Positions 1 through 64,000 of a DNA stretch of 64,000 nucleotides are shown in pieces; positions within the stretch are counted from its first letter, which is position 1, and each line of letters begins with the position of its first letter. The stretch is from contig JAKLJL010000003.1 in NCBI GenBank assembly GCA_023151185.1, forward strand, positions 296,930 through 360,929, read 5' to 3'. The notes beneath the pieces were generated by a model. It worked only from the letters and a program-made list of their open reading frames with translations, made no database searches and was not told the DNA's origin. This stretch comes from Bacteroidota bacterium (GTDB lineage: Bacteria > Bacteroidota > JABWAT01). The position numbers and the translations under genes are program-made.

Positions 1-113
1 GGCTTCGGGTTACTTCCTTGAAAGCCTTTTTTTAAAATGGTATTTTTAAGTTTGGTTTTAAAAATATTATTACTGACATCCAGACTCATTTCATCCTCAA
101 AAAACAGGTAGAT

Positions 114-3100
114 ATGCCGTTTCGTTTCCTATGGGTCCTTGTCGTCCTTCTGTCCCCCCTGTTTGCCGCCGCCCAGTCTGATAACGGACAAAAGAATTTC
201 GACACGGGAAAAAAATACTATGAAGCCGGCCAATTCTCTCTGGCTATACAACAATTCAAGGAAGCATTAAGTGCCGGTCCGGCGGCAGATTTTGTGGCCG
301 ATGCCCGGTTTATGCTGGCTGATGCCTACCTGAAACAGAAACAGCCTGATCTTGCAAAGACAGAATTTGAACGGGTCATCCAGGAATTTCCGCAATATCC
401 GAAAGGAGACCTTGCCTGGGACTTTCTCGCCGAGGCGGTTCTGGCGCAGGGCCGGATCCAGAATGCCGCAGAAGTTCTGGTCCAGATTCAGGCAAAATAT
501 CCGCTTAGTCCACTGGCTCCGCCTTCACTTCTGAAATCAGCCGGTCTGTTCATCCGTGCCCGGAAGCCGGATGAAGCCCGGGTTCAACTGCTGAAACTGA
601 TCAATGAATATCCGAATGCCCCCGAAAATGTAACCGGACAATTGATTCTGGGGGATCTTTTGCTTGCTGCGGGACAGGAAGAAGCTGCCCGGCTCCGGTT
701 TGCCTCGGTTCTGGTTCATCCGGCCGGGACTGAAGATCAGAAAAACCAGGCTACCCTGCGCATTGCCGGGATTTTTCTTCTCCAGAAAGATCCGCAACGG
801 GCTGCCGATCTGATCAAACACCTGAAACTGTCTGCGGATAACCGGCTGCTTCCCCTGTTTGAAGTGATATCCGGGCAGATTCAGGTTCTGTCTTCAGAGT
901 GGGATAAGGGAATTCCGCTTCTGGAATCAGCCCTTTCGGGCGGGAAGCTGCAACCGGATGAATTCACCGAAGCGGCTGTTTTCCTTGCCAGAACCTACAC
1001 CCGGATCAATCTGTTCGACAAAAGCCGGAAATGGTATGAAGTACTGGCCACCCGTGATCTGCAGCCGGGATTCCGGGTCAGGGTACTGTCGGAAGGTGCC
1101 CGTGTTTTCAGTCTGATGGGAAATGACACCAAAGCCTGGGACTGGTGCCAGCTTCTGCTGAAAGAAAACCCCGGCAGTCTGACGCCGGGCGCACTGGTAA
1201 CCGCTGCCGGCATTGCCGTTCGGGGAAGCCGGTTTTCTGAGGCCTTCCGGATTTACGACGAGTTTATAAACCGGTTTCCTGACCATCCTGAAGCTGACCG
1301 GGTTCTTCTGGATGCTGCTGAAAATGCGTGGAAAAATCTGGGGTTGAAATCAACCGCAGCCGGGTATCTGAAAACAGTTACTGCCCGGCAGCCTGCCGGT
1401 TTCCTCTCGGATGATGCGGTCTACCAGCTTGGTCTTCTCGACCTGGAAATGGGATATACCGGAGATGTGAATCAACTCTGGGATCAGTTCGATTCGGTTT
1501 ATCCCGGGTCAGAGTACGGTCAGAAAATCCGCCAGGTTTTCGACACCCTGACGGTTTCACTGATGACCAGCACGGCCCTGGCGAATGAACTGGTGGCGAT
1601 GATCAGTGACGTCAACCTGACCCAGTCGCCGGGTCTTTTGGCTTATTCTCTGGGAAAACTGGTATATAAAACGGGAATACGCCGTGAAGTTGCCCTGATG
1701 CAGCTAAAAAATGCTGCCGTTTCGCAGGATCTCAGTCCTGAACAACGGGAAGAGTGTTATTACATGCTGGCGTCTCTGGCATTTCAGGTTCAGGATTTTG
1801 CAACGAGCATCCGGTATATTACTGCCAGTCAAAAGGAATTTCCTTCCGGTAAAAAGGCAGGAGAACTCACGGAACTGAATATCCGGTTTCTTCTGCTTCA
1901 GGCTAAACCCGCCGATTTTAAAACGGTTGAAAGCCTGGCAGAGTCACTGAAGGATCCGGCTGTTGCAGTGAAGCTGAAAACGGAACTGGAACTGAAACGG
2001 TACAGTTCGGGAGACCGGGAAACGGCCGTTGCCCATTTAAAATCACTCGATAAAACCACCGGGCAATCCGCTGCCGGACTTCCGGTGAAAATTGCCCTTG
2101 CCGATCTGTATTCCCGCCAGGGAGATACCCTGAATGCTGTACAGCTCTGGAAGGAACTTGCGGCCGGTACGAGCCGGAAAGAAGCCGAACTCGCCCTGCG
2201 GAATCTGATTTCCTGGTCATCCCGCCGTGGGAATCCGACCGAATGGTTTCAGTACCTGAATGACTACCTTTCCCGGTTTACCTATTCAGAATATGCGATG
2301 GAAGCCAGAAAAAGCTGGCTGAAGGTGGCGCTGGCCCTGGGGATGTCGACTCAGGCCGGTCAGTGGAGTTCGGCATTTACCCGTTACGACCGGTTATTTG
2401 ATGATGACAGTCAGTTATATGAACTGGCCTTTTACATCCGGGGGAAATCGATCCAGGTTACCGATCCGGCTTCTGCCATGCAGGCTTTCAGGGATTATAT
2501 CACCCGGTTTCCTGACGGCGACTATCTCGCCGAAGCCTACAGCAGTCTGGCCCTTCTGGCCAAGGATGCCGGTGATCTTGAAATGGCTGCTTCCTATTAC
2601 AAACAGGCCAATGTCTTTTCTTTCGGGGAAACCGGAAGTTCACTTGAAATTGCCAACCTGTATTTTTCGAACGGAGATTACAAAAAGGCAATCACGGAAT
2701 ACAGCACTCTGAAGGAAACTGCCGGAACCCGGGACATTCTTCAGATCGAATCCCGGATTATTGCCTGTTATTACCGGCTTGCCAACGGCGTTCTGGCCGA
2801 GAGAATGGTGAAGAATTTTGAGAAAAGGAATCCGCCGGTTGATCTGATGGCCGAAATTCTGGTTGAAAAGGCAGATTTTCTGATTGGGCAGGCCAGGTTT
2901 AAAGAGGCCATCGGCGGTCTGGATTTTCTTCTGGATGAGTATAAAGCTTCGGTCTGGGTCCCGAAGGCCCTGTTTAAAAAAGCAAAAGCCCTTGAACTTG
3001 ATTCCAAGTCGGAAGAAGCGGTCCCGATATACCAGTCGATCATGAAAAACTATCCGGGAACTGAAATTATTTCGGATATCTACCTGAGTCTGGGTAATTA

Positions 3101-3680
3101 TTATTTCCGGAAAGAAGCTTATGACCAGGCGATTACCAACTACAAGGTGATCTGCGAGCAGTATAAAACACCGGCTGACCGATACCAGTCTGCCTTGAAT
3201 AATCTGATCATTGCCTACGAAAAATATGGGTTTTACGACCGGGCACTTGAAGAGCTCAGGGTTTATATTGACCGGTTCCCCAACGATCCTGAAATCTTGG
3301 ATAAGAAAATAAAGGTTGGTATCTTGCTTCAGAAGACAAAAAACTTTCAGCAGTCGGTTACCTATCTTTCGCAGTTATTGCAGGGTACTTCGGGCGGACT
3401 TCAGGCCGAAATAACCTATAATCTGGGTGAAGCTTACTATGCAAAAGGCGATTTTCTGAAAGCAATTGACGTGTTTATGTCAGTCGAAACCATTAAAAAG
3501 GCCAATGAAAAACTGGACTGGATCACCTCGTCGCTGTATATGACCGGGCAAAGTTATGAAAAACTGGGCGATGTGAAATCCGCCATTGGCATCTATGAAA
3601 AAATCAGCACCCGTCCCGGGGTCGATCCGGTATTTAAACGGGCCGCACAGAAAGAAATCAACCGCTTAAAAGGCAGGTAA
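114..3680 (+). CDS. Large secreted/periplasmic TPR-repeat protein (outer-membrane assembly/tol-pal-like TPR architecture)
   Basis: 1188-aa ORF with signal peptide (MPFRFLWVLVVLLSPLFAAAQ) and many TPR-like helices (YYEAGQFSLAIQQFKEAL, AYLKQKQPDLAKTEFERVIQEFP, YYKQANVFSFGE...). Confidence 0.85.
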   Translation: MPFRFLWVLVVLLSPLFAAAQSDNGQKNFDTGKKYYEAGQFSLAIQQFKEALSAGPAADFVADARFMLADAYLKQKQPDLAKTEFERVIQEFPQYPKGDLAWDFLAEAVLAQGRIQNAAEVLVQIQAKYPLSPLAPPSLLKSAGLFIRARKPDEARVQLLKLINEYPNAPENVTGQLILGDLLLAAGQEEAARLRFASVLVHPAGTEDQKNQATLRIAGIFLLQKDPQRAADLIKHLKLSADNRLLPLFEVISGQIQVLSSEWDKGIPLLESALSGGKLQPDEFTEAAVFLARTYTRINLFDKSRKWYEVLATRDLQPGFRVRVLSEGARVFSLMGNDTKAWDWCQLLLKENPGSLTPGALVTAAGIAVRGSRFSEAFRIYDEFINRFPDHPEADRVLLDAAENAWKNLGLKSTAAGYLKTVTARQPAGFLSDDAVYQLGLLDLEMGYTGDVNQLWDQFDSVYPGSEYGQKIRQVFDTLTVSLMTSTALANELVAMISDVNLTQSPGLLAYSLGKLVYKTGIRREVALMQLKNAAVSQDLSPEQREECYYMLASLAFQVQDFATSIRYITASQKEFPSGKKAGELTELNIRFLLLQAKPADFKTVESLAESLKDPAVAVKLKTELELKRYSSGDRETAVAHLKSLDKTTGQSAAGLPVKIALADLYSRQGDTLNAVQLWKELAAGTSRKEAELALRNLISWSSRRGNPTEWFQYLNDYLSRFTYSEYAMEARKSWLKVALALGMSTQAGQWSSAFTRYDRLFDDDSQLYELAFYIRGKSIQVTDPASAMQAFRDYITRFPDGDYLAEAYSSLALLAKDAGDLEMAASYYKQANVFSFGETGSSLEIANLYFSNGDYKKAITEYSTLKETAGTRDILQIESRIIACYYRLANGVLAERMVKNFEKRNPPVDLMAEILVEKADFLIGQARFKEAIGGLDFLLDEYKASVWVPKALFKKAKALELDSKSEEAVPIYQSIMKNYPGTEIISDIYLSLGNYYFRKEAYDQAITNYKVICEQYKTPADRYQSALNNLIIAYEKYGFYDRALEELRVYIDRFPNDPEILDKKIKVGILLQKTKNFQQSVTYLSQLLQGTSGGLQAEITYNLGEAYYAKGDFLKAIDVFMSVETIKKANEKLDWITSSLYMTGQSYEKLGDVKSAIGIYEKISTRPGVDPVFKRAAQKEINRLKGR

Positions 3681-3686
3681 CGTCTC

Positions 3687-5228
3687 ATGAACCCCATTCG
3701 TCCCGATGATTTTCTCCCGGCCGGAATCCTGCATCCGGTCGTTTCCGCCATGTTTGGTGACCTGCTGTCATCCCGGGAATTCTGGGTCTGGGCAGATTTG
3801 AAGGAAACCGGTCTTTCGGATGAGTTCATCCGGCGGATGTCGCTTCAGGTTTCTGACCAGTTCCCCGAGAAAGAATTTGCAGGTCTGTTCCGGAAAGCCG
3901 GCGGGATCCGGCCCGAATCGGTCAGTGAACTCAACCGGGGACTCCGGGATCTTTACTTCAGGCATTTTACCCTGTCTCCTCAGCAGCTTTCCTCGCTGAT
4001 TACCCGTCAGGTTCAGATTGATCTCCTGTTCAAGCTGGTTCCTCACCTTGCCGCGGTGCACCTTATCTTTGGGGATGCCGAAGGGATCGACGCTTCGCGG
4101 TTTGGTGAACGTCTTTCCTTTTTACCGGAGGACTATCAGTTACGGGATATTCTGGTTTCCTATTCCGAAACCCGTCCGCAGACCGAGTATGACCGGGCCA
4201 AAATTGAAAAAAATTGCCGGATTATCCTCAGGAACCTCAGAAGTGAAGAACCGGCCGAGTATTTTGCTGATGAACTGAGGCGGATTGCCGATGAAATCGG
4301 GACCCGGACGTTGCGTGCCGAGGCAGTTTCAGCCTACAGCCAGATCATACCGGATCCGTTTGTTGAAAAGCGGATTGAAAAATATCTTGCCGTTACCGGA
4401 CTTGATGAACTGGATATTGACCAGGCTGCCAGCCTGCTGCTGGGTGAAATTGAAACGGCAGCGAAAACCACCACCCTGACCCTGGATTTTTCTGAACCGG
4501 AACCTGAACCGGAAACTGGGACTGACGACCCGTTCGGGGAACTGACTCCCCGGATACCGGTGGCCGAAACTCCTGGAAAACCTGAAACAACCCGCCCGGC
4601 CGGTTACCCGGAAACATTGCCGCTGTTTCCTGATCCGTCAGCCGAAACTGCCCAGCTTTCGGATGTAATCAGGGAACTTGAAAATACGCCGGATCCGGAA
4701 CCTGTCCCCGAACCGGAGCCAGAACCGGACGTACCGGAGTTTTCTATTTTTGACCGGATTATCCAGGAAACCAAAAATGAACTGGCCGAAACCTATCCCG
4801 ATCCGTTGCCTCAGCCGGTAGAAGTACCTCAGGAACCGGTTTCCCTGTTTGACCGGATCATGCCACAGGACCCTCCTTTGCCAGAACCGGTTCAGGTGTC
4901 TGAATTTACAGGGCAGGACCGGATTAATCTGGATGACATTCCTGATCCGCCCGAAACCGATCCGTTCGGGTTACCGGACACTGCACCGGGTAAATCGTTC
5001 CCACGGCTGGAGCAGATGATGAGTGAAGGGCAGGCCCGCAGTTTTATCCGGCATATTTTCCGGAAAAATGAAGACCGGTTTTATGCAGCACTGGCTGACC
5101 TGAATAACCTGCCTTCCTGGGACGAGTCCAAACTGTACATTGAGCAGATTTACAGGGAATATAAAACCGACCTGTACAGCAATGAAGCCATTGAATTTAC
5201 TGACCTGGTTTACAGCCGGTTTCACTGA
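3687..5228 (+). CDS. Hypothetical acidic protein with Pro/Glu-rich low-complexity central region
   Basis: 513-aa ORF 6 bp after the TPR gene; folded N-terminus, P/E repeats ([25 protein letters not shown]), conserved-looking C-terminal segment. Confidence 0.7.
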
Positions 5229-5230
5229 CC

Positions 5231-6775
5231 ATGAATCAACATCTTAAAAAACTATTGGATCTCAGGCTTAAAGCCAGAGAAGGCGGCGGTGAAGCCCGGA
5301 TTGATGATCAGCATAAAAAGGGCAAACTGACCGCACGGGAACGGATCGATCAGTTGCTGGATGAGGGCTCTTTCCGGGAAACCGGGATGTTTGTCACCCA
5401 CCAGTCGTCCAATTTCGGGCTGGACAGGCAAAAAATTCCCGGTGACGGTGTGGTTACCGGTTACGGAACCATCAACGGCCGGCCGGTCGCCGTTTTCAGT
5501 CAGGATTTTACGGTATTCGGCGGATCTCTCTCTGAAGCCCATGCCGGGAAAATCTGCCGGATTATGGATTTTGCCCTGAAAAATGGGTTGCCGGTCATCG
5601 GACTCAATGATTCGGGCGGTGCCCGGATTCAGGAGGGCGTTGCCTCGCTTGGCGGTTATGCGGATATTTTTCTGAGAAACACCCAGGCCTCGGGGGTAAT
5701 CCCCCAGATTTCGGCCATAATGGGACCCTGTGCAGGCGGTGCTGTTTACTCGCCGGCGATCACCGATTTTATTTTTATGGTTGAGCACACGAGTTTCATG
5801 TTCGTGACCGGGCCGAATGTGGTGAAAACAGTAACTCATGAAACCGTTTCTGCTGAAGAACTGGGCGGGGCCGAGGCACATGCCGTCAAATCGGGTGTTG
5901 CTCATTTCACAGCCGCCAATGAACTGGACTGCCTGACCAGAGTCAAGAAACTGCTGGGCTATCTGCCATCCAACTGCGAAGAAGATCCCCCTTTTCTGCC
6001 CACCGAAGACCCGTCTGACCGGGAAGACCGGTGGCTGAATGACTTCATCCCCGACAACCCGAATAAGCCCTACGATATGCATGAAGTCATCCGGTGTCTG
6101 GCAGATGAAGGTGATTTTTTTGAAGTTCAGGAGAAGTTTGCTCAAAATATCATCTGTGGTTTTACCCGGCTCGGCGGGCAGAGTATCGGGGTGGTAGCCA
6201 ATCAGCCCCAGTCTCAGGCCGGGGTTCTGGATATTGATGCCTCGACCAAGGCCGCCCGGTTTGTGCGGTTCTGCGACTGTTTCAATATTTCAATTCTGGT
6301 TCTTGAAGATGTTCCGGGTTTTCTGCCGGGAACCGAGCAGGAATGGCGGGGAATCATCCGCCACGGTGCCAAACTGCTGTATGCCTTCTGCGAAGCTACA
6401 GTCCCCAAGATTACCGTTATAACCCGGAAGGCTTATGGCGGCGCCTATGATGTGATGAATTCAAAACACATCCGGGGGGATATGAACATTGCCTGGCCTT
6501 CGGCTGAGATTGCGGTCATGGGTCCGAAAGGAGCTGTTGAAATCATTTTCAGGAAAGAAATTGAGGCTTCCTCTGACCCGGAAGAAGCTGTAAAAATGAA
6601 AACTGACGAATACCGTGAGAAATTCGCAAATCCGTTTGCTGCGGCAGAACGCGGATTTATTGATGACGTTATTGAACCGTCCCAAACCCGCCGGATTCTG
6701 ATCCAGGCTTTCGGTCTGCTGAAGAATAAAGTGGATACCAACCCCAGAAAAAAACACGGCAATATTCCCTTATAA
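5231..6775 (+). CDS. Acyl-CoA (propionyl/methylmalonyl-CoA) carboxylase beta subunit, carboxyltransferase
   Basis: 514 aa; classic motifs [70 protein letters not shown]. Confidence 0.95.
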
Positions 6776-6786
6776 CTGGAAACTGA

Positions 6787-8445
6787 ATGAGATTTTTTTA
6801 CCTGTCCCTGACTGTACCGGCATTTTTTATCCTGTCCTGCCAAACCCTTTCCCCCGAACCGGCCCCCTCCGGTCAGGTAACGGTGACTGGCACTCCAGAC
6901 CTCCTTCCCGACTCTGCCTCCGTTTTTACTGAAACCGGTCCGTCCGGTAAGGCTCTGTTCAGGGCTGATTCGCTTGAAGCCCGGCTTAGCTTTTATCTGG
7001 AGTCTCAGGATACACTTTCAGCGGTTCAGACCCTGACGTCTGCTCTGGATATTCTTTCTGCGGAACTGGATTCCGGAACGGTGGATTATTCCCTGATCAA
7101 ATCCCGGATTTCCCGTTATGACAGTCTGCTGGTCTCACTGGATCCGTCATTTTCTGCTGCTCCTGATACACTGGCACTTCCTGATGATTCCGATATTGAA
7201 AACCTGACGGTCAACCGTGCTGAACTTGAACGGATGCTGACCGGGCTTGATACAACGGGCACCACCATCCGGCTGGACATTAACCCGATTGTGGAAAAAC
7301 ATATTGCCTACTTCCAGACCAGAGGACGGGACCGGTTTTTAACTTACCTGGAGCGGGCCGGGACTTACTTCCCGGTCATGCTGCCCATTCTGCAGGAAGA
7401 AGGGGCCCCGCCTGAGCTGATTTATCTGACCATGGTTGAGTCGGGCGTTAACCCGCTTGCCAAAAGCCGGGCCAAAGCGGTGGGTATCTGGCAGTTCATC
7501 CGGGGAACCGGGAAACTGTATGACCTCCGGGGAAATTTCTGGTACGATGAACGGCGGAATATCGAAAAATCAACCCGGGCATCTGCCCGTCATTTCAGGG
7601 ATCTGATGGACATGTTTGATGACTGGCATCTTGCACTTGCCTCGTACAATTCCGGTGCCGGGCGGGTGAAAAAGGCAATCCGGCGGGCTAAGGGGAAACG
7701 GGATTTCTGGGAGATCAGACGGTTTCTTCCGAAAGAAACCCGGAATTATGTTCCTGCCTACATCGCCGCAACCTTAATCGCAACCAATCCGGCCAAGTTC
7801 GGATTTCCCCCGATGAAATTTAATCCGGACTATCAGTTTGATGAAGCTGAGGTGAAAGGGAACGTCCCGCTTGATATGCTGGCTGTCCTGGCGGATACCA
7901 GTACCGGGTTTCTGCAGTTTTTAAATCCGGAACTGACCCGGCTCAGAACGCCTCCGGGTAAATCCAGCTACACACTCCGGATTCCCAAAGGAATGAAAGC
8001 CTCCTTTACAGAGGCGTATGCCGCAGTACCCGATTCTGTTTTTCAATCTGTTCTGACCCATACTACCCAGCCGGGAGAAACCATTCAGGGTATCTGCAAG
8101 GAATATGGCGTCACGCCCGCCATGCTTTCTGCAGAAAATCCAAAATTGGGGAAGGGAAAGGTTTTACCTGCTGGTCTTACCCTGACCATCCCTGTGGCCG
8201 AACCGGAGGGTGGTCATATGCTGTACAGCGATGTGGCCCATTACGGTCAGAAAGCTGCCGGCCGGGGCCGCGGCGTTGAAATTCCCGGCAAGGGAACACC
8301 TGTCATCTACAAAGTCAGGAAGGGGGATACTCTGGGCGCAATTGCCCAGCGGTACGGTGTAAAAACCAGCTCACTGAAAACCTGGAACGGAATATCCGGA
8401 TCCACCATCCGTGCCGGGCAGAAACTGAAAATCTACAAAAAGTAA
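6787..8445 (+). CDS. mltD: Membrane-bound lytic murein transglycosylase D-like lipoprotein with two C-terminal LysM domains
   Basis: Lipobox (FFILSC), SLT motif (ELIYLTMVESGVNPLAKSRAKAVGIWQFI, LALASYNSGAGRV), LysM repeats (HTTQPGETIQGICKEYGV; YKVRKGDTLGAIAQRYGV). Confidence 0.9.
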   Translation: MRFFYLSLTVPAFFILSCQTLSPEPAPSGQVTVTGTPDLLPDSASVFTETGPSGKALFRADSLEARLSFYLESQDTLSAVQTLTSALDILSAELDSGTVDYSLIKSRISRYDSLLVSLDPSFSAAPDTLALPDDSDIENLTVNRAELERMLTGLDTTGTTIRLDINPIVEKHIAYFQTRGRDRFLTYLERAGTYFPVMLPILQEEGAPPELIYLTMVESGVNPLAKSRAKAVGIWQFIRGTGKLYDLRGNFWYDERRNIEKSTRASARHFRDLMDMFDDWHLALASYNSGAGRVKKAIRRAKGKRDFWEIRRFLPKETRNYVPAYIAATLIATNPAKFGFPPMKFNPDYQFDEAEVKGNVPLDMLAVLADTSTGFLQFLNPELTRLRTPPGKSSYTLRIPKGMKASFTEAYAAVPDSVFQSVLTHTTQPGETIQGICKEYGVTPAMLSAENPKLGKGKVLPAGLTLTIPVAEPEGGHMLYSDVAHYGQKAAGRGRGVEIPGKGTPVIYKVRKGDTLGAIAQRYGVKTSSLKTWNGISGSTIRAGQKLKIYKK

Positions 8446-8456
8446 ACTGACTCACC

Positions 8457-8480
8457 AAGCCGGGATCCGGTTCCCGGCTT
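8457..8480 (+). terminator. Probable intrinsic terminator after mltD-like gene
   Basis: Hairpin aagccggga-tccgg-ttcccggctt followed by pyrimidine-rich cttcttcc. Confidence 0.5.
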
Positions 8481-8564
8481 CTTCTTCCATTCTGATCATC
8501 TTTTCCTCATTCTGCTTCCAAACCTCTGTTTAAACTCTGATTTGAATTCTTTTGTCCCACCTGC

Positions 8565-8582
8565 AAATGGAAGCGCTTTATG
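8565..8582. promoter_or_regulatory. LacI-family-like palindromic operator, copy 1 (aaATGGAAGCGCTTTat)
   Basis: TGGAAGCGCTT core with AAGCGCTT palindrome upstream of the amylase; repeated at 8796-8810. Confidence 0.5.
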
Positions 8583-8795
8583 GAATTCTGACGGTCCTCA
8601 GGGAGTTCAAATTTGTAATCCAGATCACATATTTTCGTTTCAATTATCACGGAATATAAATTAAGTAATATTAAATAAAATCATAAAATATTGAATAATA
8701 AGGAGTTCCGAATAAAATATTATACCGCTTTATATGGCAAAACTTGACAACTCTTGACAATATCATCCTCCCTTCCTACCTTTTTCTCAAGACAT

Positions 8796-8810
8796 AATGG
8801 AAGCGCTTCT
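8796..8810. promoter_or_regulatory. LacI-family-like palindromic operator, copy 2 (AATGGAAGCGCTTCT)
   Basis: Contains perfect 10-bp palindrome GAAGCGCTTC; shares ATGGAAGCGCTT with copy 1. Confidence 0.5.
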
Positions 8811-8913
8811 GCTTTCCTGGCTTCCGGTTCCAGCCGGAGGCACTGACTGACATCGCAATCAACCTGACATCGTTTGACCTCTTTTTTATGCCGGGTAAGA
8901 TCAGTCAGAAAAA

Positions 8914-8929
8914 GTGGAACCGCTTTTCT
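8914..8929. promoter_or_regulatory. Degenerate third copy of the operator-like motif (GTGGAACCGCTTTTCT)
   Basis: TGGAA[G/C]CGCTT match about 30 bp upstream of the likely true amylase start at 8960. Confidence 0.35.
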
Positions 8930-8959
8930 TTTGAATTTCAGAAAAACACGGAGGATAGA

Positions 8960-11900
8960 ATGAAATCGTTGAAACTGTTCATGACCCTGATCCTGGTTTC
9001 GGTCTCACTGTCTGCATCGGCACAGGACAAAACCATGCTTCAGGGATTTTACTGGGATGTGACTCCCGGTGGTGTCTGGTGGGATCAGTTGGGTGCAAAG
9101 GCTCCCGAACTTGGAACTGCCGGATTTGATGTGATCTGGATCCCGCCATTTTACAAAGGTGCAAGCGGAACCAGCGATGTAGGGTATACGCCTTACGACT
9201 ATTATGATCTGGGTAATTTCAACAGCAAGGGCGGGGATAATTACAACGACGGGAATACAACTGAAACCCGTTACGGATCCAAAACAGAACTGAAAAACAT
9301 GATCACCGCTTTCCATTCTGCGAGTGTGCAGGTTTGGGGTGATATGGTTCTGAATCACCGGTCAGGCGGAAATCTGGAATCCAACCCGTACACCGGCGGA
9401 AGCACCTGGACCCTTTTCCCGATTACAAAAGGTTCCAAACGGATTGCCTGGTCGGCAAACGGCTATAACTTCTTCTATCCGAATGCAACGGTAAATCCGA
9501 CTAACACCGGCGATTTTTACTCTGAAGATCAACTGGGTGCACGGATGAAAATGTACACCAACTGGTTCGCCTATGACAATGCGTTGCATAACGGTGCCGG
9601 TGCAAATCTTCCTTACGGTGACTCCCTGATGGTTTGGGGTGACTGGGTAACCCGTGAACTGGGCCTGGATGGCTACCGGTTCGATTTTGTGAAGGGAATC
9701 CACCCTGAATATATGAAACGGTGGCTGAACTATGGTGCCATGAGAGGCAAGCCGTCAGTAGGTGAACACTGGGATTCTGCCCCGGCAGCCAAGGAATGGC
9801 TCCGTCAGACATCAAGCGGCGTTTCTTTCTATGGAACGGGGGGTCCTGTTGATGCAGCACCCGGCGCCTTTGACTTTGAACTCAGATACCGGTATCAGGA
9901 TCTCTCAAACGGCGGTGATGCCTATGACGGCCGTAACGCCTTCCAGAATGCCGGACTCCACCGCACCTTTGGCGTTCCCTACGAAAAAATCTGGTCCTTT
10001 ATCGAAAACCATGACTTCGACCGCAAAAACTATCAGGGACTGGTCACTATTGACGGGCACAACCCGATCGTCAACAAGAAAAACCTGCTGTACGCCCACA
10101 TGCTGACCCTGCCGACCAATTCCCAGATCTGGTATCATGATGTGTATACCTACGGGATGAAGGATGAAATTTTTAAACTGGTTACCATCAAGCGGAAATT
10201 TGCAAAAGGATCTTACTCCATCCTGACCCTCGACGGAAGTCCGGTCTGGACTGATTCAAATGATGATCCGAAACAACTGTATGTTGCCCAGCGGGGCGGG
10301 ACCGGCGGACAAACCGGCCTGATCGTTGCGGTTAACAAGCACTCCAGCCGCAATATCACCGTCTGGGTAACCACCCAATGGGGCGGGAAACAACTGAAAG
10401 ATATCACCGGACGGCATTCGAATATTATCTCCGTTCAGCCAGACGGCCGGGCCCCGATCAACTCAAATGCCAACAGTTACGCCATCTGGGTTCCGACAGA
10501 TTACTCCCTCGGGCCATCTGCACCGGCTGTCGTGATTTCACCGGTTGGCGGTTCAATTTCTGGTTCCACTTCCATTACTCTGAGTGTCACCGGCGGTGTT
10601 GCTCCGGTAACAACCTATTACACACTCGACGGATCTGATCCGAAAACTTCGGCCACCCGCCTGACCTATTCTGCCCCGTTCACGATCAGTTCCTCAGTTA
10701 CAGTTAAAGCGGCATCGGTTGGTTCTGATGGACAATGGTCTGCTGTTGACAGTCAAACCTACACACTGGTGACGACCTCGTTCACCGTCCGGTTCAAGAA
10801 ACCATCGGGCTGGGGTACCGGAGTGAATGTTCACTACTGGAACAAGCTGCCGGGCGGAACTGCCTCGACCTGGCCCGGAGTAGCCATGACTGCTGAAGCC
10901 AACAGTTGGTATGCCTACACGTTCAGCGCCACCACCTCGACGAGTCTTCTGTTTGTGGATGCGGCCAACCAGACCAATAAAACGGCCGACCTGACCCGGT
11001 CAGCCAACGGCTGGTATAAAGACGGCGTGTGGTACACCTCAAATCCGGATAACAACGTACCTGTTCTGACCGTTAATCCGGCCAGCCAGACCAGTGCAAC
11101 AGCCCTGACGGTAACCATGTCTGCCACCGATGCAGACGGTGATGCGGTCTCGATTTATTACACCCAGGACGGGTCGACCCCGACGGCAGCCAGCACGAAG
11201 TATACCGCCTCTTTCAGTGTAAGTACTACGAAAACCATCAAGGCTATTGCCATTGATGCCCGTGGCGGAGCTTCTGCCGTCACCCAGCGGGATTACACCA
11301 TCGGAACTGTAACCGGCCTGACGGTTCACTTCTGGAAACCGGCCAACTGGTCAGCAACGGTTAAAGTTCACTACTGGAATACGGTTCCAACCTCAGCCGG
11401 CAGTACCACCTGGCCGGGAGTTACGGCAACAGCCGAAGGAGACGGCTGGTACAAGACCACCATTTCCGGAGCCACTTCTTCCTCCGTTATTTTCTCGGAT
11501 AACGGATCCACCACCCTGAAAACGGCAGATCTGAGCCGGACGGGTGAAGGCTGGTACATCAACGGTACCTGGTATTCTGCCAAACCGTCGGTCCTGAAGA
11601 TCCACTACCGGAATCTGTCGAACTGGGCATCGCCGACCATTTATTTCTGGAACACCGGTTCCGGTCAAACCAGCACCTGGCCGGGCAAAGCCATGGAACT
11701 GGAAAGCACCGGCTGGTATGTCTATCCGATCGTGGGGACTGCCTCGGCCTCGATCATCTTCAGCAATAACGGAGCCAGCCAGACTGCCAATCTGAGCCGG
11801 ACGGGTGAAGGCTGGTATATGAACGGAACCTGGTATTCATCCAAACCGGCAGGGAAGGAAGAAGCTGAAACCGGTGGACTTATTGCCGATCAGTTCATGC

Positions 11901-12151
11901 TCTTCCAGAACTATCCCAATCCGTTTAACCCGGCTACCAATATCGGATTTAACCTGGCTGCCGACGGATTTGTTACTCTGAAAATTTATGATGTTCTCGG
12001 AAAAGAAATTGCGGTTCTGGCCTCAGAACTCATGACGAAAGGCAATCATGTTCTTCCTTTTGATGCTGCACATCTGCCATCCGGGATTTATTTCTACCGG
12101 CTGGAAACCCAGGGACAGGTTCTGATTAAGAAAATGACTCTGATGAAATAA
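8960..12151 (+). CDS. Secreted alpha-amylase (GH13, archaeal/plant-type GH13_6/7-like) with CHB_HEX_C-like, three CBM26-like modules and a T9SS sorting domain
   Basis: ORF track gives 8888 start, but ATG at 8960 has GGAGG 10 bp upstream and opens a signal peptide (MKSLKLFMTLILVSVSLSASAQ). GH13 motifs DMVLNHRSGG, GYRFDFVKG, VGEHWD, FIENHDFDR; CBM26-like FTVRFKKPSGWGTGVNVHYWN / LTVHFWKPANWSATVKVHYWN / LKIHYRNLSNWASPTIYFWN; C-term FQNYPNPFNPATNIGFNL. Confidence 0.93.
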   Translation: MKSLKLFMTLILVSVSLSASAQDKTMLQGFYWDVTPGGVWWDQLGAKAPELGTAGFDVIWIPPFYKGASGTSDVGYTPYDYYDLGNFNSKGGDNYNDGNTTETRYGSKTELKNMITAFHSASVQVWGDMVLNHRSGGNLESNPYTGGSTWTLFPITKGSKRIAWSANGYNFFYPNATVNPTNTGDFYSEDQLGARMKMYTNWFAYDNALHNGAGANLPYGDSLMVWGDWVTRELGLDGYRFDFVKGIHPEYMKRWLNYGAMRGKPSVGEHWDSAPAAKEWLRQTSSGVSFYGTGGPVDAAPGAFDFELRYRYQDLSNGGDAYDGRNAFQNAGLHRTFGVPYEKIWSFIENHDFDRKNYQGLVTIDGHNPIVNKKNLLYAHMLTLPTNSQIWYHDVYTYGMKDEIFKLVTIKRKFAKGSYSILTLDGSPVWTDSNDDPKQLYVAQRGGTGGQTGLIVAVNKHSSRNITVWVTTQWGGKQLKDITGRHSNIISVQPDGRAPINSNANSYAIWVPTDYSLGPSAPAVVISPVGGSISGSTSITLSVTGGVAPVTTYYTLDGSDPKTSATRLTYSAPFTISSSVTVKAASVGSDGQWSAVDSQTYTLVTTSFTVRFKKPSGWGTGVNVHYWNKLPGGTASTWPGVAMTAEANSWYAYTFSATTSTSLLFVDAANQTNKTADLTRSANGWYKDGVWYTSNPDNNVPVLTVNPASQTSATALTVTMSATDADGDAVSIYYTQDGSTPTAASTKYTASFSVSTTKTIKAIAIDARGGASAVTQRDYTIGTVTGLTVHFWKPANWSATVKVHYWNTVPTSAGSTTWPGVTATAEGDGWYKTTISGATSSSVIFSDNGSTTLKTADLSRTGEGWYINGTWYSAKPSVLKIHYRNLSNWASPTIYFWNTGSGQTSTWPGKAMELESTGWYVYPIVGTASASIIFSNNGASQTANLSRTGEGWYMNGTWYSSKPAGKEEAETGGLIADQFMLFQNYPNPFNPATNIGFNLAADGFVTLKIYDVLGKEIAVLASELMTKGNHVLPFDAAHLPSGIYFYRLETQGQVLIKKMTLMK
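10781..11953 (+). repeat. Long direct repeat, copy 1 (starch-binding cassette)
   Basis: Collinear without visible indels with 14682-15854 (constant offset 3901); only scattered substitutions. Confidence 0.95.
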
Positions 12152-12160
12152 GCTGTCTGT

Positions 12161-12190
12161 TAAAGTCCCGCCGGAGCCGGCGGGACTTTA
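12161..12190 (+). terminator. Intrinsic terminator-like hairpin between the amylase genes
   Basis: Near-perfect inverted repeat taaagtcccgccg-gagc-cggcgggacttta. Confidence 0.6.
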
Positions 12191-12257
12191 ACTCTGCCTT
12201 TCCGTACCTGTTTTAACCGCAATCACCCTATCCAATAAAAATCCTGAAGGAATAACC

Positions 12258-15200
12258 ATGCTGAAACGGTTACCATTACTTCGGTTCGTCATTCTGCTCG
12301 GCTGCTGGCTGGCCGGACTGACCTCCACTCTGACTGCACAAACTTCCGATTTCCGTGAAGAAACCATTTACTTTATCATTACCACCCGGTTTTATGATGG
12401 TGATCCGACCAATAACCGGCCAAATGAGTGGTGTTCCTATGATCCATCCAACCCGAACCGCCTGATATCGGATCCGAATGATGTAACCTGGCGGGGAGAT
12501 TTCAAGGGACTGATCCAGAAACTCGATTACATCAAGGATCTGGGGTTCACCGCAATCTGGATCACCCCGGTTGTTCAGAACAGAGGTCCGCTGGATTATC
12601 ACGGTTATCATGCCTGGGATTTTACCAAAGTGGATCCCCGTTACGAATCACCAGGGGCAACTTTTCAGGACCTGATCAATGCTGTTCATGCCAAAGGGAT
12701 GAAACTGATTCTGGATATCGTTACCAACCACTCCGGCCGGTACGGAATCAAGGGAGTTGCCGAAATCAAGTACAATACCGACCCAACCCAATCCTGGGGT
12801 AAAAACCTGGCCGGAACTGCCCTTCAGGATAACCCGAACTGGCAATATGACGGACTGACCAAAAACCCGGATGACGGCAAGATCTGGAGCCGGGCCAATC
12901 TGGCTAAAATGCCGGCGCCGTATAACTCGAATCTCGCCGCCTACAACTGGCCATCCACCGAAAGTTTTGTGAACACGACCGATGCCAACTGGTTTCATCA
13001 TTCCGGAAACGGATTTGCTCAGGGATGGGATGACACCACTAACCTGTACCAGCGGGCACTTGCCGGGGACTGCCCGGATTTAAATACTGAAAGTGTTCAG
13101 GTCAGAACCTACCTGGCCAATGCCTACAAGACCTTTATTCAAATGGGAGTTGATGCCCTTCGGTGGGATACCATCAAACACATGAATAAAAACACCACCA
13201 ATTATTTTATAGATCAGTTCAAAGCAGCCAAGCCGGGAATTTTCATTTTTGGTGAGGTGGCCCAGAAACGGCATGAACTCCACACGGTTACCGAAATCAA
13301 CCCGCATTGGTATACCTGGCGGGGAGGAGTTGGTAATTCGGCAGCATCGGGAATGTCGGTCATTGACTTTTATGGACAGGCAACCTTCCACAACGTTTTT
13401 GAATCCGGCGGATCGCTCAGCGGTGTTCAGGATGCTGCCCGGTATGACAACCTGTATTCCGATCCGTCCCAGTTGGTGACCTGGCTGGATAACCATGATT
13501 TCGGACCGAACAATGACTGGAACCGCCGGTTTGGCGGATCAACAGAAAACCTTGCCGCCTGTATGAACTTCATGTTCACCTGGCGGGGGATTCCGTCTGT
13601 TTACTACGGAACCGAAATGGAATTCATGAAAGGGGCCTATACCGACATCCATGAATCGGCAGATATTGAAAAATCACTGAATCTGACCGGTCGTGCCTAT
13701 TATGGTGATGCCATGGCTTCTGCCCCCAACCACAAAATCTATCAGCAGATTAAAAAGCTGAATGCCATCCGGAAAGCCGTTCCTGCCCTGCAGAAAGGAT
13801 CCTGGTACTGGGGTGGCAACGGTGGCGGAAACGGGGTCGGATATGTTAGAGAATATGGATCAAGCTATGCTGTTGTCGGGCTGGCCAAAGACGGTCAGGT
13901 TACCTTTAACTTTTCAGGACTGAAATACAGCGGAACCTATAAAGATGCCGTGACCGGTGCATCAGTTAATGTTACAAACGGAAATCTGAGTTTTACAGTC
14001 AGTCCGTCATCGGCAGGAATCTATGTCTATAACGGACCCGGGCTGATCGGTGGTCTGGGTGTCGGATTCTTCCAGAATTCAGCTAACCCGGGATCCGGCG
14101 GCGGTGGCGGCGGATCAACTTCTACTGTAACCTTTACTCCATCTGCACCGGTTGCCGGCCAGAGTGTAACGGTCAATTACAACGGGTCACTTAACTCCCA
14201 GTCAGCGGTGAATCTGTACTGGGGATATGACACCTGGAAAGGGGTTACCACAACACCCATGACCAAGCAGGGGAACGGATCCTGGTCTGCAACCGTCACC
14301 GTTCCGGCTGCCGCAACTGCCACTTTCGACTGTGTGTTCAATAACGGAACCGGAACCTGGGATAACAACAACAGTGCCGACTGGCATGCAACTGTAACTC
14401 CTAATTCGACCAACAATCCGCCAACTGTGGCAATTTCACCGGCAGGCGGCACCTTCAGCGGATCCGTTCAGGTTACTCTTTCTGCAACTGATGATCTTAC
14501 TGCCAGTCCGGTCATTTACTACACAACCGATGGTACCACTCCGTCGTCTTCCAGCCCGCAATATGTCAGCCCGCTGACATTAACGGCTTCTGCAACCGTC
14601 AAGGCGATTGCTTATGATGGTGCTGGGCTGGGCTCTGCGGTTGTGTCGAAAGTCTTCACGGTAAATCCGGTAACCAACACCTTCACCGTCCGGTTCAAGA
14701 AACCATCGGGCTGGGGCACCGGAGTGAATGTTCACTACTGGAACAAGCTGCCGGGCGGAACTGCCTCGACCTGGCCCGGAGTAGCCATGACTGCTGAAGC
14801 CAACAGTTGGTATGCCTACACGTTCAGCGCCACCACCTCGACGAGTCTTCTGTTTGTGGATGCGGCCAACCAGGCCAATAAAACTGCCGACCTGACCCGG
14901 TCAGCCAACGGCTGGTATAAAGACGGCGTGTGGTACACCTCCAATCCGGATAACAATGTGCCGGTACTGACCGTCAATCCGGCCAGCCAGACCAGTGCAA
15001 CAGCCCTGACGGTAACCATGTCTGCCACCGATGCAGACGGAGATGCTGTCTCCATCTATTACACTCAGGACGGGTCGACCCCGACGGCTGCCAGCACGAA
15101 GTATACCGCCTCTTTCAGTGTAAGCACAACGAAAACCATTAAAGCCATTGCCATTGATGCCCGTGGCGGAGCTTCTGCCGTCACACAACGGGATTACACC

Positions 15201-16052
15201 ATCGGAACGGTAACCGGTCTGACGGTTCACTTCTGGAAGCCGGCCAACTGGTCAACTACAGTTAAAGTTCACTACTGGAATACGGTTCCAACCTCAGCCG
15301 GCAGTACCACCTGGCCGGGAGTTACGGCAACAGCCGAAGGAGACGGCTGGTACAAGACCACCATTTCTGGAGCCACTTCTTCCTCCGTCATTTTCTCGGA
15401 TAACGGCTCCACAACCCTGAAAACGGCAGATCTGAGCCGGACGGGAGAAGGTTGGTACATCAACGGTGCCTGGTATTCTGCCAAACCGTCGGTCCTGAAG
15501 ATCCACTACCGGAATCTGTCGAACTGGGCATCGCCGACCATTTACTTCTGGAACACCGGTTCCGGGCAAACCAGCACCTGGCCGGGCAAAGCCATGGAAC
15601 TGGAAAGCACCGGCTGGTATGTCTATCCGATCGTGGGGACGACCTCGGCTTCAATCATCTTCAGCAACAACGGAGCCAGCCAGACTGCCAATCTGAGCCG
15701 GACGGGTGAAGGCTGGTATATGAACGGAACCTGGTATTCATCCAAACCGGCAGGGAAGGAAGAAGCCGAAACCGGTGAACTTATCGCCGATCAGTTCATG
15801 CTCTTCCAGAACTATCCCAATCCGTTTAACCCGGCTACCAGCATCGGATTTAACATGAGTGAAGCCGGTCATGCCACACTCGCTGTCTACGACCTCCTGG
15901 GCCGGGAAATCACGATGCTGGTTAATGAGACGGTTACTCAGGGATATCACACCGTTCAATTCGATGCTTCTTCCCTGCCGTCGGGTGTCTATATTTACCG
16001 GTTGGTCACCAGCCAGGGTGTCCAGATGAAAAAGATGACACTCATGAAATAA
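12258..16052 (+). CDS. Secreted alpha-amylase (GH13) with CBM25-like, CHB_HEX_C-like, three CBM26-like modules and a T9SS sorting domain
   Basis: 1264 aa; signal peptide; GH13 motifs LILDIVTNHSG, VDALRWDTIKHM, IFGEVAQ, WLDNHDFGPN; VTFTPSAPVAGQSVTVNYNG...; C-term FQNYPNPFNPATSIGFNM. Confidence 0.93.
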   Translation: MLKRLPLLRFVILLGCWLAGLTSTLTAQTSDFREETIYFIITTRFYDGDPTNNRPNEWCSYDPSNPNRLISDPNDVTWRGDFKGLIQKLDYIKDLGFTAIWITPVVQNRGPLDYHGYHAWDFTKVDPRYESPGATFQDLINAVHAKGMKLILDIVTNHSGRYGIKGVAEIKYNTDPTQSWGKNLAGTALQDNPNWQYDGLTKNPDDGKIWSRANLAKMPAPYNSNLAAYNWPSTESFVNTTDANWFHHSGNGFAQGWDDTTNLYQRALAGDCPDLNTESVQVRTYLANAYKTFIQMGVDALRWDTIKHMNKNTTNYFIDQFKAAKPGIFIFGEVAQKRHELHTVTEINPHWYTWRGGVGNSAASGMSVIDFYGQATFHNVFESGGSLSGVQDAARYDNLYSDPSQLVTWLDNHDFGPNNDWNRRFGGSTENLAACMNFMFTWRGIPSVYYGTEMEFMKGAYTDIHESADIEKSLNLTGRAYYGDAMASAPNHKIYQQIKKLNAIRKAVPALQKGSWYWGGNGGGNGVGYVREYGSSYAVVGLAKDGQVTFNFSGLKYSGTYKDAVTGASVNVTNGNLSFTVSPSSAGIYVYNGPGLIGGLGVGFFQNSANPGSGGGGGGSTSTVTFTPSAPVAGQSVTVNYNGSLNSQSAVNLYWGYDTWKGVTTTPMTKQGNGSWSATVTVPAAATATFDCVFNNGTGTWDNNNSADWHATVTPNSTNNPPTVAISPAGGTFSGSVQVTLSATDDLTASPVIYYTTDGTTPSSSSPQYVSPLTLTASATVKAIAYDGAGLGSAVVSKVFTVNPVTNTFTVRFKKPSGWGTGVNVHYWNKLPGGTASTWPGVAMTAEANSWYAYTFSATTSTSLLFVDAANQANKTADLTRSANGWYKDGVWYTSNPDNNVPVLTVNPASQTSATALTVTMSATDADGDAVSIYYTQDGSTPTAASTKYTASFSVSTTKTIKAIAIDARGGASAVTQRDYTIGTVTGLTVHFWKPANWSTTVKVHYWNTVPTSAGSTTWPGVTATAEGDGWYKTTISGATSSSVIFSDNGSTTLKTADLSRTGEGWYINGAWYSAKPSVLKIHYRNLSNWASPTIYFWNTGSGQTSTWPGKAMELESTGWYVYPIVGTTSASIIFSNNGASQTANLSRTGEGWYMNGTWYSSKPAGKEEAETGELIADQFMLFQNYPNPFNPATSIGFNMSEAGHATLAVYDLLGREITMLVNETVTQGYHTVQFDASSLPSGVYIYRLVTSQGVQMKKMTLMK
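14682..15854 (+). repeat. Long direct repeat, copy 2 (starch-binding cassette)
   Basis: See copy 1 at 10781-11953; flanking amylase sequence on both sides is much more divergent. Confidence 0.95.
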
Positions 16053-16093
16053 GTCCCACCCCAAAGCCCAACCAAAGGGCGATGAACGTCAGC

Positions 16094-16124
16094 AAAAAAG
16101 TCCGGCAACTACCGGACTTTTTTG
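16094..16124 (+). terminator. Intrinsic terminator after second amylase
   Basis: aaaaaagtccgg-caact-accggactttttt hairpin with T-tract. Confidence 0.75.
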
Positions 16125-16393
16125 TTTTTAGCCGAAAGTTTTTCAGGTTTAACTTGTCAGACCGCACAGGTGCCGTACAAAATTGTGCGGAATTGTGAAA
16201 GGAAGGAACAATTAATGGCAAGGATTGACAAGTCTTTTCTGATTTTAGTCCTTTATGTCTTTTATTTTTTTATGGTTTCCCTTACTTTTAGGGCTTCTGA
16301 CGGTAGTTCTCCATTTCCTGACTTCCAGTCTGTTCCTTAATCCGGGAAAATCGCAATCCGGACCCTGACACCGTTAATCTGGCATTAAACCTT

Positions 16394-17470
16394 ATGCAAC
16401 TTAAATCGAAGCCATTCCTTCGGATAACCGCCGGCATTCTTTTTCTTCTGATTCTGATTTTGGTCAGTCTTCAGCTTACAACTTCCCGTCTGATTCTTCC
16501 TGCCCCCGGAAAAGTTCTTCCCTCCAGAGAATGGGTTGTCTTCCGCGATAATGGCGACCAGATTGTTTCCCGCCTGACCGATCATCTGAAAGGGGTTATT
16601 TATTCCCAAACGACGTTGCCGGTTGTGAGAGGCGATAATCTGAACTTTCAGCTCTCAGGAAAGTGGACATCTTCCGGATATGTCCGTGCCGGGGATACAC
16701 TGGGCTTTCTGCAGTCACCCGACTTTTTACTCTGGAAACAGGAACTGCAGAACCAAAAAAGGGATCTGGAATCCGAACTGGCTCTGGTGACCTCAGGTGG
16801 AAAGCCGGAACTTGTCCGGCAGGCAGAAAATGAACTGAAACTGGCTGAAGCAGAGGAAGAATTTACCAGCCGTCAACTGGCAAGACAGAAGGAACTGTTC
16901 ACGAAAAACATGATTTCAGGGGCTGAGTTTGAACTTAGTGAAACCGCCTGGAAACTGGCCCGTTCCAAAAAGGAAGTGGCCCGGTCCGTTCTGGAGGTTT
17001 ACCGGTCGGGAGAGAAACCTGAACTTGTGGATCAGATCCGGACAAGACTTTCGGGTATCACCCGGCAGCTTTCTCTTCTTCCGTCAAAAGAAAAGGCTTT
17101 TACTCTGGTAACTCCCCTTGCCGGACGTCTGTTTCAAACTTCATCGAGTCTGGATACGTTGCTCTGGGTCGGATCAGACCCGAACTGGATTGTTAAAATC
17201 CCGGTGGATTATTCCTATCGCACGATGATACAGCCCGGGCAGACCGTTCAGTTTAAAACCCTGCAGGGAGAGAAGGTTGGGGAAGGCCGGGTGGTCTTTA
17301 CCGGCAATCAGGCAACCTTGCTTTCAGGCCGGCAGGTTGTTGAAATTGTCGCCGAAGTACTTCAGACAGAAAGCCTGGCTCCCGGACTGTATGTAACTGC
17401 AGATATTGCCGTAGGTGAAGGCTCAGGCTGGGAATCCCTGCTTTTCTTTCTGAACCGGCCCCGCCATTGA
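16394..17470 (+). CDS. HlyD/membrane-fusion-protein-like periplasmic adaptor
   Basis: 358 aa; N-terminal TM helix, long coiled coil (LASELALVTSGG...QAENELKLAEAEEEFTSRQLARQKELF), barrel-like C-terminal part. Confidence 0.7.
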   Translation: MQLKSKPFLRITAGILFLLILILVSLQLTTSRLILPAPGKVLPSREWVVFRDNGDQIVSRLTDHLKGVIYSQTTLPVVRGDNLNFQLSGKWTSSGYVRAGDTLGFLQSPDFLLWKQELQNQKRDLESELALVTSGGKPELVRQAENELKLAEAEEEFTSRQLARQKELFTKNMISGAEFELSETAWKLARSKKEVARSVLEVYRSGEKPELVDQIRTRLSGITRQLSLLPSKEKAFTLVTPLAGRLFQTSSSLDTLLWVGSDPNWIVKIPVDYSYRTMIQPGQTVQFKTLQGEKVGEGRVVFTGNQATLLSGRQVVEIVAEVLQTESLAPGLYVTADIAVGEGSGWESLLFFLNRPRH

Positions 17471-17473
17471 GCC

Positions 17474-18253
17474 ATGCGGATCGAGTATAAATACATCGTT
17501 CCCGAAAATAAGCTGGATGCACTCCGGGCTGCCCTTAAGCCCTTTCTGACCCCCGATAAATTTTCTGTCCACCGGCAGGTCGATGAATATACCGTCCGGT
17601 CGGTTTATTTTGATACGGCCGGATTCAAGGCTTATTATGAAAAAATTGAAGGGCTGATGGAACGGAAAAAACTCCGCATCCGGGGGTATAACCAGCCGGT
17701 TGATACGGATATCATTTTCATGGAAATCAAGCAGAAAGATAAAAACCACATCAGCAAACGGCGGGCGCCAAGCCATTTCGAGCATCTTTCCGAACTGATG
17801 AAAACCCGGGATTTTGATCAGTACATTCTTAGAAAACCCGGTCAGACCAAACCGCTTCAGGATGCCGAAGTTTTCTTTTTTCACCTGTTCAGATGGCGGA
17901 TGAAACCGGTTGTACTGGTCACCTATGACCGGGAAGCCTATTTTTGTCATTTCGATCCATCATTACGGATTACTTTTGACAAAAAAGTCAGGGGAAAAAT
18001 TTATCCGGTTCTCGATGAACTTTATGACGATGATCTGGTGATCACCGACCCCGGATATTTCATTCTTGAAGTGAAATTTACCCGGGACCTTCCGTTGTGG
18101 ATGATTGAAATCATCCGGTCTTTTAATCTGCTCAGAACAACTTATTCCAAATACTGCCGGACCGTTTACCGCCATTTAGGTCCGTTTCCCGACCGTCCAA
18201 ACCATCATTACTCGCCGGACGGGCACAAGAAAGGCCTCATTTATGTTCCGTGA
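17474..18253 (+). CDS. Polyphosphate polymerase (VTC) domain-containing protein
   Basis: 259 aa; MRIEYKYIVPENKLDALRAAL, VRSVYFDTAGFKAYYEKIEGLMERKKLRIRGY, FMEIKQKDKNHISKRR, ILEVKFTRDLPLWM. Confidence 0.85.
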   Translation: MRIEYKYIVPENKLDALRAALKPFLTPDKFSVHRQVDEYTVRSVYFDTAGFKAYYEKIEGLMERKKLRIRGYNQPVDTDIIFMEIKQKDKNHISKRRAPSHFEHLSELMKTRDFDQYILRKPGQTKPLQDAEVFFFHLFRWRMKPVVLVTYDREAYFCHFDPSLRITFDKKVRGKIYPVLDELYDDDLVITDPGYFILEVKFTRDLPLWMIEIIRSFNLLRTTYSKYCRTVYRHLGPFPDRPNHHYSPDGHKKGLIYVP

Positions 18254-18926
18254 TTTTAATACCTTTATTAATTACTCCCTGTCTGTATCGGATATCACGC
18301 TTGCACTCATGTCGGCGGCTGTCTGCGGGCTGATCATTGCCTGGCTGTATAAACTGACCAGCCGGGGGCCGGGGTTTTCGGTCGGATTTGCCCATTCCCT
18401 GATCGCACTTTCCCTGATAACCGCCCTGATTATTCTGGTAATCGGGAACAATCTGGCCCGGGCTTTCGGGCTGGTCGGGGCCATGTCCATCATCCGGTTC
18501 AGGACGGCCGTCAAGGAAACCTACGATATCATTTTTATCTTTTTCTCTCTGGCTGTCGGGCTGGCTGCCGGTGCCCAGTATTACGGGGTTGCCATTGCCG
18601 GAACTCTGATCATCAGCGGCATTCTGCTGTTTCTGGCCAAAGTAAACCTGTTTCAGTCAGGAACGCGCGAGTTTTTACTCCAGCTCAGAGTCCTTGCACC
18701 CGACGGGGACATCGAGAACGTGTATCTGCCGCTTTTTGAAACTTACCTCAGAGACTGGCGCCTTCTGAATTCTCATTCCCAGGACCGGGAATCTTCCTTT
18801 GAACTGACCTTTACCGTCACCCTGCATCAACCAAAAAAAATCATGGAATTCATCCGTGACCTCCGGGCATTGAAATATGTGGAATCGGTCAACCTGTTCC
18901 GGGATGAACCGGTTTCCCTGGACTGA
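18243..18926 (+). CDS. DUF4956-family membrane protein
   Basis: 227 aa; LARAFGLVGAMSIIRFRTAVKETYDIIFIFFSLAVGLAAG; overlaps the VTC-domain gene, a typical DUF4956 neighbour. Confidence 0.85.
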   Translation: MFRDFNTFINYSLSVSDITLALMSAAVCGLIIAWLYKLTSRGPGFSVGFAHSLIALSLITALIILVIGNNLARAFGLVGAMSIIRFRTAVKETYDIIFIFFSLAVGLAAGAQYYGVAIAGTLIISGILLFLAKVNLFQSGTREFLLQLRVLAPDGDIENVYLPLFETYLRDWRLLNSHSQDRESSFELTFTVTLHQPKKIMEFIRDLRALKYVESVNLFRDEPVSLD

Positions 18927-19014
18927 CTTCCGCCGTAGCTGCTGTCCGGACCGGGTTTGAAAACCGGCCGTTTTAGGCTATCTTTCCATTTTCTGAAGCA
19001 ATCAGGACTGCACC

Positions 19015-21231
19015 ATGCTATTCTCTTCCAAATCAGACCATCCCTGGAAATTTTTCCGCTCCGGCGGTTTCGATCAGGTCCGGCTGGATACTGCTGATGA
19101 CCTTATGAACCTGAATCAGCTTGACCAGAAACTCTGGGCGGTGTTAAGCTGCCCGGTATCCGGTTTACGGCTTGATAAAAAAACACTTTCGCTGATGGAT
19201 ACCGACCAGGATGGCAGAATCCGGGTTCCGGAAGTTATAGCAGCCGTTCACTGGGCCGGGTCTCTGCTGAAAAACCCTGCTGACCTGACCAAAGCATCAC
19301 CCCGTCTGCCTCTTTCTTCAATCCGGGATGATTCCCCGGAGGGGCAGGAAATTCTGGCTTCAGCACGGCAAATCCTGGCCTATCTGGGAAAACCAGATCA
19401 GGTGGATATTTCTCCGGAGGAAACCGGGAATCTTGAAAAAATTCTATCCGGAACACCGTTTAACGGAGATGGTGTCATTACCAGTCTTTCAGCAGAAACT
19501 GATGAAGAGAAAAACCTGATTTCACTCATCCGGTCTCTTCTTGGATCCGTTTCCGACCGCAGCGGCGAACAGGGACTGAATGAGGAGTTGATCGCCGGGT
19601 TTTTCAGCCAGTTGGAAGACCTGTCAGCCTGGCGGGATGCTGCTTCATCCAATCCGGAAGTGCTCCTGCCGCTGGGTGATCAGACAGCCAGGGCGTTTGA
19701 GGCATTTTCTTCAGTCCGTCAAAAAATTGACGATTATTTTACACGGTGTCAGATCAGTGCTTACAACCCGGCAGGGGAAAATGCATTGACCAGTTCCCCG
19801 GGAGATCTCGCCGGTCTGGCTGCCAGGTTGCTGTCCGTTTCTGATCCGGATCTGGAAGCCCTTCCTCTGGCCGCACCCGGTGCTGACCGGGAATTGCCCT
19901 TGTCTGAAGGGTTAAATCCGGCCTGGGAGGAGAGAATGGCCGGATTCAGAAAATGGGTTGCAGAACCGGTTTCCGGCAAAAGAAAGAAGCTGTCATTTGA
20001 AGACTGGCAGACTATCTGCAAAAAACTTGAGCCATTCGAAGCCTGGCAGAAGGCCAAACCGGTGACAGCCGTTGAACAGGTCGGTCCTGATGTTGCTAAA
20101 AAACTGCTCGAAGGCTCTGCTAAAAACTCCCTGACCGCGCTTATACAGCGGGATCTTGCACTTGCCAAAGAAGCCGACAGTATTGTAAAAGTAGATAAAC
20201 TGGTCCGGTTTCACCGCGATCTGATTGTGCTCCTGAATAACTTTGTTTCCTTCCGTGATTTTTATACCAAGCGGGACAAGGCCATTTTCCAGGCCGGTGA
20301 ACTGTATCTTGACGGAAGGTGCTGTGAACTTTGTATTGAGGTTGAAGATGCCGGTAAGCACAGTGCTTTAGCCAATCTCAGCGGAACCTACCTGGCTTAC
20401 TGCCAGGTGATCCGCCGGGGAACAGGGGAAAAGAAACTGATTGCAGCCTCCTTTACCAATGGCGGAACTGAGAACCTGATGGTTGGCAGAAATGGTGTTT
20501 TTTATGACCGGGATGGCAATGACTGGGATGCTTCGATTGTGAAAATACTGGATCATCCCATTTCGATCCGGCAGGCGTTTTTTGCTCCTTACCAGCGGTT
20601 GGCCAGAATGATCTCCCAGCAACTGGAAAAATTTGCGGCGGCCAAGGATAAGGCCGTCGAGCAGAAACATGCTGAACATGTTTCCACTGCTGCAGGAAAA
20701 GTGGATGCTTTACCCCAGCAGCCTTCACAGCCGGTTCCCCAACCGGCACCGGCACCTTTCGATGTGGGTAAATTTGCGGGGATATTTGCTGCTGTCGGGT
20801 TGGCAATCGGAGCGATAGGGGGAGTTCTGGCGACCATTTTTGCCGGGATCATGGGGTTACACTGGTGGCAGATGCCACTGGCCTTTGCCGGCCTGATCCT
20901 GGCAGTATCCGGGCCGTCTATGCTGATGGCCTGGTTAAAACTCAGACTCCGCAATCTGTCGCCGATACTGGATGCAAACGGATGGGCGGTAAACACTCAG
21001 GCCAAAATCAACATTCCGTTCGGCCGATCCCTGACTCAGATTGCCAAATTGCCAGAAGGAGCCGAGCGGTCGCTTCAGGATCCGTATGCTGAAAAGAAAC
21101 GGCCCTGGAAACTATATGGAGTTCTTGCTTTCCTGCTGTTTATTGCACTTTATCTATGGGATCAGGGGTATATTCAGCACTGGACGGGACTTGAACCACA
21201 GGCACCGGCGGTTTCTGCCCCTGAGAAATAG
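19015..21231 (+). CDS. Hypothetical protein with EF-hand-like motif and C-terminal TM helices
   Basis: 738 aa; TDQDGRIRVPEVIAAVHW EF-hand-like loop near the N-terminus; hydrophobic segments around FAGIFAAVGLAIGAIGGVLATIFAGIMGL and GVLAFLLFIALYLW. Confidence 0.75.
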   Translation: MLFSSKSDHPWKFFRSGGFDQVRLDTADDLMNLNQLDQKLWAVLSCPVSGLRLDKKTLSLMDTDQDGRIRVPEVIAAVHWAGSLLKNPADLTKASPRLPLSSIRDDSPEGQEILASARQILAYLGKPDQVDISPEETGNLEKILSGTPFNGDGVITSLSAETDEEKNLISLIRSLLGSVSDRSGEQGLNEELIAGFFSQLEDLSAWRDAASSNPEVLLPLGDQTARAFEAFSSVRQKIDDYFTRCQISAYNPAGENALTSSPGDLAGLAARLLSVSDPDLEALPLAAPGADRELPLSEGLNPAWEERMAGFRKWVAEPVSGKRKKLSFEDWQTICKKLEPFEAWQKAKPVTAVEQVGPDVAKKLLEGSAKNSLTALIQRDLALAKEADSIVKVDKLVRFHRDLIVLLNNFVSFRDFYTKRDKAIFQAGELYLDGRCCELCIEVEDAGKHSALANLSGTYLAYCQVIRRGTGEKKLIAASFTNGGTENLMVGRNGVFYDRDGNDWDASIVKILDHPISIRQAFFAPYQRLARMISQQLEKFAAAKDKAVEQKHAEHVSTAAGKVDALPQQPSQPVPQPAPAPFDVGKFAGIFAAVGLAIGAIGGVLATIFAGIMGLHWWQMPLAFAGLILAVSGPSMLMAWLKLRLRNLSPILDANGWAVNTQAKINIPFGRSLTQIAKLPEGAERSLQDPYAEKKRPWKLYGVLAFLLFIALYLWDQGYIQHWTGLEPQAPAVSAPEK

Positions 21232-21301
21232 TAATCAGCAGTTCAATTGCCGGAAATCACGATTTCAGCCGGATTTCCGGAACAGTTGATCTTCAGCACG
21301 A

Positions 21302-21333
21302 TACCGGCTTCAAAAAACCGGCATTTTTGTCCT
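21302..21333 (+). terminator. Probable intrinsic terminator
   Basis: taccggcttcaaaaaaccggcatttttgt stem with T-run. Confidence 0.5.
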
Positions 21334-21357
21334 TATTCTTTCCCGAAAGAGGACTTT

Positions 21358-21600
21358 ATGCCCGGGCAATGCGAAACCTGTTTTTTCTCCGCTTTTTCAA
21401 CCGGATCCTTTGACCGGTGCAAACTGGCTGAACAGTTAAAAGAAAAACCGGAAAGACTTTCCGGCGAGTATTACTTTGCGGTTAAACCCTTTTTTTATTT
21501 TCAGGTTCACCGGAAGGCAAGCTGCACAGCTTTCAGAGAAAAGGAAAAAGAACTGGTTCCTGCCGGATGGCCACTGAAGTCACTGAAAAAGTCACTTTAA
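21358..21600 (+). CDS. Small cysteine-containing protein
   Basis: About 80 aa from ATG at 21358 (MPGQCETCFFSAFSTGSFDRCKLAEQL...SCTAF), preceded by gaaagagga; ORF track start at 21247 is likely too long. Confidence 0.55.
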   Translation: MPGQCETCFFSAFSTGSFDRCKLAEQLKEKPERLSGEYYFAVKPFFYFQVHRKASCTAFREKEKELVPAGWPLKSLKKSL

Positions 21601-23679
21601 TACAACCAGTTTCCCGGTTGCACTGCTATTTCCTGCAACCAGCCTGAAAAAGTAAATTCCCGAAGACATCCCGGCAGCACCCACCCGGAAGGCCTGACCA
21701 CCTGCAGGCAGAAATCCGGTCTTTTTCTCAAGTACCAGTTTTCCCTCGGTTGAGTATAATTGAAAAGAAACCTGCCCGGCATGTTTCAGATTGAACCGGA
21801 TGGTGGTTTCCGGATTGAACGGATTCGGGTAAACGGAGATCAGGCTGAACTCCTCTGCCTGCGGATCTTCAACGCCAACGGGTGTGCCCGTAAACCGGAT
21901 GCGGATGCGTTTATCCAGCCGGGGGCTTCCAGGCTTATCCGGCTGAAATGAGAAGAGGGCTGAAACTACCCCGGCTTTGGTTATTTTTTGCGGGAAAAAG
22001 GAAATTCCCACCCTGACTGAATCGGCGGGGCCAACCGAAAACCGGAACGGAACAATTTCACAGGCAGCAGGCGGAAGTGTTTTCGGATCCAGTGTAACGG
22101 AAACTGAATCCGGCCCGGTGCCGGTATTGATTACCCAGACGGCGGTATCCAGACGGGCGGTTTTCAGATCGACATCTCCCAGGTTAAGCAGTGCGGTCTG
22201 GAGGGTGATTACGGGTGTTGGCACTGAATTTCCGGTTACCCTGAGTTTAACTGGTTGGTTAACGAAAACCAAATTCAAAGAATCAGCCGCCTCCTTTTCA
22301 GAAAGCGGTGTCCAGGAAAATTCAAGTTCTGTGTGTTCTGCCGGAAAGGTTTCGGCCGGGAATCCGGTCAAAGCAACAAGTTCCCCTTTAAATGCATCCG
22401 GAATCTGGATGGAAGTGAGAACAGTTGTGAAGGTTCCGCCGTTTGCAAAGGACAGCCGTATTTTGGATTCTTTTCCCGGGAGTCCGTTGCCCAGATTCAG
22501 CAGAACCGGGAGTTCAGGAGTGAACCGGTCCGGAACCGGCAATGGAGAACTCCAGGGTCCGCCATAGGCGCCCGGGTCAGAAAGCTGACCACCGCGGGCG
22601 GGGATTTTTGCTTTTTCGGGGAAAGACGGATCAGCAGGATCCTGAACGGAGGGATCACCCTGATCAACCAGCGGCGAAGATTCCTTCAGCACCAGACCGG
22701 TTGGCCCAAAACGGGGCTCCAGAGTTGAATTCCCAGTTCCAGTTAGCACTGTTTCGGTGGAATTGTATTCTGCCCGGACGAGAGTGTTTCCTCCATCCTG
22801 GATTTCTGTTCCGGTTACCTGATGGTTGTTTCTGAAAATATTGGCAACCAGTTCCACCTTTGATCCCGGATAGAGCAAAAGTCCACCCCCGGCACCAGGG
22901 TTACTTCCGGTAACGGCTTCTGCCCGGTTGCTGATAATCGTGTTCTGCCGGATCTGATTCGCCAGATTATTCCCCGGCAGGACATTGTTAACCCAGATTC
23001 CGCCTCCGCCATAAGCAGGGATGCCCGGGGAAGCCTGAAAAACCCGGTTTCCGACAAGAATATTGTTAGAGACGATAGCTCCTGAACAATAATTCAGCAC
23101 AATCCCGCCACCGTACATTCCCGAATTCCCGTCAATGACATTATTCCGGATCAATGGTGATCCGTCACCGGCACGGATTCCGCCACCACCTGAACTGGAA
23201 AGTCCCGACGTCCAGTGGGCGGTGTTACCGGTGATCCGGTTAAAGCAAATTGTCGGTGATGCAAAGGCAGACAGAATTCCACCGCCTTCCCGGTAAACTC
23301 CGGCCCCGTGTTCATCTGTCCACCGGGTTCCGGTTCCACCCGTTAAAGTGAATCCCGCCAGAACCGATTCCCGGGTTTCATGGTCAATAAACAGAACACA
23401 ACTTCCTGTATCCGCATGGGCCGGGTTGCTTCCATTAATCACGGTTGAGTTAATGTCGCCGAAATCTCCTGTCAGGATAAACCTGGAGGCAACGGTTATT
23501 TTTTTTCCGGTAAACCGGATGTTTTCGTAATAGATTCCGGGTGCAACCAGAACGGTATCCCCTGCTTTTGCTGCTGAAATGGCAGCCTGAATAGAGGAAA
23601 AGTTTCCGGGTACCTGAAGCTGCCCGGATTGCACCAGTAGGGGTGTTACTGAGAAAAGAAGCGTAAGAACGGATTTCAT
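21592..23679 (-). CDS. Secreted right-handed beta-helix (pectin-lyase-fold) protein with T9SS sorting domain
   Basis: 695 aa; signal peptide; VPGNFSSIQAAISAAKAGDTVLVAPGIYYENI; NTIISNRAE / NVIDGNSGMYGGGI repeats; C-term SVYPNPFNPETTIRFNLKHAGQV. Confidence 0.9.
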   Translation of the reverse strand: MKSVLTLLFSVTPLLVQSGQLQVPGNFSSIQAAISAAKAGDTVLVAPGIYYENIRFTGKKITVASRFILTGDFGDINSTVINGSNPAHADTGSCVLFIDHETRESVLAGFTLTGGTGTRWTDEHGAGVYREGGGILSAFASPTICFNRITGNTAHWTSGLSSSGGGGIRAGDGSPLIRNNVIDGNSGMYGGGIVLNYCSGAIVSNNILVGNRVFQASPGIPAYGGGGIWVNNVLPGNNLANQIRQNTIISNRAEAVTGSNPGAGGGLLLYPGSKVELVANIFRNNHQVTGTEIQDGGNTLVRAEYNSTETVLTGTGNSTLEPRFGPTGLVLKESSPLVDQGDPSVQDPADPSFPEKAKIPARGGQLSDPGAYGGPWSSPLPVPDRFTPELPVLLNLGNGLPGKESKIRLSFANGGTFTTVLTSIQIPDAFKGELVALTGFPAETFPAEHTELEFSWTPLSEKEAADSLNLVFVNQPVKLRVTGNSVPTPVITLQTALLNLGDVDLKTARLDTAVWVINTGTGPDSVSVTLDPKTLPPAACEIVPFRFSVGPADSVRVGISFFPQKITKAGVVSALFSFQPDKPGSPRLDKRIRIRFTGTPVGVEDPQAEEFSLISVYPNPFNPETTIRFNLKHAGQVSFQLYSTEGKLVLEKKTGFLPAGGQAFRVGAAGMSSGIYFFRLVAGNSSATGKLVVLK

Positions 23680-23765
23680 CTGGACCTCCTGTTTGGATAA
23701 ACAAAGGTCAGAATGTTCAGAAACTCAGTCGTCCGGATGCAGGAATCGGGACTTTGGAGACGGTT

Positions 23766-24926
23766 TCAGGCTGCTTTGGGGGACTTGGTTTGTAAGCTTT
23801 TCCGGAATTCTGTCGGTGTCTTCCCGGTCATTTTTCTGAAAGAGGCATTGAAGACCGTTTTTGAATTAAATCCGGATTCGAAGGCGAGATCCAGAACCGT
23901 CCGGTGAGCCTGTGCAGGGTCACTAAGCAGGGTTATCAGGGATTCGACCCGGAATCCGTTGATATAATCATAAAAATTCCGGTTCAGTTTTTCATTGATA
24001 ACCTGGGAGAGATACTTTGGTAAAATTCCGGATTGATCTGCCAGATCATTCAGTGTCAAGGTCGGATTCAGATAGGGTTTTTTATCCCGCATACATTTCT
24101 GGATTCGCTGCAGGTAGTCTGTTTTTTCAGATTCAGTCAGCAGGGAAGTTCCATATCTGGGTTTGGGCTGTTCATCCAGCAGTGTTGCCTGAACAGGCCG
24201 GTGCCTCAATCCTTTCTGGATCAGGAGGTTGGCAAACAGGAAATTAATTCCGATAGACAGCCACAGCAGTGTGGTAAAAACGGCAGGACTTCCGGTTTGA
24301 AGCCGGTTCAGCATCCAGGCAGTGAAATCCAGCAACCACATTCCGGTAAAAGCAACCACAACAAGAAGAAGCCAGGACAGGGTCATCCCGTCCGTCGAGG
24401 AAAATTTCTGTTTCAGTCTTATCCGCCAGGTTAAAATAGTATTGGCAGTCAGAACAAGACAAAAAACGGTAAAGAGATGCAAAACCGGCATTGCAAATGG
24501 TCTGGCAGATTCAGGAAGAAATCCGGTCTGGAGCAGATGCACCTTAAGGTCTTCAGATTCAAAATGAAATCCATAAATTGTCAGGCCGGTGTAGAGAAGA
24601 AAAGGGAAAAAGAAAAAGGGGTCAGACGGCAGCCACCTGAAACCATGGACAGTCAGAGACCGGGTGTAAAAATAGAGAAGAGGTCCGAATAAATAGCCGC
24701 ACGAGAACCCAAAAACAATCAGTGAACTGAGCTCAAAATACTGATCTGCATTTTTCTGCATAAAAAAGGAGGCCAGAAGGAATGCATTTGCAAGGAGAAA
24801 GAACCCGAGAAACCAACGGTCTGCCTTTTTCTTCCCTGAGGTAAATAAAAAAACTGAAAAAGCCAGAAGGAGAACAGCGGTTACAAGCGAGAGCAAATCA
24901 ATAAAGCCAACCCGGACCATAAACAA
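23766..24926 (-). CDS. Membrane-embedded AraC-family transcriptional regulator
   Basis: 386 aa; multiple N-terminal TM helices and C-terminal AraC HTH (LTLNDLADQSGILPKYLSQVINEKLNRNFYDYINGFRVESLITLL...DLAFESGFNSKTVFNASFRKMTGKTPTEFRKS). Confidence 0.9.
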   Translation of the reverse strand: MFMVRVGFIDLLSLVTAVLLLAFSVFLFTSGKKKADRWFLGFFLLANAFLLASFFMQKNADQYFELSSLIVFGFSCGYLFGPLLYFYTRSLTVHGFRWLPSDPFFFFPFLLYTGLTIYGFHFESEDLKVHLLQTGFLPESARPFAMPVLHLFTVFCLVLTANTILTWRIRLKQKFSSTDGMTLSWLLLVVVAFTGMWLLDFTAWMLNRLQTGSPAVFTTLLWLSIGINFLFANLLIQKGLRHRPVQATLLDEQPKPRYGTSLLTESEKTDYLQRIQKCMRDKKPYLNPTLTLNDLADQSGILPKYLSQVINEKLNRNFYDYINGFRVESLITLLSDPAQAHRTVLDLAFESGFNSKTVFNASFRKMTGKTPTEFRKSLQTKSPKAA

Positions 24927-25062
24927 CTCATTTTTTAGCTGTGGTGATACGAACCGGGACCCGGTGAACCCTTTCTGTTTCCTGCCCGTCCGGATTATAT
25001 TTTATTTAGTCCTGAAAGTTCCCTTCTGGGGTTAGGTTTCTAAAGGAAGGGCAATAAAAAAA

Positions 25063-25327
25063 CCAGTCGGTTGACTGGCTTTTTGCGGAAAAGGGGGGAT
25101 TCCCCAAGACCCGCAAAGCGGGCCGACGGGTCCGGGCCAGTCTTTAGACGGCCTTGGAGAACCCCCGATACCCTGACGGGTATACCAGTTTTCGAGACCG
25201 TCGCATTCAACCCCTCTGCCACTTTTCCATGTAGTTTACCTTTAGAATTCAAATTTCAGAACAAATTTCTCGGCGGTAAAGTGGGAGATTCTCCATGACT
25301 GATCAGTTGACGGAAGCAATAAAAAAG
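25063..25327 (-). repeat. Tandem 265-bp unit A (tRNA-Ser-like gene + terminator hairpin + spacer)
   Basis: ccagtcggttgactgg marker at 25063, 25328 and 25593: two exact 265-bp periods. Confidence 0.95.
25086..25228 (-). pseudogene. tRNA-Ser(CGA)-like gene copy A interrupted in the T-loop by a 56-nt insertion (25103-25158)
   Basis: Acceptor, D-arm, CGA anticodon loop and variable arm recognisable; ggggattc|56 nt|gaaccccc versus ggggattcgaaccccc in copy C; T>G-type change in the D-loop and weakened anticodon stem. Functional status unknown. Confidence 0.8.
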
Positions 25328-25592
25328 CCAGTCGGTTGACTGGCTTTTTGCGGAAAAGGGGGGATTCCCCAAGACCCGCAAAGCGGGCCGACGGGTCCGG
25401 GCCAGTCTTTATACGGCCTTGGAGAACCCCCGATACCCTGACGGGTATACCAGTTTTCGAGACCGTCGCATTCAACCACTCTGCCACTTTTCCCTGTGGT
25501 TTACCTTTAGAATTTAAATTTCAGAGCAAATTTCTCGGCGGTAAAGTGGGAGATTCCCCATGACTGATCAGTTGACGGAGGCAATAAAAAAG
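25328..25592 (-). repeat. Tandem 265-bp unit B (tRNA-Ser-like gene + terminator hairpin + spacer)
   Basis: Same marker spacing; near-identical to unit A including the 56-nt insertion. Confidence 0.95.
25351..25493 (-). pseudogene. tRNA-Ser(CGA)-like gene copy B interrupted in the T-loop by a 56-nt insertion (25368-25423)
   Basis: Same insertion point; insert differs from copy A by gtctttatacgg versus gtctttagacgg. Confidence 0.8.
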
Positions 25593-25614
25593 CCAGTCGG
25601 TTGACTGGCTTTTT
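25584..25614 (-). terminator. Intrinsic terminator downstream of tRNA-Ser copy C
   Basis: Minus strand: aaaaGCCAGTCaaccGACTGGCtttttt; equivalents at about 25054-25085 and 25319-25349. Confidence 0.8.
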
Positions 25615-25615
25615 G

Positions 25616-25702
25616 CGGAAAAGGGGGGATTCGAACCCCCGATACCCTGACGGGTATAACGGTTTTCGAGACCGTCGCATTCAACCACTCTGCCACTTTT
25701 CC
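25616..25702 (-). tRNA. tRNA-Ser(CGA), intact copy C
   Basis: Reverse complement GGAAAAGTGGCAGAGTGGTTGAATGCGACGGTCTCGAAAACCGTTATACCCGTCAGGGTATCGGGGGTTCGAATCCCCCCTTTTCC+G: full cloverleaf, long variable arm, CGA anticodon, G discriminator, CCA not encoded. Confidence 0.96.
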
Positions 25703-25772
25703 CTGGGTTGCAAACTTTTTCCTTTCTTTGCGTCCTCTCTGTCCGGTTCAGGTTGTTTCCCGGAATCCAACT

Positions 25773-26138
25773 TCATTCCAGGCTGTGGACAATGAGTTCA
25801 GCGGTTGCAATGTTCGAGGCCAGTGGAATGTTGTGAACGTTACAGACCCGCATCAGCATCTGAATATCCGGATCGTGCGGATGTTTATCCAGCGGATCCA
25901 CAATGAAAATGACCGCATTAATCTTTTTCTGGACGATCAGTGCAGCTATTTCAGCATCACCCCCATAAGGCCCTGAGGCCATTTTGGTCACTTCAAGGCC
26001 ACACTTTTCATTCATCAGGGTGCCGGTTGATTTGGTAGCAACCAGATTATACCGTTTCAGAAATGCCGTATTCTGCATAGCAAAGGCAACAATGTCAGCC
26101 TTTTTCCCGTCGTGTGCAATCAGGGCAATTGTTTTCAT
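25773..26138 (-). CDS. mgsA: Methylglyoxal synthase
   Basis: 121 aa; MKTIALIAHDGKKADIVAFA, LVATKSTGTL, ASGPYGGDAEIAALIV, FIVDPLDKHPHDPDIQMLMRVC. Confidence 0.95.
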   Translation of the reverse strand: MKTIALIAHDGKKADIVAFAMQNTAFLKRYNLVATKSTGTLMNEKCGLEVTKMASGPYGGDAEIAALIVQKKINAVIFIVDPLDKHPHDPDIQMLMRVCNVHNIPLASNIATAELIVHSLE

Positions 26139-26192
26139 AAACTTAAAAATCGGAGTTTATCCGGCTGAAGGCAATTTGAAACGGAGAAAAAT

Positions 26193-26693
26193 TTACTTAA
26201 TAAACTCTGCCGGTACCGTTTGCTTGATTTTCATGGCCTGATCTTCCGTCAGAAGAGTTTTCATCTTCAGAACGGGTTTTTTGTAACCGGTCTCCAGTTT
26301 CATCTTTTCCAGAACGGTTCCATTTACATAAAAAAGTATTGATTTCCCCTTTTTGGACTTCGCCAGAGAATTCAGTTTTTTCAGTCCGTCCTTAGTCAGG
26401 AACCAGGAAATCTGAAAATCTCCCTGCTTGTTCTTCACAAACTCCACTTTTTCCAGATCTGCCTGATCCAGTTGAATAACCGGATCCAGAACCAGAACAT
26501 CATTTTTTCCGTGAAGATCCTGAATCAGACTATCCGAAACTCCGTCAGCGGATTTGGCTTCGAGATGAATTCGGAAAACAAACGGATCCGGTTTGGGTAC
26601 CGAAGCAGGTTCCTGGGGTTTCTGAACCGGTTCAGAAGTCTGACAGCCAGCCACAAAACCGGTTAAAAGAACTAAAAGAAGGCCTTTTTTCAT
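26193..26693 (-). CDS. Lipoprotein with SecDF P1-head-like domain
   Basis: 166 aa; lipobox (LTGFVAGC); VLDPVIQLDQADLEKVEFVKNKQGDFQISWFLTKDGLKKLNSLAKSKKGKSILFYVNG resembles the SecD/DUF P1-head fold. Confidence 0.6.
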   Translation of the reverse strand: MKKGLLLVLLTGFVAGCQTSEPVQKPQEPASVPKPDPFVFRIHLEAKSADGVSDSLIQDLHGKNDVLVLDPVIQLDQADLEKVEFVKNKQGDFQISWFLTKDGLKKLNSLAKSKKGKSILFYVNGTVLEKMKLETGYKKPVLKMKTLLTEDQAMKIKQTVPAEFIK

Positions 26694-26694
26694 C

Positions 26695-27126
26695 TTATCC
26701 TTTCAGAAGTGCCAGATACCGGTCGGGTATATTGGCTGCTTTTCCGTTCTTATCCACAAATACCAGAACCGTATCTCCGGTATGAATCAATTCGGCTTTT
26801 TGATTATAAAGTTCATAGGCAATCGTCATGGCAACCCGTTTCCGTCCTGAAATCCAGGTGTGAACTGAAATCCGGTCTCCAATGTAAGCAGGACGTTTGA
26901 ATTCCAGATGTGCCGAAGCGACGACAGGAACGGCTTCCATCGAAAGGAAATCCTCAAAACTGATTCCTTTTTCCTTAAGAAAGTGGACCCGTGCAGATTC
27001 CATCCAGTTCAGGTAAACTGAGTTGTTGACATGGTGAAAAAAATCCAGTTCGTACGACTGGACTTCAGTTTCATAAATGACCGTATCTGAAAGTTTAGGG
27101 GTTACTTCATCCATTTTGGAAGCCAA
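26695..27126 (-). CDS. Acyl-CoA thioesterase (4HBT/YbgC-FadM family)
   Basis: 143 aa; YETEVQSYELDFFHHVNNSVYLNWMESARVHFLKEKG, hotdog motif. Confidence 0.9.
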   Translation of the reverse strand: MASKMDEVTPKLSDTVIYETEVQSYELDFFHHVNNSVYLNWMESARVHFLKEKGISFEDFLSMEAVPVVASAHLEFKRPAYIGDRISVHTWISGRKRVAMTIAYELYNQKAELIHTGDTVLVFVDKNGKAANIPDRYLALLKG

Positions 27127-27488
27127 TTCCTTTTAAGAAAGGTGAGAGAAATCCAGGCACCGGCAGCAGCACCTGCCACATCAAAAACCCAGTCGAGCGG
27201 ATCAGGGAACCGTCCCGGAATCAGGTTTTGATACAGTTCGTCGGTCAAAGCCATTAAGGCGGAAGCTGCAAGGGTAATCCGGAAAAAAAACCGGAACTCA
27301 GGGAAAGAGCCTTTCACCGCCCGCATCAGCAAAAATCCAAAACCGGAATATTCAAGGCAATGCAGAAGTTTATCTGGTGAAAGCTGAATGGCGTAAGGCA
27401 TTTTTTCGCCGGGTATCGACGACAATCCCAGAATCAGAAGGAGGTATGCAGTAACCGGAATCCAGAAAAAACCTGTCCGGTCAGACAT
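27102..27488 (-). CDS. VanZ-like membrane protein
   Basis: 128 aa; YLLLILGLSSIPG, DKLLHCLEYSGFGFLL, LTDELYQNLIPGRFPDPLDWVFDVAGAAAGA. Confidence 0.85.
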   Translation of the reverse strand: MSDRTGFFWIPVTAYLLLILGLSSIPGEKMPYAIQLSPDKLLHCLEYSGFGFLLMRAVKGSFPEFRFFFRITLAASALMALTDELYQNLIPGRFPDPLDWVFDVAGAAAGAWISLTFLKRNWLPKWMK

Positions 27489-29031
27489 TCAGAATCTCCC
27501 GGATTGCAGCAGGAATTGAAGGAATAAGTCCGGAAGCCGTCAATCCATATTCGGTTGTTTCTTTTACAGCCAGATCTGCTGCCAACCCATGCAGAAAAAC
27601 GCCATCTGCGGCAGCATCTTCAAGATAAGAACCCTGGGCGATAAGACCGGCAATTATTCCGGTTAGGACGTCGCCGGTTCCTGCTGTAGCCAGCCCGGTA
27701 TTTCCGGTTGGGTTAACAATTACCAGTCCGCCCGGAGAGGCAATCAGTGTATGGGGGCCTTTCAGGACGACGACCTGCTCAATTTTCATTGAAAAATTCC
27801 GGACGGCATCGACCGGATTTTCAGCAACTTCATCCGGAGTTAAACCGGTCAACCTGCAAAATTCTCCTAAATGAGGGGTCAGAATGACCGGTGCTTTAAT
27901 TTTCTTCCAGATCTCCTCCTGTCCGGCAATGGCGAAAAGTCCGTCGGCATCAAGAACGACCGGGAGTTCCGTTTCAATCAGAAGATTCTGAACAAACTGA
28001 ACGGTTTCGTCTGCTCTGCCAAGGCCGGGGCCAATTACCAGGCAATCAGTTTTTTCCAGCCGGTCAGCAAGAGCTGCCGTTTCCATACAACCGGGAGACC
28101 AGTCAACCGGGAAAACCAGGGCATCGGTCAGGCCGGAGGCAACGGCCGGGTAGGCGGTTCTGGACGTGACAAGGGTTACCATGCCTGCACCGGTCGAATA
28201 GGCAGACTTTGCTGCCAGAACCGGGGCACCATGCATGCCCTGAGATCCGCCGATCACCAAAACATGACCAGCTTCATATTTATGAATGGTTCTGTTTCTG
28301 ACCGGGAAAAAGCCGGATACATCTTCTTTCGAATTCAAACTGACCCGGGATTGATTGAGAAGCCGTGCCGGAATTCCGATATCCACAACCTCGATGGTGC
28401 CGGTACAAACCGGACCGTCGTTAACATAGAAACCCTGTTTAACTGCACCGAGGGCAAAAGTTCTTTCTGCCCGGACAACGGCATTTGCTGCCATTCCATT
28501 GTCAGGATTCAGTCCGGTTGGTAAATCCACAGAATAAGTTGTGAACGGATTGGCGTTCATCCATTCGACTGCACTGAAAATCAGCGGGGAAAGTTCTCTT
28601 CCCGCACTTCCGGTTCCCAGAATTGCATCAATGGTGACATCGGCAGGGGGCAGTTCCCAGATTTTTGAACTGTCACCGATCTGAATGACCGAAACTTCCA
28701 GGTCGCTGTCGAGTTCAGTAAGGCGGGTCAGAACGGTATACTGATGAAGGCAGTCCGGAGAGAGGTCTGTTAAGGGAAACAGGAGAACCACCGTAACTTT
28801 CCATCCGGAAGAAGCCAGATTACGGGCAATGACCATTCCGTCACCGCCATTATTTCCCTTCCCGCAGAAAACAGCCGCAACAGGATGCTTTATATCCTGA
28901 TGGCGGGAGGTGATTCTTGATGCGATGCCTCTTCCGGCGTTTTCCATCAGAACCAGTGAAGGGATTCCGACCTCTTCGATGGCATGGCGGTCAATTTCCC
29001 GCATCAGGGAAGACGTCAGAACTGGCAGCAT
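27481..29031 (-). CDS. nnr: Bifunctional NAD(P)H-hydrate epimerase / ADP-dependent NAD(P)H-hydrate dehydratase
   Basis: 516 aa; epimerase AVFCGKGNNGGDGMVIARNL, VDLPTGLNPDNG; kinase-fold VLVIGGSQGMHGAPVLAAKSAYSTGAGMVTL, LTPHLGEFCRL, NTGLATAGTGDVLTGIIAGLIAQG. Confidence 0.95.
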   Translation of the reverse strand: MLPVLTSSLMREIDRHAIEEVGIPSLVLMENAGRGIASRITSRHQDIKHPVAAVFCGKGNNGGDGMVIARNLASSGWKVTVVLLFPLTDLSPDCLHQYTVLTRLTELDSDLEVSVIQIGDSSKIWELPPADVTIDAILGTGSAGRELSPLIFSAVEWMNANPFTTYSVDLPTGLNPDNGMAANAVVRAERTFALGAVKQGFYVNDGPVCTGTIEVVDIGIPARLLNQSRVSLNSKEDVSGFFPVRNRTIHKYEAGHVLVIGGSQGMHGAPVLAAKSAYSTGAGMVTLVTSRTAYPAVASGLTDALVFPVDWSPGCMETAALADRLEKTDCLVIGPGLGRADETVQFVQNLLIETELPVVLDADGLFAIAGQEEIWKKIKAPVILTPHLGEFCRLTGLTPDEVAENPVDAVRNFSMKIEQVVVLKGPHTLIASPGGLVIVNPTGNTGLATAGTGDVLTGIIAGLIAQGSYLEDAAADGVFLHGLAADLAVKETTEYGLTASGLIPSIPAAIREILNV

Positions 29032-29043
29032 CGGTAGTTCCTG

Positions 29044-30474
29044 TTAAAGTAAAGAAGTCCAGCCGGTCAGAACCGCCGGGTAAATTCCGGTGATCAGAAT
29101 AAAGGCAGCAGCAAGCACCAGTGCAGCGGTTGCCGCACCTCCGGCAGGAACCGGAATAACTTCTGTTGCATCGGTTCTGGTATACAATGCCAGAATGATT
29201 CTGAGGTAATATCCGACAGAAACCATTGAAGTCAGGACACCTAAAATAACCAGACCGGCCTGTCCGTCCTGCCAGGCATTCAGGAATACCAGGTATTTTC
29301 CGATGAAACCGCCCATAGGTGGTAGTCCCATCAGAGAAATCAGGGCAATGGTCAGAACGGTACCTTCCAGGCGGTGGCTGAATCCCAACCCTTTCAGGTT
29401 TTCGAGTGTTACAGGTTCACCATTTTTTTCGAGAAGACCGACAGCAGCAAAGGCAGCAAAGGTGGTTATTCCATAGACAAAAACGTAAAACGCCAAAGCC
29501 TGATAACCTTCAGCGGATTGGGAGATAACTGCCAGTAGCATATATCCGGCATGAGCCACAGAAGAGTAGCCCAGGATCCGTTTAACATTGTTCTGAGCCA
29601 GTGCGGTCACATTCCCTATGATCATTGAAAGTCCGGCTGCAAGTGCAACAGCAAGTCCCCATTTGTCTGACGGAACCGGGAACAGCCGGAATGAGACGAA
29701 GGCCAGTGTTATAAACGAAGCCATTTTTCCACCGGTCGCCAGAAAGGCGGCAGACACAGTTGGTGCACCCTGATATACATCCGGAGCCCAGAAATGGAAA
29801 GGAACAGCAGAGACTTTAAAGAAAAATCCCGTCAGGATTAATCCAATACCCACCCAGAACAGGGTTCCCGCCTGGCCAGAGGCAATCCAGACTGCAAGAT
29901 CATTCAGACTGGTAGTTCCTGAGGCACCATAAATCAGGGCAATTCCATACAGCAGGAAGCCGGCGGCAAACGATCCGATCAGGAAGTATTTCATTGCTGA
30001 TTCGTTTGACCGGATGTCTTTTCTCTTGATTCCTGCCATGGCATAGAACGGAATCGACATGGTTTCAATTCCGATAAAGAGCATGATCAGATTCCCTGAA
30101 GAGACCATCATGAGCATTCCGGCAACAGCGAAAGCCTGAAGGGCATAGAACTCGCCGAAGTAAATTCCATCCTTTTCCAGAAGCCGTCCTGAGAGCAGGG
30201 AGTGAATAAAGGAAAGCCCCAGAATCATAGTTCCACCGGTCAGGAAATAGGGGCCGGTTGCAACCATTCCTGAAAATGCGGTGGAATCAGTGAAGGAAAG
30301 ACAGTTCAGCAGAACTCCGGAAGCCAGATACCCGGCAGCCGAAACCCAGGGAAGTGCAGCAGACTGGTGTTTCTGTGCAGCCATAACCATCAGAACAATA
30401 CCGGTCAGAAGGACCAGAAGGACCGGTGAAACAGCCAGAGTATCCTGAAGAAGAAGCGTATAGTCAACGGGCAT
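29044..30474 (-). CDS. nuoN: NADH-quinone oxidoreductase subunit N
   Basis: 476 aa, multi-TM; GIETMSIPFYAMAGIKRKDIRSNESAMKYFLIGSFAAGFLLYG. Confidence 0.95.
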   Translation of the reverse strand: MPVDYTLLLQDTLAVSPVLLVLLTGIVLMVMAAQKHQSAALPWVSAAGYLASGVLLNCLSFTDSTAFSGMVATGPYFLTGGTMILGLSFIHSLLSGRLLEKDGIYFGEFYALQAFAVAGMLMMVSSGNLIMLFIGIETMSIPFYAMAGIKRKDIRSNESAMKYFLIGSFAAGFLLYGIALIYGASGTTSLNDLAVWIASGQAGTLFWVGIGLILTGFFFKVSAVPFHFWAPDVYQGAPTVSAAFLATGGKMASFITLAFVSFRLFPVPSDKWGLAVALAAGLSMIIGNVTALAQNNVKRILGYSSVAHAGYMLLAVISQSAEGYQALAFYVFVYGITTFAAFAAVGLLEKNGEPVTLENLKGLGFSHRLEGTVLTIALISLMGLPPMGGFIGKYLVFLNAWQDGQAGLVILGVLTSMVSVGYYLRIILALYTRTDATEVIPVPAGGAATAALVLAAAFILITGIYPAVLTGWTSLL

Positions 30475-30487
30475 AAAGTGATCCGCG

Positions 30488-31963
30488 TTATTGAAGAAGT
30501 GAGTGAACAGTTGCCAGACTGAGGTTCATAATCCCGGCAGGAGCAACTCCGACCCAGATAATCATGACCAGTAAAATCAGAAAGGCAAGAATTTCGGTGA
30601 AATTCAGATCGCTGAGAGTCGTCTGGCCGGAGTCGCCAAAAAAGACGGTTTTATATGGTTTTAACATGTAGGCTGCAGCAAGAATGACGCCGATGGCTGC
30701 CAGACCAGTGATCCAGACCGGAATGAGAGGAGAACTGAAAGAACCGAGCAGAATCGTAAATTCACCGATGAATCCGTTCAGACCCGGCAACCCGATTGAA
30801 GAAAGCATGGCGATCATAAAGGCTGTGGCGAGAACCGGAGTCTGGTTCGAAAGTCCGGAAAGGGAATCAAAGGCAGGATTCCGGCGGTCGAGAGCACTGA
30901 TGAGAAGGAAAACAGCCCCGGTACTGATGCCGTGGTTGAGCATCTGGATGGCAGAACCCTGAACGGACTGAACCGTTCCGGCAAAGATTCCGAGAAGAAT
31001 AAACCCCATGTGCGACATGGAAGAAAAGGCCACGATTTCCTTTAATCCCTTGCGGGTGTAAGCAATCCAGGCAGCATAGAGAATTCCGGTAACAGCCAGT
31101 ACGGACAAAAGCAGGGCATACTCTTTCATAGCAGAAGGCATGAAACTGAACCCAAAAAGCAGCATCCCGTAGGTTCCCATTTTTGCCATCACACCCGAAA
31201 GCAGAATCAGACCGGCCCAGGGAGCCTGTGTGTACGTTTTAGGCAACCAGGCATGAAGCGGAAACAGGGCTGCTTTAATTCCGAACGCTGCAACAACAAA
31301 GAAAAATACCCAGCCGGGAATCTGCTGGTTTTTCAGGAAAACGGTCAGAAGTGAAAATTCAGAAATGAACCGGATGGTGCCCGAAGAGGTGTAGGCAGCG
31401 GCGGCTGTTCCCAGGAACAGGACTGAAACCAGGAGCAACAGGGATCCGACCATTGTGAAAATGAAAAAAGTCAGGTTGGCTTTGACCCGTTCTTCACCGC
31501 CCCATAACCCGATTATAAAGTACATGGGTATCAGGGTTGCTTCCCAGAAAATGTAAAAACTGATCAGGTCCTTTGCAAGGAACACACCGTACAGGAAGGA
31601 TTGAAGCAGAAGAAGATGGATCAGCATACCTTTCGATGGAAAATTCTGGACACCTGTGACTCCCAGGAAAACAACCAGGCTCAGAACCGAGGTCAGCAGA
31701 AGCAATTGGGCAGAAAGACCATCCCATCCGAAAACAACCGGCAGATTAAGCTGCGGCAGCCAGGAGGCCGTCCAGACAAACTGAACAGCACCGCTGTCCG
31801 GATTAAATCCGGCCAGGCCGGCAAGAACAAGACAGAGGGAAACCAGAGAGGATAAAAGAGTAAGAATTTTCAGTAAACCGGCATTTTCACGGTTGACCAG
31901 CAGCAGCACCGATGCAAAAACCAGCGGAACCAGAATCAGGCCGGGAGACAATAAAAGATCCAT
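30488..31963 (-). CDS. nuoM: NADH-quinone oxidoreductase subunit M
   Basis: 491 aa; FYIFWEATLIPMYFIIGLWGG, FPLHAWLPKTYTQAPWAGLILLSGVMAKMGTYG, AFSSMSHMGFILLG. Confidence 0.95.
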   Translation of the reverse strand: MDLLLSPGLILVPLVFASVLLLVNRENAGLLKILTLLSSLVSLCLVLAGLAGFNPDSGAVQFVWTASWLPQLNLPVVFGWDGLSAQLLLLTSVLSLVVFLGVTGVQNFPSKGMLIHLLLLQSFLYGVFLAKDLISFYIFWEATLIPMYFIIGLWGGEERVKANLTFFIFTMVGSLLLLVSVLFLGTAAAAYTSSGTIRFISEFSLLTVFLKNQQIPGWVFFFVVAAFGIKAALFPLHAWLPKTYTQAPWAGLILLSGVMAKMGTYGMLLFGFSFMPSAMKEYALLLSVLAVTGILYAAWIAYTRKGLKEIVAFSSMSHMGFILLGIFAGTVQSVQGSAIQMLNHGISTGAVFLLISALDRRNPAFDSLSGLSNQTPVLATAFMIAMLSSIGLPGLNGFIGEFTILLGSFSSPLIPVWITGLAAIGVILAAAYMLKPYKTVFFGDSGQTTLSDLNFTEILAFLILLVMIIWVGVAPAGIMNLSLATVHSLLQ

Positions 31964-31973
31964 TGATGCTCCG

Positions 31974-33878
31974 TCAGATAAAAAGAATAAGGCTGATCAG
32001 ACCGATCACCCCGATAATGAATAAAGTCAGATAGACCGGTGTATAGCCGGTCTGGATGTACCGCAGGGTATCTGCAAAACCGGAAACTGCCGAAGAGGTC
32101 CATCCGAAGACCGGGTAAAAGAACCTGTTTTCGATTTTTGCCAGGACCGATTCCGATAACCGGGTGTAGGGTCCTACCACCAACCGGTCATACAGTTCAT
32201 CCACAAAATATTTGTTGTAAACCAGGTTATAGAGTCCTGAAAGCCCTGACTTAAGACGGGTAACCGTTTCAAGACCGGTTGTATAGAGTTTCCAGCCGGC
32301 AAAAAGGCCGGTCAGGGCAATGACTGAGCCAAGGCCAATGAGGATCCACTCGGTGGTATGGGTGGCGTGAACTTCTGCAGTTATAACAGCAGGTGACAGC
32401 CATTCTGTAATCCAGTTGGAGTGAGAAACAACACCGGGAAGTCCAAGAAACCCCACAGTAAGTGCCCCGGCAGCCAAAACCCACAGGGGCAGGGTCATCA
32501 GGGCAGGCGATTCATGCGGGTGTTTATGACCGGCATCGAACCGTTCCCTGCCATAAAAAGTCAGGCTGGTCAGCCGCATCATGTAAACCGCCGTCAGCAG
32601 GGCACTGAACAGGGCCAGTCCCCAAAGGAGGTAATTTCCGCTGGCAAAGGTTCTGAACAGGATTTCATCTTTCGAGAAAAATCCGGCAGTCAGCGGGAAT
32701 CCGGCAAGGGCCAGGGTTGCAATGAAAAAAGTCAGGTAAGTTTGCGGAAGGTATTTTCTGAGTCCGCCCATGTTCCGGATGTCCTGCTCTTCGTGCATGG
32801 CGTGAATGACAGATCCCGAGCCGAGGAACAGGCAGGCCTTGAAAAAGGCATGGGTGAAAACGTGGAAAATGGCGACAGGGAATGCGCCGACACCGGCTGC
32901 CAGAAACATATATCCCAACTGTGAAACCGTGGAATAGGCGAGCACTTTTTTGATATCGTTCTGGAAAAGGCCGATGGTTGCAGCCAGAAAAGCGGTAAGT
33001 CCGCCGATAACGGCAATGACCACCATCAGTTCGGGGCTGGCAGAGAACAGCGGACTTAGTCTGGCGACCATATAAACCCCGGCAGTGACCATGGTTGCAG
33101 CATGGATCAGGGCTGAAACCGGAGTTGGGCCGGCCATTGCATCCGGAAGCCAGGTGTACAGCGGAATCTGGGCTGATTTCCCGGTGGCGCCAATGAACAG
33201 GAAAAGTCCTGCAAGGAATAGGGTTGTCGGGTCCAGAGCACCGACAGACTGATTGATTGCATCAAAATTAAGGGATCCGGCAGAGGTAAAGAGCAGAAAC
33301 ATTCCGATCAGAAAAGCGAAATCTCCGATCCGGTTCATCACAAAAGCCTTAATGGCGGCGTCGTTGGCAAATGCATGCTGGTACCAGAATCCGATGAGCA
33401 GGTAAGAACAGAGTCCCACACCTTCCCATCCGAGGAAGAGAAGCATCAGATTATCAGCAAAAATGAGGTTCAGCATGGAAAAAATGAACAGATTCAGGTA
33501 AACGAAAAACCGCCAGAATCCCGGGTCATGCTTCATATACCCGATCGAATACACATGGATCAGGAAACCGATACCGGTTACCATAAGTCCCATCAGGACG
33601 GAAAGGGAATCTACCTGGTAGGAGATATTGACCTGAAGAGTTTCAATGGTGAGCCAGTTATACAGCGTTACAAATCCTTTATCCTGAGCTGCCATTCCAA
33701 TAAAGATCTGGAGCAGAATCAGGAAAGGCACCAGAATGGCGGCACTTGCCAGCCACCCGACAACGGGTTTTCTGGCTTCACTTCTCCAGCCGGCAAGGTT
33801 GAAAAGTCCCAACAGGCCGTTAACCAGAAATCCGGCTACCGGCAGCAGAATGACATAACTGAATAAATCGAGGGTCAT
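31974..33878 (-). CDS. nuoL: NADH-quinone oxidoreductase subunit L
   Basis: 634 aa; LLFLGWEGVGLCSYLLIGFWY, LYTWLPDAMAGPTPVSALIHAATMVTAGVYM, LAYSTVSQLGYMFLA. Confidence 0.96.
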   Translation of the reverse strand: MTLDLFSYVILLPVAGFLVNGLLGLFNLAGWRSEARKPVVGWLASAAILVPFLILLQIFIGMAAQDKGFVTLYNWLTIETLQVNISYQVDSLSVLMGLMVTGIGFLIHVYSIGYMKHDPGFWRFFVYLNLFIFSMLNLIFADNLMLLFLGWEGVGLCSYLLIGFWYQHAFANDAAIKAFVMNRIGDFAFLIGMFLLFTSAGSLNFDAINQSVGALDPTTLFLAGLFLFIGATGKSAQIPLYTWLPDAMAGPTPVSALIHAATMVTAGVYMVARLSPLFSASPELMVVIAVIGGLTAFLAATIGLFQNDIKKVLAYSTVSQLGYMFLAAGVGAFPVAIFHVFTHAFFKACLFLGSGSVIHAMHEEQDIRNMGGLRKYLPQTYLTFFIATLALAGFPLTAGFFSKDEILFRTFASGNYLLWGLALFSALLTAVYMMRLTSLTFYGRERFDAGHKHPHESPALMTLPLWVLAAGALTVGFLGLPGVVSHSNWITEWLSPAVITAEVHATHTTEWILIGLGSVIALTGLFAGWKLYTTGLETVTRLKSGLSGLYNLVYNKYFVDELYDRLVVGPYTRLSESVLAKIENRFFYPVFGWTSSAVSGFADTLRYIQTGYTPVYLTLFIIGVIGLISLILFI

Positions 33879-33883
33879 GAGGT

Positions 33884-34189
33884 TTACCAGCGTAAAAGAT
33901 TGATTTCTGTGACGTCGGCAGTCTGCCGGTTTCTGAAGATTGAAATTACAATAGCCAGCCCAACGGCTACCTCGGCGGCAGCAATTGCCATCACAAAGAT
34001 GACCAGCATCTGGCCGGTTATGTCGTTATGAAGGCGGGAAAAGGCGACCAGTGACAGATTCACTGAATTCAGCATGAGTTCTATGCTCATAAAAATGGTG
34101 ATGGCATTTTTCCGGGTAAGAACTCCCAGAACGCCCAAACCAAATAAAACGGCACTTAAGGCAATAACAGCATCAATATTATGATTCAT
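33884..34189 (-). CDS. nuoK: NADH-quinone oxidoreductase subunit K
   Basis: 101 aa; [37 protein letters not shown]. Confidence 0.95.
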
Positions 34190-34722
34190 CAGTCCACCTT
34201 TTTCTTTGCAACGACAACGGCGCCGACAACTGCAGCCAGAAGGACAACCGAAATCATTTCAAACGGATATAAATACTCACTGAACAGATATTTCCCGATG
34301 GCTTCGACGGTGCCAAGTTCCGGAAATGAGACGCCGGCCGAAGAATTGGTTCCTGCAGGAAGGATGTACAGAATTTCGAGCAGGAAAAGGGCCGTCAGAA
34401 GAACCGCAAACCCCTTTTTCAGGTCAAACTTTTCGAACAGAGTCTGGTCATCCTGGAGGTTCAGCAGCATGATGACAAAGAGAAAAAGAACCATGATGGC
34501 CCCGGCATAAACAATCACCTGGATAATGGCCAGAAACTGGGCTTCGAGCATCAGGTAAATAAAGGCAATACAGAAAAAGTTGAGAACCAGGGAAAGTGCA
34601 CTGGTAACCGGACTTTTCCCCGTGATTACCAGAATCCCGGAAATGATGGCCACAAGTGCCGTGATATAAAACAGGATATCAACAATCATCGGACTGCTTT
34701 CAGGAAAAATGTTGCTTGACAA
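34189..34722 (-). CDS. nuoJ: NADH-quinone oxidoreductase subunit J
   Basis: 177 aa; [48 protein letters not shown]. Confidence 0.95.
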
Positions 34723-35296
34723 TATTCATAATACCGGTGGTAATCATGTGAATGGCAATGGCTGCCAGAAACAGATTCATCACCTTGGCAAAAGCTGCTG
34801 ATCCGGATTTCCCCATGAACCTGGTCAGGTAATCCGAATAATAAAAGACCATAAAAACGATGACCATATTCAGAAAAAGGCTCAGTGAGGTCATGGCCAG
34901 CCCATGTGAGTCACTCAGCACCAGCAAGGAGGTAATCGCTGTCGGACCTGCAATCAGCGGTACCCCGATGGGAACGACCCCGACCTGCATATCCGAAACC
35001 CCTTCTTCCTTTGAAGAAAAAAGAAGGTCGTAAATGGCCAGAACCAGCAGAATAATTCCGCCGCCGATCCTGAGGTCATCTACCGTAATCCCCAGAACGT
35101 TAAAAACCAGTTTCCCGGCCAGTAAAACAATCACACAGATGGCCAGGGCTGTCAGGGTGGACTGTGTTCCCAGTTTCCGCTTTTCCTTCAGGGTCATTCC
35201 ATTGGTCAGCGAAATAAAAATGGGAATGATCCCCAATGCATCAAATGCAACAAACAGAGGGATAAAGGTCTGGTATAGAACGTCCAGCGAAAACAT
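34700..35296 (-). CDS. marC: MarC-family integral membrane protein embedded in the nuo operon
   Basis: 198 aa; FVAFDALGIIPIFISLTNGMT, DDLRIGGGIILLVLAIYDLLF, VGVVPIGVPLIAGPTAITSLLVLSD; overlaps nuoJ start by 23 bp. Confidence 0.93.
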   Translation of the reverse strand: MFSLDVLYQTFIPLFVAFDALGIIPIFISLTNGMTLKEKRKLGTQSTLTALAICVIVLLAGKLVFNVLGITVDDLRIGGGIILLVLAIYDLLFSSKEEGVSDMQVGVVPIGVPLIAGPTAITSLLVLSDSHGLAMTSLSLFLNMVIVFMVFYYSDYLTRFMGKSGSAAFAKVMNLFLAAIAIHMITTGIMNIVKQHFS

Positions 35297-35324
35297 CAGG
35301 CCTGACCCAATCCCGGTTTACCGA

Positions 35325-36338
35325 TTAAAATCCGTCGTAAATTAACAGCCAGCCGGCTGTCAGAACCACGTTCAGCAGTCCCAGCGGAAGCAGATACTTC
35401 CAGCCGAGTTCCATCAGGTGGTTGTATTTAAATCTTGGCAGTGTCCATCTGACCCACATAAAGAGAAAGACGAACAGGCACATTTTCAGGATAAAGGTCA
35501 GAATCTGAGCACTGACCAGCCACCAGCCGTCAAGACCGGGGAACAGAAACGACTGAAACGGAATCTGGTATCCACCAAGGTAAACAGTTGTTAAAATTGA
35601 GCTTGCAACTATCAAATGGGTATATTCAGCAAAAAAGAAAAGGGCAAACCGCATCGATGAATATTCGGTATGGAATCCACCGACGAGTTCCTGTTCAGAT
35701 TCGGGAAGGTCGAACGGGAGCCGGTTGGCTTCGGCAAATGAAGCAATCCAGAAAATCAGAAACCCGAGAGGCTGCCGGATAATATTCCAGTACAGAATAT
35801 TTTCAGTCTGGGATTCTACAATACTGACAACCGAGATGGACTGGGTGATCAGAATAACCCCAACAACAGCAAGTCCCATGGAAAGTTCATACGAAATCAT
35901 CTGAGCCGAGGCCCGCATGGAGCCGAGCAGGGAATATTTACTGTTTGAGGACCAGCCGGCAAGTGTGACCCCATAAACCCCGATCGAGGTTACCGCCATC
36001 ATGTACAGCATTCCGATGTTGATATCGGCGATATAAAATCCTTCTGCAATGGGAATCATGGCGAAAGTAATGAATGCCATGATAACCGAAATAGCCGGTG
36101 CCAGGGTATGAACAAATTTGGTTGCCTGAGTGGCAATAATTTCTTCCTTCAGCAGCAGTTTCAGAATATCGGCAAAGGGCTGAAGCAGGCCGTACCAGCC
36201 AACCCGGTCCGGTCCGACCCGGTTTTGCATTTTGGCAGCAACTTTGCGTTCGAAGTAAACCGCATAGGCTACAAACAGGAATAAACTTCCAAAAATGGCA
36301 ACCGTTAAAATCAGGTGTCCAAGTAACTCAAGTTTCAT
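35325..36338 (-). CDS. nuoH: NADH-quinone oxidoreductase subunit H
   Basis: 337 aa; ERKVAAKMQNRVGPDRVGWYGLLQPFADILKLLLKE, ASFAEANRLPFDLPESEQELVGGFHTEYSSMRFALFFFAEY. Confidence 0.97.
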   Translation of the reverse strand: MKLELLGHLILTVAIFGSLFLFVAYAVYFERKVAAKMQNRVGPDRVGWYGLLQPFADILKLLLKEEIIATQATKFVHTLAPAISVIMAFITFAMIPIAEGFYIADINIGMLYMMAVTSIGVYGVTLAGWSSNSKYSLLGSMRASAQMISYELSMGLAVVGVILITQSISVVSIVESQTENILYWNIIRQPLGFLIFWIASFAEANRLPFDLPESEQELVGGFHTEYSSMRFALFFFAEYTHLIVASSILTTVYLGGYQIPFQSFLFPGLDGWWLVSAQILTFILKMCLFVFLFMWVRWTLPRFKYNHLMELGWKYLLPLGLLNVVLTAGWLLIYDGF

Positions 36339-38035
36339 GGTTTCACGGTCTCCGGTTTGGATGCTGGTTCCAGTTGGATGCCCCCGGTTCCGATTTCAGA
36401 CCAGGAAACAGAATTCAATGCAGGCAGTTCTTTGGCCAGCCGGGAGAAGACCTGTTCTGCCGATTTGTACTCCTCACCCGACAGGATTTCCCACACCGGT
36501 TTTGCATCAGTTACATGTGTTGGCTGAGCCCATTTGTCATATTTCCAGGCGTGCTTATCCCACCGGCTGAGTCCGGTTTCACGCATCAGCGACCGGTTTT
36601 GGTGTTTCAGGATTTTTGCCGGCCGGACCTTCTGCAAAATGCCTTTGGCGTTGATGAAAGTCCCCAGGGTTTCGGCGTGGGTTGCAGCAGGCAGAACCAG
36701 ATCAGCCGAAGAAGTGGTTTCATTCAGGTTGGTTGAGAAGGATATCACGGCTTTCAGTGCAGACCGGTGGTCGGAAGTCAGTTCCCCGCCGAACGGGTTT
36801 TCCTGAACCGAGACCAGAACCCTGAGTTTTCCGGAGGTGATGGCAGATGCCAAAGCCTTACCGGTCAGGAATCCGCCTGCCTTCTTTTCCAGAAGGGTCA
36901 GAGCTGCCTGATTGGGTGATTTGTCAGCTTTGATCAGCAGGTGATCATCAGAGCCGGCGGTATGGTCAAACCGGACGAAAGAAGTAACTCCGGCAGCTTT
37001 AAAATGGCTGATTACAGCAAAATTATCTTCGAGTGTTGCAAACGGTGAAACGATCACGGCGATTTCTTCTGCCGGGACGGATCCGGTCAGATCACTGAGT
37101 TTTGCTGCAGCTTCTTCCCAGGTTATCGCCTGGCCTTTAAAGGACGGACCGCTGACCCGGTTTTCATTCAGTTCAGTAAAGCCCAGACGGCCCTGGTCAC
37201 ACATCCACCACTGATTGACGGTGGGATTTTCACGGGGAGTCACTCTGAGTACTTCGTTGTTTTTAACCCAGACTTTTACATTGCACCCGGCAGAACATCC
37301 GGTACAGATTGAATCGGTTTCTGACATTTCCCAGACCCGGGCTTTAAACCGGAAATGTTTGCTGGTCAGAGCACCAACCGGGCAGATGTCGATCACATTC
37401 ATGGAGTAAGGATTGTCGAGTTCCATTCCCGGAAAAGTGGCGATGTAATTCCGGTCTCCCCGGTTGATTACCGTCAACTGCGGTGCTTTTGCCACTTCTT
37501 CACTGAACCTGACACACCGGGTACAGTTGATGCACCGTTCTGCATCGAACATAACATTCGGTCCCAGTTCAACCCGTTTGGGTTTGGAGTTTTTTTCGAA
37601 TTCAAACCGGGATCCTTCGGGGCCGTACTGAAAGGTATTTTCCTGAAGCGGACATTCACCGGCCTGATCACAGATGGGGCAATCCAGCGGGTGGTTAATC
37701 AGAATAAACTCCAAAACCCCTTTCTGGGCTTCTTCAACCACTTTCGAGGTTTTATGGGTTTTGACCTGCATTCCCTCAGACATCTGGGTCGAGCAGGCGG
37801 TAGTTGGTTTTGGCATCCACAGGATAACCGGTTTCCCGTCTGCATCCAGTTCAACACCATTGGGGCCCATTTTGGGAGTACCGGCTTCAACCAGGCACAT
37901 CCGGCAATTGCCCGAAATGCTCAGTCCCGGGTGATAACAGAAATGAGGAATTTCGACACCTACTTTGGAAGCAACTTCCAGAATGGTGGGTTTCCCATCA
38001 ACTTCATGTTCGATCTGATCAATAATGACTTTCAT
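36335..38035 (-). CDS. nuoG: NADH-quinone oxidoreductase subunit G (short form)
   Basis: 566 aa; N-terminal [2Fe-2S] (HFCYHPGLSISGNCRMCLVE), HPLDCPICDQAGECPLQ, RCINCTRCVRFSEEV, TGCSAGCNVKVWVKNNEVLRVTPREN. Confidence 0.95.
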   Translation of the reverse strand: MKVIIDQIEHEVDGKPTILEVASKVGVEIPHFCYHPGLSISGNCRMCLVEAGTPKMGPNGVELDADGKPVILWMPKPTTACSTQMSEGMQVKTHKTSKVVEEAQKGVLEFILINHPLDCPICDQAGECPLQENTFQYGPEGSRFEFEKNSKPKRVELGPNVMFDAERCINCTRCVRFSEEVAKAPQLTVINRGDRNYIATFPGMELDNPYSMNVIDICPVGALTSKHFRFKARVWEMSETDSICTGCSAGCNVKVWVKNNEVLRVTPRENPTVNQWWMCDQGRLGFTELNENRVSGPSFKGQAITWEEAAAKLSDLTGSVPAEEIAVIVSPFATLEDNFAVISHFKAAGVTSFVRFDHTAGSDDHLLIKADKSPNQAALTLLEKKAGGFLTGKALASAITSGKLRVLVSVQENPFGGELTSDHRSALKAVISFSTNLNETTSSADLVLPAATHAETLGTFINAKGILQKVRPAKILKHQNRSLMRETGLSRWDKHAWKYDKWAQPTHVTDAKPVWEILSGEEYKSAEQVFSRLAKELPALNSVSWSEIGTGGIQLEPASKPETVKP

Positions 38036-38152
38036 GCATCTCTTCCGGAAATAGGTTCCGTCAAACTGTTTTCGCCAAAAAATTCGTTCTGTGCCGCCAG
38101 AGATTCCGGCTGCGGGTCAATTCACTCTGCGTTCCGGCTGTTATCGAACGGG

Positions 38153-39454
38153 TTAAACGCCGGATACTGCCTTCATGGAATACTCCCAGCCTTTTTTATC
38201 CTGATCTGCCATCCGGGCTTCAAATTCCTCTTTAAACCGGGTAATGGTATTTCTGACCGGCCAGGCGGCTGCATCGGCAAGGGCACAGACCGTTCTGCCT
38301 TCCATCTGGGCACAGATTTTTAAAAGCAGATCATAATCCTGCCGGGTGGCTTTTCCTTCTGCAAATTTGGCAACCACCTTTTCAAGCCAACCGGTTCCTT
38401 CCCGGCAGGGCGTGCACTGGCCGCAGGATTCATGATGATAGAATTTACTCAGAGTATGAAGGGTATCCACCAGATCGGTGTCTTCATCCATCACAATAAT
38501 TCCCGCAGTTCCCATTGAGCTTCCGACAGCTCTCAGTCCATCGGCGTCCATGGTTGCCTTTTCAACCAGCTCTGGTGTCAGAATTGGTGTTGAGGATCCG
38601 CCCGGGATGACAGCTTTCAGTTTTTTTCCATTCCGGATTCCGCCTGCAACCTCGTAAATCAGTTCCTTCAGAGACATTCCGGTCGGGCCTTCGTAAACCC
38701 CCGGTTTGGTGACATGTCCTGAAATTCCGTACAGAACCGGGCCGGGGTGTTTCTCTGCTCCGATTTTGGAGTACCAGTCGGCACCTTTCCGCAGAATGAC
38801 AGCAGCATTGGCCAGAGTTTCAATGTTGTTGATCGTGGTCGGCTGCCCCCATAGTCCGACCTGAGCCGGAAACGGCGGTTTGATTCTGGGATACGGACGT
38901 TTGCCTTCGAGGGAGTTCATCAGTGAGGATTCTTCGCCGCAGATATAGGCGCCGGCACCACGGTGAATCACGATATCGGTACTGAATCCTTTGCCCAGAA
39001 TATTCTGCCCGGCATACCCTTTTGCATAAGCCTCGTTCAAAGAGGCCTGCAGGATGTTTATCCATTTCAGGTATTCACCCCGGATGTACACATAGGCGGT
39101 TTTGATTCCCATTGCATAGCAGGCAATCAGGGTACCTTCAATAAACAGGTGCGGGTTGAATTCAAAAATCTGGCGGTCCTTGAAGGTTCCCGGCTCTCCC
39201 TCATCACCATTGCAGGCCAGATATCTGATTTTATCTCCCTTGGGCATGAAAGACCATTTCAGTCCGGTTGGGAATCCGGCGCCGCCACGACCTCTCAGTC
39301 CGGATTTCTTTACTTCGCTGATGACATCATCCTGCGACATGGATAGGGCTTTTTTCAGTCCGTCATAGCCGCCGTGTTTTTCATAAACCTCAATCTGGTT
39401 CAGATTGGGGATGTCAGGAAGGATCACTTTTTCGTAACCGGCAAGACTGCTCAT
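38153..39454 (-). CDS. nuoF: NADH-quinone oxidoreductase subunit F
   Basis: 433 aa; SGLRGRGGAGFPTGLKWSFM, CNGDEGEPGTFKDR, GAYICGEESSLMNSLEGKRPYPR, ESCGQCTPCREGTGWL. Confidence 0.97.
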   Translation of the reverse strand: MSSLAGYEKVILPDIPNLNQIEVYEKHGGYDGLKKALSMSQDDVISEVKKSGLRGRGGAGFPTGLKWSFMPKGDKIRYLACNGDEGEPGTFKDRQIFEFNPHLFIEGTLIACYAMGIKTAYVYIRGEYLKWINILQASLNEAYAKGYAGQNILGKGFSTDIVIHRGAGAYICGEESSLMNSLEGKRPYPRIKPPFPAQVGLWGQPTTINNIETLANAAVILRKGADWYSKIGAEKHPGPVLYGISGHVTKPGVYEGPTGMSLKELIYEVAGGIRNGKKLKAVIPGGSSTPILTPELVEKATMDADGLRAVGSSMGTAGIIVMDEDTDLVDTLHTLSKFYHHESCGQCTPCREGTGWLEKVVAKFAEGKATRQDYDLLLKICAQMEGRTVCALADAAAWPVRNTITRFKEEFEARMADQDKKGWEYSMKAVSGV

Positions 39455-39927
39455 TTTCCCAGCTCCTTCAGTAACTCATCCACCTTTTCGGTAGTCAGGT
39501 TTTCGATATACTCATCATTGACCTGCATGGCCGGTGCAGTTCCGCAGGAGCCCAGGCATTCCACTTCAGAGAATGTATAGAGACCGTCCGGTGTTGTTTC
39601 GCCCAAAGTCAGGTTCAGTTTCTTTTCGAGATGGTGGATGATTTTCTTAGCCCCGTTCAGGGAGCAGGAAATGTTGCTGCAGACCTGAAGGTGATATTTC
39701 CCGACCGGCTGCTTGTTATACATGGTATAGAAGGATGCCACACCAATCACGTGAGCCGGAGACAAATCCAGAACACCGGCCACTGCCTGAATGGCCTCTT
39801 CTGACAGCCAGTTTCCGTTCTGCTGCTGGGCGATCCAGAGCACCGGCATAACGGCGGATTCAACGGTCGGATATTTTTTCTTTTCCGCCTCGATCAGCCT
39901 TAGATTTTCTTCTGTGAAACTGAACAT
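39451..39927 (-). CDS. nuoE: NADH-quinone oxidoreductase subunit E
   Basis: 158 aa; VIGVASFYTMYNKQPVGKYHLQVCSNISCSLNGA, ECLGSCGTAPAMQVNDEYIENLT. Confidence 0.96.
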   Translation of the reverse strand: MFSFTEENLRLIEAEKKKYPTVESAVMPVLWIAQQQNGNWLSEEAIQAVAGVLDLSPAHVIGVASFYTMYNKQPVGKYHLQVCSNISCSLNGAKKIIHHLEKKLNLTLGETTPDGLYTFSEVECLGSCGTAPAMQVNDEYIENLTTEKVDELLKELGK

Positions 39928-40035
39928 AATGATCTGATATTGGTTAAAATTTTGTGGTTAACAGCAGATTTCCTGATTGCCGGTGAGGGTTTTGCCGTAA
40001 AAACAGGTCGGGCAAAACCGCCGTCCCTTCAGGAT

Positions 40036-41301
40036 TTATTTGTCAGCTTCACCCATCACCGGATCCAGTGATCCGATAATAACCACCGTATCTGCCATCT
40101 GGGATCCTTCGAGCAGATAAGGCAGAGACTGCAGGTTGACAAACGACGGTGACCGGATCTTCATCCGCCAAGGATGGCCGGTTCCATCAGACTGAATATA
40201 AAAGCCAAGTTCACCCTTCGACGTTTCAATGGCCTGGTAAACCTGTCCGGGTTCGGGGCAGACACCCCAGTCGGTCAGCATAAAATCGTGAATCAGACCT
40301 TCCATCGTATGGTAGACTTCTGATTTCCAGGGATAAACCTGCTTGGCAAAGTCAACCCGGACGGGTCCCGGCGCAAGTTTATCGAGGCATTGTTCAATAA
40401 TCCGGACCGATTCGTAAAATTCCTGCATCCTGACCCAGTACCGGGAGAAGGAATCACCGTCTGCTGAAGTTGGTATGTCGAATTGCAGGTCAGCATACTT
40501 CAGGTAGGGCATTTTCTTTCTGAGGTCCCATTCAACACCCGATCCACGCAGGTTGGGTCCGGTCAGTCCCATATCAACAGCCAGATCGCCGTCAATATAT
40601 CCGATTCCGACGGTTCTCTGCAGGAAAATCTTATTCCGGTTCAGCAATTTTTCCCAGGACTGAACATGGGCCGGGAATTGCTTGATGAAGGACTTCAGTG
40701 CAGTCAGTGCTTCGGGTGAAAGATCCGAGGCAAGACCGCCGATCCGGCTGTGGGAAACCGTAAACCGGGCTCCGGTCAGCAGATCGAAAATATCGTAGAT
40801 TTTTTCCCGTTCCCTGAAGGTATGGAGGAAGAGGGTTAAGGCCCCCGTATCCATAACCATGGAACCCAGCCAGAGCAGGTGACTCGAAATTCTGGCCAGT
40901 TCGCAAGCGAGGGTCCGGATGACCTGAGCCCGTTCGGGGACTTCAATACCGGCTGCTTTTTCAACCGCCAGGCACCAAGCTACATTGTTCGAATACGGCA
41001 TCATGTAATCCAGCCGGTCGGTGTACGGCATGAATTCATGGTAGGATTTATTTTCGGCCAGTTTTTCCATGGCCCGGTGCAGGTAGCCCAGTTCGGGAAT
41101 TGCCCGGGTAATGGTTTCACCGTTCATTTTCAGGACTACTCTGAGTACGCCGTGGGTAGCCGGGTGAGACGGACCCATATTGATCACCATTTCGGTATCG
41201 AGGGCATCTCCTTCGCCTTCCAGGGTGACGAAGGTATGCTCGTCTTCGAGCAGTCTCAGCAGTTCGTCGGTTGTCCGGGGTTGTTTTTTAAGTTCACTCA
41301 T
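40036..41301 (-). CDS. nuoD: NADH-quinone oxidoreductase subunit D
   Basis: 421 aa; INMGPSHPATHGVLRVVLKMNGE, GYLHRAMEKLAENKSYHEFMPYTDRLDYMM, C-terminal DPVMGEADK. Confidence 0.97.
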   Translation of the reverse strand: MSELKKQPRTTDELLRLLEDEHTFVTLEGEGDALDTEMVINMGPSHPATHGVLRVVLKMNGETITRAIPELGYLHRAMEKLAENKSYHEFMPYTDRLDYMMPYSNNVAWCLAVEKAAGIEVPERAQVIRTLACELARISSHLLWLGSMVMDTGALTLFLHTFREREKIYDIFDLLTGARFTVSHSRIGGLASDLSPEALTALKSFIKQFPAHVQSWEKLLNRNKIFLQRTVGIGYIDGDLAVDMGLTGPNLRGSGVEWDLRKKMPYLKYADLQFDIPTSADGDSFSRYWVRMQEFYESVRIIEQCLDKLAPGPVRVDFAKQVYPWKSEVYHTMEGLIHDFMLTDWGVCPEPGQVYQAIETSKGELGFYIQSDGTGHPWRMKIRSPSFVNLQSLPYLLEGSQMADTVVIIGSLDPVMGEADK

Positions 41302-41311
41302 GGCTCAACCC

Positions 41312-41797
41312 TTACTCCTTTGCCGGCAGGGGAATGGACCCTTCGATCCCGATCAGCGGAAATTCCTTTCTGAGCGGATGGTAGGCGAAATCCTGGGGCA
41401 TATACATTCTTCTCAGATCCGGGTGATTGTTGAACCGGATTCCGTACATATCGAAGACTTCTCTTTCTTCCCAGTTGGCAGTTTTCCAGACGCCGCAGAC
41501 CGAATCAACGGTCAGATCAGCCTCATCAACCCGAACGACCAGTCTCAGAAACCCGGATTCAGAAAAATTACGGAGGTGGTAAACCACTTCATACCGGTCG
41601 TCATCTGTAAACCGGTCTGTTCCCAGAACGTCGGCCAGGAAGTTGAATCCGTAGCCCGACTTCAGGGTCTGGCAAACTGAGACCAGATCCTTCTTATCCA
41701 GAAAAAGAGTGGTTTCACCCCGGTGAAGGTCAGTTTTCAGTATCCGGCCGGCCAGTTCAGTCTGAAGGCGGGAAAGGGTTTCATCAAAAGACGGCAT
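41312..41797 (-). CDS. nuoC: NADH-quinone oxidoreductase subunit C
   Basis: 161 aa; VYHLRNFSESGFLRLVVRV, WEEREVFDMYGIRFNNHPDLRRMYMPQDFAYHPLRKEFPL. Confidence 0.95.
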   Translation of the reverse strand: MPSFDETLSRLQTELAGRILKTDLHRGETTLFLDKKDLVSVCQTLKSGYGFNFLADVLGTDRFTDDDRYEVVYHLRNFSESGFLRLVVRVDEADLTVDSVCGVWKTANWEEREVFDMYGIRFNNHPDLRRMYMPQDFAYHPLRKEFPLIGIEGSIPLPAKE

Positions 41798-41798
41798 A

Positions 41799-42278
41799 TT
41801 ACTTATCCATCAGAACAGAGTGCTGGTTGATTTTTTCCTGAATCTGCATCAGCGCATTCAGAACCGCATCGGGGCGGGGCGGGCATCCGGGAACATAAAC
41901 ATCGACCGGGAGGAACTCATCAATTCCCTGGGCAACCGGGTAAGACCGGAACATGCCGCCGGTTGATGCGCAGGCCCCCATGGCAATACACCATTTCGGG
42001 TCGGGCATCTGATCCCAGATTTTCCGGACCACTTTCGACATTTTGTAGGTACAGGTTCCGGCAACCAGAAGAAGATCTGCCTGGCGGGGCGAGAACCGGA
42101 ACACTTCAGAACCGAACCGGGAAACATCATACCGGGGTCCGGCAAAAGCCATTAATTCAATGCCGCAGCAGGAAAGTCCCATGGGCATCGGCCAGACCGA
42201 GTTTTTTCTTGCCCAATTTGCCAGGGCATCGACGGTCGTGGTGACGTATCCTTCTCCAAAAGCGCTTTCTATTCCCAT
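41799..42278 (-). CDS. nuoB: NADH-quinone oxidoreductase subunit B
   Basis: 159 aa; [64 protein letters not shown]. Confidence 0.97.
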
Positions 42279-42625
42279 TCCAGCACTCCCTTTTTAATAA
42301 TGTAGTAATAACCGGCAAATAAAAGGCCGATGAACAGGATCATTTCGATGAAGGCGAAAAGTCCCAGCATCCTGAACTGAACCGCCCAGGGATACATGAA
42401 CAGAATTTCCACATCGAAAATGACAAACAGCATGGCCACCATGTAATACTTAACTGAATACCGTTCGTGTGCGGTTCCGACCGGTTCCATTCCGCTTTCG
42501 TAGGCAGAATTTTTAACCTGGTTGGGGCGTTTCGGGCCGATGAGACCGGTAAGAAGAAGGGAACCGGCACCGAAGGCTACTGCAAGGACAATGAGGAGCA
42601 GGACAGGCAAGTATTGTTCAAACAT
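42269..42625 (-). CDS. nuoA: NADH-quinone oxidoreductase subunit A
   Basis: 118 aa; [41 protein letters not shown]. Confidence 0.96.
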
Positions 42626-42803
42626 GGGTTTACCACCGACAGGTCAAAAAAAGAATCCCAAAAATACCTCTGGTGGATTTTAATGTCAAACCCTGACAGG
42701 GAAATAACCGGCCGGTCAATTCATTCTAACCACCTGCCGGGGACCTGCTATCCGGCAGTGATGATTTTTTCCTATCTTCGCTTAAAAAAACAGGACTTAC
42801 GGG

Positions 42804-44636
42804 ATGTTAAAGCCAACTGGAATTTTTCTGCTGCTGTCTGTTTTTTACCTGCAGGCCGCAGCCGGTCCCTGGAAGGGGATGGCGGTGACCGGAAACGGGC
42901 GGATCTGTGCGGTTTATTCGGATGATCACCGGCTGGATACTGCCCGGGACGGGGCGGGGCTCCGGCATTTGTTTTTCAGGACATATGAAGCGGATTACCT
43001 TCGGGGTACCCGCCTGACTGTATTGAAGGACGGGAAACCGGTATCGGCTGCAGGCCCGGCATCTGTGGGCATGGTGAATTACCACTCCCCTCAGTCTGTC
43101 TGGAATTACCCGGGGCTTCAGCCGGTTTCACTTAGACTGACCGCTTACACCGGTGATGCCATCCTGATCGGGATTACCGCAGATTCTTCACAGGCCTGGG
43201 AGTTCAGTTTCCATTTGCGGGCGGTCAGAAAAACGAACCGGATAACCCGTCTGGAAACCCGGGAGAGGATTCCGGGAGGTATTCTTGCGGGCTGGGATAC
43301 AGGTGTGGTTCTGGCGTTTACAGCCCTCGGATCAGAATCAGCAAATTGGACTGTCCTGACCGATTCTGTGGTGTCTTTCCGGGCAACCGGAAGTCAGGTT
43401 CTGGCAGTGAGTGCCGCCGGTTCTAAAGCCGGGCTGGAATCCGGTATTCAGGAATTGACGGCAGATCCGGATCCCTTTTTAACCGCAGACAATGCCTGGG
43501 ATAGGTGGATGGCATCTGGAAAGCAACCCCTTTCTTTGCCTGAAACTGACCGTGAAGCTTACCGCAGAAACCTGGCTGCGGCACGGTCTGCCAACCTGGA
43601 AGGTCAGGTGCCGGCCGATCTGACCGGGCAGTTCACTACCCAGGGAATGCCCCAGCTTTATCCAAGAGACGCCATGATGTCGGCCCGGGTTTTTCTGGAA
43701 ACCGGCCACCTGAAAGAAGCCCGGCAGATTCTGGAGTTCTGGCAGAATGCCCGCATCCCGAAAAAGTCACCCGGCGAATGGTATGCCCGGTATTCAGCCG
43801 CCTCTGAAGCGGTCGATGGCGGTGACGGGGCCCGTTTTGATGAGCCTGAATGGGATGCCAACGGTTATTTTCTCACACTTGCCCGCCGGCTTTCTGACCT
43901 TACAGGACAGTGCCCGGCAGACTCCTCTTTTCTCTTTGAAACGGCCGGATTCCTCTGCCACCAAATTGACCGGAAAGGTCTGCTGTATGAAGGGGGAATT
44001 ATTGAGTGGACCGGTTTTCTTCCATCAACGAATCTGACCTGTGCCGCAGCCTTGACTTCGGCGGCAGAACTGGCCAGGAGTTTCAACCGGCCGGATCTGG
44101 CAGAAAAATTCACCCGGGCTTCTGAAACCATTACCCGGAATCTGACCCGGATGACGGATCCGGCAACGGGAGTTTATGCCGATGTCAGAACTCTGGATGT
44201 CAAAGCATCTGACGGAACCTCACTTGAGGGAAACTCGGTCCATTACATGTGGGGAACTGCTTCGCTTTTTGGTATCCTATGGGGATACTCCGACCATCCG
44301 CTGATGCAGAAAACCATGGACTGGTATCAGAAAAACACCTTTATCCTGAACGGCGGAATGCAGTATTTTACCACACCTGACCCCGGACTCGACGGGTACG
44401 GCCGGGCAGCCTTTTTCTTCATGACGGCTGCTGCTGCTGAATATGAACTGATCCGGGGAAACCGAAAACAGGCCCGGTATCACCTCGACTGGCTGCTGGC
44501 AAACAGTTCTGTCTACGGACTGATGCCTGAACGGATTTTCCCCGACGGATCGGATTGCAGTGAGGCCAGTCCGCTGACCTGGTGCTGTGCCGAAACAGCA
44601 CTTGCCCTTCTGAAATATGATGAGTCAAACAGATAA
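42804..44636 (+). CDS. Exported (alpha/alpha)6-barrel glycosidase-like protein (GH15/debranching-enzyme-like)
   Basis: 610 aa; signal peptide; LTGQFTTQGMPQLYPRDAMMSARVFLETGH, ARFDEPEWDANGYFLTLARR, GILWGYSDHPLMQKTMDWY. Confidence 0.7.
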   Translation: MLKPTGIFLLLSVFYLQAAAGPWKGMAVTGNGRICAVYSDDHRLDTARDGAGLRHLFFRTYEADYLRGTRLTVLKDGKPVSAAGPASVGMVNYHSPQSVWNYPGLQPVSLRLTAYTGDAILIGITADSSQAWEFSFHLRAVRKTNRITRLETRERIPGGILAGWDTGVVLAFTALGSESANWTVLTDSVVSFRATGSQVLAVSAAGSKAGLESGIQELTADPDPFLTADNAWDRWMASGKQPLSLPETDREAYRRNLAAARSANLEGQVPADLTGQFTTQGMPQLYPRDAMMSARVFLETGHLKEARQILEFWQNARIPKKSPGEWYARYSAASEAVDGGDGARFDEPEWDANGYFLTLARRLSDLTGQCPADSSFLFETAGFLCHQIDRKGLLYEGGIIEWTGFLPSTNLTCAAALTSAAELARSFNRPDLAEKFTRASETITRNLTRMTDPATGVYADVRTLDVKASDGTSLEGNSVHYMWGTASLFGILWGYSDHPLMQKTMDWYQKNTFILNGGMQYFTTPDPGLDGYGRAAFFFMTAAAAEYELIRGNRKQARYHLDWLLANSSVYGLMPERIFPDGSDCSEASPLTWCCAETALALLKYDESNR

Positions 44637-44656
44637 ACCCAAAAAAAGGAAACCGC

Positions 44657-46375
44657 ATGAGATACCTCCTGACCCTGCTTCCGGTGCTGGCCCTTGCTGC
44701 CTGCTCCCGGCCGGATGCCAATGACCGGTTTACCGGACTGGCAAACCGGTACATCCAGAAAAACCTGGAACTGAACCCTGAACTGGCCACCTATCTGGGT
44801 GATCACCGGTACGACCACTTCATCGGTGATTATTCAGAAGCCGGTGTCCAAAAAGGATCTGCTTTGGCCAAAGCCTATCTGGATTCTCTTTCTGAACTGG
44901 ATGCTGCCGCATTAACCGATACCAACCGGATTGATCTGCAGATTCTGGTTTCGAACCTGAAGTATTCCATTTTTTCGGCGGATACATTGAAGGAATATAC
45001 CTGGAATCCAATGAATTACAACGCCGGCAACGTGATTTATCCGCTTCTTGCCCGTGAGTTTGCTCCGCTGAAAGACCGGTTAATGGCGGTAAAGTCCCGG
45101 CTCCGGCTGGTACCCGGCATGATCGAAGCTGCAAAGGCAAATCTGGTCAATCCGACGAAAATTCATACCGAAACCGCCATCCGTCAGAATCCCGGTGCCA
45201 TCAGTCTGGTTCGGGATGAACTGACGGTGTGGCTGGATCAGGTTCCCGAACTGAAACCTGAATTCCAGCCGGTTCAGGACTCGGTTGTGGCAGTTCTGAC
45301 CGCATACGGGGACTGGCTGAAAACTGAACTTTTACCCAAAGCAACCCGTGATTTCAGGCTTGGGGATGAACTCTGGCGGAAAAAACTGGCATACAGCCTT
45401 GAATCGGATCTGCAGAAAGAAGACATTCTGGCCCGTGCAGAACAAGAACTGGTCTCAACCCGGAAGGCCCTGTATGAAACGGCCCTGCCGCTGTTCAGGA
45501 CGTTTTTCCCGAAGGAAACGGCTGAATCGGTTCTGAAAGACGAAAAAACCGTTATCCGAAAGGTGCTGAATAAACTGGCCGAATCGCGCCCCGACAATGC
45601 GACCATTGTCGAACAGGCGAAAAAAGACCTGGAGGAAACCACCCGTTTCGTAGCAGAAGCCGGACTGGTCACGGTCCCGGATGAACCCGTCAAGGTCATC
45701 GTCATGCCCGAGTTCCAGAGAGGAGTCGCCATTGCGTACTGCGACTCTCCCGGACCGCTTGAGAAAAATGGGGAAACTTTCTATGCAATTTCACCGACAC
45801 CGGCTGACTGGGATGCCAAAAAGGCCGAATCCTTCTACCGGGAATACAATTCCTACATGCTGAAAAACCTGACCGTTCATGAAGCCATGCCCGGACATTA
45901 CCTTCAGCTTGCCCACTCAAACCGGTTCAAAGCCCCAACCATGATCCGGGCAATCTACAGTTCCGGACCGTTTGTTGAAGGCTGGGCGACCTATGCCGAA
46001 CAGCTAATGGTCGAAAAGGGGTATGGCGGACCGGAAGTAAAAATTCAGCAGTTGAAAATGCGCCTTCGCCTGATTATCAACTCAATTATTGACCAGAAAA
46101 TCCATACTGCCGGAATGACTGAACAGGAAGCTCTGGATCTGATGATGAACGACGGATTTCAGGAAGATGGAGAAGCCTCGGGGAAATGGATCCGGGCCTG
46201 CCTGACCTCAACCCAGCTTTCAACCTATTTCGTCGGAAATCTGGGTATCAATGACATCCGGACAGCCTGGGAGGCTAAAAACGGGCCGGTTACAGACTTC
46301 AAGGCGTTTCATGATCTGCTACTGTCTTTCGGCTCACCGGCACCCCGGTATGTCCGGCAGATGATGGGTCTTTGA
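44657..46375 (+). CDS. DUF885-family lipoprotein (putative metallopeptidase-like)
   Basis: 572 aa; lipobox (LLPVLALAAC); NLTVHEAMPGHYLQLAHSNR, GPFVEGWATYAEQLMVEKGY. Confidence 0.9.
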   Translation: MRYLLTLLPVLALAACSRPDANDRFTGLANRYIQKNLELNPELATYLGDHRYDHFIGDYSEAGVQKGSALAKAYLDSLSELDAAALTDTNRIDLQILVSNLKYSIFSADTLKEYTWNPMNYNAGNVIYPLLAREFAPLKDRLMAVKSRLRLVPGMIEAAKANLVNPTKIHTETAIRQNPGAISLVRDELTVWLDQVPELKPEFQPVQDSVVAVLTAYGDWLKTELLPKATRDFRLGDELWRKKLAYSLESDLQKEDILARAEQELVSTRKALYETALPLFRTFFPKETAESVLKDEKTVIRKVLNKLAESRPDNATIVEQAKKDLEETTRFVAEAGLVTVPDEPVKVIVMPEFQRGVAIAYCDSPGPLEKNGETFYAISPTPADWDAKKAESFYREYNSYMLKNLTVHEAMPGHYLQLAHSNRFKAPTMIRAIYSSGPFVEGWATYAEQLMVEKGYGGPEVKIQQLKMRLRLIINSIIDQKIHTAGMTEQEALDLMMNDGFQEDGEASGKWIRACLTSTQLSTYFVGNLGINDIRTAWEAKNGPVTDFKAFHDLLLSFGSPAPRYVRQMMGL

Positions 46376-46379
46376 TTCT

Positions 46380-46423
46380 GATCCCGTCCGGGAGAATTTC
46401 CGGGCGGGATGGCTTTTTTTAAA
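46380..46423 (+). terminator. Intrinsic terminator after DUF885 gene
   Basis: gatcccgtccgg-gagaattt-ccgggcgggatggctttttttaaa. Confidence 0.65.
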
Positions 46424-46597
46424 CCACCGTCATTTTTTCACCCGAACTTCAAAGGGTGAGTCCACCCGGAGAAAGTAATGTCCATTCGCTGAAGTGGAGG
46501 CCCGGAAGGAAACAGGGACTTCCTGTTTCCGGAGGGTGATCCGGGTCCGTTTCGGGCCGGGTTAGGGGGACGGTTGACCGAAACCCGTACGGTCACC

Positions 46598-47239
46598 TCA
46601 GGTTTGCCGGTTCAGCCAGTCGTCGATCCGGTTTTTCAGCTCAGGCCAGGCAACATACCCCCTGCCGGCAAGATGACCGGCTGTTCCCTTTACCAGAATC
46701 ACAGCAGGAAAACCTGAAACTCCCAGTTGCCGGGTCAACTGAAGATCCTGATTGAATAAATACCGGACTTCATCCGATTTCCAGTCCCGGATCCAGGCTG
46801 TTTTATCCAGTCCGGTCTGCTCCAGAACCGGGTAATAGACGGATTCTGTATTCAGATCCCGGCCATCCTGAAACTGCAGATCCTGAATCGCCGACAGCAC
46901 ATCGAATTCGCATCCGGGTTTCTGCAGCCCGGCTGCCAGAACGGCAAGACTGGGCGGAACCGAGTCGGTTACGAGGGTACCTGTTTCCAGAACCTGATGC
47001 TTGTACCGGTCACCCAGCGTTACCCCGGTTGTTGCTTCAAGGCGGGGTATAGCTGTCCGCAGATAGTCAGACATGGGCGCAACCGGACCAACCCGGCTCC
47101 CGGTGATCATCCCGCCAAAAACCAATCTGAAGTCCAGCCGCCCGGCAAATTCCTCACGTGCCCGGTTGATAACCGGTTTAAACCCATAGCACCACCCGCA
47201 ATGGGGATCCATCACATAAAGTAAAGTAAGTTTTTCCAT
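46598..47239 (-). CDS. DsbA/FrnE-family thioredoxin-fold protein
   Basis: 213 aa; LLYVMDPHCGWCYGFKPVI (CxxC), QLGVSGFPAVILVKG cis-Pro loop. Confidence 0.85.
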   Translation of the reverse strand: MEKLTLLYVMDPHCGWCYGFKPVINRAREEFAGRLDFRLVFGGMITGSRVGPVAPMSDYLRTAIPRLEATTGVTLGDRYKHQVLETGTLVTDSVPPSLAVLAAGLQKPGCEFDVLSAIQDLQFQDGRDLNTESVYYPVLEQTGLDKTAWIRDWKSDEVRYLFNQDLQLTRQLGVSGFPAVILVKGTAGHLAGRGYVAWPELKNRIDDWLNRQT

Positions 47240-47356
47240 GGGGGTAACAACACCGGGCAGTCCTGAAAAGATTCCGGAACCTGTTTTGTTTGCATATTCC
47301 GTTTGCGGATTTATAAAAAAAATGTAATTTGCCGGATATCAGTTCAGGTGAAACCT

Positions 47357-50300
47357 ATGAAACCCATACTGCTATCCGGATTGTACCTGTTTTTAACCAC
47401 AGGTTTCATATTGGCTTCCGCTGCCGGCCCACTTAAAGCCCAGCAGCATGAAAACGGATTTCCTTTCATCCGGAATTTTTCACCATCAGAATATGAAGAT
47501 CATGACCAGAACTGGTCGGTTACGCAGGACCGTCGGGGGGTGATGTATTTCGGAAACACCAACGGATTAATGGAATATGACGGTACGGCATGGCGTAAAA
47601 TTCCGGTGTCGAACCGGAGTGTGGTCAGGTCGCTTGCAACTGATCAGGCAGGGACTGTTTTCATCGGTGCTAAGGCCGAATTCGGATTTTTGGCAGCGGA
47701 CATTTCAGGACGGCCGGTATACAGGTCCCTGATTCCTCTTGTCGATTCAGCATTCCGCTCGTTCAGCGATGTCTGGAAAGTCCTGCCAACCCGGCAGGGA
47801 GTCTTTTTTCAGACGGCCAAATTTCTTTTCAGGTACAAAGAGGGCAAAATTACCGTTTGGAAATCCGGAAAAACCTTCCATAACTCCTTTTCCGCCGGCG
47901 GCAGACTTTTTATCCGTGAGACAGAAACCGGTCTTCTTGAACTGACCGGCGATTCCCTGGCCCTGCTTCCCGGCGGTGGCAGGTTCAGTGAAGAACGGAT
48001 TTACGGCATTCTTCAGAACGACACCAATCGGTTTACAATTCTCACCCGGCAGTCCGGATTTTTCAGGATGGATGCTTCTGGTATCAATCCGTGGGTTTGT
48101 GAAGCCGGCAGTGAGCTGAAATCCGCCCAGCCGTATGATCTCGTCAGGATGGGTGATGGTCAAATGCTGATTGCGACTCTGACGCAGGGGCTTCTGATTG
48201 CCGATTCTTCCGGAAGAATTTCTGCCCGGATCAACAAGGAAAACGGGTTGCAGGACAATGTGGTTTTTTCAGTTTTTCCAGACCGGAACGGCACCATTTG
48301 GACCGCAATGAGTAAAGGGATTTCCCGCATTCACTGGCAGTCGCCGGTTTCCTTTTTTCAGTCGGGACATGGGCTCGACGGCCAGGTAGTCACTTTGATT
48401 TCACAGGAGAAAACTGTTTATGCAGGAACATTTTCAGGACTTTTCAGATGGGAGACAGACCGGTTTAAAAAAATACCAGAAATCGGTGGGATTATCATCG
48501 GGCTGACCGCCTCAGGGCAGGATGTTTTTGCTTCAGAACCCGACAGACTCTTCCTGATCAGGAAAAACAAGACCCGTCTCATCGTGAAAGAAAGTTTTCA
48601 GTGTCTGAAAGCCTCGTCCCGGTTTCCCGATATGATTTACGCCGGACTGAAGGACGGTTGCGGCATTCTCAGGAAGCGAAACGGATCCTGGGTTTGGGAA
48701 GGAAAAATTCCCGGCCTCGACAGGGAAATACGAACCATCGAGGAATCTGACAGGTTTATCTGGTTTGGCAGCATTTTCCAGGGTGTTTCACGGTTGACAC
48801 TCTCTGAAGAAGCCCTGAAAACCGGGACCGGACTGGTTCATTTCGGGCTGGAATCCGGTTTGCCCGAGCTGAAAGATCTGGAAGTTACCCGGGATTCAAA
48901 AGGAATTGTTTTCTTAACCCGGAAGGGGATTTACCGGCCTGAGGAAAACTCAGGAAAAATCCTCCCTGACCTGGCTTACCAGGCCCTTTTCCAGGGTGAT
49001 TACCGGGTTTTCAAGTTTGCCGAAAGCCCTGCGGGTGCCTTTTGTTTCTATGCAAATGACCGCGTCGGGATTGCCCGCCGGGATTCTTCCGGGAACCTGT
49101 ACTGGCTATTTAAGCCGTTTAAAAACTGGTTTCCTGAGGATCAGGTTAATGTGATTCTGCCTGATGGACCCGAGGCGTTCTGGTTGGGTTCCATGCGGGG
49201 GCTGATTCATGCCGATGCCCGGCACCCAGCCCCTGTCCCCGATTCTCAAACAGGCGTAATTCTGAGATCAATTACACTGGCCAAGGATTCGGTTCTGGTT
49301 GGCGGATTTGGCGACCCGCACCTCCCGGCTATTTCATACTCAGGCAAAGAACTCCGGTTTGAACTGGCAGCTCCGTTTTATGATCAGGAACAGGTGGTTC
49401 GGTACCAGTATTATCTTGACGGACTTGAAGATGGCTGGTCAGACTGGAATAATGAACCGTTTAAAGTCTATACGAGCCTCCCGGAAGGCACCTATACCTT
49501 TCATGCCAGGGCAAAAAATTATCAGGATTGGGTAACACCTGAAACCGTTCTGACATTTACAGTTTTACCGCCGTGGTACCGTACCTGGTGGATGTACGGA
49601 ATTTACCTGGGTTTACTTGCTGCCTTTATCTGGATTCTTCTGAAAATCCAGGCAAAAAAATCCAGGCAGAAATCCAAAGAAATTCTGGACCGGCAGAAAG
49701 AAGAATCCAGATTGAAAGAAGCTGAACTGCGGGCCGAAGCGGCAGAAGCCAAGGAACGGATTCTTTCTGCCCAGCGGGAAGCCGAACAGGCAGAACTGGA
49801 AAATGCCCGGCGGATATCCGAAATCAACCGGCAGTTGACGACGGCTTTGGACGAGTTGAAATCGGCTCAGATTCAGTTGGTTCAGACTGCCCGGATGGCC
49901 TCACTGGGCCAGATGACAGCAGGTCTGGCCCATGAAATCAACAATCCTCTGAATTTTATCCGGTCGGGTTCCGAAATTCTGCGAAAGGACATCAATGACC
50001 TGCAAAACCTGCTCGCTGAAGCCAGGTCTCTTTTGGCAGGGAATGAATCCCTTCTGGCAGCATTCCGGGAAATTGAACTGAAAACCGATACTGAAGCCCT
50101 GTTTCCAGAAATCGAAGAGCAGCTCCATGCAATTGAATGGGGAACAGAACGGACAGCCGCCATCATCCGGAACCTTAGAAAGTTTACCCGGCTGGATGAA
50201 CAGGTCTTGAAAAAGGCAGACATCAACGAAAGCCTGCTGGCCACTGCCGACCTGTTTAAACACCGGTTACCCGAAGGGATCCGGCTGATTGTCAGCCCAG

Positions 50301-50662
50301 CAGACACCCTTCCGCAGGTTGAAACTTACCATGCTGATGTCAACCAGATCCTACATGCCCTAATATCGAATGCGGCCGAAGCAATGACTGGTGGGGGAGT
50401 TCTGACCGTTTCATCCGGAATGGAAGACGGCCGGGTGGTACTATCCGTTTCGGATACCGGACCGGGCATTCCCGAAGAAAATAAGAACCTGATATTTGAA
50501 CCGTTTTTTACAACCCGGCCGGTCGGTACAGCACAGGGTCTCGGGCTTGCCATCTGCCAGTCTCTGGCCGTCCGCCTGAAGGCCGATCTGACCTTTTCCA
50601 GTCAGTCCGGTGGACCGACCACCTTTTCTTTATCTCTCCCGCTTCTATTCCCAGCCGGCTAA
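47357..50662 (+). CDS. Two-component-like sensor histidine kinase with beta-propeller sensor and Y_Y_Y domain
   Basis: ATG 47357 opens a signal peptide (ORF track start 47303 is upstream); propeller motifs (GVMYFGNTNGLMEYDGTAWRKIPV); Y_Y_Y (YQYYLDGLEDGWSDWNNEPFKVYTSLPEGTYTFHARAKN); H-box MASLGQMTAGLAHEINNPLNFI; HATPase VSDTGPGIPEENKNLIFEPFFTTRPVGTAQGLGL. Confidence 0.93.
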   Translation: MKPILLSGLYLFLTTGFILASAAGPLKAQQHENGFPFIRNFSPSEYEDHDQNWSVTQDRRGVMYFGNTNGLMEYDGTAWRKIPVSNRSVVRSLATDQAGTVFIGAKAEFGFLAADISGRPVYRSLIPLVDSAFRSFSDVWKVLPTRQGVFFQTAKFLFRYKEGKITVWKSGKTFHNSFSAGGRLFIRETETGLLELTGDSLALLPGGGRFSEERIYGILQNDTNRFTILTRQSGFFRMDASGINPWVCEAGSELKSAQPYDLVRMGDGQMLIATLTQGLLIADSSGRISARINKENGLQDNVVFSVFPDRNGTIWTAMSKGISRIHWQSPVSFFQSGHGLDGQVVTLISQEKTVYAGTFSGLFRWETDRFKKIPEIGGIIIGLTASGQDVFASEPDRLFLIRKNKTRLIVKESFQCLKASSRFPDMIYAGLKDGCGILRKRNGSWVWEGKIPGLDREIRTIEESDRFIWFGSIFQGVSRLTLSEEALKTGTGLVHFGLESGLPELKDLEVTRDSKGIVFLTRKGIYRPEENSGKILPDLAYQALFQGDYRVFKFAESPAGAFCFYANDRVGIARRDSSGNLYWLFKPFKNWFPEDQVNVILPDGPEAFWLGSMRGLIHADARHPAPVPDSQTGVILRSITLAKDSVLVGGFGDPHLPAISYSGKELRFELAAPFYDQEQVVRYQYYLDGLEDGWSDWNNEPFKVYTSLPEGTYTFHARAKNYQDWVTPETVLTFTVLPPWYRTWWMYGIYLGLLAAFIWILLKIQAKKSRQKSKEILDRQKEESRLKEAELRAEAAEAKERILSAQREAEQAELENARRISEINRQLTTALDELKSAQIQLVQTARMASLGQMTAGLAHEINNPLNFIRSGSEILRKDINDLQNLLAEARSLLAGNESLLAAFREIELKTDTEALFPEIEEQLHAIEWGTERTAAIIRNLRKFTRLDEQVLKKADINESLLATADLFKHRLPEGIRLIVSPADTLPQVETYHADVNQILHALISNAAEAMTGGGVLTVSSGMEDGRVVLSVSDTGPGIPEENKNLIFEPFFTTRPVGTAQGLGLAICQSLAVRLKADLTFSSQSGGPTTFSLSLPLLFPAG

Positions 50663-50672
50663 ATATTTTGAC

Positions 50673-50700
50673 GGAAACTATTGACACTAAAATAGTTTCC
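50673..50700. promoter_or_regulatory. Perfect inverted repeat, likely TetR operator
   Basis: GGAAACTATT-N8-AATAGTTTCC; overlaps TTG (50681) upstream of TAGCTTTG (50704-50711). Confidence 0.75.
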
Positions 50701-50713
50701 GTGTAGCTTTGCA

Positions 50714-50741
50714 GGAAACCAAGTAAACGAAAATAGTTTCC
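50714..50741. promoter_or_regulatory. Second, imperfect operator-like repeat next to the tetR start codon
   Basis: GGAAAC...(A)AATAGTTTCC ending 1 bp before ATG at 50743; shares AATAGTTTCC with the first operator. Confidence 0.6.
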
Positions 50742-50742
50742 T

Positions 50743-51306
50743 ATGCAGCAAACCATTCTGGAAAAAGCACTCGCCCGGTTTATGGAATCCGGATTTAACC
50801 GGGTAACGACCGACGACCTTTCGGGTGATCTGGGTATCAGCAAGAAAACCCTGTACAAGTATTATGAAACCAAAGATGCTCTGGTCGATGCCGTTTTCGA
50901 GTATCTCATGAACTCCATCCGAAAAAAAATTGAAGCCGTTACGGCCGATCCCGATCTGAACGCTCTTCAGAAACTGGAAAAAATGTTCGAGACCATATCG
51001 GATTACGTGTTCCGGGTTTCGAAACAAACCTTTGTGGATCTGCAGAAATCCAGACCGGATCTGTTTCAGAAAATGCTGGACTTCCGTGCCCGCCAGGTGA
51101 AGCGGAACCTGCAGATCATGATGGAGCAGGGCCAGCGGGAAGGACTCATCCGGGAGGATCTGGATATCACTCTGGCCATCGACATGTTTCTGGCGGTAAT
51201 CAACGGAATTATGGTCCCAGATTACCTGATCAATTCATCCCACACGCCAAAAACAGCTTTTAAAACTATTTACACCACTGTATTAAACGGAATTATTAAA
51301 CGATAG
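50743..51306 (+). CDS. TetR/AcrR-family transcriptional regulator
   Basis: 187 aa; ILEKALARFMESGFNRVTTDDLSGDLGISKKTLYKYYETKDALVDAVF. Confidence 0.93.
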   Translation: MQQTILEKALARFMESGFNRVTTDDLSGDLGISKKTLYKYYETKDALVDAVFEYLMNSIRKKIEAVTADPDLNALQKLEKMFETISDYVFRVSKQTFVDLQKSRPDLFQKMLDFRARQVKRNLQIMMEQGQREGLIREDLDITLAIDMFLAVINGIMVPDYLINSSHTPKTAFKTIYTTVLNGIIKR

Positions 51307-51315
51307 GAACACTCC

Positions 51316-52281
51316 ATGAAAACTCTATTTCCTTTTCTGCTCCTGCCTGCCCTGCTGGCTGCCTGTGCAGACAACGGCCGGATTGAAGCAACCGGAACAC
51401 TTGAAGGTGATGACGTGACCCTGAGTGCACTGGTTTCAGGTCCGGTTCTGACGGTCCTTAAAAAAGAAGGAGATCCCGTAACCGCCGGTGAGGTTCTGGT
51501 GATTCTGGATACAACCGATTACCATTTTCAGGAACTGCAGGCCCGGGCAGCCCTGACTCAGGCCCGTGCCGCCTGGGACCTGGTCCGGAACGGCGTCCGG
51601 CAGGAAGACCTGCGGGTTGCCGAAGAGGCTGTTTCGGCTGCCAAGGCGAATCTGGAACTGGCCCGGCGGGATAAAAAACGTCTCGAAGACCTGCTGAAAA
51701 CCCAGTCTGCCACCCAGAAACAGGCAGATGATGCCGCCACCCGTGCCGAAATCGCTGCCGCAACCTGGCAGCAGGCTCAGGAAACCTGGCAGAAACTGGT
51801 CAGAGGAGCCCGGCGGGAAGACCTTGAAATGGCAAGAGGACGGATGGAACAGGCCGAAGCGGTCTGGAAACTGGCAGCTAAAAAACGGGATGATTGCTCC
51901 GTTAAAAGCCCGGCCGCCGGAATTCTGACCACACTGGCGGTTGCTGCCGGTGAACTGGTTCTGCCCGGATCGCAGGTAGCCATTATTTCGGACGGGAAAA
52001 ACCTGAAAATGAGTATCTACCTGAAGGAGCCTGACCTGGGATTTGTTTCCGTCGGGGATACCGTTGCCATCCGGGTGGATTCGTTTGAGGACCGTGACTT
52101 TCCGGCTGTGGTGACCTATCTGTCACCGAAAGCAGAGTTTACCCCGAAGAACATCCAGTCGAAAGACGACCGGGTGAAACTGGTTTTTGAAGCCCGCCTC
52201 ACAGTACCCAACCCAGATGGCAGTCTGAAGGCCGGAATGCCGGGGGATGCTTTCATCACCAAACCGGAAACGTCGAAATGA
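51316..52281 (+). CDS. HlyD-family efflux adaptor (YbhG-like)
   Basis: 321 aa; lipobox (LLPALLAAC), GPVLTVLKKEGDPVTAGEVLVILD, long coiled-coil, PDGSLKAGMPGDAFI. Confidence 0.9.
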   Translation: MKTLFPFLLLPALLAACADNGRIEATGTLEGDDVTLSALVSGPVLTVLKKEGDPVTAGEVLVILDTTDYHFQELQARAALTQARAAWDLVRNGVRQEDLRVAEEAVSAAKANLELARRDKKRLEDLLKTQSATQKQADDAATRAEIAAATWQQAQETWQKLVRGARREDLEMARGRMEQAEAVWKLAAKKRDDCSVKSPAAGILTTLAVAAGELVLPGSQVAIISDGKNLKMSIYLKEPDLGFVSVGDTVAIRVDSFEDRDFPAVVTYLSPKAEFTPKNIQSKDDRVKLVFEARLTVPNPDGSLKAGMPGDAFITKPETSK

Positions 52282-53189
52282 CAGCTTTGTCCATAACCGG
52301 ATGCAGCCACCGGTTTGGTCCGGTTCAGGCTCTGGATTCCGTCAGCCTTGAGGTCAGGAAAGGGGAACTGTTTGGACTGATCGGTCCGGATGGAGCCGGA
52401 AAGTCGACCCTGATCCGCAGTGCACTGGGAATTCATCAGCCCGATTCGGGAACTTTCACCTTTTTCGGGGAAGACCGGAAGGTTAACCCGTTGGTCGTCA
52501 AAGACCGGGTTGGTTACCTGAGTCAGCAGTTTTCGCTGTATGAGGATATGACTGTAAGTGAAAATATCCGGTTTTTTGCTGAAATTCACGGGGTTGAAGG
52601 CTATGAAAGCCGTCAGCGGGAGTTGCTGGCCTTTACCCGGATGGAGGCTTTCGGTGACCGGCTGGCCGGACAGCTTTCCGGCGGGATGAAACAAAAACTG
52701 GCTCTTGCCTGCACCCTCATCCACCAGCCCGATTTAATTATTCTGGATGAACCCACAACCGGCGTTGATCCCCTTTCCCGACGTGATTTCTGGCGCATTC
52801 TCACCGATCTGATCCGGCAGGGACTGGCCATACTCGTTGCCACACCCTACATGGATGAGGCAGAACGGTGTCACCGGGTTGGGCTGATCAACGCCGGCCA
52901 TATTTTAACGGTTGCCTCGCCAGGTGAACTCAGGGAATCGCTGGGGAAAAAGGTACTGGAACTGATCCCGGATGAACCCCGGAAAGTACTGGCAGAAACC
53001 GGTGTTCTCTTTCCCGGAATCCCGGCCCACCTGCTGGGGGAACGGATTCAGTTGCTGATTCCGTCTGACCAGAATCCGGAAGACCTGATCAACCAGCTTT
53101 CCCGTCACGGAATTACCATTCGGCACTGGCGGGAACTGGATCCTACCATGGAAACCATTTTTATCCACCAGATTTCAGGACATACATGA
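52278..53189 (+). CDS. ABC transporter ATP-binding protein 1 (ABC-2 export)
   Basis: 303 aa; Walker A GPDGAGKST, signature LSGGMKQKLALA, Walker B LIILDEPTTGVD. Confidence 0.95.
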   Translation: MTALSITGCSHRFGPVQALDSVSLEVRKGELFGLIGPDGAGKSTLIRSALGIHQPDSGTFTFFGEDRKVNPLVVKDRVGYLSQQFSLYEDMTVSENIRFFAEIHGVEGYESRQRELLAFTRMEAFGDRLAGQLSGGMKQKLALACTLIHQPDLIILDEPTTGVDPLSRRDFWRILTDLIRQGLAILVATPYMDEAERCHRVGLINAGHILTVASPGELRESLGKKVLELIPDEPRKVLAETGVLFPGIPAHLLGERIQLLIPSDQNPEDLINQLSRHGITIRHWRELDPTMETIFIHQISGHT

Positions 53190-54475
53190 AACCTGTTTAT
53201 TTACTTTTTCTGACCCTGCTGCCGGCTGCAGGAACTGCCCAGCCGGTTTTGAGTTTAAAAGAAGCCATCCGGCAGGCCCTGACAGCCCACGAATCAGTTC
53301 GGATAGATGAACTGAAAGTTCAGTCTGCTGCTGTAACTGCCGGCCAGGCCCTGAACAACCGGCTGCCAACCGTGAAGCTGACCGGCCGGTTCACCCATCA
53401 ATCCGAAGTCGATCCGTTCAGAATCCCTCTGGATACCCCGATGGGACCGATTGACAAGGAACTGGTGGGGTCTATTCAGGATGCCGGAGCCTTTCGGCTG
53501 ACCCTCAGCCAACCGTTGTTTGCCGGGTTCAAACTTCAATCTGCCCAGAAAGCCGCCGACTGGAATGAACGGGCAGCCGGAATGGATCTGGAAACCCGGA
53601 AGACCGAACTGGCTCTGGCCGTTACCCGGTCATTCGGGCAGGTTATTCTGGCAGAAAAGCAGTTAGAAGTAACCCGGAAACTTGCCGAAACCCTGGCCAA
53701 ACGGTTTACCGATGCCGAAGCCGGTTTTGCTTCGGGACTTCTGACCGAGCCGGATGTACTCACCATCCGGGTGAAACAAACCGAAACCCAGGCCGAATTG
53801 ATTTATGCAGAAGAGAAAGTCCGCCTTGCCCGGCTGAATCTGGGCCAATGGATCGGCAGGGAAGGACCGGTGACCGATTCAGTAAAAACGGCAACCGGTG
53901 AACCGGATCTGGCCGGAACAGCCCGGCGTCCCGAGACGGAAAGCCTCGTGCTCAGAGAAAAGGCAGCCGGTGAACTGAAAACCGCTGCCCGGGGTGACTG
54001 GTTTCCTTCGGTTGCTTTCCAGGCCAATTACGATTATGCCAACCCCAATTCCCGGTATTTCCCGCCGGAAAATGTCTGGAATAAATCCTGGGATGTTTCC
54101 CTGCTGATTTCGTTCGATGTCTGGACCTGGAATACCCGGTCGCTGCAATCACAGCAGGCCGAAATCACCCTCAATCAGGTTCAGTTGCAGAAATCCCTGC
54201 TGGATAAATCCATCCGGATCGAGCAGGAAAGTGCTGCAGCCTCGGTTCAGCGGGCAGAGAAAATGGTCAGTGTCATGGAATTGCTGGTATCACAAACCCG
54301 GAAAAAGGCCGATCAGCTCGGAAATCAGTTCCGGGCCGGAATGGCAACTCCGGCTGATGTGATGGAAGGTGATACAGCCGCCGCCCAGGCTGAACTTCAG
54401 CTTGAAGGTGCCCGGGTTTCACTCATGGCCGAACGGATGGCCAAAGCCAAAGCAGACGGAAGACTTGCACTATGA
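53186..54475 (+). CDS. TolC-family outer-membrane efflux protein
   Basis: 429 aa; signal peptide; LSLKEAIRQALTAHESVRI, TLSQPLFAGFKLQSAQKAADWNERAA. Confidence 0.92.
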   Translation: MKPVYLLFLTLLPAAGTAQPVLSLKEAIRQALTAHESVRIDELKVQSAAVTAGQALNNRLPTVKLTGRFTHQSEVDPFRIPLDTPMGPIDKELVGSIQDAGAFRLTLSQPLFAGFKLQSAQKAADWNERAAGMDLETRKTELALAVTRSFGQVILAEKQLEVTRKLAETLAKRFTDAEAGFASGLLTEPDVLTIRVKQTETQAELIYAEEKVRLARLNLGQWIGREGPVTDSVKTATGEPDLAGTARRPETESLVLREKAAGELKTAARGDWFPSVAFQANYDYANPNSRYFPPENVWNKSWDVSLLISFDVWTWNTRSLQSQQAEITLNQVQLQKSLLDKSIRIEQESAAASVQRAEKMVSVMELLVSQTRKKADQLGNQFRAGMATPADVMEGDTAAAQAELQLEGARVSLMAERMAKAKADGRLAL

Positions 54476-55431
54476 CTGAAAACTGGTCGGTGACTGTTGA
54501 TCACCTGAGCCGCCATTTCGGATCTTTTAAGGCGGTTGATGAGGTCTCGTTCAAGGTCAGGAAAGGTGAAATTTTCGGATTCCTCGGTCCGAACGGATCG
54601 GGAAAATCGACCACCATCCGGATGCTGTGCGGACTGCTGCTCCCGACATCGGGAACCGGAACCGTAGCCGGGCTGGATATTACCACTCAGGCAGAAGCCG
54701 TGAAAGGCCGGATCGGATACATGAGCCAGAGGTTTAGTCTGTACACTGATTTAACCGTTGTGCAGAATCTGGAATTCTGGTCAACCCTGTACCGGGTGCC
54801 GCCGGAAGACCGCAAAACCCGGATTCCCGACTTCATCCGTCTGGTGCAGTTAACCGGATTCGAAGACCGGCTGGCCGGCGATCTGCCGGGCGGCATCCGT
54901 CAGCGGCTGGCTCTGGCCTGCTCGATGGTTCATAACCCGGCTGTTCTTTTTCTCGACGAACCGACCGGCGGAGTTGATCCGGTTTCCAGGCGGAATTTCT
55001 GGTCGATTATTGATCAGGTCTCGGCCCGGGGGACCACGGTTTTTGTAACCACACACTTTCTCGATGAGGCCGAATATTGCCATACCATCGGGCTGATCCA
55101 CAATTCCAAGCTGATTGCCCTCGGGTCACCGGCCGAACTTAAATCGGACTCCATGAAATCAGTCTCCGTCGAAATTTTATGTTCCGATCCGGTTTCAGGG
55201 CTCGACAGTCTGGGACGGAATCCGCTGGTCAGTGACGTATCACTCTTTGGCCTCAGTCTGCATGCCATGCTTCAGGAAGGAACCGTGCTGACCGATGACA
55301 TCCGCATGGCTCTGACGGAAAGTCTGGAACAGGACGGCCAGAACGTCCGGTCAGTCAGCCAGATTGTGCCGAGTCTGGAGGATGTCTTCATCCACCTGAT
55401 TGAACAGAACAGAAAGGAAACAGTCCCATGA
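54472..55431 (+). CDS. ABC transporter ATP-binding protein 2 (ABC-2 export)
   Basis: 319 aa; Walker A GPNGSGKST, signature-like LPGGIRQRLALA, Walker B VLFLDEPTGGVDP. Confidence 0.95.
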   Translation: MTENWSVTVDHLSRHFGSFKAVDEVSFKVRKGEIFGFLGPNGSGKSTTIRMLCGLLLPTSGTGTVAGLDITTQAEAVKGRIGYMSQRFSLYTDLTVVQNLEFWSTLYRVPPEDRKTRIPDFIRLVQLTGFEDRLAGDLPGGIRQRLALACSMVHNPAVLFLDEPTGGVDPVSRRNFWSIIDQVSARGTTVFVTTHFLDEAEYCHTIGLIHNSKLIALGSPAELKSDSMKSVSVEILCSDPVSGLDSLGRNPLVSDVSLFGLSLHAMLQEGTVLTDDIRMALTESLEQDGQNVRSVSQIVPSLEDVFIHLIEQNRKETVP

Positions 55432-56573
55432 AACGCCCGGGAGGTGCTGCAAGGCGGATTTCTGCCATGGTCAGGAAAGAATTTATCCAGATCAGCCGGG
55501 ATAAACGCAGTCTGGGAATCCTGATCTTTCTGCCCGTTTTCATGCTGGTAATGTTTGGCTATGCCCTGACGTTTGATATCAGTGAATCGCCGGTGGCGAT
55601 TGTGGATGAAGATCAGACGGCTGCTTCCAGATCACTGGCGGATGCCCTGTTTCAGACCCAGTTTTTTTCACCCGGTCCGGTTCTTCAGTCGGTCAGGGAT
55701 GCCGCCGGAATTCTTGATTCCCGGAAGGCAACGGTGGTTCTCATCATCCCGAAAGGATTTTCTGCGGATATTACCGCCCGGCGGGTAACCCCGGTTCAGG
55801 TTCTCATCGACGGCAGCAATGCCAATGAAGCCACCATGATCAAAACTTACACCGAACAGATTATCGGCGACTGGAATGCCGGTATCCGGCAGGAATTTCT
55901 GAACAGCAGGGGAATCAACCTTCAGCTGCCTTTCGACATCCGGGCCAGAATCTGGTACAATCCCGAACTTAAAAGCTCCATTTACCTCGTCCCCGGTCTG
56001 GTTGTGTACATCCTGATGATTACGGCTGTGATTTCGACGGCGGTTTCAGTGGTGAAAGAACGGGAACGCCGCACCCTGGAGCAACTCATGATTTCACCTC
56101 TGCGCCCCATGGAAATGATCGCCGGTAAAACCCTGCCCTATCTGCTGATTTCACTCGGGGCCGCCTATGCCATTCTCACTGCGGGGTATTTTCTCTTCGG
56201 AGCCACGATAAAGGGAAGTCATCTCGAACTGTTTCTGGTCGTCTTTCTCTTTCTGCTTGGCGGACTTGCCCTCGGGCTCGTGGTCTCAACCGTGGCGCCG
56301 AACCAGCAGGTTGCCTTTCTGGCGGCGACGTTTCTTTCGGTACTTCCCACCATTCTGCTGTCGGGGTTTATGTTTCCCATCGACTCGATGCCCTGGTTCC
56401 TCCAGTGGTTTTCCTACATTTTTCCGGCGAGATATTTTCTCGAAAGTCTCAGGTTTATCGTGATCAAAGGTGCGGATATCACCGCTTACTGGACCGACGT
56501 TGCCGGACTGGTGATTTACCTGCTGATTCTGGTCAATATCGCCCGGGTTAAACTTAATTCGATTTTCAGGTAA
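55428..56573 (+). CDS. ABC-2 type permease 1
   Basis: 381 aa; MVRKEFIQISRDKRSLGILIFLPVFMLVMFGYAL, KERERRTLEQLMISPLRPMEMIAGKTLPY. Confidence 0.93.
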   Translation: MKRPGGAARRISAMVRKEFIQISRDKRSLGILIFLPVFMLVMFGYALTFDISESPVAIVDEDQTAASRSLADALFQTQFFSPGPVLQSVRDAAGILDSRKATVVLIIPKGFSADITARRVTPVQVLIDGSNANEATMIKTYTEQIIGDWNAGIRQEFLNSRGINLQLPFDIRARIWYNPELKSSIYLVPGLVVYILMITAVISTAVSVVKERERRTLEQLMISPLRPMEMIAGKTLPYLLISLGAAYAILTAGYFLFGATIKGSHLELFLVVFLFLLGGLALGLVVSTVAPNQQVAFLAATFLSVLPTILLSGFMFPIDSMPWFLQWFSYIFPARYFLESLRFIVIKGADITAYWTDVAGLVIYLLILVNIARVKLNSIFR

Positions 56574-56577
56574 CCGA

Positions 56578-57705
56578 ATGGAATCCATTATCGCCATGAT
56601 CCGGAAGGAGTTTCATCAGCTCCGGCAGGACCGGAAACTGCTGGCCCTGTCACTGATTGCCCCCATCGTTCAGATCACCCTGCTCAGCTATGCAGCCCGG
56701 ATTGATGTGAAGGATGTCAAAATTGCTATTGTGGATCCGGATCCGACAGCTTACACACTGGAAGTGAAACGGAAATTCGAAGCGTCCGGACTTTTTCGGG
56801 TCGTCCGGGTGGATAGTCACGACCGGGAGGCGGCTCACCTGCTGGATGCCGGTCTGGTCAGAATGGTGCTGGTGCTGCCCGAGGACTTTTCCCGGAACCG
56901 GCTTGCCGGAAAAACCGCCACTGTTCAGCTTCTGGTGGATGGTGCCGATGGCAATACGGCCGGAATTGCCATGGGGTATGCCGCCGGAATTCTGGGCGAA
57001 CTGGGACAGACCATCCTCACCGAAAAATTCAACCGGTCCGGGCAGAGACTCACTTTGGGGCAGGCAGAACCCAGAACCCGGGTGTGGTACAATCCGGAAC
57101 TGGAAACCATGAACTTTATGGTGCCCGGTGTGCTGAGTCTGGTTCTGCTGATTGCAACGACGATTACGACCGCCCTTTCGATTGTGAAGGAAAAAGAAAA
57201 CGGGAATCTGGAACAGCTCATCGTAACCCCGATCAAATCGTGGCAGATCATGTTAGGGAAACTGCTTCCTTACTCGATCACCGCCACCATCGTGGTTCTG
57301 GTCATCCTGGTTATCAACCATTTTCTTATGCAGGCTCCCTTCAGAGGGAACCTTCTTACCATGATGCTGCTGGTTTATGTGTATCTGATCACCACCCTGG
57401 GACTCGGACTTTTAATCTCATCCGTGTCGAACAATCAGCAGCAGGCAGCCCTGACGACTGTTTTTATGGTGTTCCCGCCCATGGTCTTTTTTTCCGGATT
57501 TATTTTCCCGGTTGAAAATATGCCGGTGGTGATTCAGTGGATTTCCTGGGTGGTCCCGATGAAATACTTTCTGATTATCATCCGGGGTATTTTTCTGAAA
57601 GGTGTCGGGCTGGAGGTGCTGTGGCCCGAATTTCTGGCTCTGTTTGTATTCTCGGTAATGCTGTTTTCGCTGGCTGTTCTCAGGTTCCGGAAAACCATGG
57701 ACTGA
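56578..57705 (+). CDS. ABC-2 type permease 2
   Basis: 375 aa; MIRKEFHQLRQDRKLLALSLIAPIVQITLLSYA, KEKENGNLEQLIVTPIKSWQIMLGKLLPY. Confidence 0.93.
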   Translation: MESIIAMIRKEFHQLRQDRKLLALSLIAPIVQITLLSYAARIDVKDVKIAIVDPDPTAYTLEVKRKFEASGLFRVVRVDSHDREAAHLLDAGLVRMVLVLPEDFSRNRLAGKTATVQLLVDGADGNTAGIAMGYAAGILGELGQTILTEKFNRSGQRLTLGQAEPRTRVWYNPELETMNFMVPGVLSLVLLIATTITTALSIVKEKENGNLEQLIVTPIKSWQIMLGKLLPYSITATIVVLVILVINHFLMQAPFRGNLLTMMLLVYVYLITTLGLGLLISSVSNNQQQAALTTVFMVFPPMVFFSGFIFPVENMPVVIQWISWVVPMKYFLIIIRGIFLKGVGLEVLWPEFLALFVFSVMLFSLAVLRFRKTMD

Positions 57706-58873
57706 CCCCTAATCCTGTCCCTCCCCACTCCCCGGGGAGAGAAAAATAAAGCTTCCCTTTAGGCTTTCCTTTGGGCCTTTGGGTTTCAGGAGTTTCCCTT
57801 TTGGTAGAACCGGCACACCACTTCCGCAACGATTGACGGATAGACTCAGAAACCAGGAAAGCGGAAGGTTAAGCCGGAGTTAAGGAAGCACAGCCGCTTA
57901 TAGAATTAGATAATATTTTGTTTAAAAAGGTATGAATGTTTTGCAGGTAACTTAAATAGAATTTCCTGATTGGGCTAAAATGGTCTGATTTAAGTAAAGA
58001 TCGAATTGGGAATATTCAGGTAACTGAACAGGCTCTGATTAGAATGAACAAACAACGTAAAGATCTGAATAAAAAGATGTTACATGTTTTATCTGGAATA
58101 GAAAATATAGTTTACCGCCCGTGAAGTTAGCCGATTTCTGATTCATTTAGAATTGTGAATAATATCACATAAATGACACGAAATGTAAGAAATAAATACT
58201 AAACAGATAAAGATAGATAGCAAGTGAAGTATAAATGTACCATATTTAAGTAAAGGCATGTAGTTAAAGGTTTTTAAAAAAACGCCTTGTTTTCGAGTCT
58301 AGTGCAGTTTTCAATTATGGATTTTGCACATACGAAAACAACATAATTATCTTGAATTAATAACGTAGCTTTGGAGAAAAAATGAAAACCGGTTATATTT
58401 CAATTCAAAATCGAATAGTACTCTATAGAACAAGATATATTTTCAAGTATTGTGTTTTATTAACAATTGCAATTATTATTTCCACAATTTCATTTGGGCA
58501 GGTTTTTGAGAAAGAATCTTTCCCTGGTCAAATTATACTTAATATTGACCAGACTTCCGCAAATAGACTAATTTCAGACCAAATGTCCGAATTTCTTTTT
58601 CCCAATAAGAAAACATTCGAATTGCAGGGATTTACTATTAATTTATCCTTTCTTAAAAGGCCTTTTGTTGACAATTATACACAGATTGGTATAAAAATAC
58701 CAATTAGCTATGAAGTCGTAGGATCAAATTATTCTGACAGTTTAGTTATTTTTGCACCGCTTGAGAGCGCAAGTATTCATTGGGAGATGGAGGCTAATAA
58801 TAATAGTACAAAATCTCAGGGAATTTATGTTAAACTAGCAAAAGAAAGTATGACTAATCAAGTAAATAGTTTA

Positions 58874-60117
58874 GGGCCCCTCTAGAAACCGCCCTTAAAG
58901 TGGTATAAAAGAGATAAAATGGCGAAATTTGTAGAAAAACAAAGAGAAGCCGATGAAGAAGAAAAAGTCCCTTTCGCTGTTTGATCAGCACCACCGTTTA
59001 GAGAAAATAGAAAAGCAAAAAGATCCATTGATTAAACTCAACGCGATGATAAACTGGGAAGACTTTCGTCCGTTACTTGAATCTGCCTTTCCGGTTGTAG
59101 ACCCCAAAGTTGGAGGCCGACCTCCATTTGACCGGGTGATGATGTTTAAGGTTTTAATTCTCCAGCGCCTGTTTAATCTGAGTGACGATCAGACTGAATT
59201 TCAGATATTGGACCGAATGAGTTTTATGCGTTTTCTGGGTCTAAATCTGGAAGATGTGGTTCCGGATTCCAAAACAGTCTGGGCATTTAAAGAACAACTC
59301 AACAAGAAAGATATTTTCAATCAGGTGTTTGATCAGTTCTTCCGGAAATTATACCAGAGAGGTCTTATCGTTCACCAGGGTGTTATCGTAGATGCTTCTT
59401 TTGTGGAAGCACCGCGTCAGCATCCGCCGAAAGAGGAAGACAAGGCTGAAAACCCAAATCATCAGAGACAAAAAGACACTGATGCAGATTGGACAAAGAA
59501 GGGCAATGTTAGTTATTTCGGCTATAAGAACCATGTCAAAATAGACCAGAAATCAAAACTGATAACCAATTTTCAGACAACACCGGCAAGTGAGCACGAT
59601 TCCAATGTTCTTCTGGAACTGCTTACCGAGGATGATAAAGGTCAGGAACTCTGGGCAGACAGTGCTTATCACGGACAGGAACGGGAAGCAGTTTTGATTG
59701 AAAGAGGAATTAAACCCAGGATTCAGAACAGAAGCGTACGTCACCGTCAGCTGACCGAAGAAGACAAGGCACGGAACCGGGCTTATGCTTCGATCCGTTG
59801 CAGGGTTGAACATATCTTTGGCTTCATGCGAAACAGCCTGAAAGTGTACCGGCTCCGATGTAAAGGCATCGTGAGAATAACCGGACAAATTGCCTTAAAT
59901 AATCTGATCTACAACCTGTTCAGAGGGATCCATTTGTCTAAACTTAAATTAGCAGAGACGATATGACTTTTTCCGGGGAGAAATCCCCGCTCTGCCCCTT
60001 TTAAGGGGTCTAAATCAAAGATAAAAACTCTGATTTTCTACAAAATTTCAACGAACAATATTTTTAAAATCAAATTTCTCTTAAATCAATTTTCAAAGTC
60101 GGTTTTTAGAGGTGCCC
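58874..60117 (+). mobile_element. IS5-family insertion sequence (1244 bp)
   Basis: Imperfect terminal inverted repeats GGGCCCCTCTAGAAACCGCCCTT / GGGCACCTCTAAAAACCGACTTT flanked by 4-bp direct repeat TTTA (58870-58873 and 60118-60121). Confidence 0.9.
58953..59966 (+). CDS. IS5-family (DDE) transposase
   Basis: 337 aa; VGGRPPFDRVMMFKVLILQRLFNLSDDQTEFQILDRMSFMRFLGL, VIVDASFVEAPRQ, ELWADSAYHGQEREAVL, RNRAYASIRCRVEHIFGFMR. Confidence 0.95.
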   Translation: MKKKKSLSLFDQHHRLEKIEKQKDPLIKLNAMINWEDFRPLLESAFPVVDPKVGGRPPFDRVMMFKVLILQRLFNLSDDQTEFQILDRMSFMRFLGLNLEDVVPDSKTVWAFKEQLNKKDIFNQVFDQFFRKLYQRGLIVHQGVIVDASFVEAPRQHPPKEEDKAENPNHQRQKDTDADWTKKGNVSYFGYKNHVKIDQKSKLITNFQTTPASEHDSNVLLELLTEDDKGQELWADSAYHGQEREAVLIERGIKPRIQNRSVRHRQLTEEDKARNRAYASIRCRVEHIFGFMRNSLKVYRLRCKGIVRITGQIALNNLIYNLFRGIHLSKLKLAETI

Positions 60118-60728
60118 TTTAAATATTGTTGAGCCATATAGATCTGCAATATTTCTGTTTATTGAACAATTTTCCGGAAAGGAATATAGAATTTCCGATG
60201 TAGGTATTAATAGCAAATTACTAACTGACAACAATGACAATGAATCAATTTATTATACCCCCGAGGTTGAATTTATTCCTTCCGCATCTGACCTAAAATT
60301 TATTTTAACACAAAATATTACTGTTAGGCAGAATGCGTATAGTATATCGTTTAATAGTAAACTAAAACCAGGTTCAAATTCGCAATATATATTCCAGTTT
60401 TCCGTTAACAGTAGTGATAGGTTTAAAATTGTTGAATCATGGGTTAAATTTAAAAATACTTTTGACGTAATAACTGTACACAATTCCACCGCGTGGAAAT
60501 GGTTCACAAATTACTGGACTACAAAAGCAGGTACCGACAATTATAAATTGGATACTTCTACCACAATTTCTAAGGGGCAGGAGTTTGAAAGCTTCACTGT
60601 GGTGATTGAGAGGGGCACCATGAAAACAGTAATAACTATTCTCGAACAAAATATGTTTACGACATCGGATCTAAATAAGCATTATAACAAAATCGAGCTA
60701 ATAGGAAATGTAACACCAAGGTTATTTT

Positions 60729-61847
60729 ATGAATAAATTACAGTTTATAGTCTTTATTATTCTTTTTTCGACTTGTGAGAGAAATGGACAAATTATGGTG
60801 CCACCTGACGACCCTTCTGATACAACAAGTACTGATTGCGAAAATCCAAAATCCTCAAATGTATTTGAATGGGAGATTGATTCACTTGGTGAGAAGGAAA
60901 GTGTCACCAACTCCATTGCAGGCGGGGTCTTCGCCTTTTCTGATTCGGATGCTTATGCGATGGGGATGTTTATTAAAAATGGGAAAGCATATCCAGGTGC
61001 CCATTGGAATGGGAAAAGATGGAACCTTATTTCTGCCAATTCAACTATTCAAATTGCATCATTTGCCGTTACCGGTGATAGTAAAAGAATGGTAGCGGTT
61101 GGGGGGAAGTTTTCGGTTCTCGGGCAACAAGAAGTTCTTGAATTCACAACCGCCGACAAAATTTGGAAAAGAACAATTTTTTCTGGCTACGAGGGGAATC
61201 TAAACACTGTATGGACAGACGGAAATGGATATTACATAGCAGGTGGTGATAAAGGGTTATTGGTTGAAAAGGCATCGGACATTTCGGATTGGAAAATTAT
61301 CACTTGTCCAGTAGACTATTTTGTCCAGAAGATTGATGGTTTTTCCAAAGATAAAATTTTTCTGTTAGGATCTTCGCTGAAAAATGGGAAGCAAATATGG
61401 TCACGGAATGATGGAAATTGGAACCTTTTGTATGACCAAAGCCGGACTGATACAACATTTGCATTAAACATCCCCTTGAAAAGTGATATGGCTGATATTT
61501 CTGTTTTTTACTGTTCCGAAAGTAGTTCAGTTAGCTTGAATGTAGGAACGATACCGGTAAAAACATTTTCTGTGGTAAACAATTGTACTGAATTTATTCC
61601 AGCCCAAAATCCATTTGCCACCATCTCCCGGGAGATGCTTTCCGTTTATCCTTTTGCCAAAAATGATATTTGGTTAACAGGAAACTACCTTTACCACTAT
61701 AACGGAAAATCCCTTGCCAAAATTAGTTTTACAGGTAATTTTTCCAACTTTTCTGCAGGAATCCCTTATGTTACTTCATCGGGAAAAGTATTTACGTTAC
61801 TTATTGCCTGGGACCATGCACTGGCAATTGCTCAAACACGAGATTAA
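60729..61847 (+). CDS. Hypothetical lipoprotein, possibly beta-propeller-like
   Basis: 372 aa; lipobox-like FIILFSTC; start codon overlaps the 3' end of the interrupted upstream gene (ATGAATAA). Confidence 0.7.
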   Translation: MNKLQFIVFIILFSTCERNGQIMVPPDDPSDTTSTDCENPKSSNVFEWEIDSLGEKESVTNSIAGGVFAFSDSDAYAMGMFIKNGKAYPGAHWNGKRWNLISANSTIQIASFAVTGDSKRMVAVGGKFSVLGQQEVLEFTTADKIWKRTIFSGYEGNLNTVWTDGNGYYIAGGDKGLLVEKASDISDWKIITCPVDYFVQKIDGFSKDKIFLLGSSLKNGKQIWSRNDGNWNLLYDQSRTDTTFALNIPLKSDMADISVFYCSESSSVSLNVGTIPVKTFSVVNNCTEFIPAQNPFATISREMLSVYPFAKNDIWLTGNYLYHYNGKSLAKISFTGNFSNFSAGIPYVTSSGKVFTLLIAWDHALAIAQTRD

Positions 61848-61868
61848 AAACACAATAAGGAGTCGAAA

Positions 61869-64000
61869 ATGATATATTCTTTTTTGCTTGCAATCATCCT
61901 TTTAATTGTTCCCAAAGCATTGTATTCACAGTCAATTGAATACAGAATTTCCAAGCAGTCTTTCGAACAAACGTTAAATGCAATGATGAAAGCTGGGAAG
62001 TTTTCGTTTCACACAATCAATAACGAACCTCAATTGCCATCAATTTTTATAAGCGAAAATGGTGTAACTGGGTATATTACACCATACTTTCATGAATACT
62101 CAGTCAATATTGAGGGGTGTTCAATAAGCATTTCTGATACCGCGCTTGGAATTTTTATGCCAAATGTTGATTTCTGTTTTTTTGGGGAGGGAAATAAAAT
62201 TGAAGCAAGCTTGTCTGTGTTATCTTCTAGCTATCAAGGCACATGTAAGATTTCAGAAGGAGGAGCTCCCCCGGTCCGAAAAACCGCAAATGGGAGCATA
62301 AACACACGACTTTCTCTGTTAATCGGGGATGGTAAAGGAATAGCGCCAGACACACTTTTTGTTTATTTTGATAAGACTTTTGCATCACTTTCCGAGATAA
62401 GTAATTTTGCTACTTGCGAATCATTTATTGATTTTGGAGTTTCGGCTCCGGCACTAGATAAAATGCCTATTGATAGTACAAAGATTGAGTTGTTCACCTT
62501 TACTAAAAATTCAATGTATAATTTCTCCCTTGCCCAAATTATTTTGATGCCATCCACTGATGAAATAGTTATAACAATTCCATTAATATCAAAACCACCA
62601 ATAATTCAGGTTGAAAATAATCTTGAAGGAACTATTCAAAGAGGGAAAGTTCAGTTAAAAAAATATAATGAGCAAATATATTCAATTACAGAAAAAAGTG
62701 GATTTGCAATTTATGATGATCTTCAAGGTGAGTACAATGCTTATTTTATTGATGATAATTTTGAAAGTGGAAATAGCAGATTCAGGTTTCAATCAGCAAA
62801 AAAAATTGCAAATTTAAAAAGTATTGAACCTGCATCTCTTATTGGTGATAGGCAAATTAAAATATTACCCGGCTTCCTTGATACAAAATATTATGGAGAT
62901 TACGCCAAACAAAATAAATTGATATTAAACAATTCATTTGATGGAGTTCTCGCAAATAGCGGAACTATGAAAATGGATGGATCTTCCATTTTAATACCCT
63001 TTTCAGATTGGTATTTTACGTCAAAATTCAACATTCCCTATAGTTTAGAAGCAAATAACTTACAGCCCTTTGGGCTCCAATGGAAGTTTATTGGTTGGTC
63101 AGACGGTGTTAAATATAACCCTCGGGACTTATTATTACTTAATGATACAAATCTGCGGGCCTTATGGAAAGGAGATTTAACTTCCCAAACACAAGCCTGG
63201 GTACAATCTACCTCACCGTATTCCGGGAACGGGACCTCATCAGTGGTTTATTACTCAACAGATCCAACCTATCAAACCGGGTTGTGGCTTCATCAGGAAT
63301 CCGGAACTGGTACCCGTGAAATCAATCTTGCAATTGATAGCTGGACGAACAATCTGGATACGCCGCCACAATCAATGGCAGTCTCCGATTATAACCGTCA
63401 AAAATCCTATGTCGGGTATATCAATTTTGAAAGCGGAATCAAAATTGTTTCAGTACGGGAGTATATCAATGGTGTTGAAACCGGGTTCACTACCCATATA
63501 GTTAATGAGACGGACCCGGTTGTCCAGAGCTTTACCCCAAAAGCCAAACTCTATCTTTCCGGAGCACTTACAAACTATGGAACTCCCTTTCCGGCACATG
63601 CAAATTATTTTGTATTGACGGTCATTGATAGTTCTTTTATCTATACCAAAACTGCCAATTTGAACCCTGGAACTGGATTGATTGAAAGTTGGTCCGGATG
63701 GAGTACAAGTGTAAACCCGTACAAACCCAAATTCGTATCCAATGGTAAAGCGTCTTATCTGGTCTGGCTTGAAAGTGGTTCTGTAAAATGTCTGAGGTAC
63801 AAACCGGGAACAAACTGGGGAAACCCCTACACCCTGTACTCCAACGGTCCGTTTTATGACTTCGCAGCAGCAGTGTCACCAACCGATGATCTGGTGTTGA
63901 TGATGAAACGAATCAATTCAGGAGGCCCGGCACTCTGTACCGGAAAGTTTTATGTCAACGGCTCAACAATGCCGTTAACTGTTCTCGAAACCACCACGAC
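61869..64000 (+). CDS. Large hypothetical secreted protein, 3'-truncated by window end
   Basis: Not in the ORF track. I translated from ATG 61869 (MIYSFLLAIILLIVPKALYSQSIEYRISKQSFEQTLNAMMK...) with no stop through 64000 (710 codons + 2 nt); AAGGAG 5' of the start. Confidence 0.85.
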   Translation, partial: MIYSFLLAIILLIVPKALYSQSIEYRISKQSFEQTLNAMMKAGKFSFHTINNEPQLPSIFISENGVTGYITPYFHEYSVNIEGCSISISDTALGIFMPNVDFCFFGEGNKIEASLSVLSSSYQGTCKISEGGAPPVRKTANGSINTRLSLLIGDGKGIAPDTLFVYFDKTFASLSEISNFATCESFIDFGVSAPALDKMPIDSTKIELFTFTKNSMYNFSLAQIILMPSTDEIVITIPLISKPPIIQVENNLEGTIQRGKVQLKKYNEQIYSITEKSGFAIYDDLQGEYNAYFIDDNFESGNSRFRFQSAKKIANLKSIEPASLIGDRQIKILPGFLDTKYYGDYAKQNKLILNNSFDGVLANSGTMKMDGSSILIPFSDWYFTSKFNIPYSLEANNLQPFGLQWKFIGWSDGVKYNPRDLLLLNDTNLRALWKGDLTSQTQAWVQSTSPYSGNGTSSVVYYSTDPTYQTGLWLHQESGTGTREINLAIDSWTNNLDTPPQSMAVSDYNRQKSYVGYINFESGIKIVSVREYINGVETGFTTHIVNETDPVVQSFTPKAKLYLSGALTNYGTPFPAHANYFVLTVIDSSFIYTKTANLNPGTGLIESWSGWSTSVNPYKPKFVSNGKASYLVWLESGSVKCLRYKPGTNWGNPYTLYSNGPFYDFAAAVSPTDDLVLMMKRINSGGPALCTGKFYVNGSTMPLTVLETTT

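Follow-up and report, generated by a model that had tools for sequence, protein, structure and literature searches.

The tRNA-Ser(CGA) locus of the 64-kb window (the whole stretch of DNA that was analysed) was resolved into three units on the minus strand, i.e. one intact gene and two interrupted copies spaced 265 bp, which agrees with the array described in the sequence-only reading. The intact tRNA-Ser(CGA) gene is located at 25616-25702 and was called by ARAGORN and by Rfam (RF00005, 62.2 bits), and sequence comparison placed the interrupted copies at 25351-25493 (copy B) and 25086-25228 (copy A), each composed of a 70-nt 5′ part of the tRNA, a 56-nt insert and a 17-nt 3′ part. When the tRNA calling proposed in the earlier reading was carried out on the three copies, A and B were recognised as tRNA by neither ARAGORN nor Rfam. 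The inserts are double hairpins on the minus strand (25368-25423 in B, 25103-25158 in A), identified by their junctions and by covariance model R1 with 88.8 bits (E 1.7e-23) and 89.2 bits (E 1.3e-23), respectively, both being training sequences of the model. In both copies the insertion is exact, between TTC and GAA (C56 and G57) of the T-loop as had been read, and the junction is unambiguous: GGGGGTTC / TCCAAGG...CTTGGG / GAATCCCCC. All three units have their own terminator-like hairpin on the minus strand, again in line with the first reading, at 25586-25614 3′ of the intact tRNA (GCCAGTCAACCGACTGGC and then a T run), at 25321-25349 3′ of copy B, and at 25057-25084 3′ of copy A, where one stem base is altered.

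Comparison of the 265-bp units A and B gave an identity of 257/265. Relative to the intact copy, the substitutions C42T and T44G, which the sequence-only reading does not mention, are common to A and B, and A has the additional substitution T16G; judged from its sequence, the anticodon stem of A and B is damaged by C42T and T44G. Tandem amplification after the insertion, as suggested in the sequence-only reading, is still plausible for A and B.

The insert was also searched for with the covariance model in related genomes, another of the checks proposed at the outset, and three copies were found in the host genome (G000) and four in another species of the same genus (G001). Chance match and assembly artefact are ruled out as explanations of the array, because the insert family recurs in these two genomes. 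The third insert of G000 is on a different contig (C3), where it adjoins an intact tRNA-Ser(GGA), and of the four inserts of G001 two are beside tRNA-Ser(CGA), one beside Ser(GGA) and one beside Ser(GCU). All seven inserts lie in the T-loops of tRNA-Ser copies adjoining an intact gene, and the model matches in G000 and G001 comprised exactly these seven, together with weaker reverse-strand shadows of some. Outside the genus, no true insert match was obtained with the covariance model in 41 relatives and 399 genomes of the phylum, two sets that overlap. A lone weak extra match in G229 had no nearby tRNA and was taken as chance, and the same applies to the Streptomyces, Ornithinimicrobium, Leptospirillum and Arthrobacter loci which, besides G001, were all that a pattern scan of an 85,488-species collection returned, none of them with any tRNA.

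The seven Ser inserts have a common fold, in which an outer helix (UUCUCCAA/UUGGGGAA) extends the T-stem, followed by hairpin P2, the conserved CGGACCCGUC and hairpin P3. The two adjacent hairpins P2 and P3 are present in 7/7 inserts, with covariation. Across the seven inserts 93.5% of the pair cells were formed, falling to 34-58% when the partners were slid, and six pairs had changed on both sides (shuffled mean 3.3; as high in 3/500 shuffles), figures that are support rather than proof of the structure because the seven sequences are related to each other and also served to derive the structure. In most predicted folds the insert and the T-stem make up a single near-unbroken helix, and a bulge-helix-bulge is absent from the predicted folds. 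Rfam intron families gave no match in the window at gathering score or in an E-value search of four loci. The interrupted Ser(CGA) copies of G001 have a broken T-stem. The sequence-only reading had considered young pseudo-tRNAs made by a small mobile element; the pseudo-tRNAs and the small mobile element are close to the evidence, and it is their youth that is doubtful, since the arrangement is carried by two species and the inserts have diverged via compensatory changes.

At Ser(GGA) in G000 and G001, and at Ser(GCU) in G001, an ORF for a GIY-YIG nuclease is situated between the intact tRNA and the broken copy, starting after the terminator of the intact tRNA and ending before the insert. The products are 81-82 residues long, the three proteins match PF01541 with E-values of 1.6e-15 to 1.6e-13, and by sequence the solved structure nearest to them is that of the UPF0213 protein 1ywl (E 2.8e-6). 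On the 3′ side of the ORF follow the variable-arm and T-arm part of the tRNA only, the insert, the tRNA 3′ end and a terminator, and because the broken copy is thus a 3′ tRNA part only, removal of the insert could not yield a tRNA at these Ser(GGA) and Ser(GCU) loci. In G000, the Ser(GGA) unit has a further nuclease gene, truncated, on its 3′ side. The nuclease search of the host genome gave no GIY-YIG match inside the 64-kb window, and searches of plasmids and phages gave no closely related nuclease at E ≤ 1e-5.

A third member of the genus, G002, has a single intact Ser(CGA) gene without insert, and its 3′ flank matches that in G001. With the first copy of G001, which is interrupted, the gene of G002 has in common a 9-bp 5′ leader (AACAACCCC) and the 5′ part of the tRNA, and with the last copy of G001, which is intact, it has the 3′ flank in common. 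The first and last G001 copies start 392 bp (2 x 196 bp) from each other. The locus is without a nuclease gene in both genomes, and the long shared flank is on the 3′ side only, the 5′ flanks being divergent; the two loci also differ by a 1-bp indel. Insertion into the T-loop of a unit carrying a tRNA piece and the hairpin would fit this comparison of G001 with G002, the one empty-site case, and tandem duplication followed by hairpin insertion would fit it too.

With the Ser-linked nuclease as query, matches were obtained in 122/300 phylum genomes, and 91 loci were examined, comprising the best matches of the searches and 40 stretches picked down the list. A tRNA called by ARAGORN was located at most 300 bp from the nuclease gene in 78/91 loci, on the same strand in all 78, the loci not being independent, the query stemming from a Ser-linked nuclease gene, and the counts being slightly inflated by a small number of overlapping loci (L069 and L087 in G034). 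With about 40-50 tRNA genes in a genome of 3-5 Mb, such adjacency is expected by chance in approximately 1 percent of cases. Among the other 13 loci most contain tRNA fragments, one has the nuclease gene directly after tmRNA, and two have it beside RNase P RNA. In the nuclease tree (91 sequences), which is based on a short alignment and has many weak forks, the tRNA isotype changes 21 times, against a mean of 43 for shuffled labels (as low in 0/200). The Met, Asn, Leu and Ser nuclease clades comprise several taxonomic families each. Site-specific homing with occasional retargeting would give a pattern of this kind.

In L147 (and L149) the inverted repeat CCCCGCACATAACATTTAA ... TTAAATGTTATGTGCGGGG encloses the nuclease gene, which directly adjoins RNase P RNA and is placed as if in the loop of an rnpB stem. 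In L121, L122 and L125 three GIY-YIG genes are repeated in tandem every 306-323 bp, a broken tRNA-Ser piece being part of each unit, and one intact tRNA adjoins the array.

Broken copies at the surveyed loci were found by aligning each intact tRNA to its flanks, and their inserts were mostly in loops. The clean insert cases (n = 49) included 17 exactly at C56^R57 and 16 in the D-arm, the rest being in the anticodon and variable regions, and 37/49 inserts had a folding z below -2 compared to shuffles. A recurrent 22-nt insert, e.g. TGCCAAAGGCA TCCCTTCGGGA, was observed at T-loop, anticodon-arm and D-loop sites in several families; two small hairpins are possible in the 22-nt inserts, and several of them fold better as one longer hairpin. 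In L086 and L110, two or three inserts occupy different loops of one broken copy. The element layout is found in its shortest form at the tmRNA locus L101 (1451-1809), where the intact end AATTTCGGACGCGGGTTC GACTCCCGCCACCTCCAC is followed by the nuclease gene and then by AATTTCGGACGCGGGTTC, a 20-nt hairpin and GACTCCCGCCACCTCCAC, i.e. the T-arm is duplicated and its second copy has a 20-nt double hairpin at C56^G57.

The 95-nt tRNA-Lys(TTT) called by ARAGORN in L089 (1122-1216) is in fact a copy of tRNA-Val that is broken and has hairpins in both the anticodon arm and the T arm, and copies like this may be misleading for genome annotation. At the tRNA-Ala(GGC) loci L078 (G002) and L091 (G001), the copy beside the GIY-YIG gene has a 33-nt T-loop insert at C56^G57, and in the same copies a hairpin replaces the anticodon arm. 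The idea that these Ala inserts are a reversed Ser insert gained no consistent support, as the covariance model gave no match and the alignment was better than shuffles for only one of the two. Palindromes of the form TCCCGA-N(3-8)-TCGGGA occur genome-wide, with 112 in G001, 81 in G002, 28 in G018 and 17 in G000 (0-3 for the reversed control pattern), and similar palindromes are in place of the anticodon arms in broken tRNA copies of L091 and L096.

The interpretation we prefer, with a probability of roughly 0.6, is that the Ser(CGA) array represents the nuclease-less form of a GIY-YIG homing element that invades genes for tRNAs and other structured RNAs in Bacteroidota. In the full form, the RNA gene that is intact is followed on its own strand by a small GIY-YIG gene with a single domain and then by a second copy, in many cases partial, with the double hairpin in a loop, and the mirror order of intact gene, nuclease gene and broken copy was also found. 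The genomes themselves show this architecture and that it recurs, the exact point of insertion, the kept pairing of the hairpins and the association of nuclease clades with tRNA isotypes. In the proposed mechanism, the nuclease would recognise, in the DNA of the RNA gene, the surroundings of a conserved loop (for Ser, the T-arm, GGTTC^GAATC) and would cut or nick uninterrupted alleles, after which recombination would copy the element in. The element would carry its own piece of the RNA gene, by which one functional gene would be rebuilt, and the hairpin at the target site of the sacrificed copy would make that copy uncuttable, like the intron in collaborative homing. The Ser(CGA) array would formerly have had a nuclease gene, or it may be served in trans, e.g. 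by the tRNA-Ser(GGA)-linked nuclease of G000.

The main weakness of the homing explanation is that the intact neighbour keeps the supposed target and should be cut, its survival being unaccounted for. The Ser(CGA) arrays of the window and of G001, which are without a nuclease gene, also count against it, as do the two or three inserts per copy in L086 and L110, which are unfitting for one insertion per element. As a wider and more tentative proposal, at somewhat under even odds, the loci may belong to an unrecognised class of bacterial mobile elements, in which isotype-specific GIY-YIG nucleases are directed at loops of the genes for tRNA, tmRNA and RNase P RNA. The double hairpin would be left or brought along where the cut is made, and an additional intact gene copy would take the place of splicing. 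The nuclease may possibly read the cruciform shape of the gene beyond its sequence alone.

Among the other explanations, the one that survives best, albeit as an unlikely one, separates the two components: the hairpin would be an independently mobile double-hairpin element favouring the loops of structured RNAs, and the GIY-YIG gene a free-standing homing gene that has the same targets or supplies the break in trans. Hairpin-only arrays exist, i.e. the Ser(CGA) array of the window and L040, one copy can hold several hairpins in different loops, and alike 22-nt hairpins are found at T-, anticodon- and D-loops, all of which speak for such independence, as do the comparable double-hairpin elements of fungal mitochondria (PMC10085805). 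It is less easily reconciled with the Ser insert family, which among the genomes searched is in tRNA-Ser T-loops only, and with the adjacency of nuclease and tRNA genes, which is very tight and isotype-specific.

Ordinary decay, by which tandem duplication would have produced spare tRNA copies and the inserts would be neutral scars or dispersed palindromes in unselected copies, appears improbable. The damaging substitutions in the broken copies and the TCCCGA-N-TCGGGA palindromes scattered in these genomes are as decay would have them, but the C56^R57 site recurs exactly in unrelated tRNAs and in tmRNA, compensatory changes keep the pairing, and the nuclease gene is on the same strand. An RNA-level system, with a GIY-YIG protein acting on tRNA and hairpin-bearing copies serving as its decoys or inhibitors, is highly improbable: many broken copies are mere fragments, nuclease-less arrays exist, and the GIY-YIG homing and repair enzymes known to us act on DNA, which together outweigh the loop placement that leaves the stems foldable and the location of broken copy and nuclease gene on one strand. 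The removable or tolerated T-loop intron of the sequence-only reading, i.e. an insert spliced or excised from the transcript to give an extra functional tRNA-Ser, can virtually be dismissed. In its favour, the insert is structured and its excision at the junctions would restore an almost intact tRNA in A and B, but the same insert is in Ser(GGA) and Ser(GCU) copies without the tRNA 5′ half, the T-stem is broken in G001 and the anticodon stem damaged in A and B, an intact gene stands beside each copy, and the near-unbroken insert/T-stem helix has neither a bulge-helix-bulge nor an Rfam intron match.

The endonuclease ORF element in Allomyces atp6 and the integrative elements at tRNA 3′ ends bring a copy with which the invaded gene is rebuilt. 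As in these, a replacement gene piece has apparently been brought to the Bacteroidota loci and the displaced piece left; the differences are that no integrase was seen here and that the target is an RNA-gene loop marked by a double hairpin. Free-standing GIY-YIG homing endonuclease genes and collaborative homing have been described (PMC10448857, PMC3984707), and similarly to these a small nuclease gene is found beside a conserved target, with an insertion on the proposed target site. Nuclease gene and insertion would spread together, as in collaborative homing, whereas in the present loci a double hairpin replaces the self-splicing intron, the cleavage site and the cutting are putative, function would be kept by a spare intact gene with no splicing, and the setting is the genes for tRNA, tmRNA and RNase P RNA in bacterial chromosomes. 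The group I introns known from bacterial tRNA genes (PMC3984707) are likewise insertions in a tRNA loop, some with a homing nuclease; the Ser insert differs from them by having no ribozyme core or Rfam intron match, by its position outside the anticodon loop, and by the intact gene alongside. Fungal mitochondrial DNA has double-hairpin elements (DHEs; Paquin et al. 2000, as cited by PMC10085805), which are also short two-hairpin inserts, some within structured-RNA genes, and potentially mobile. The likeness is one of description, and the Bacteroidota inserts differ in being bacterial, linked to a GIY-YIG gene and to duplicated RNA genes, and in a broken copy beside an intact one. No earlier description of GIY-YIG/hairpin tRNA elements was found in the literature searched, mostly outside subscription journals, and a prior report is possible.

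If true, the homing explanation would account for a class of tRNA genes that look split or unusually long in a major phylum of bacteria, and would suggest a role for many small GIY-YIG genes. A homing element could then inhabit essential RNA genes without an intron, by means of a spare intact copy, and the fungal mitochondrial double-hairpin inserts would have a bacterial counterpart, in which nuclease-driven mobility would be testable.
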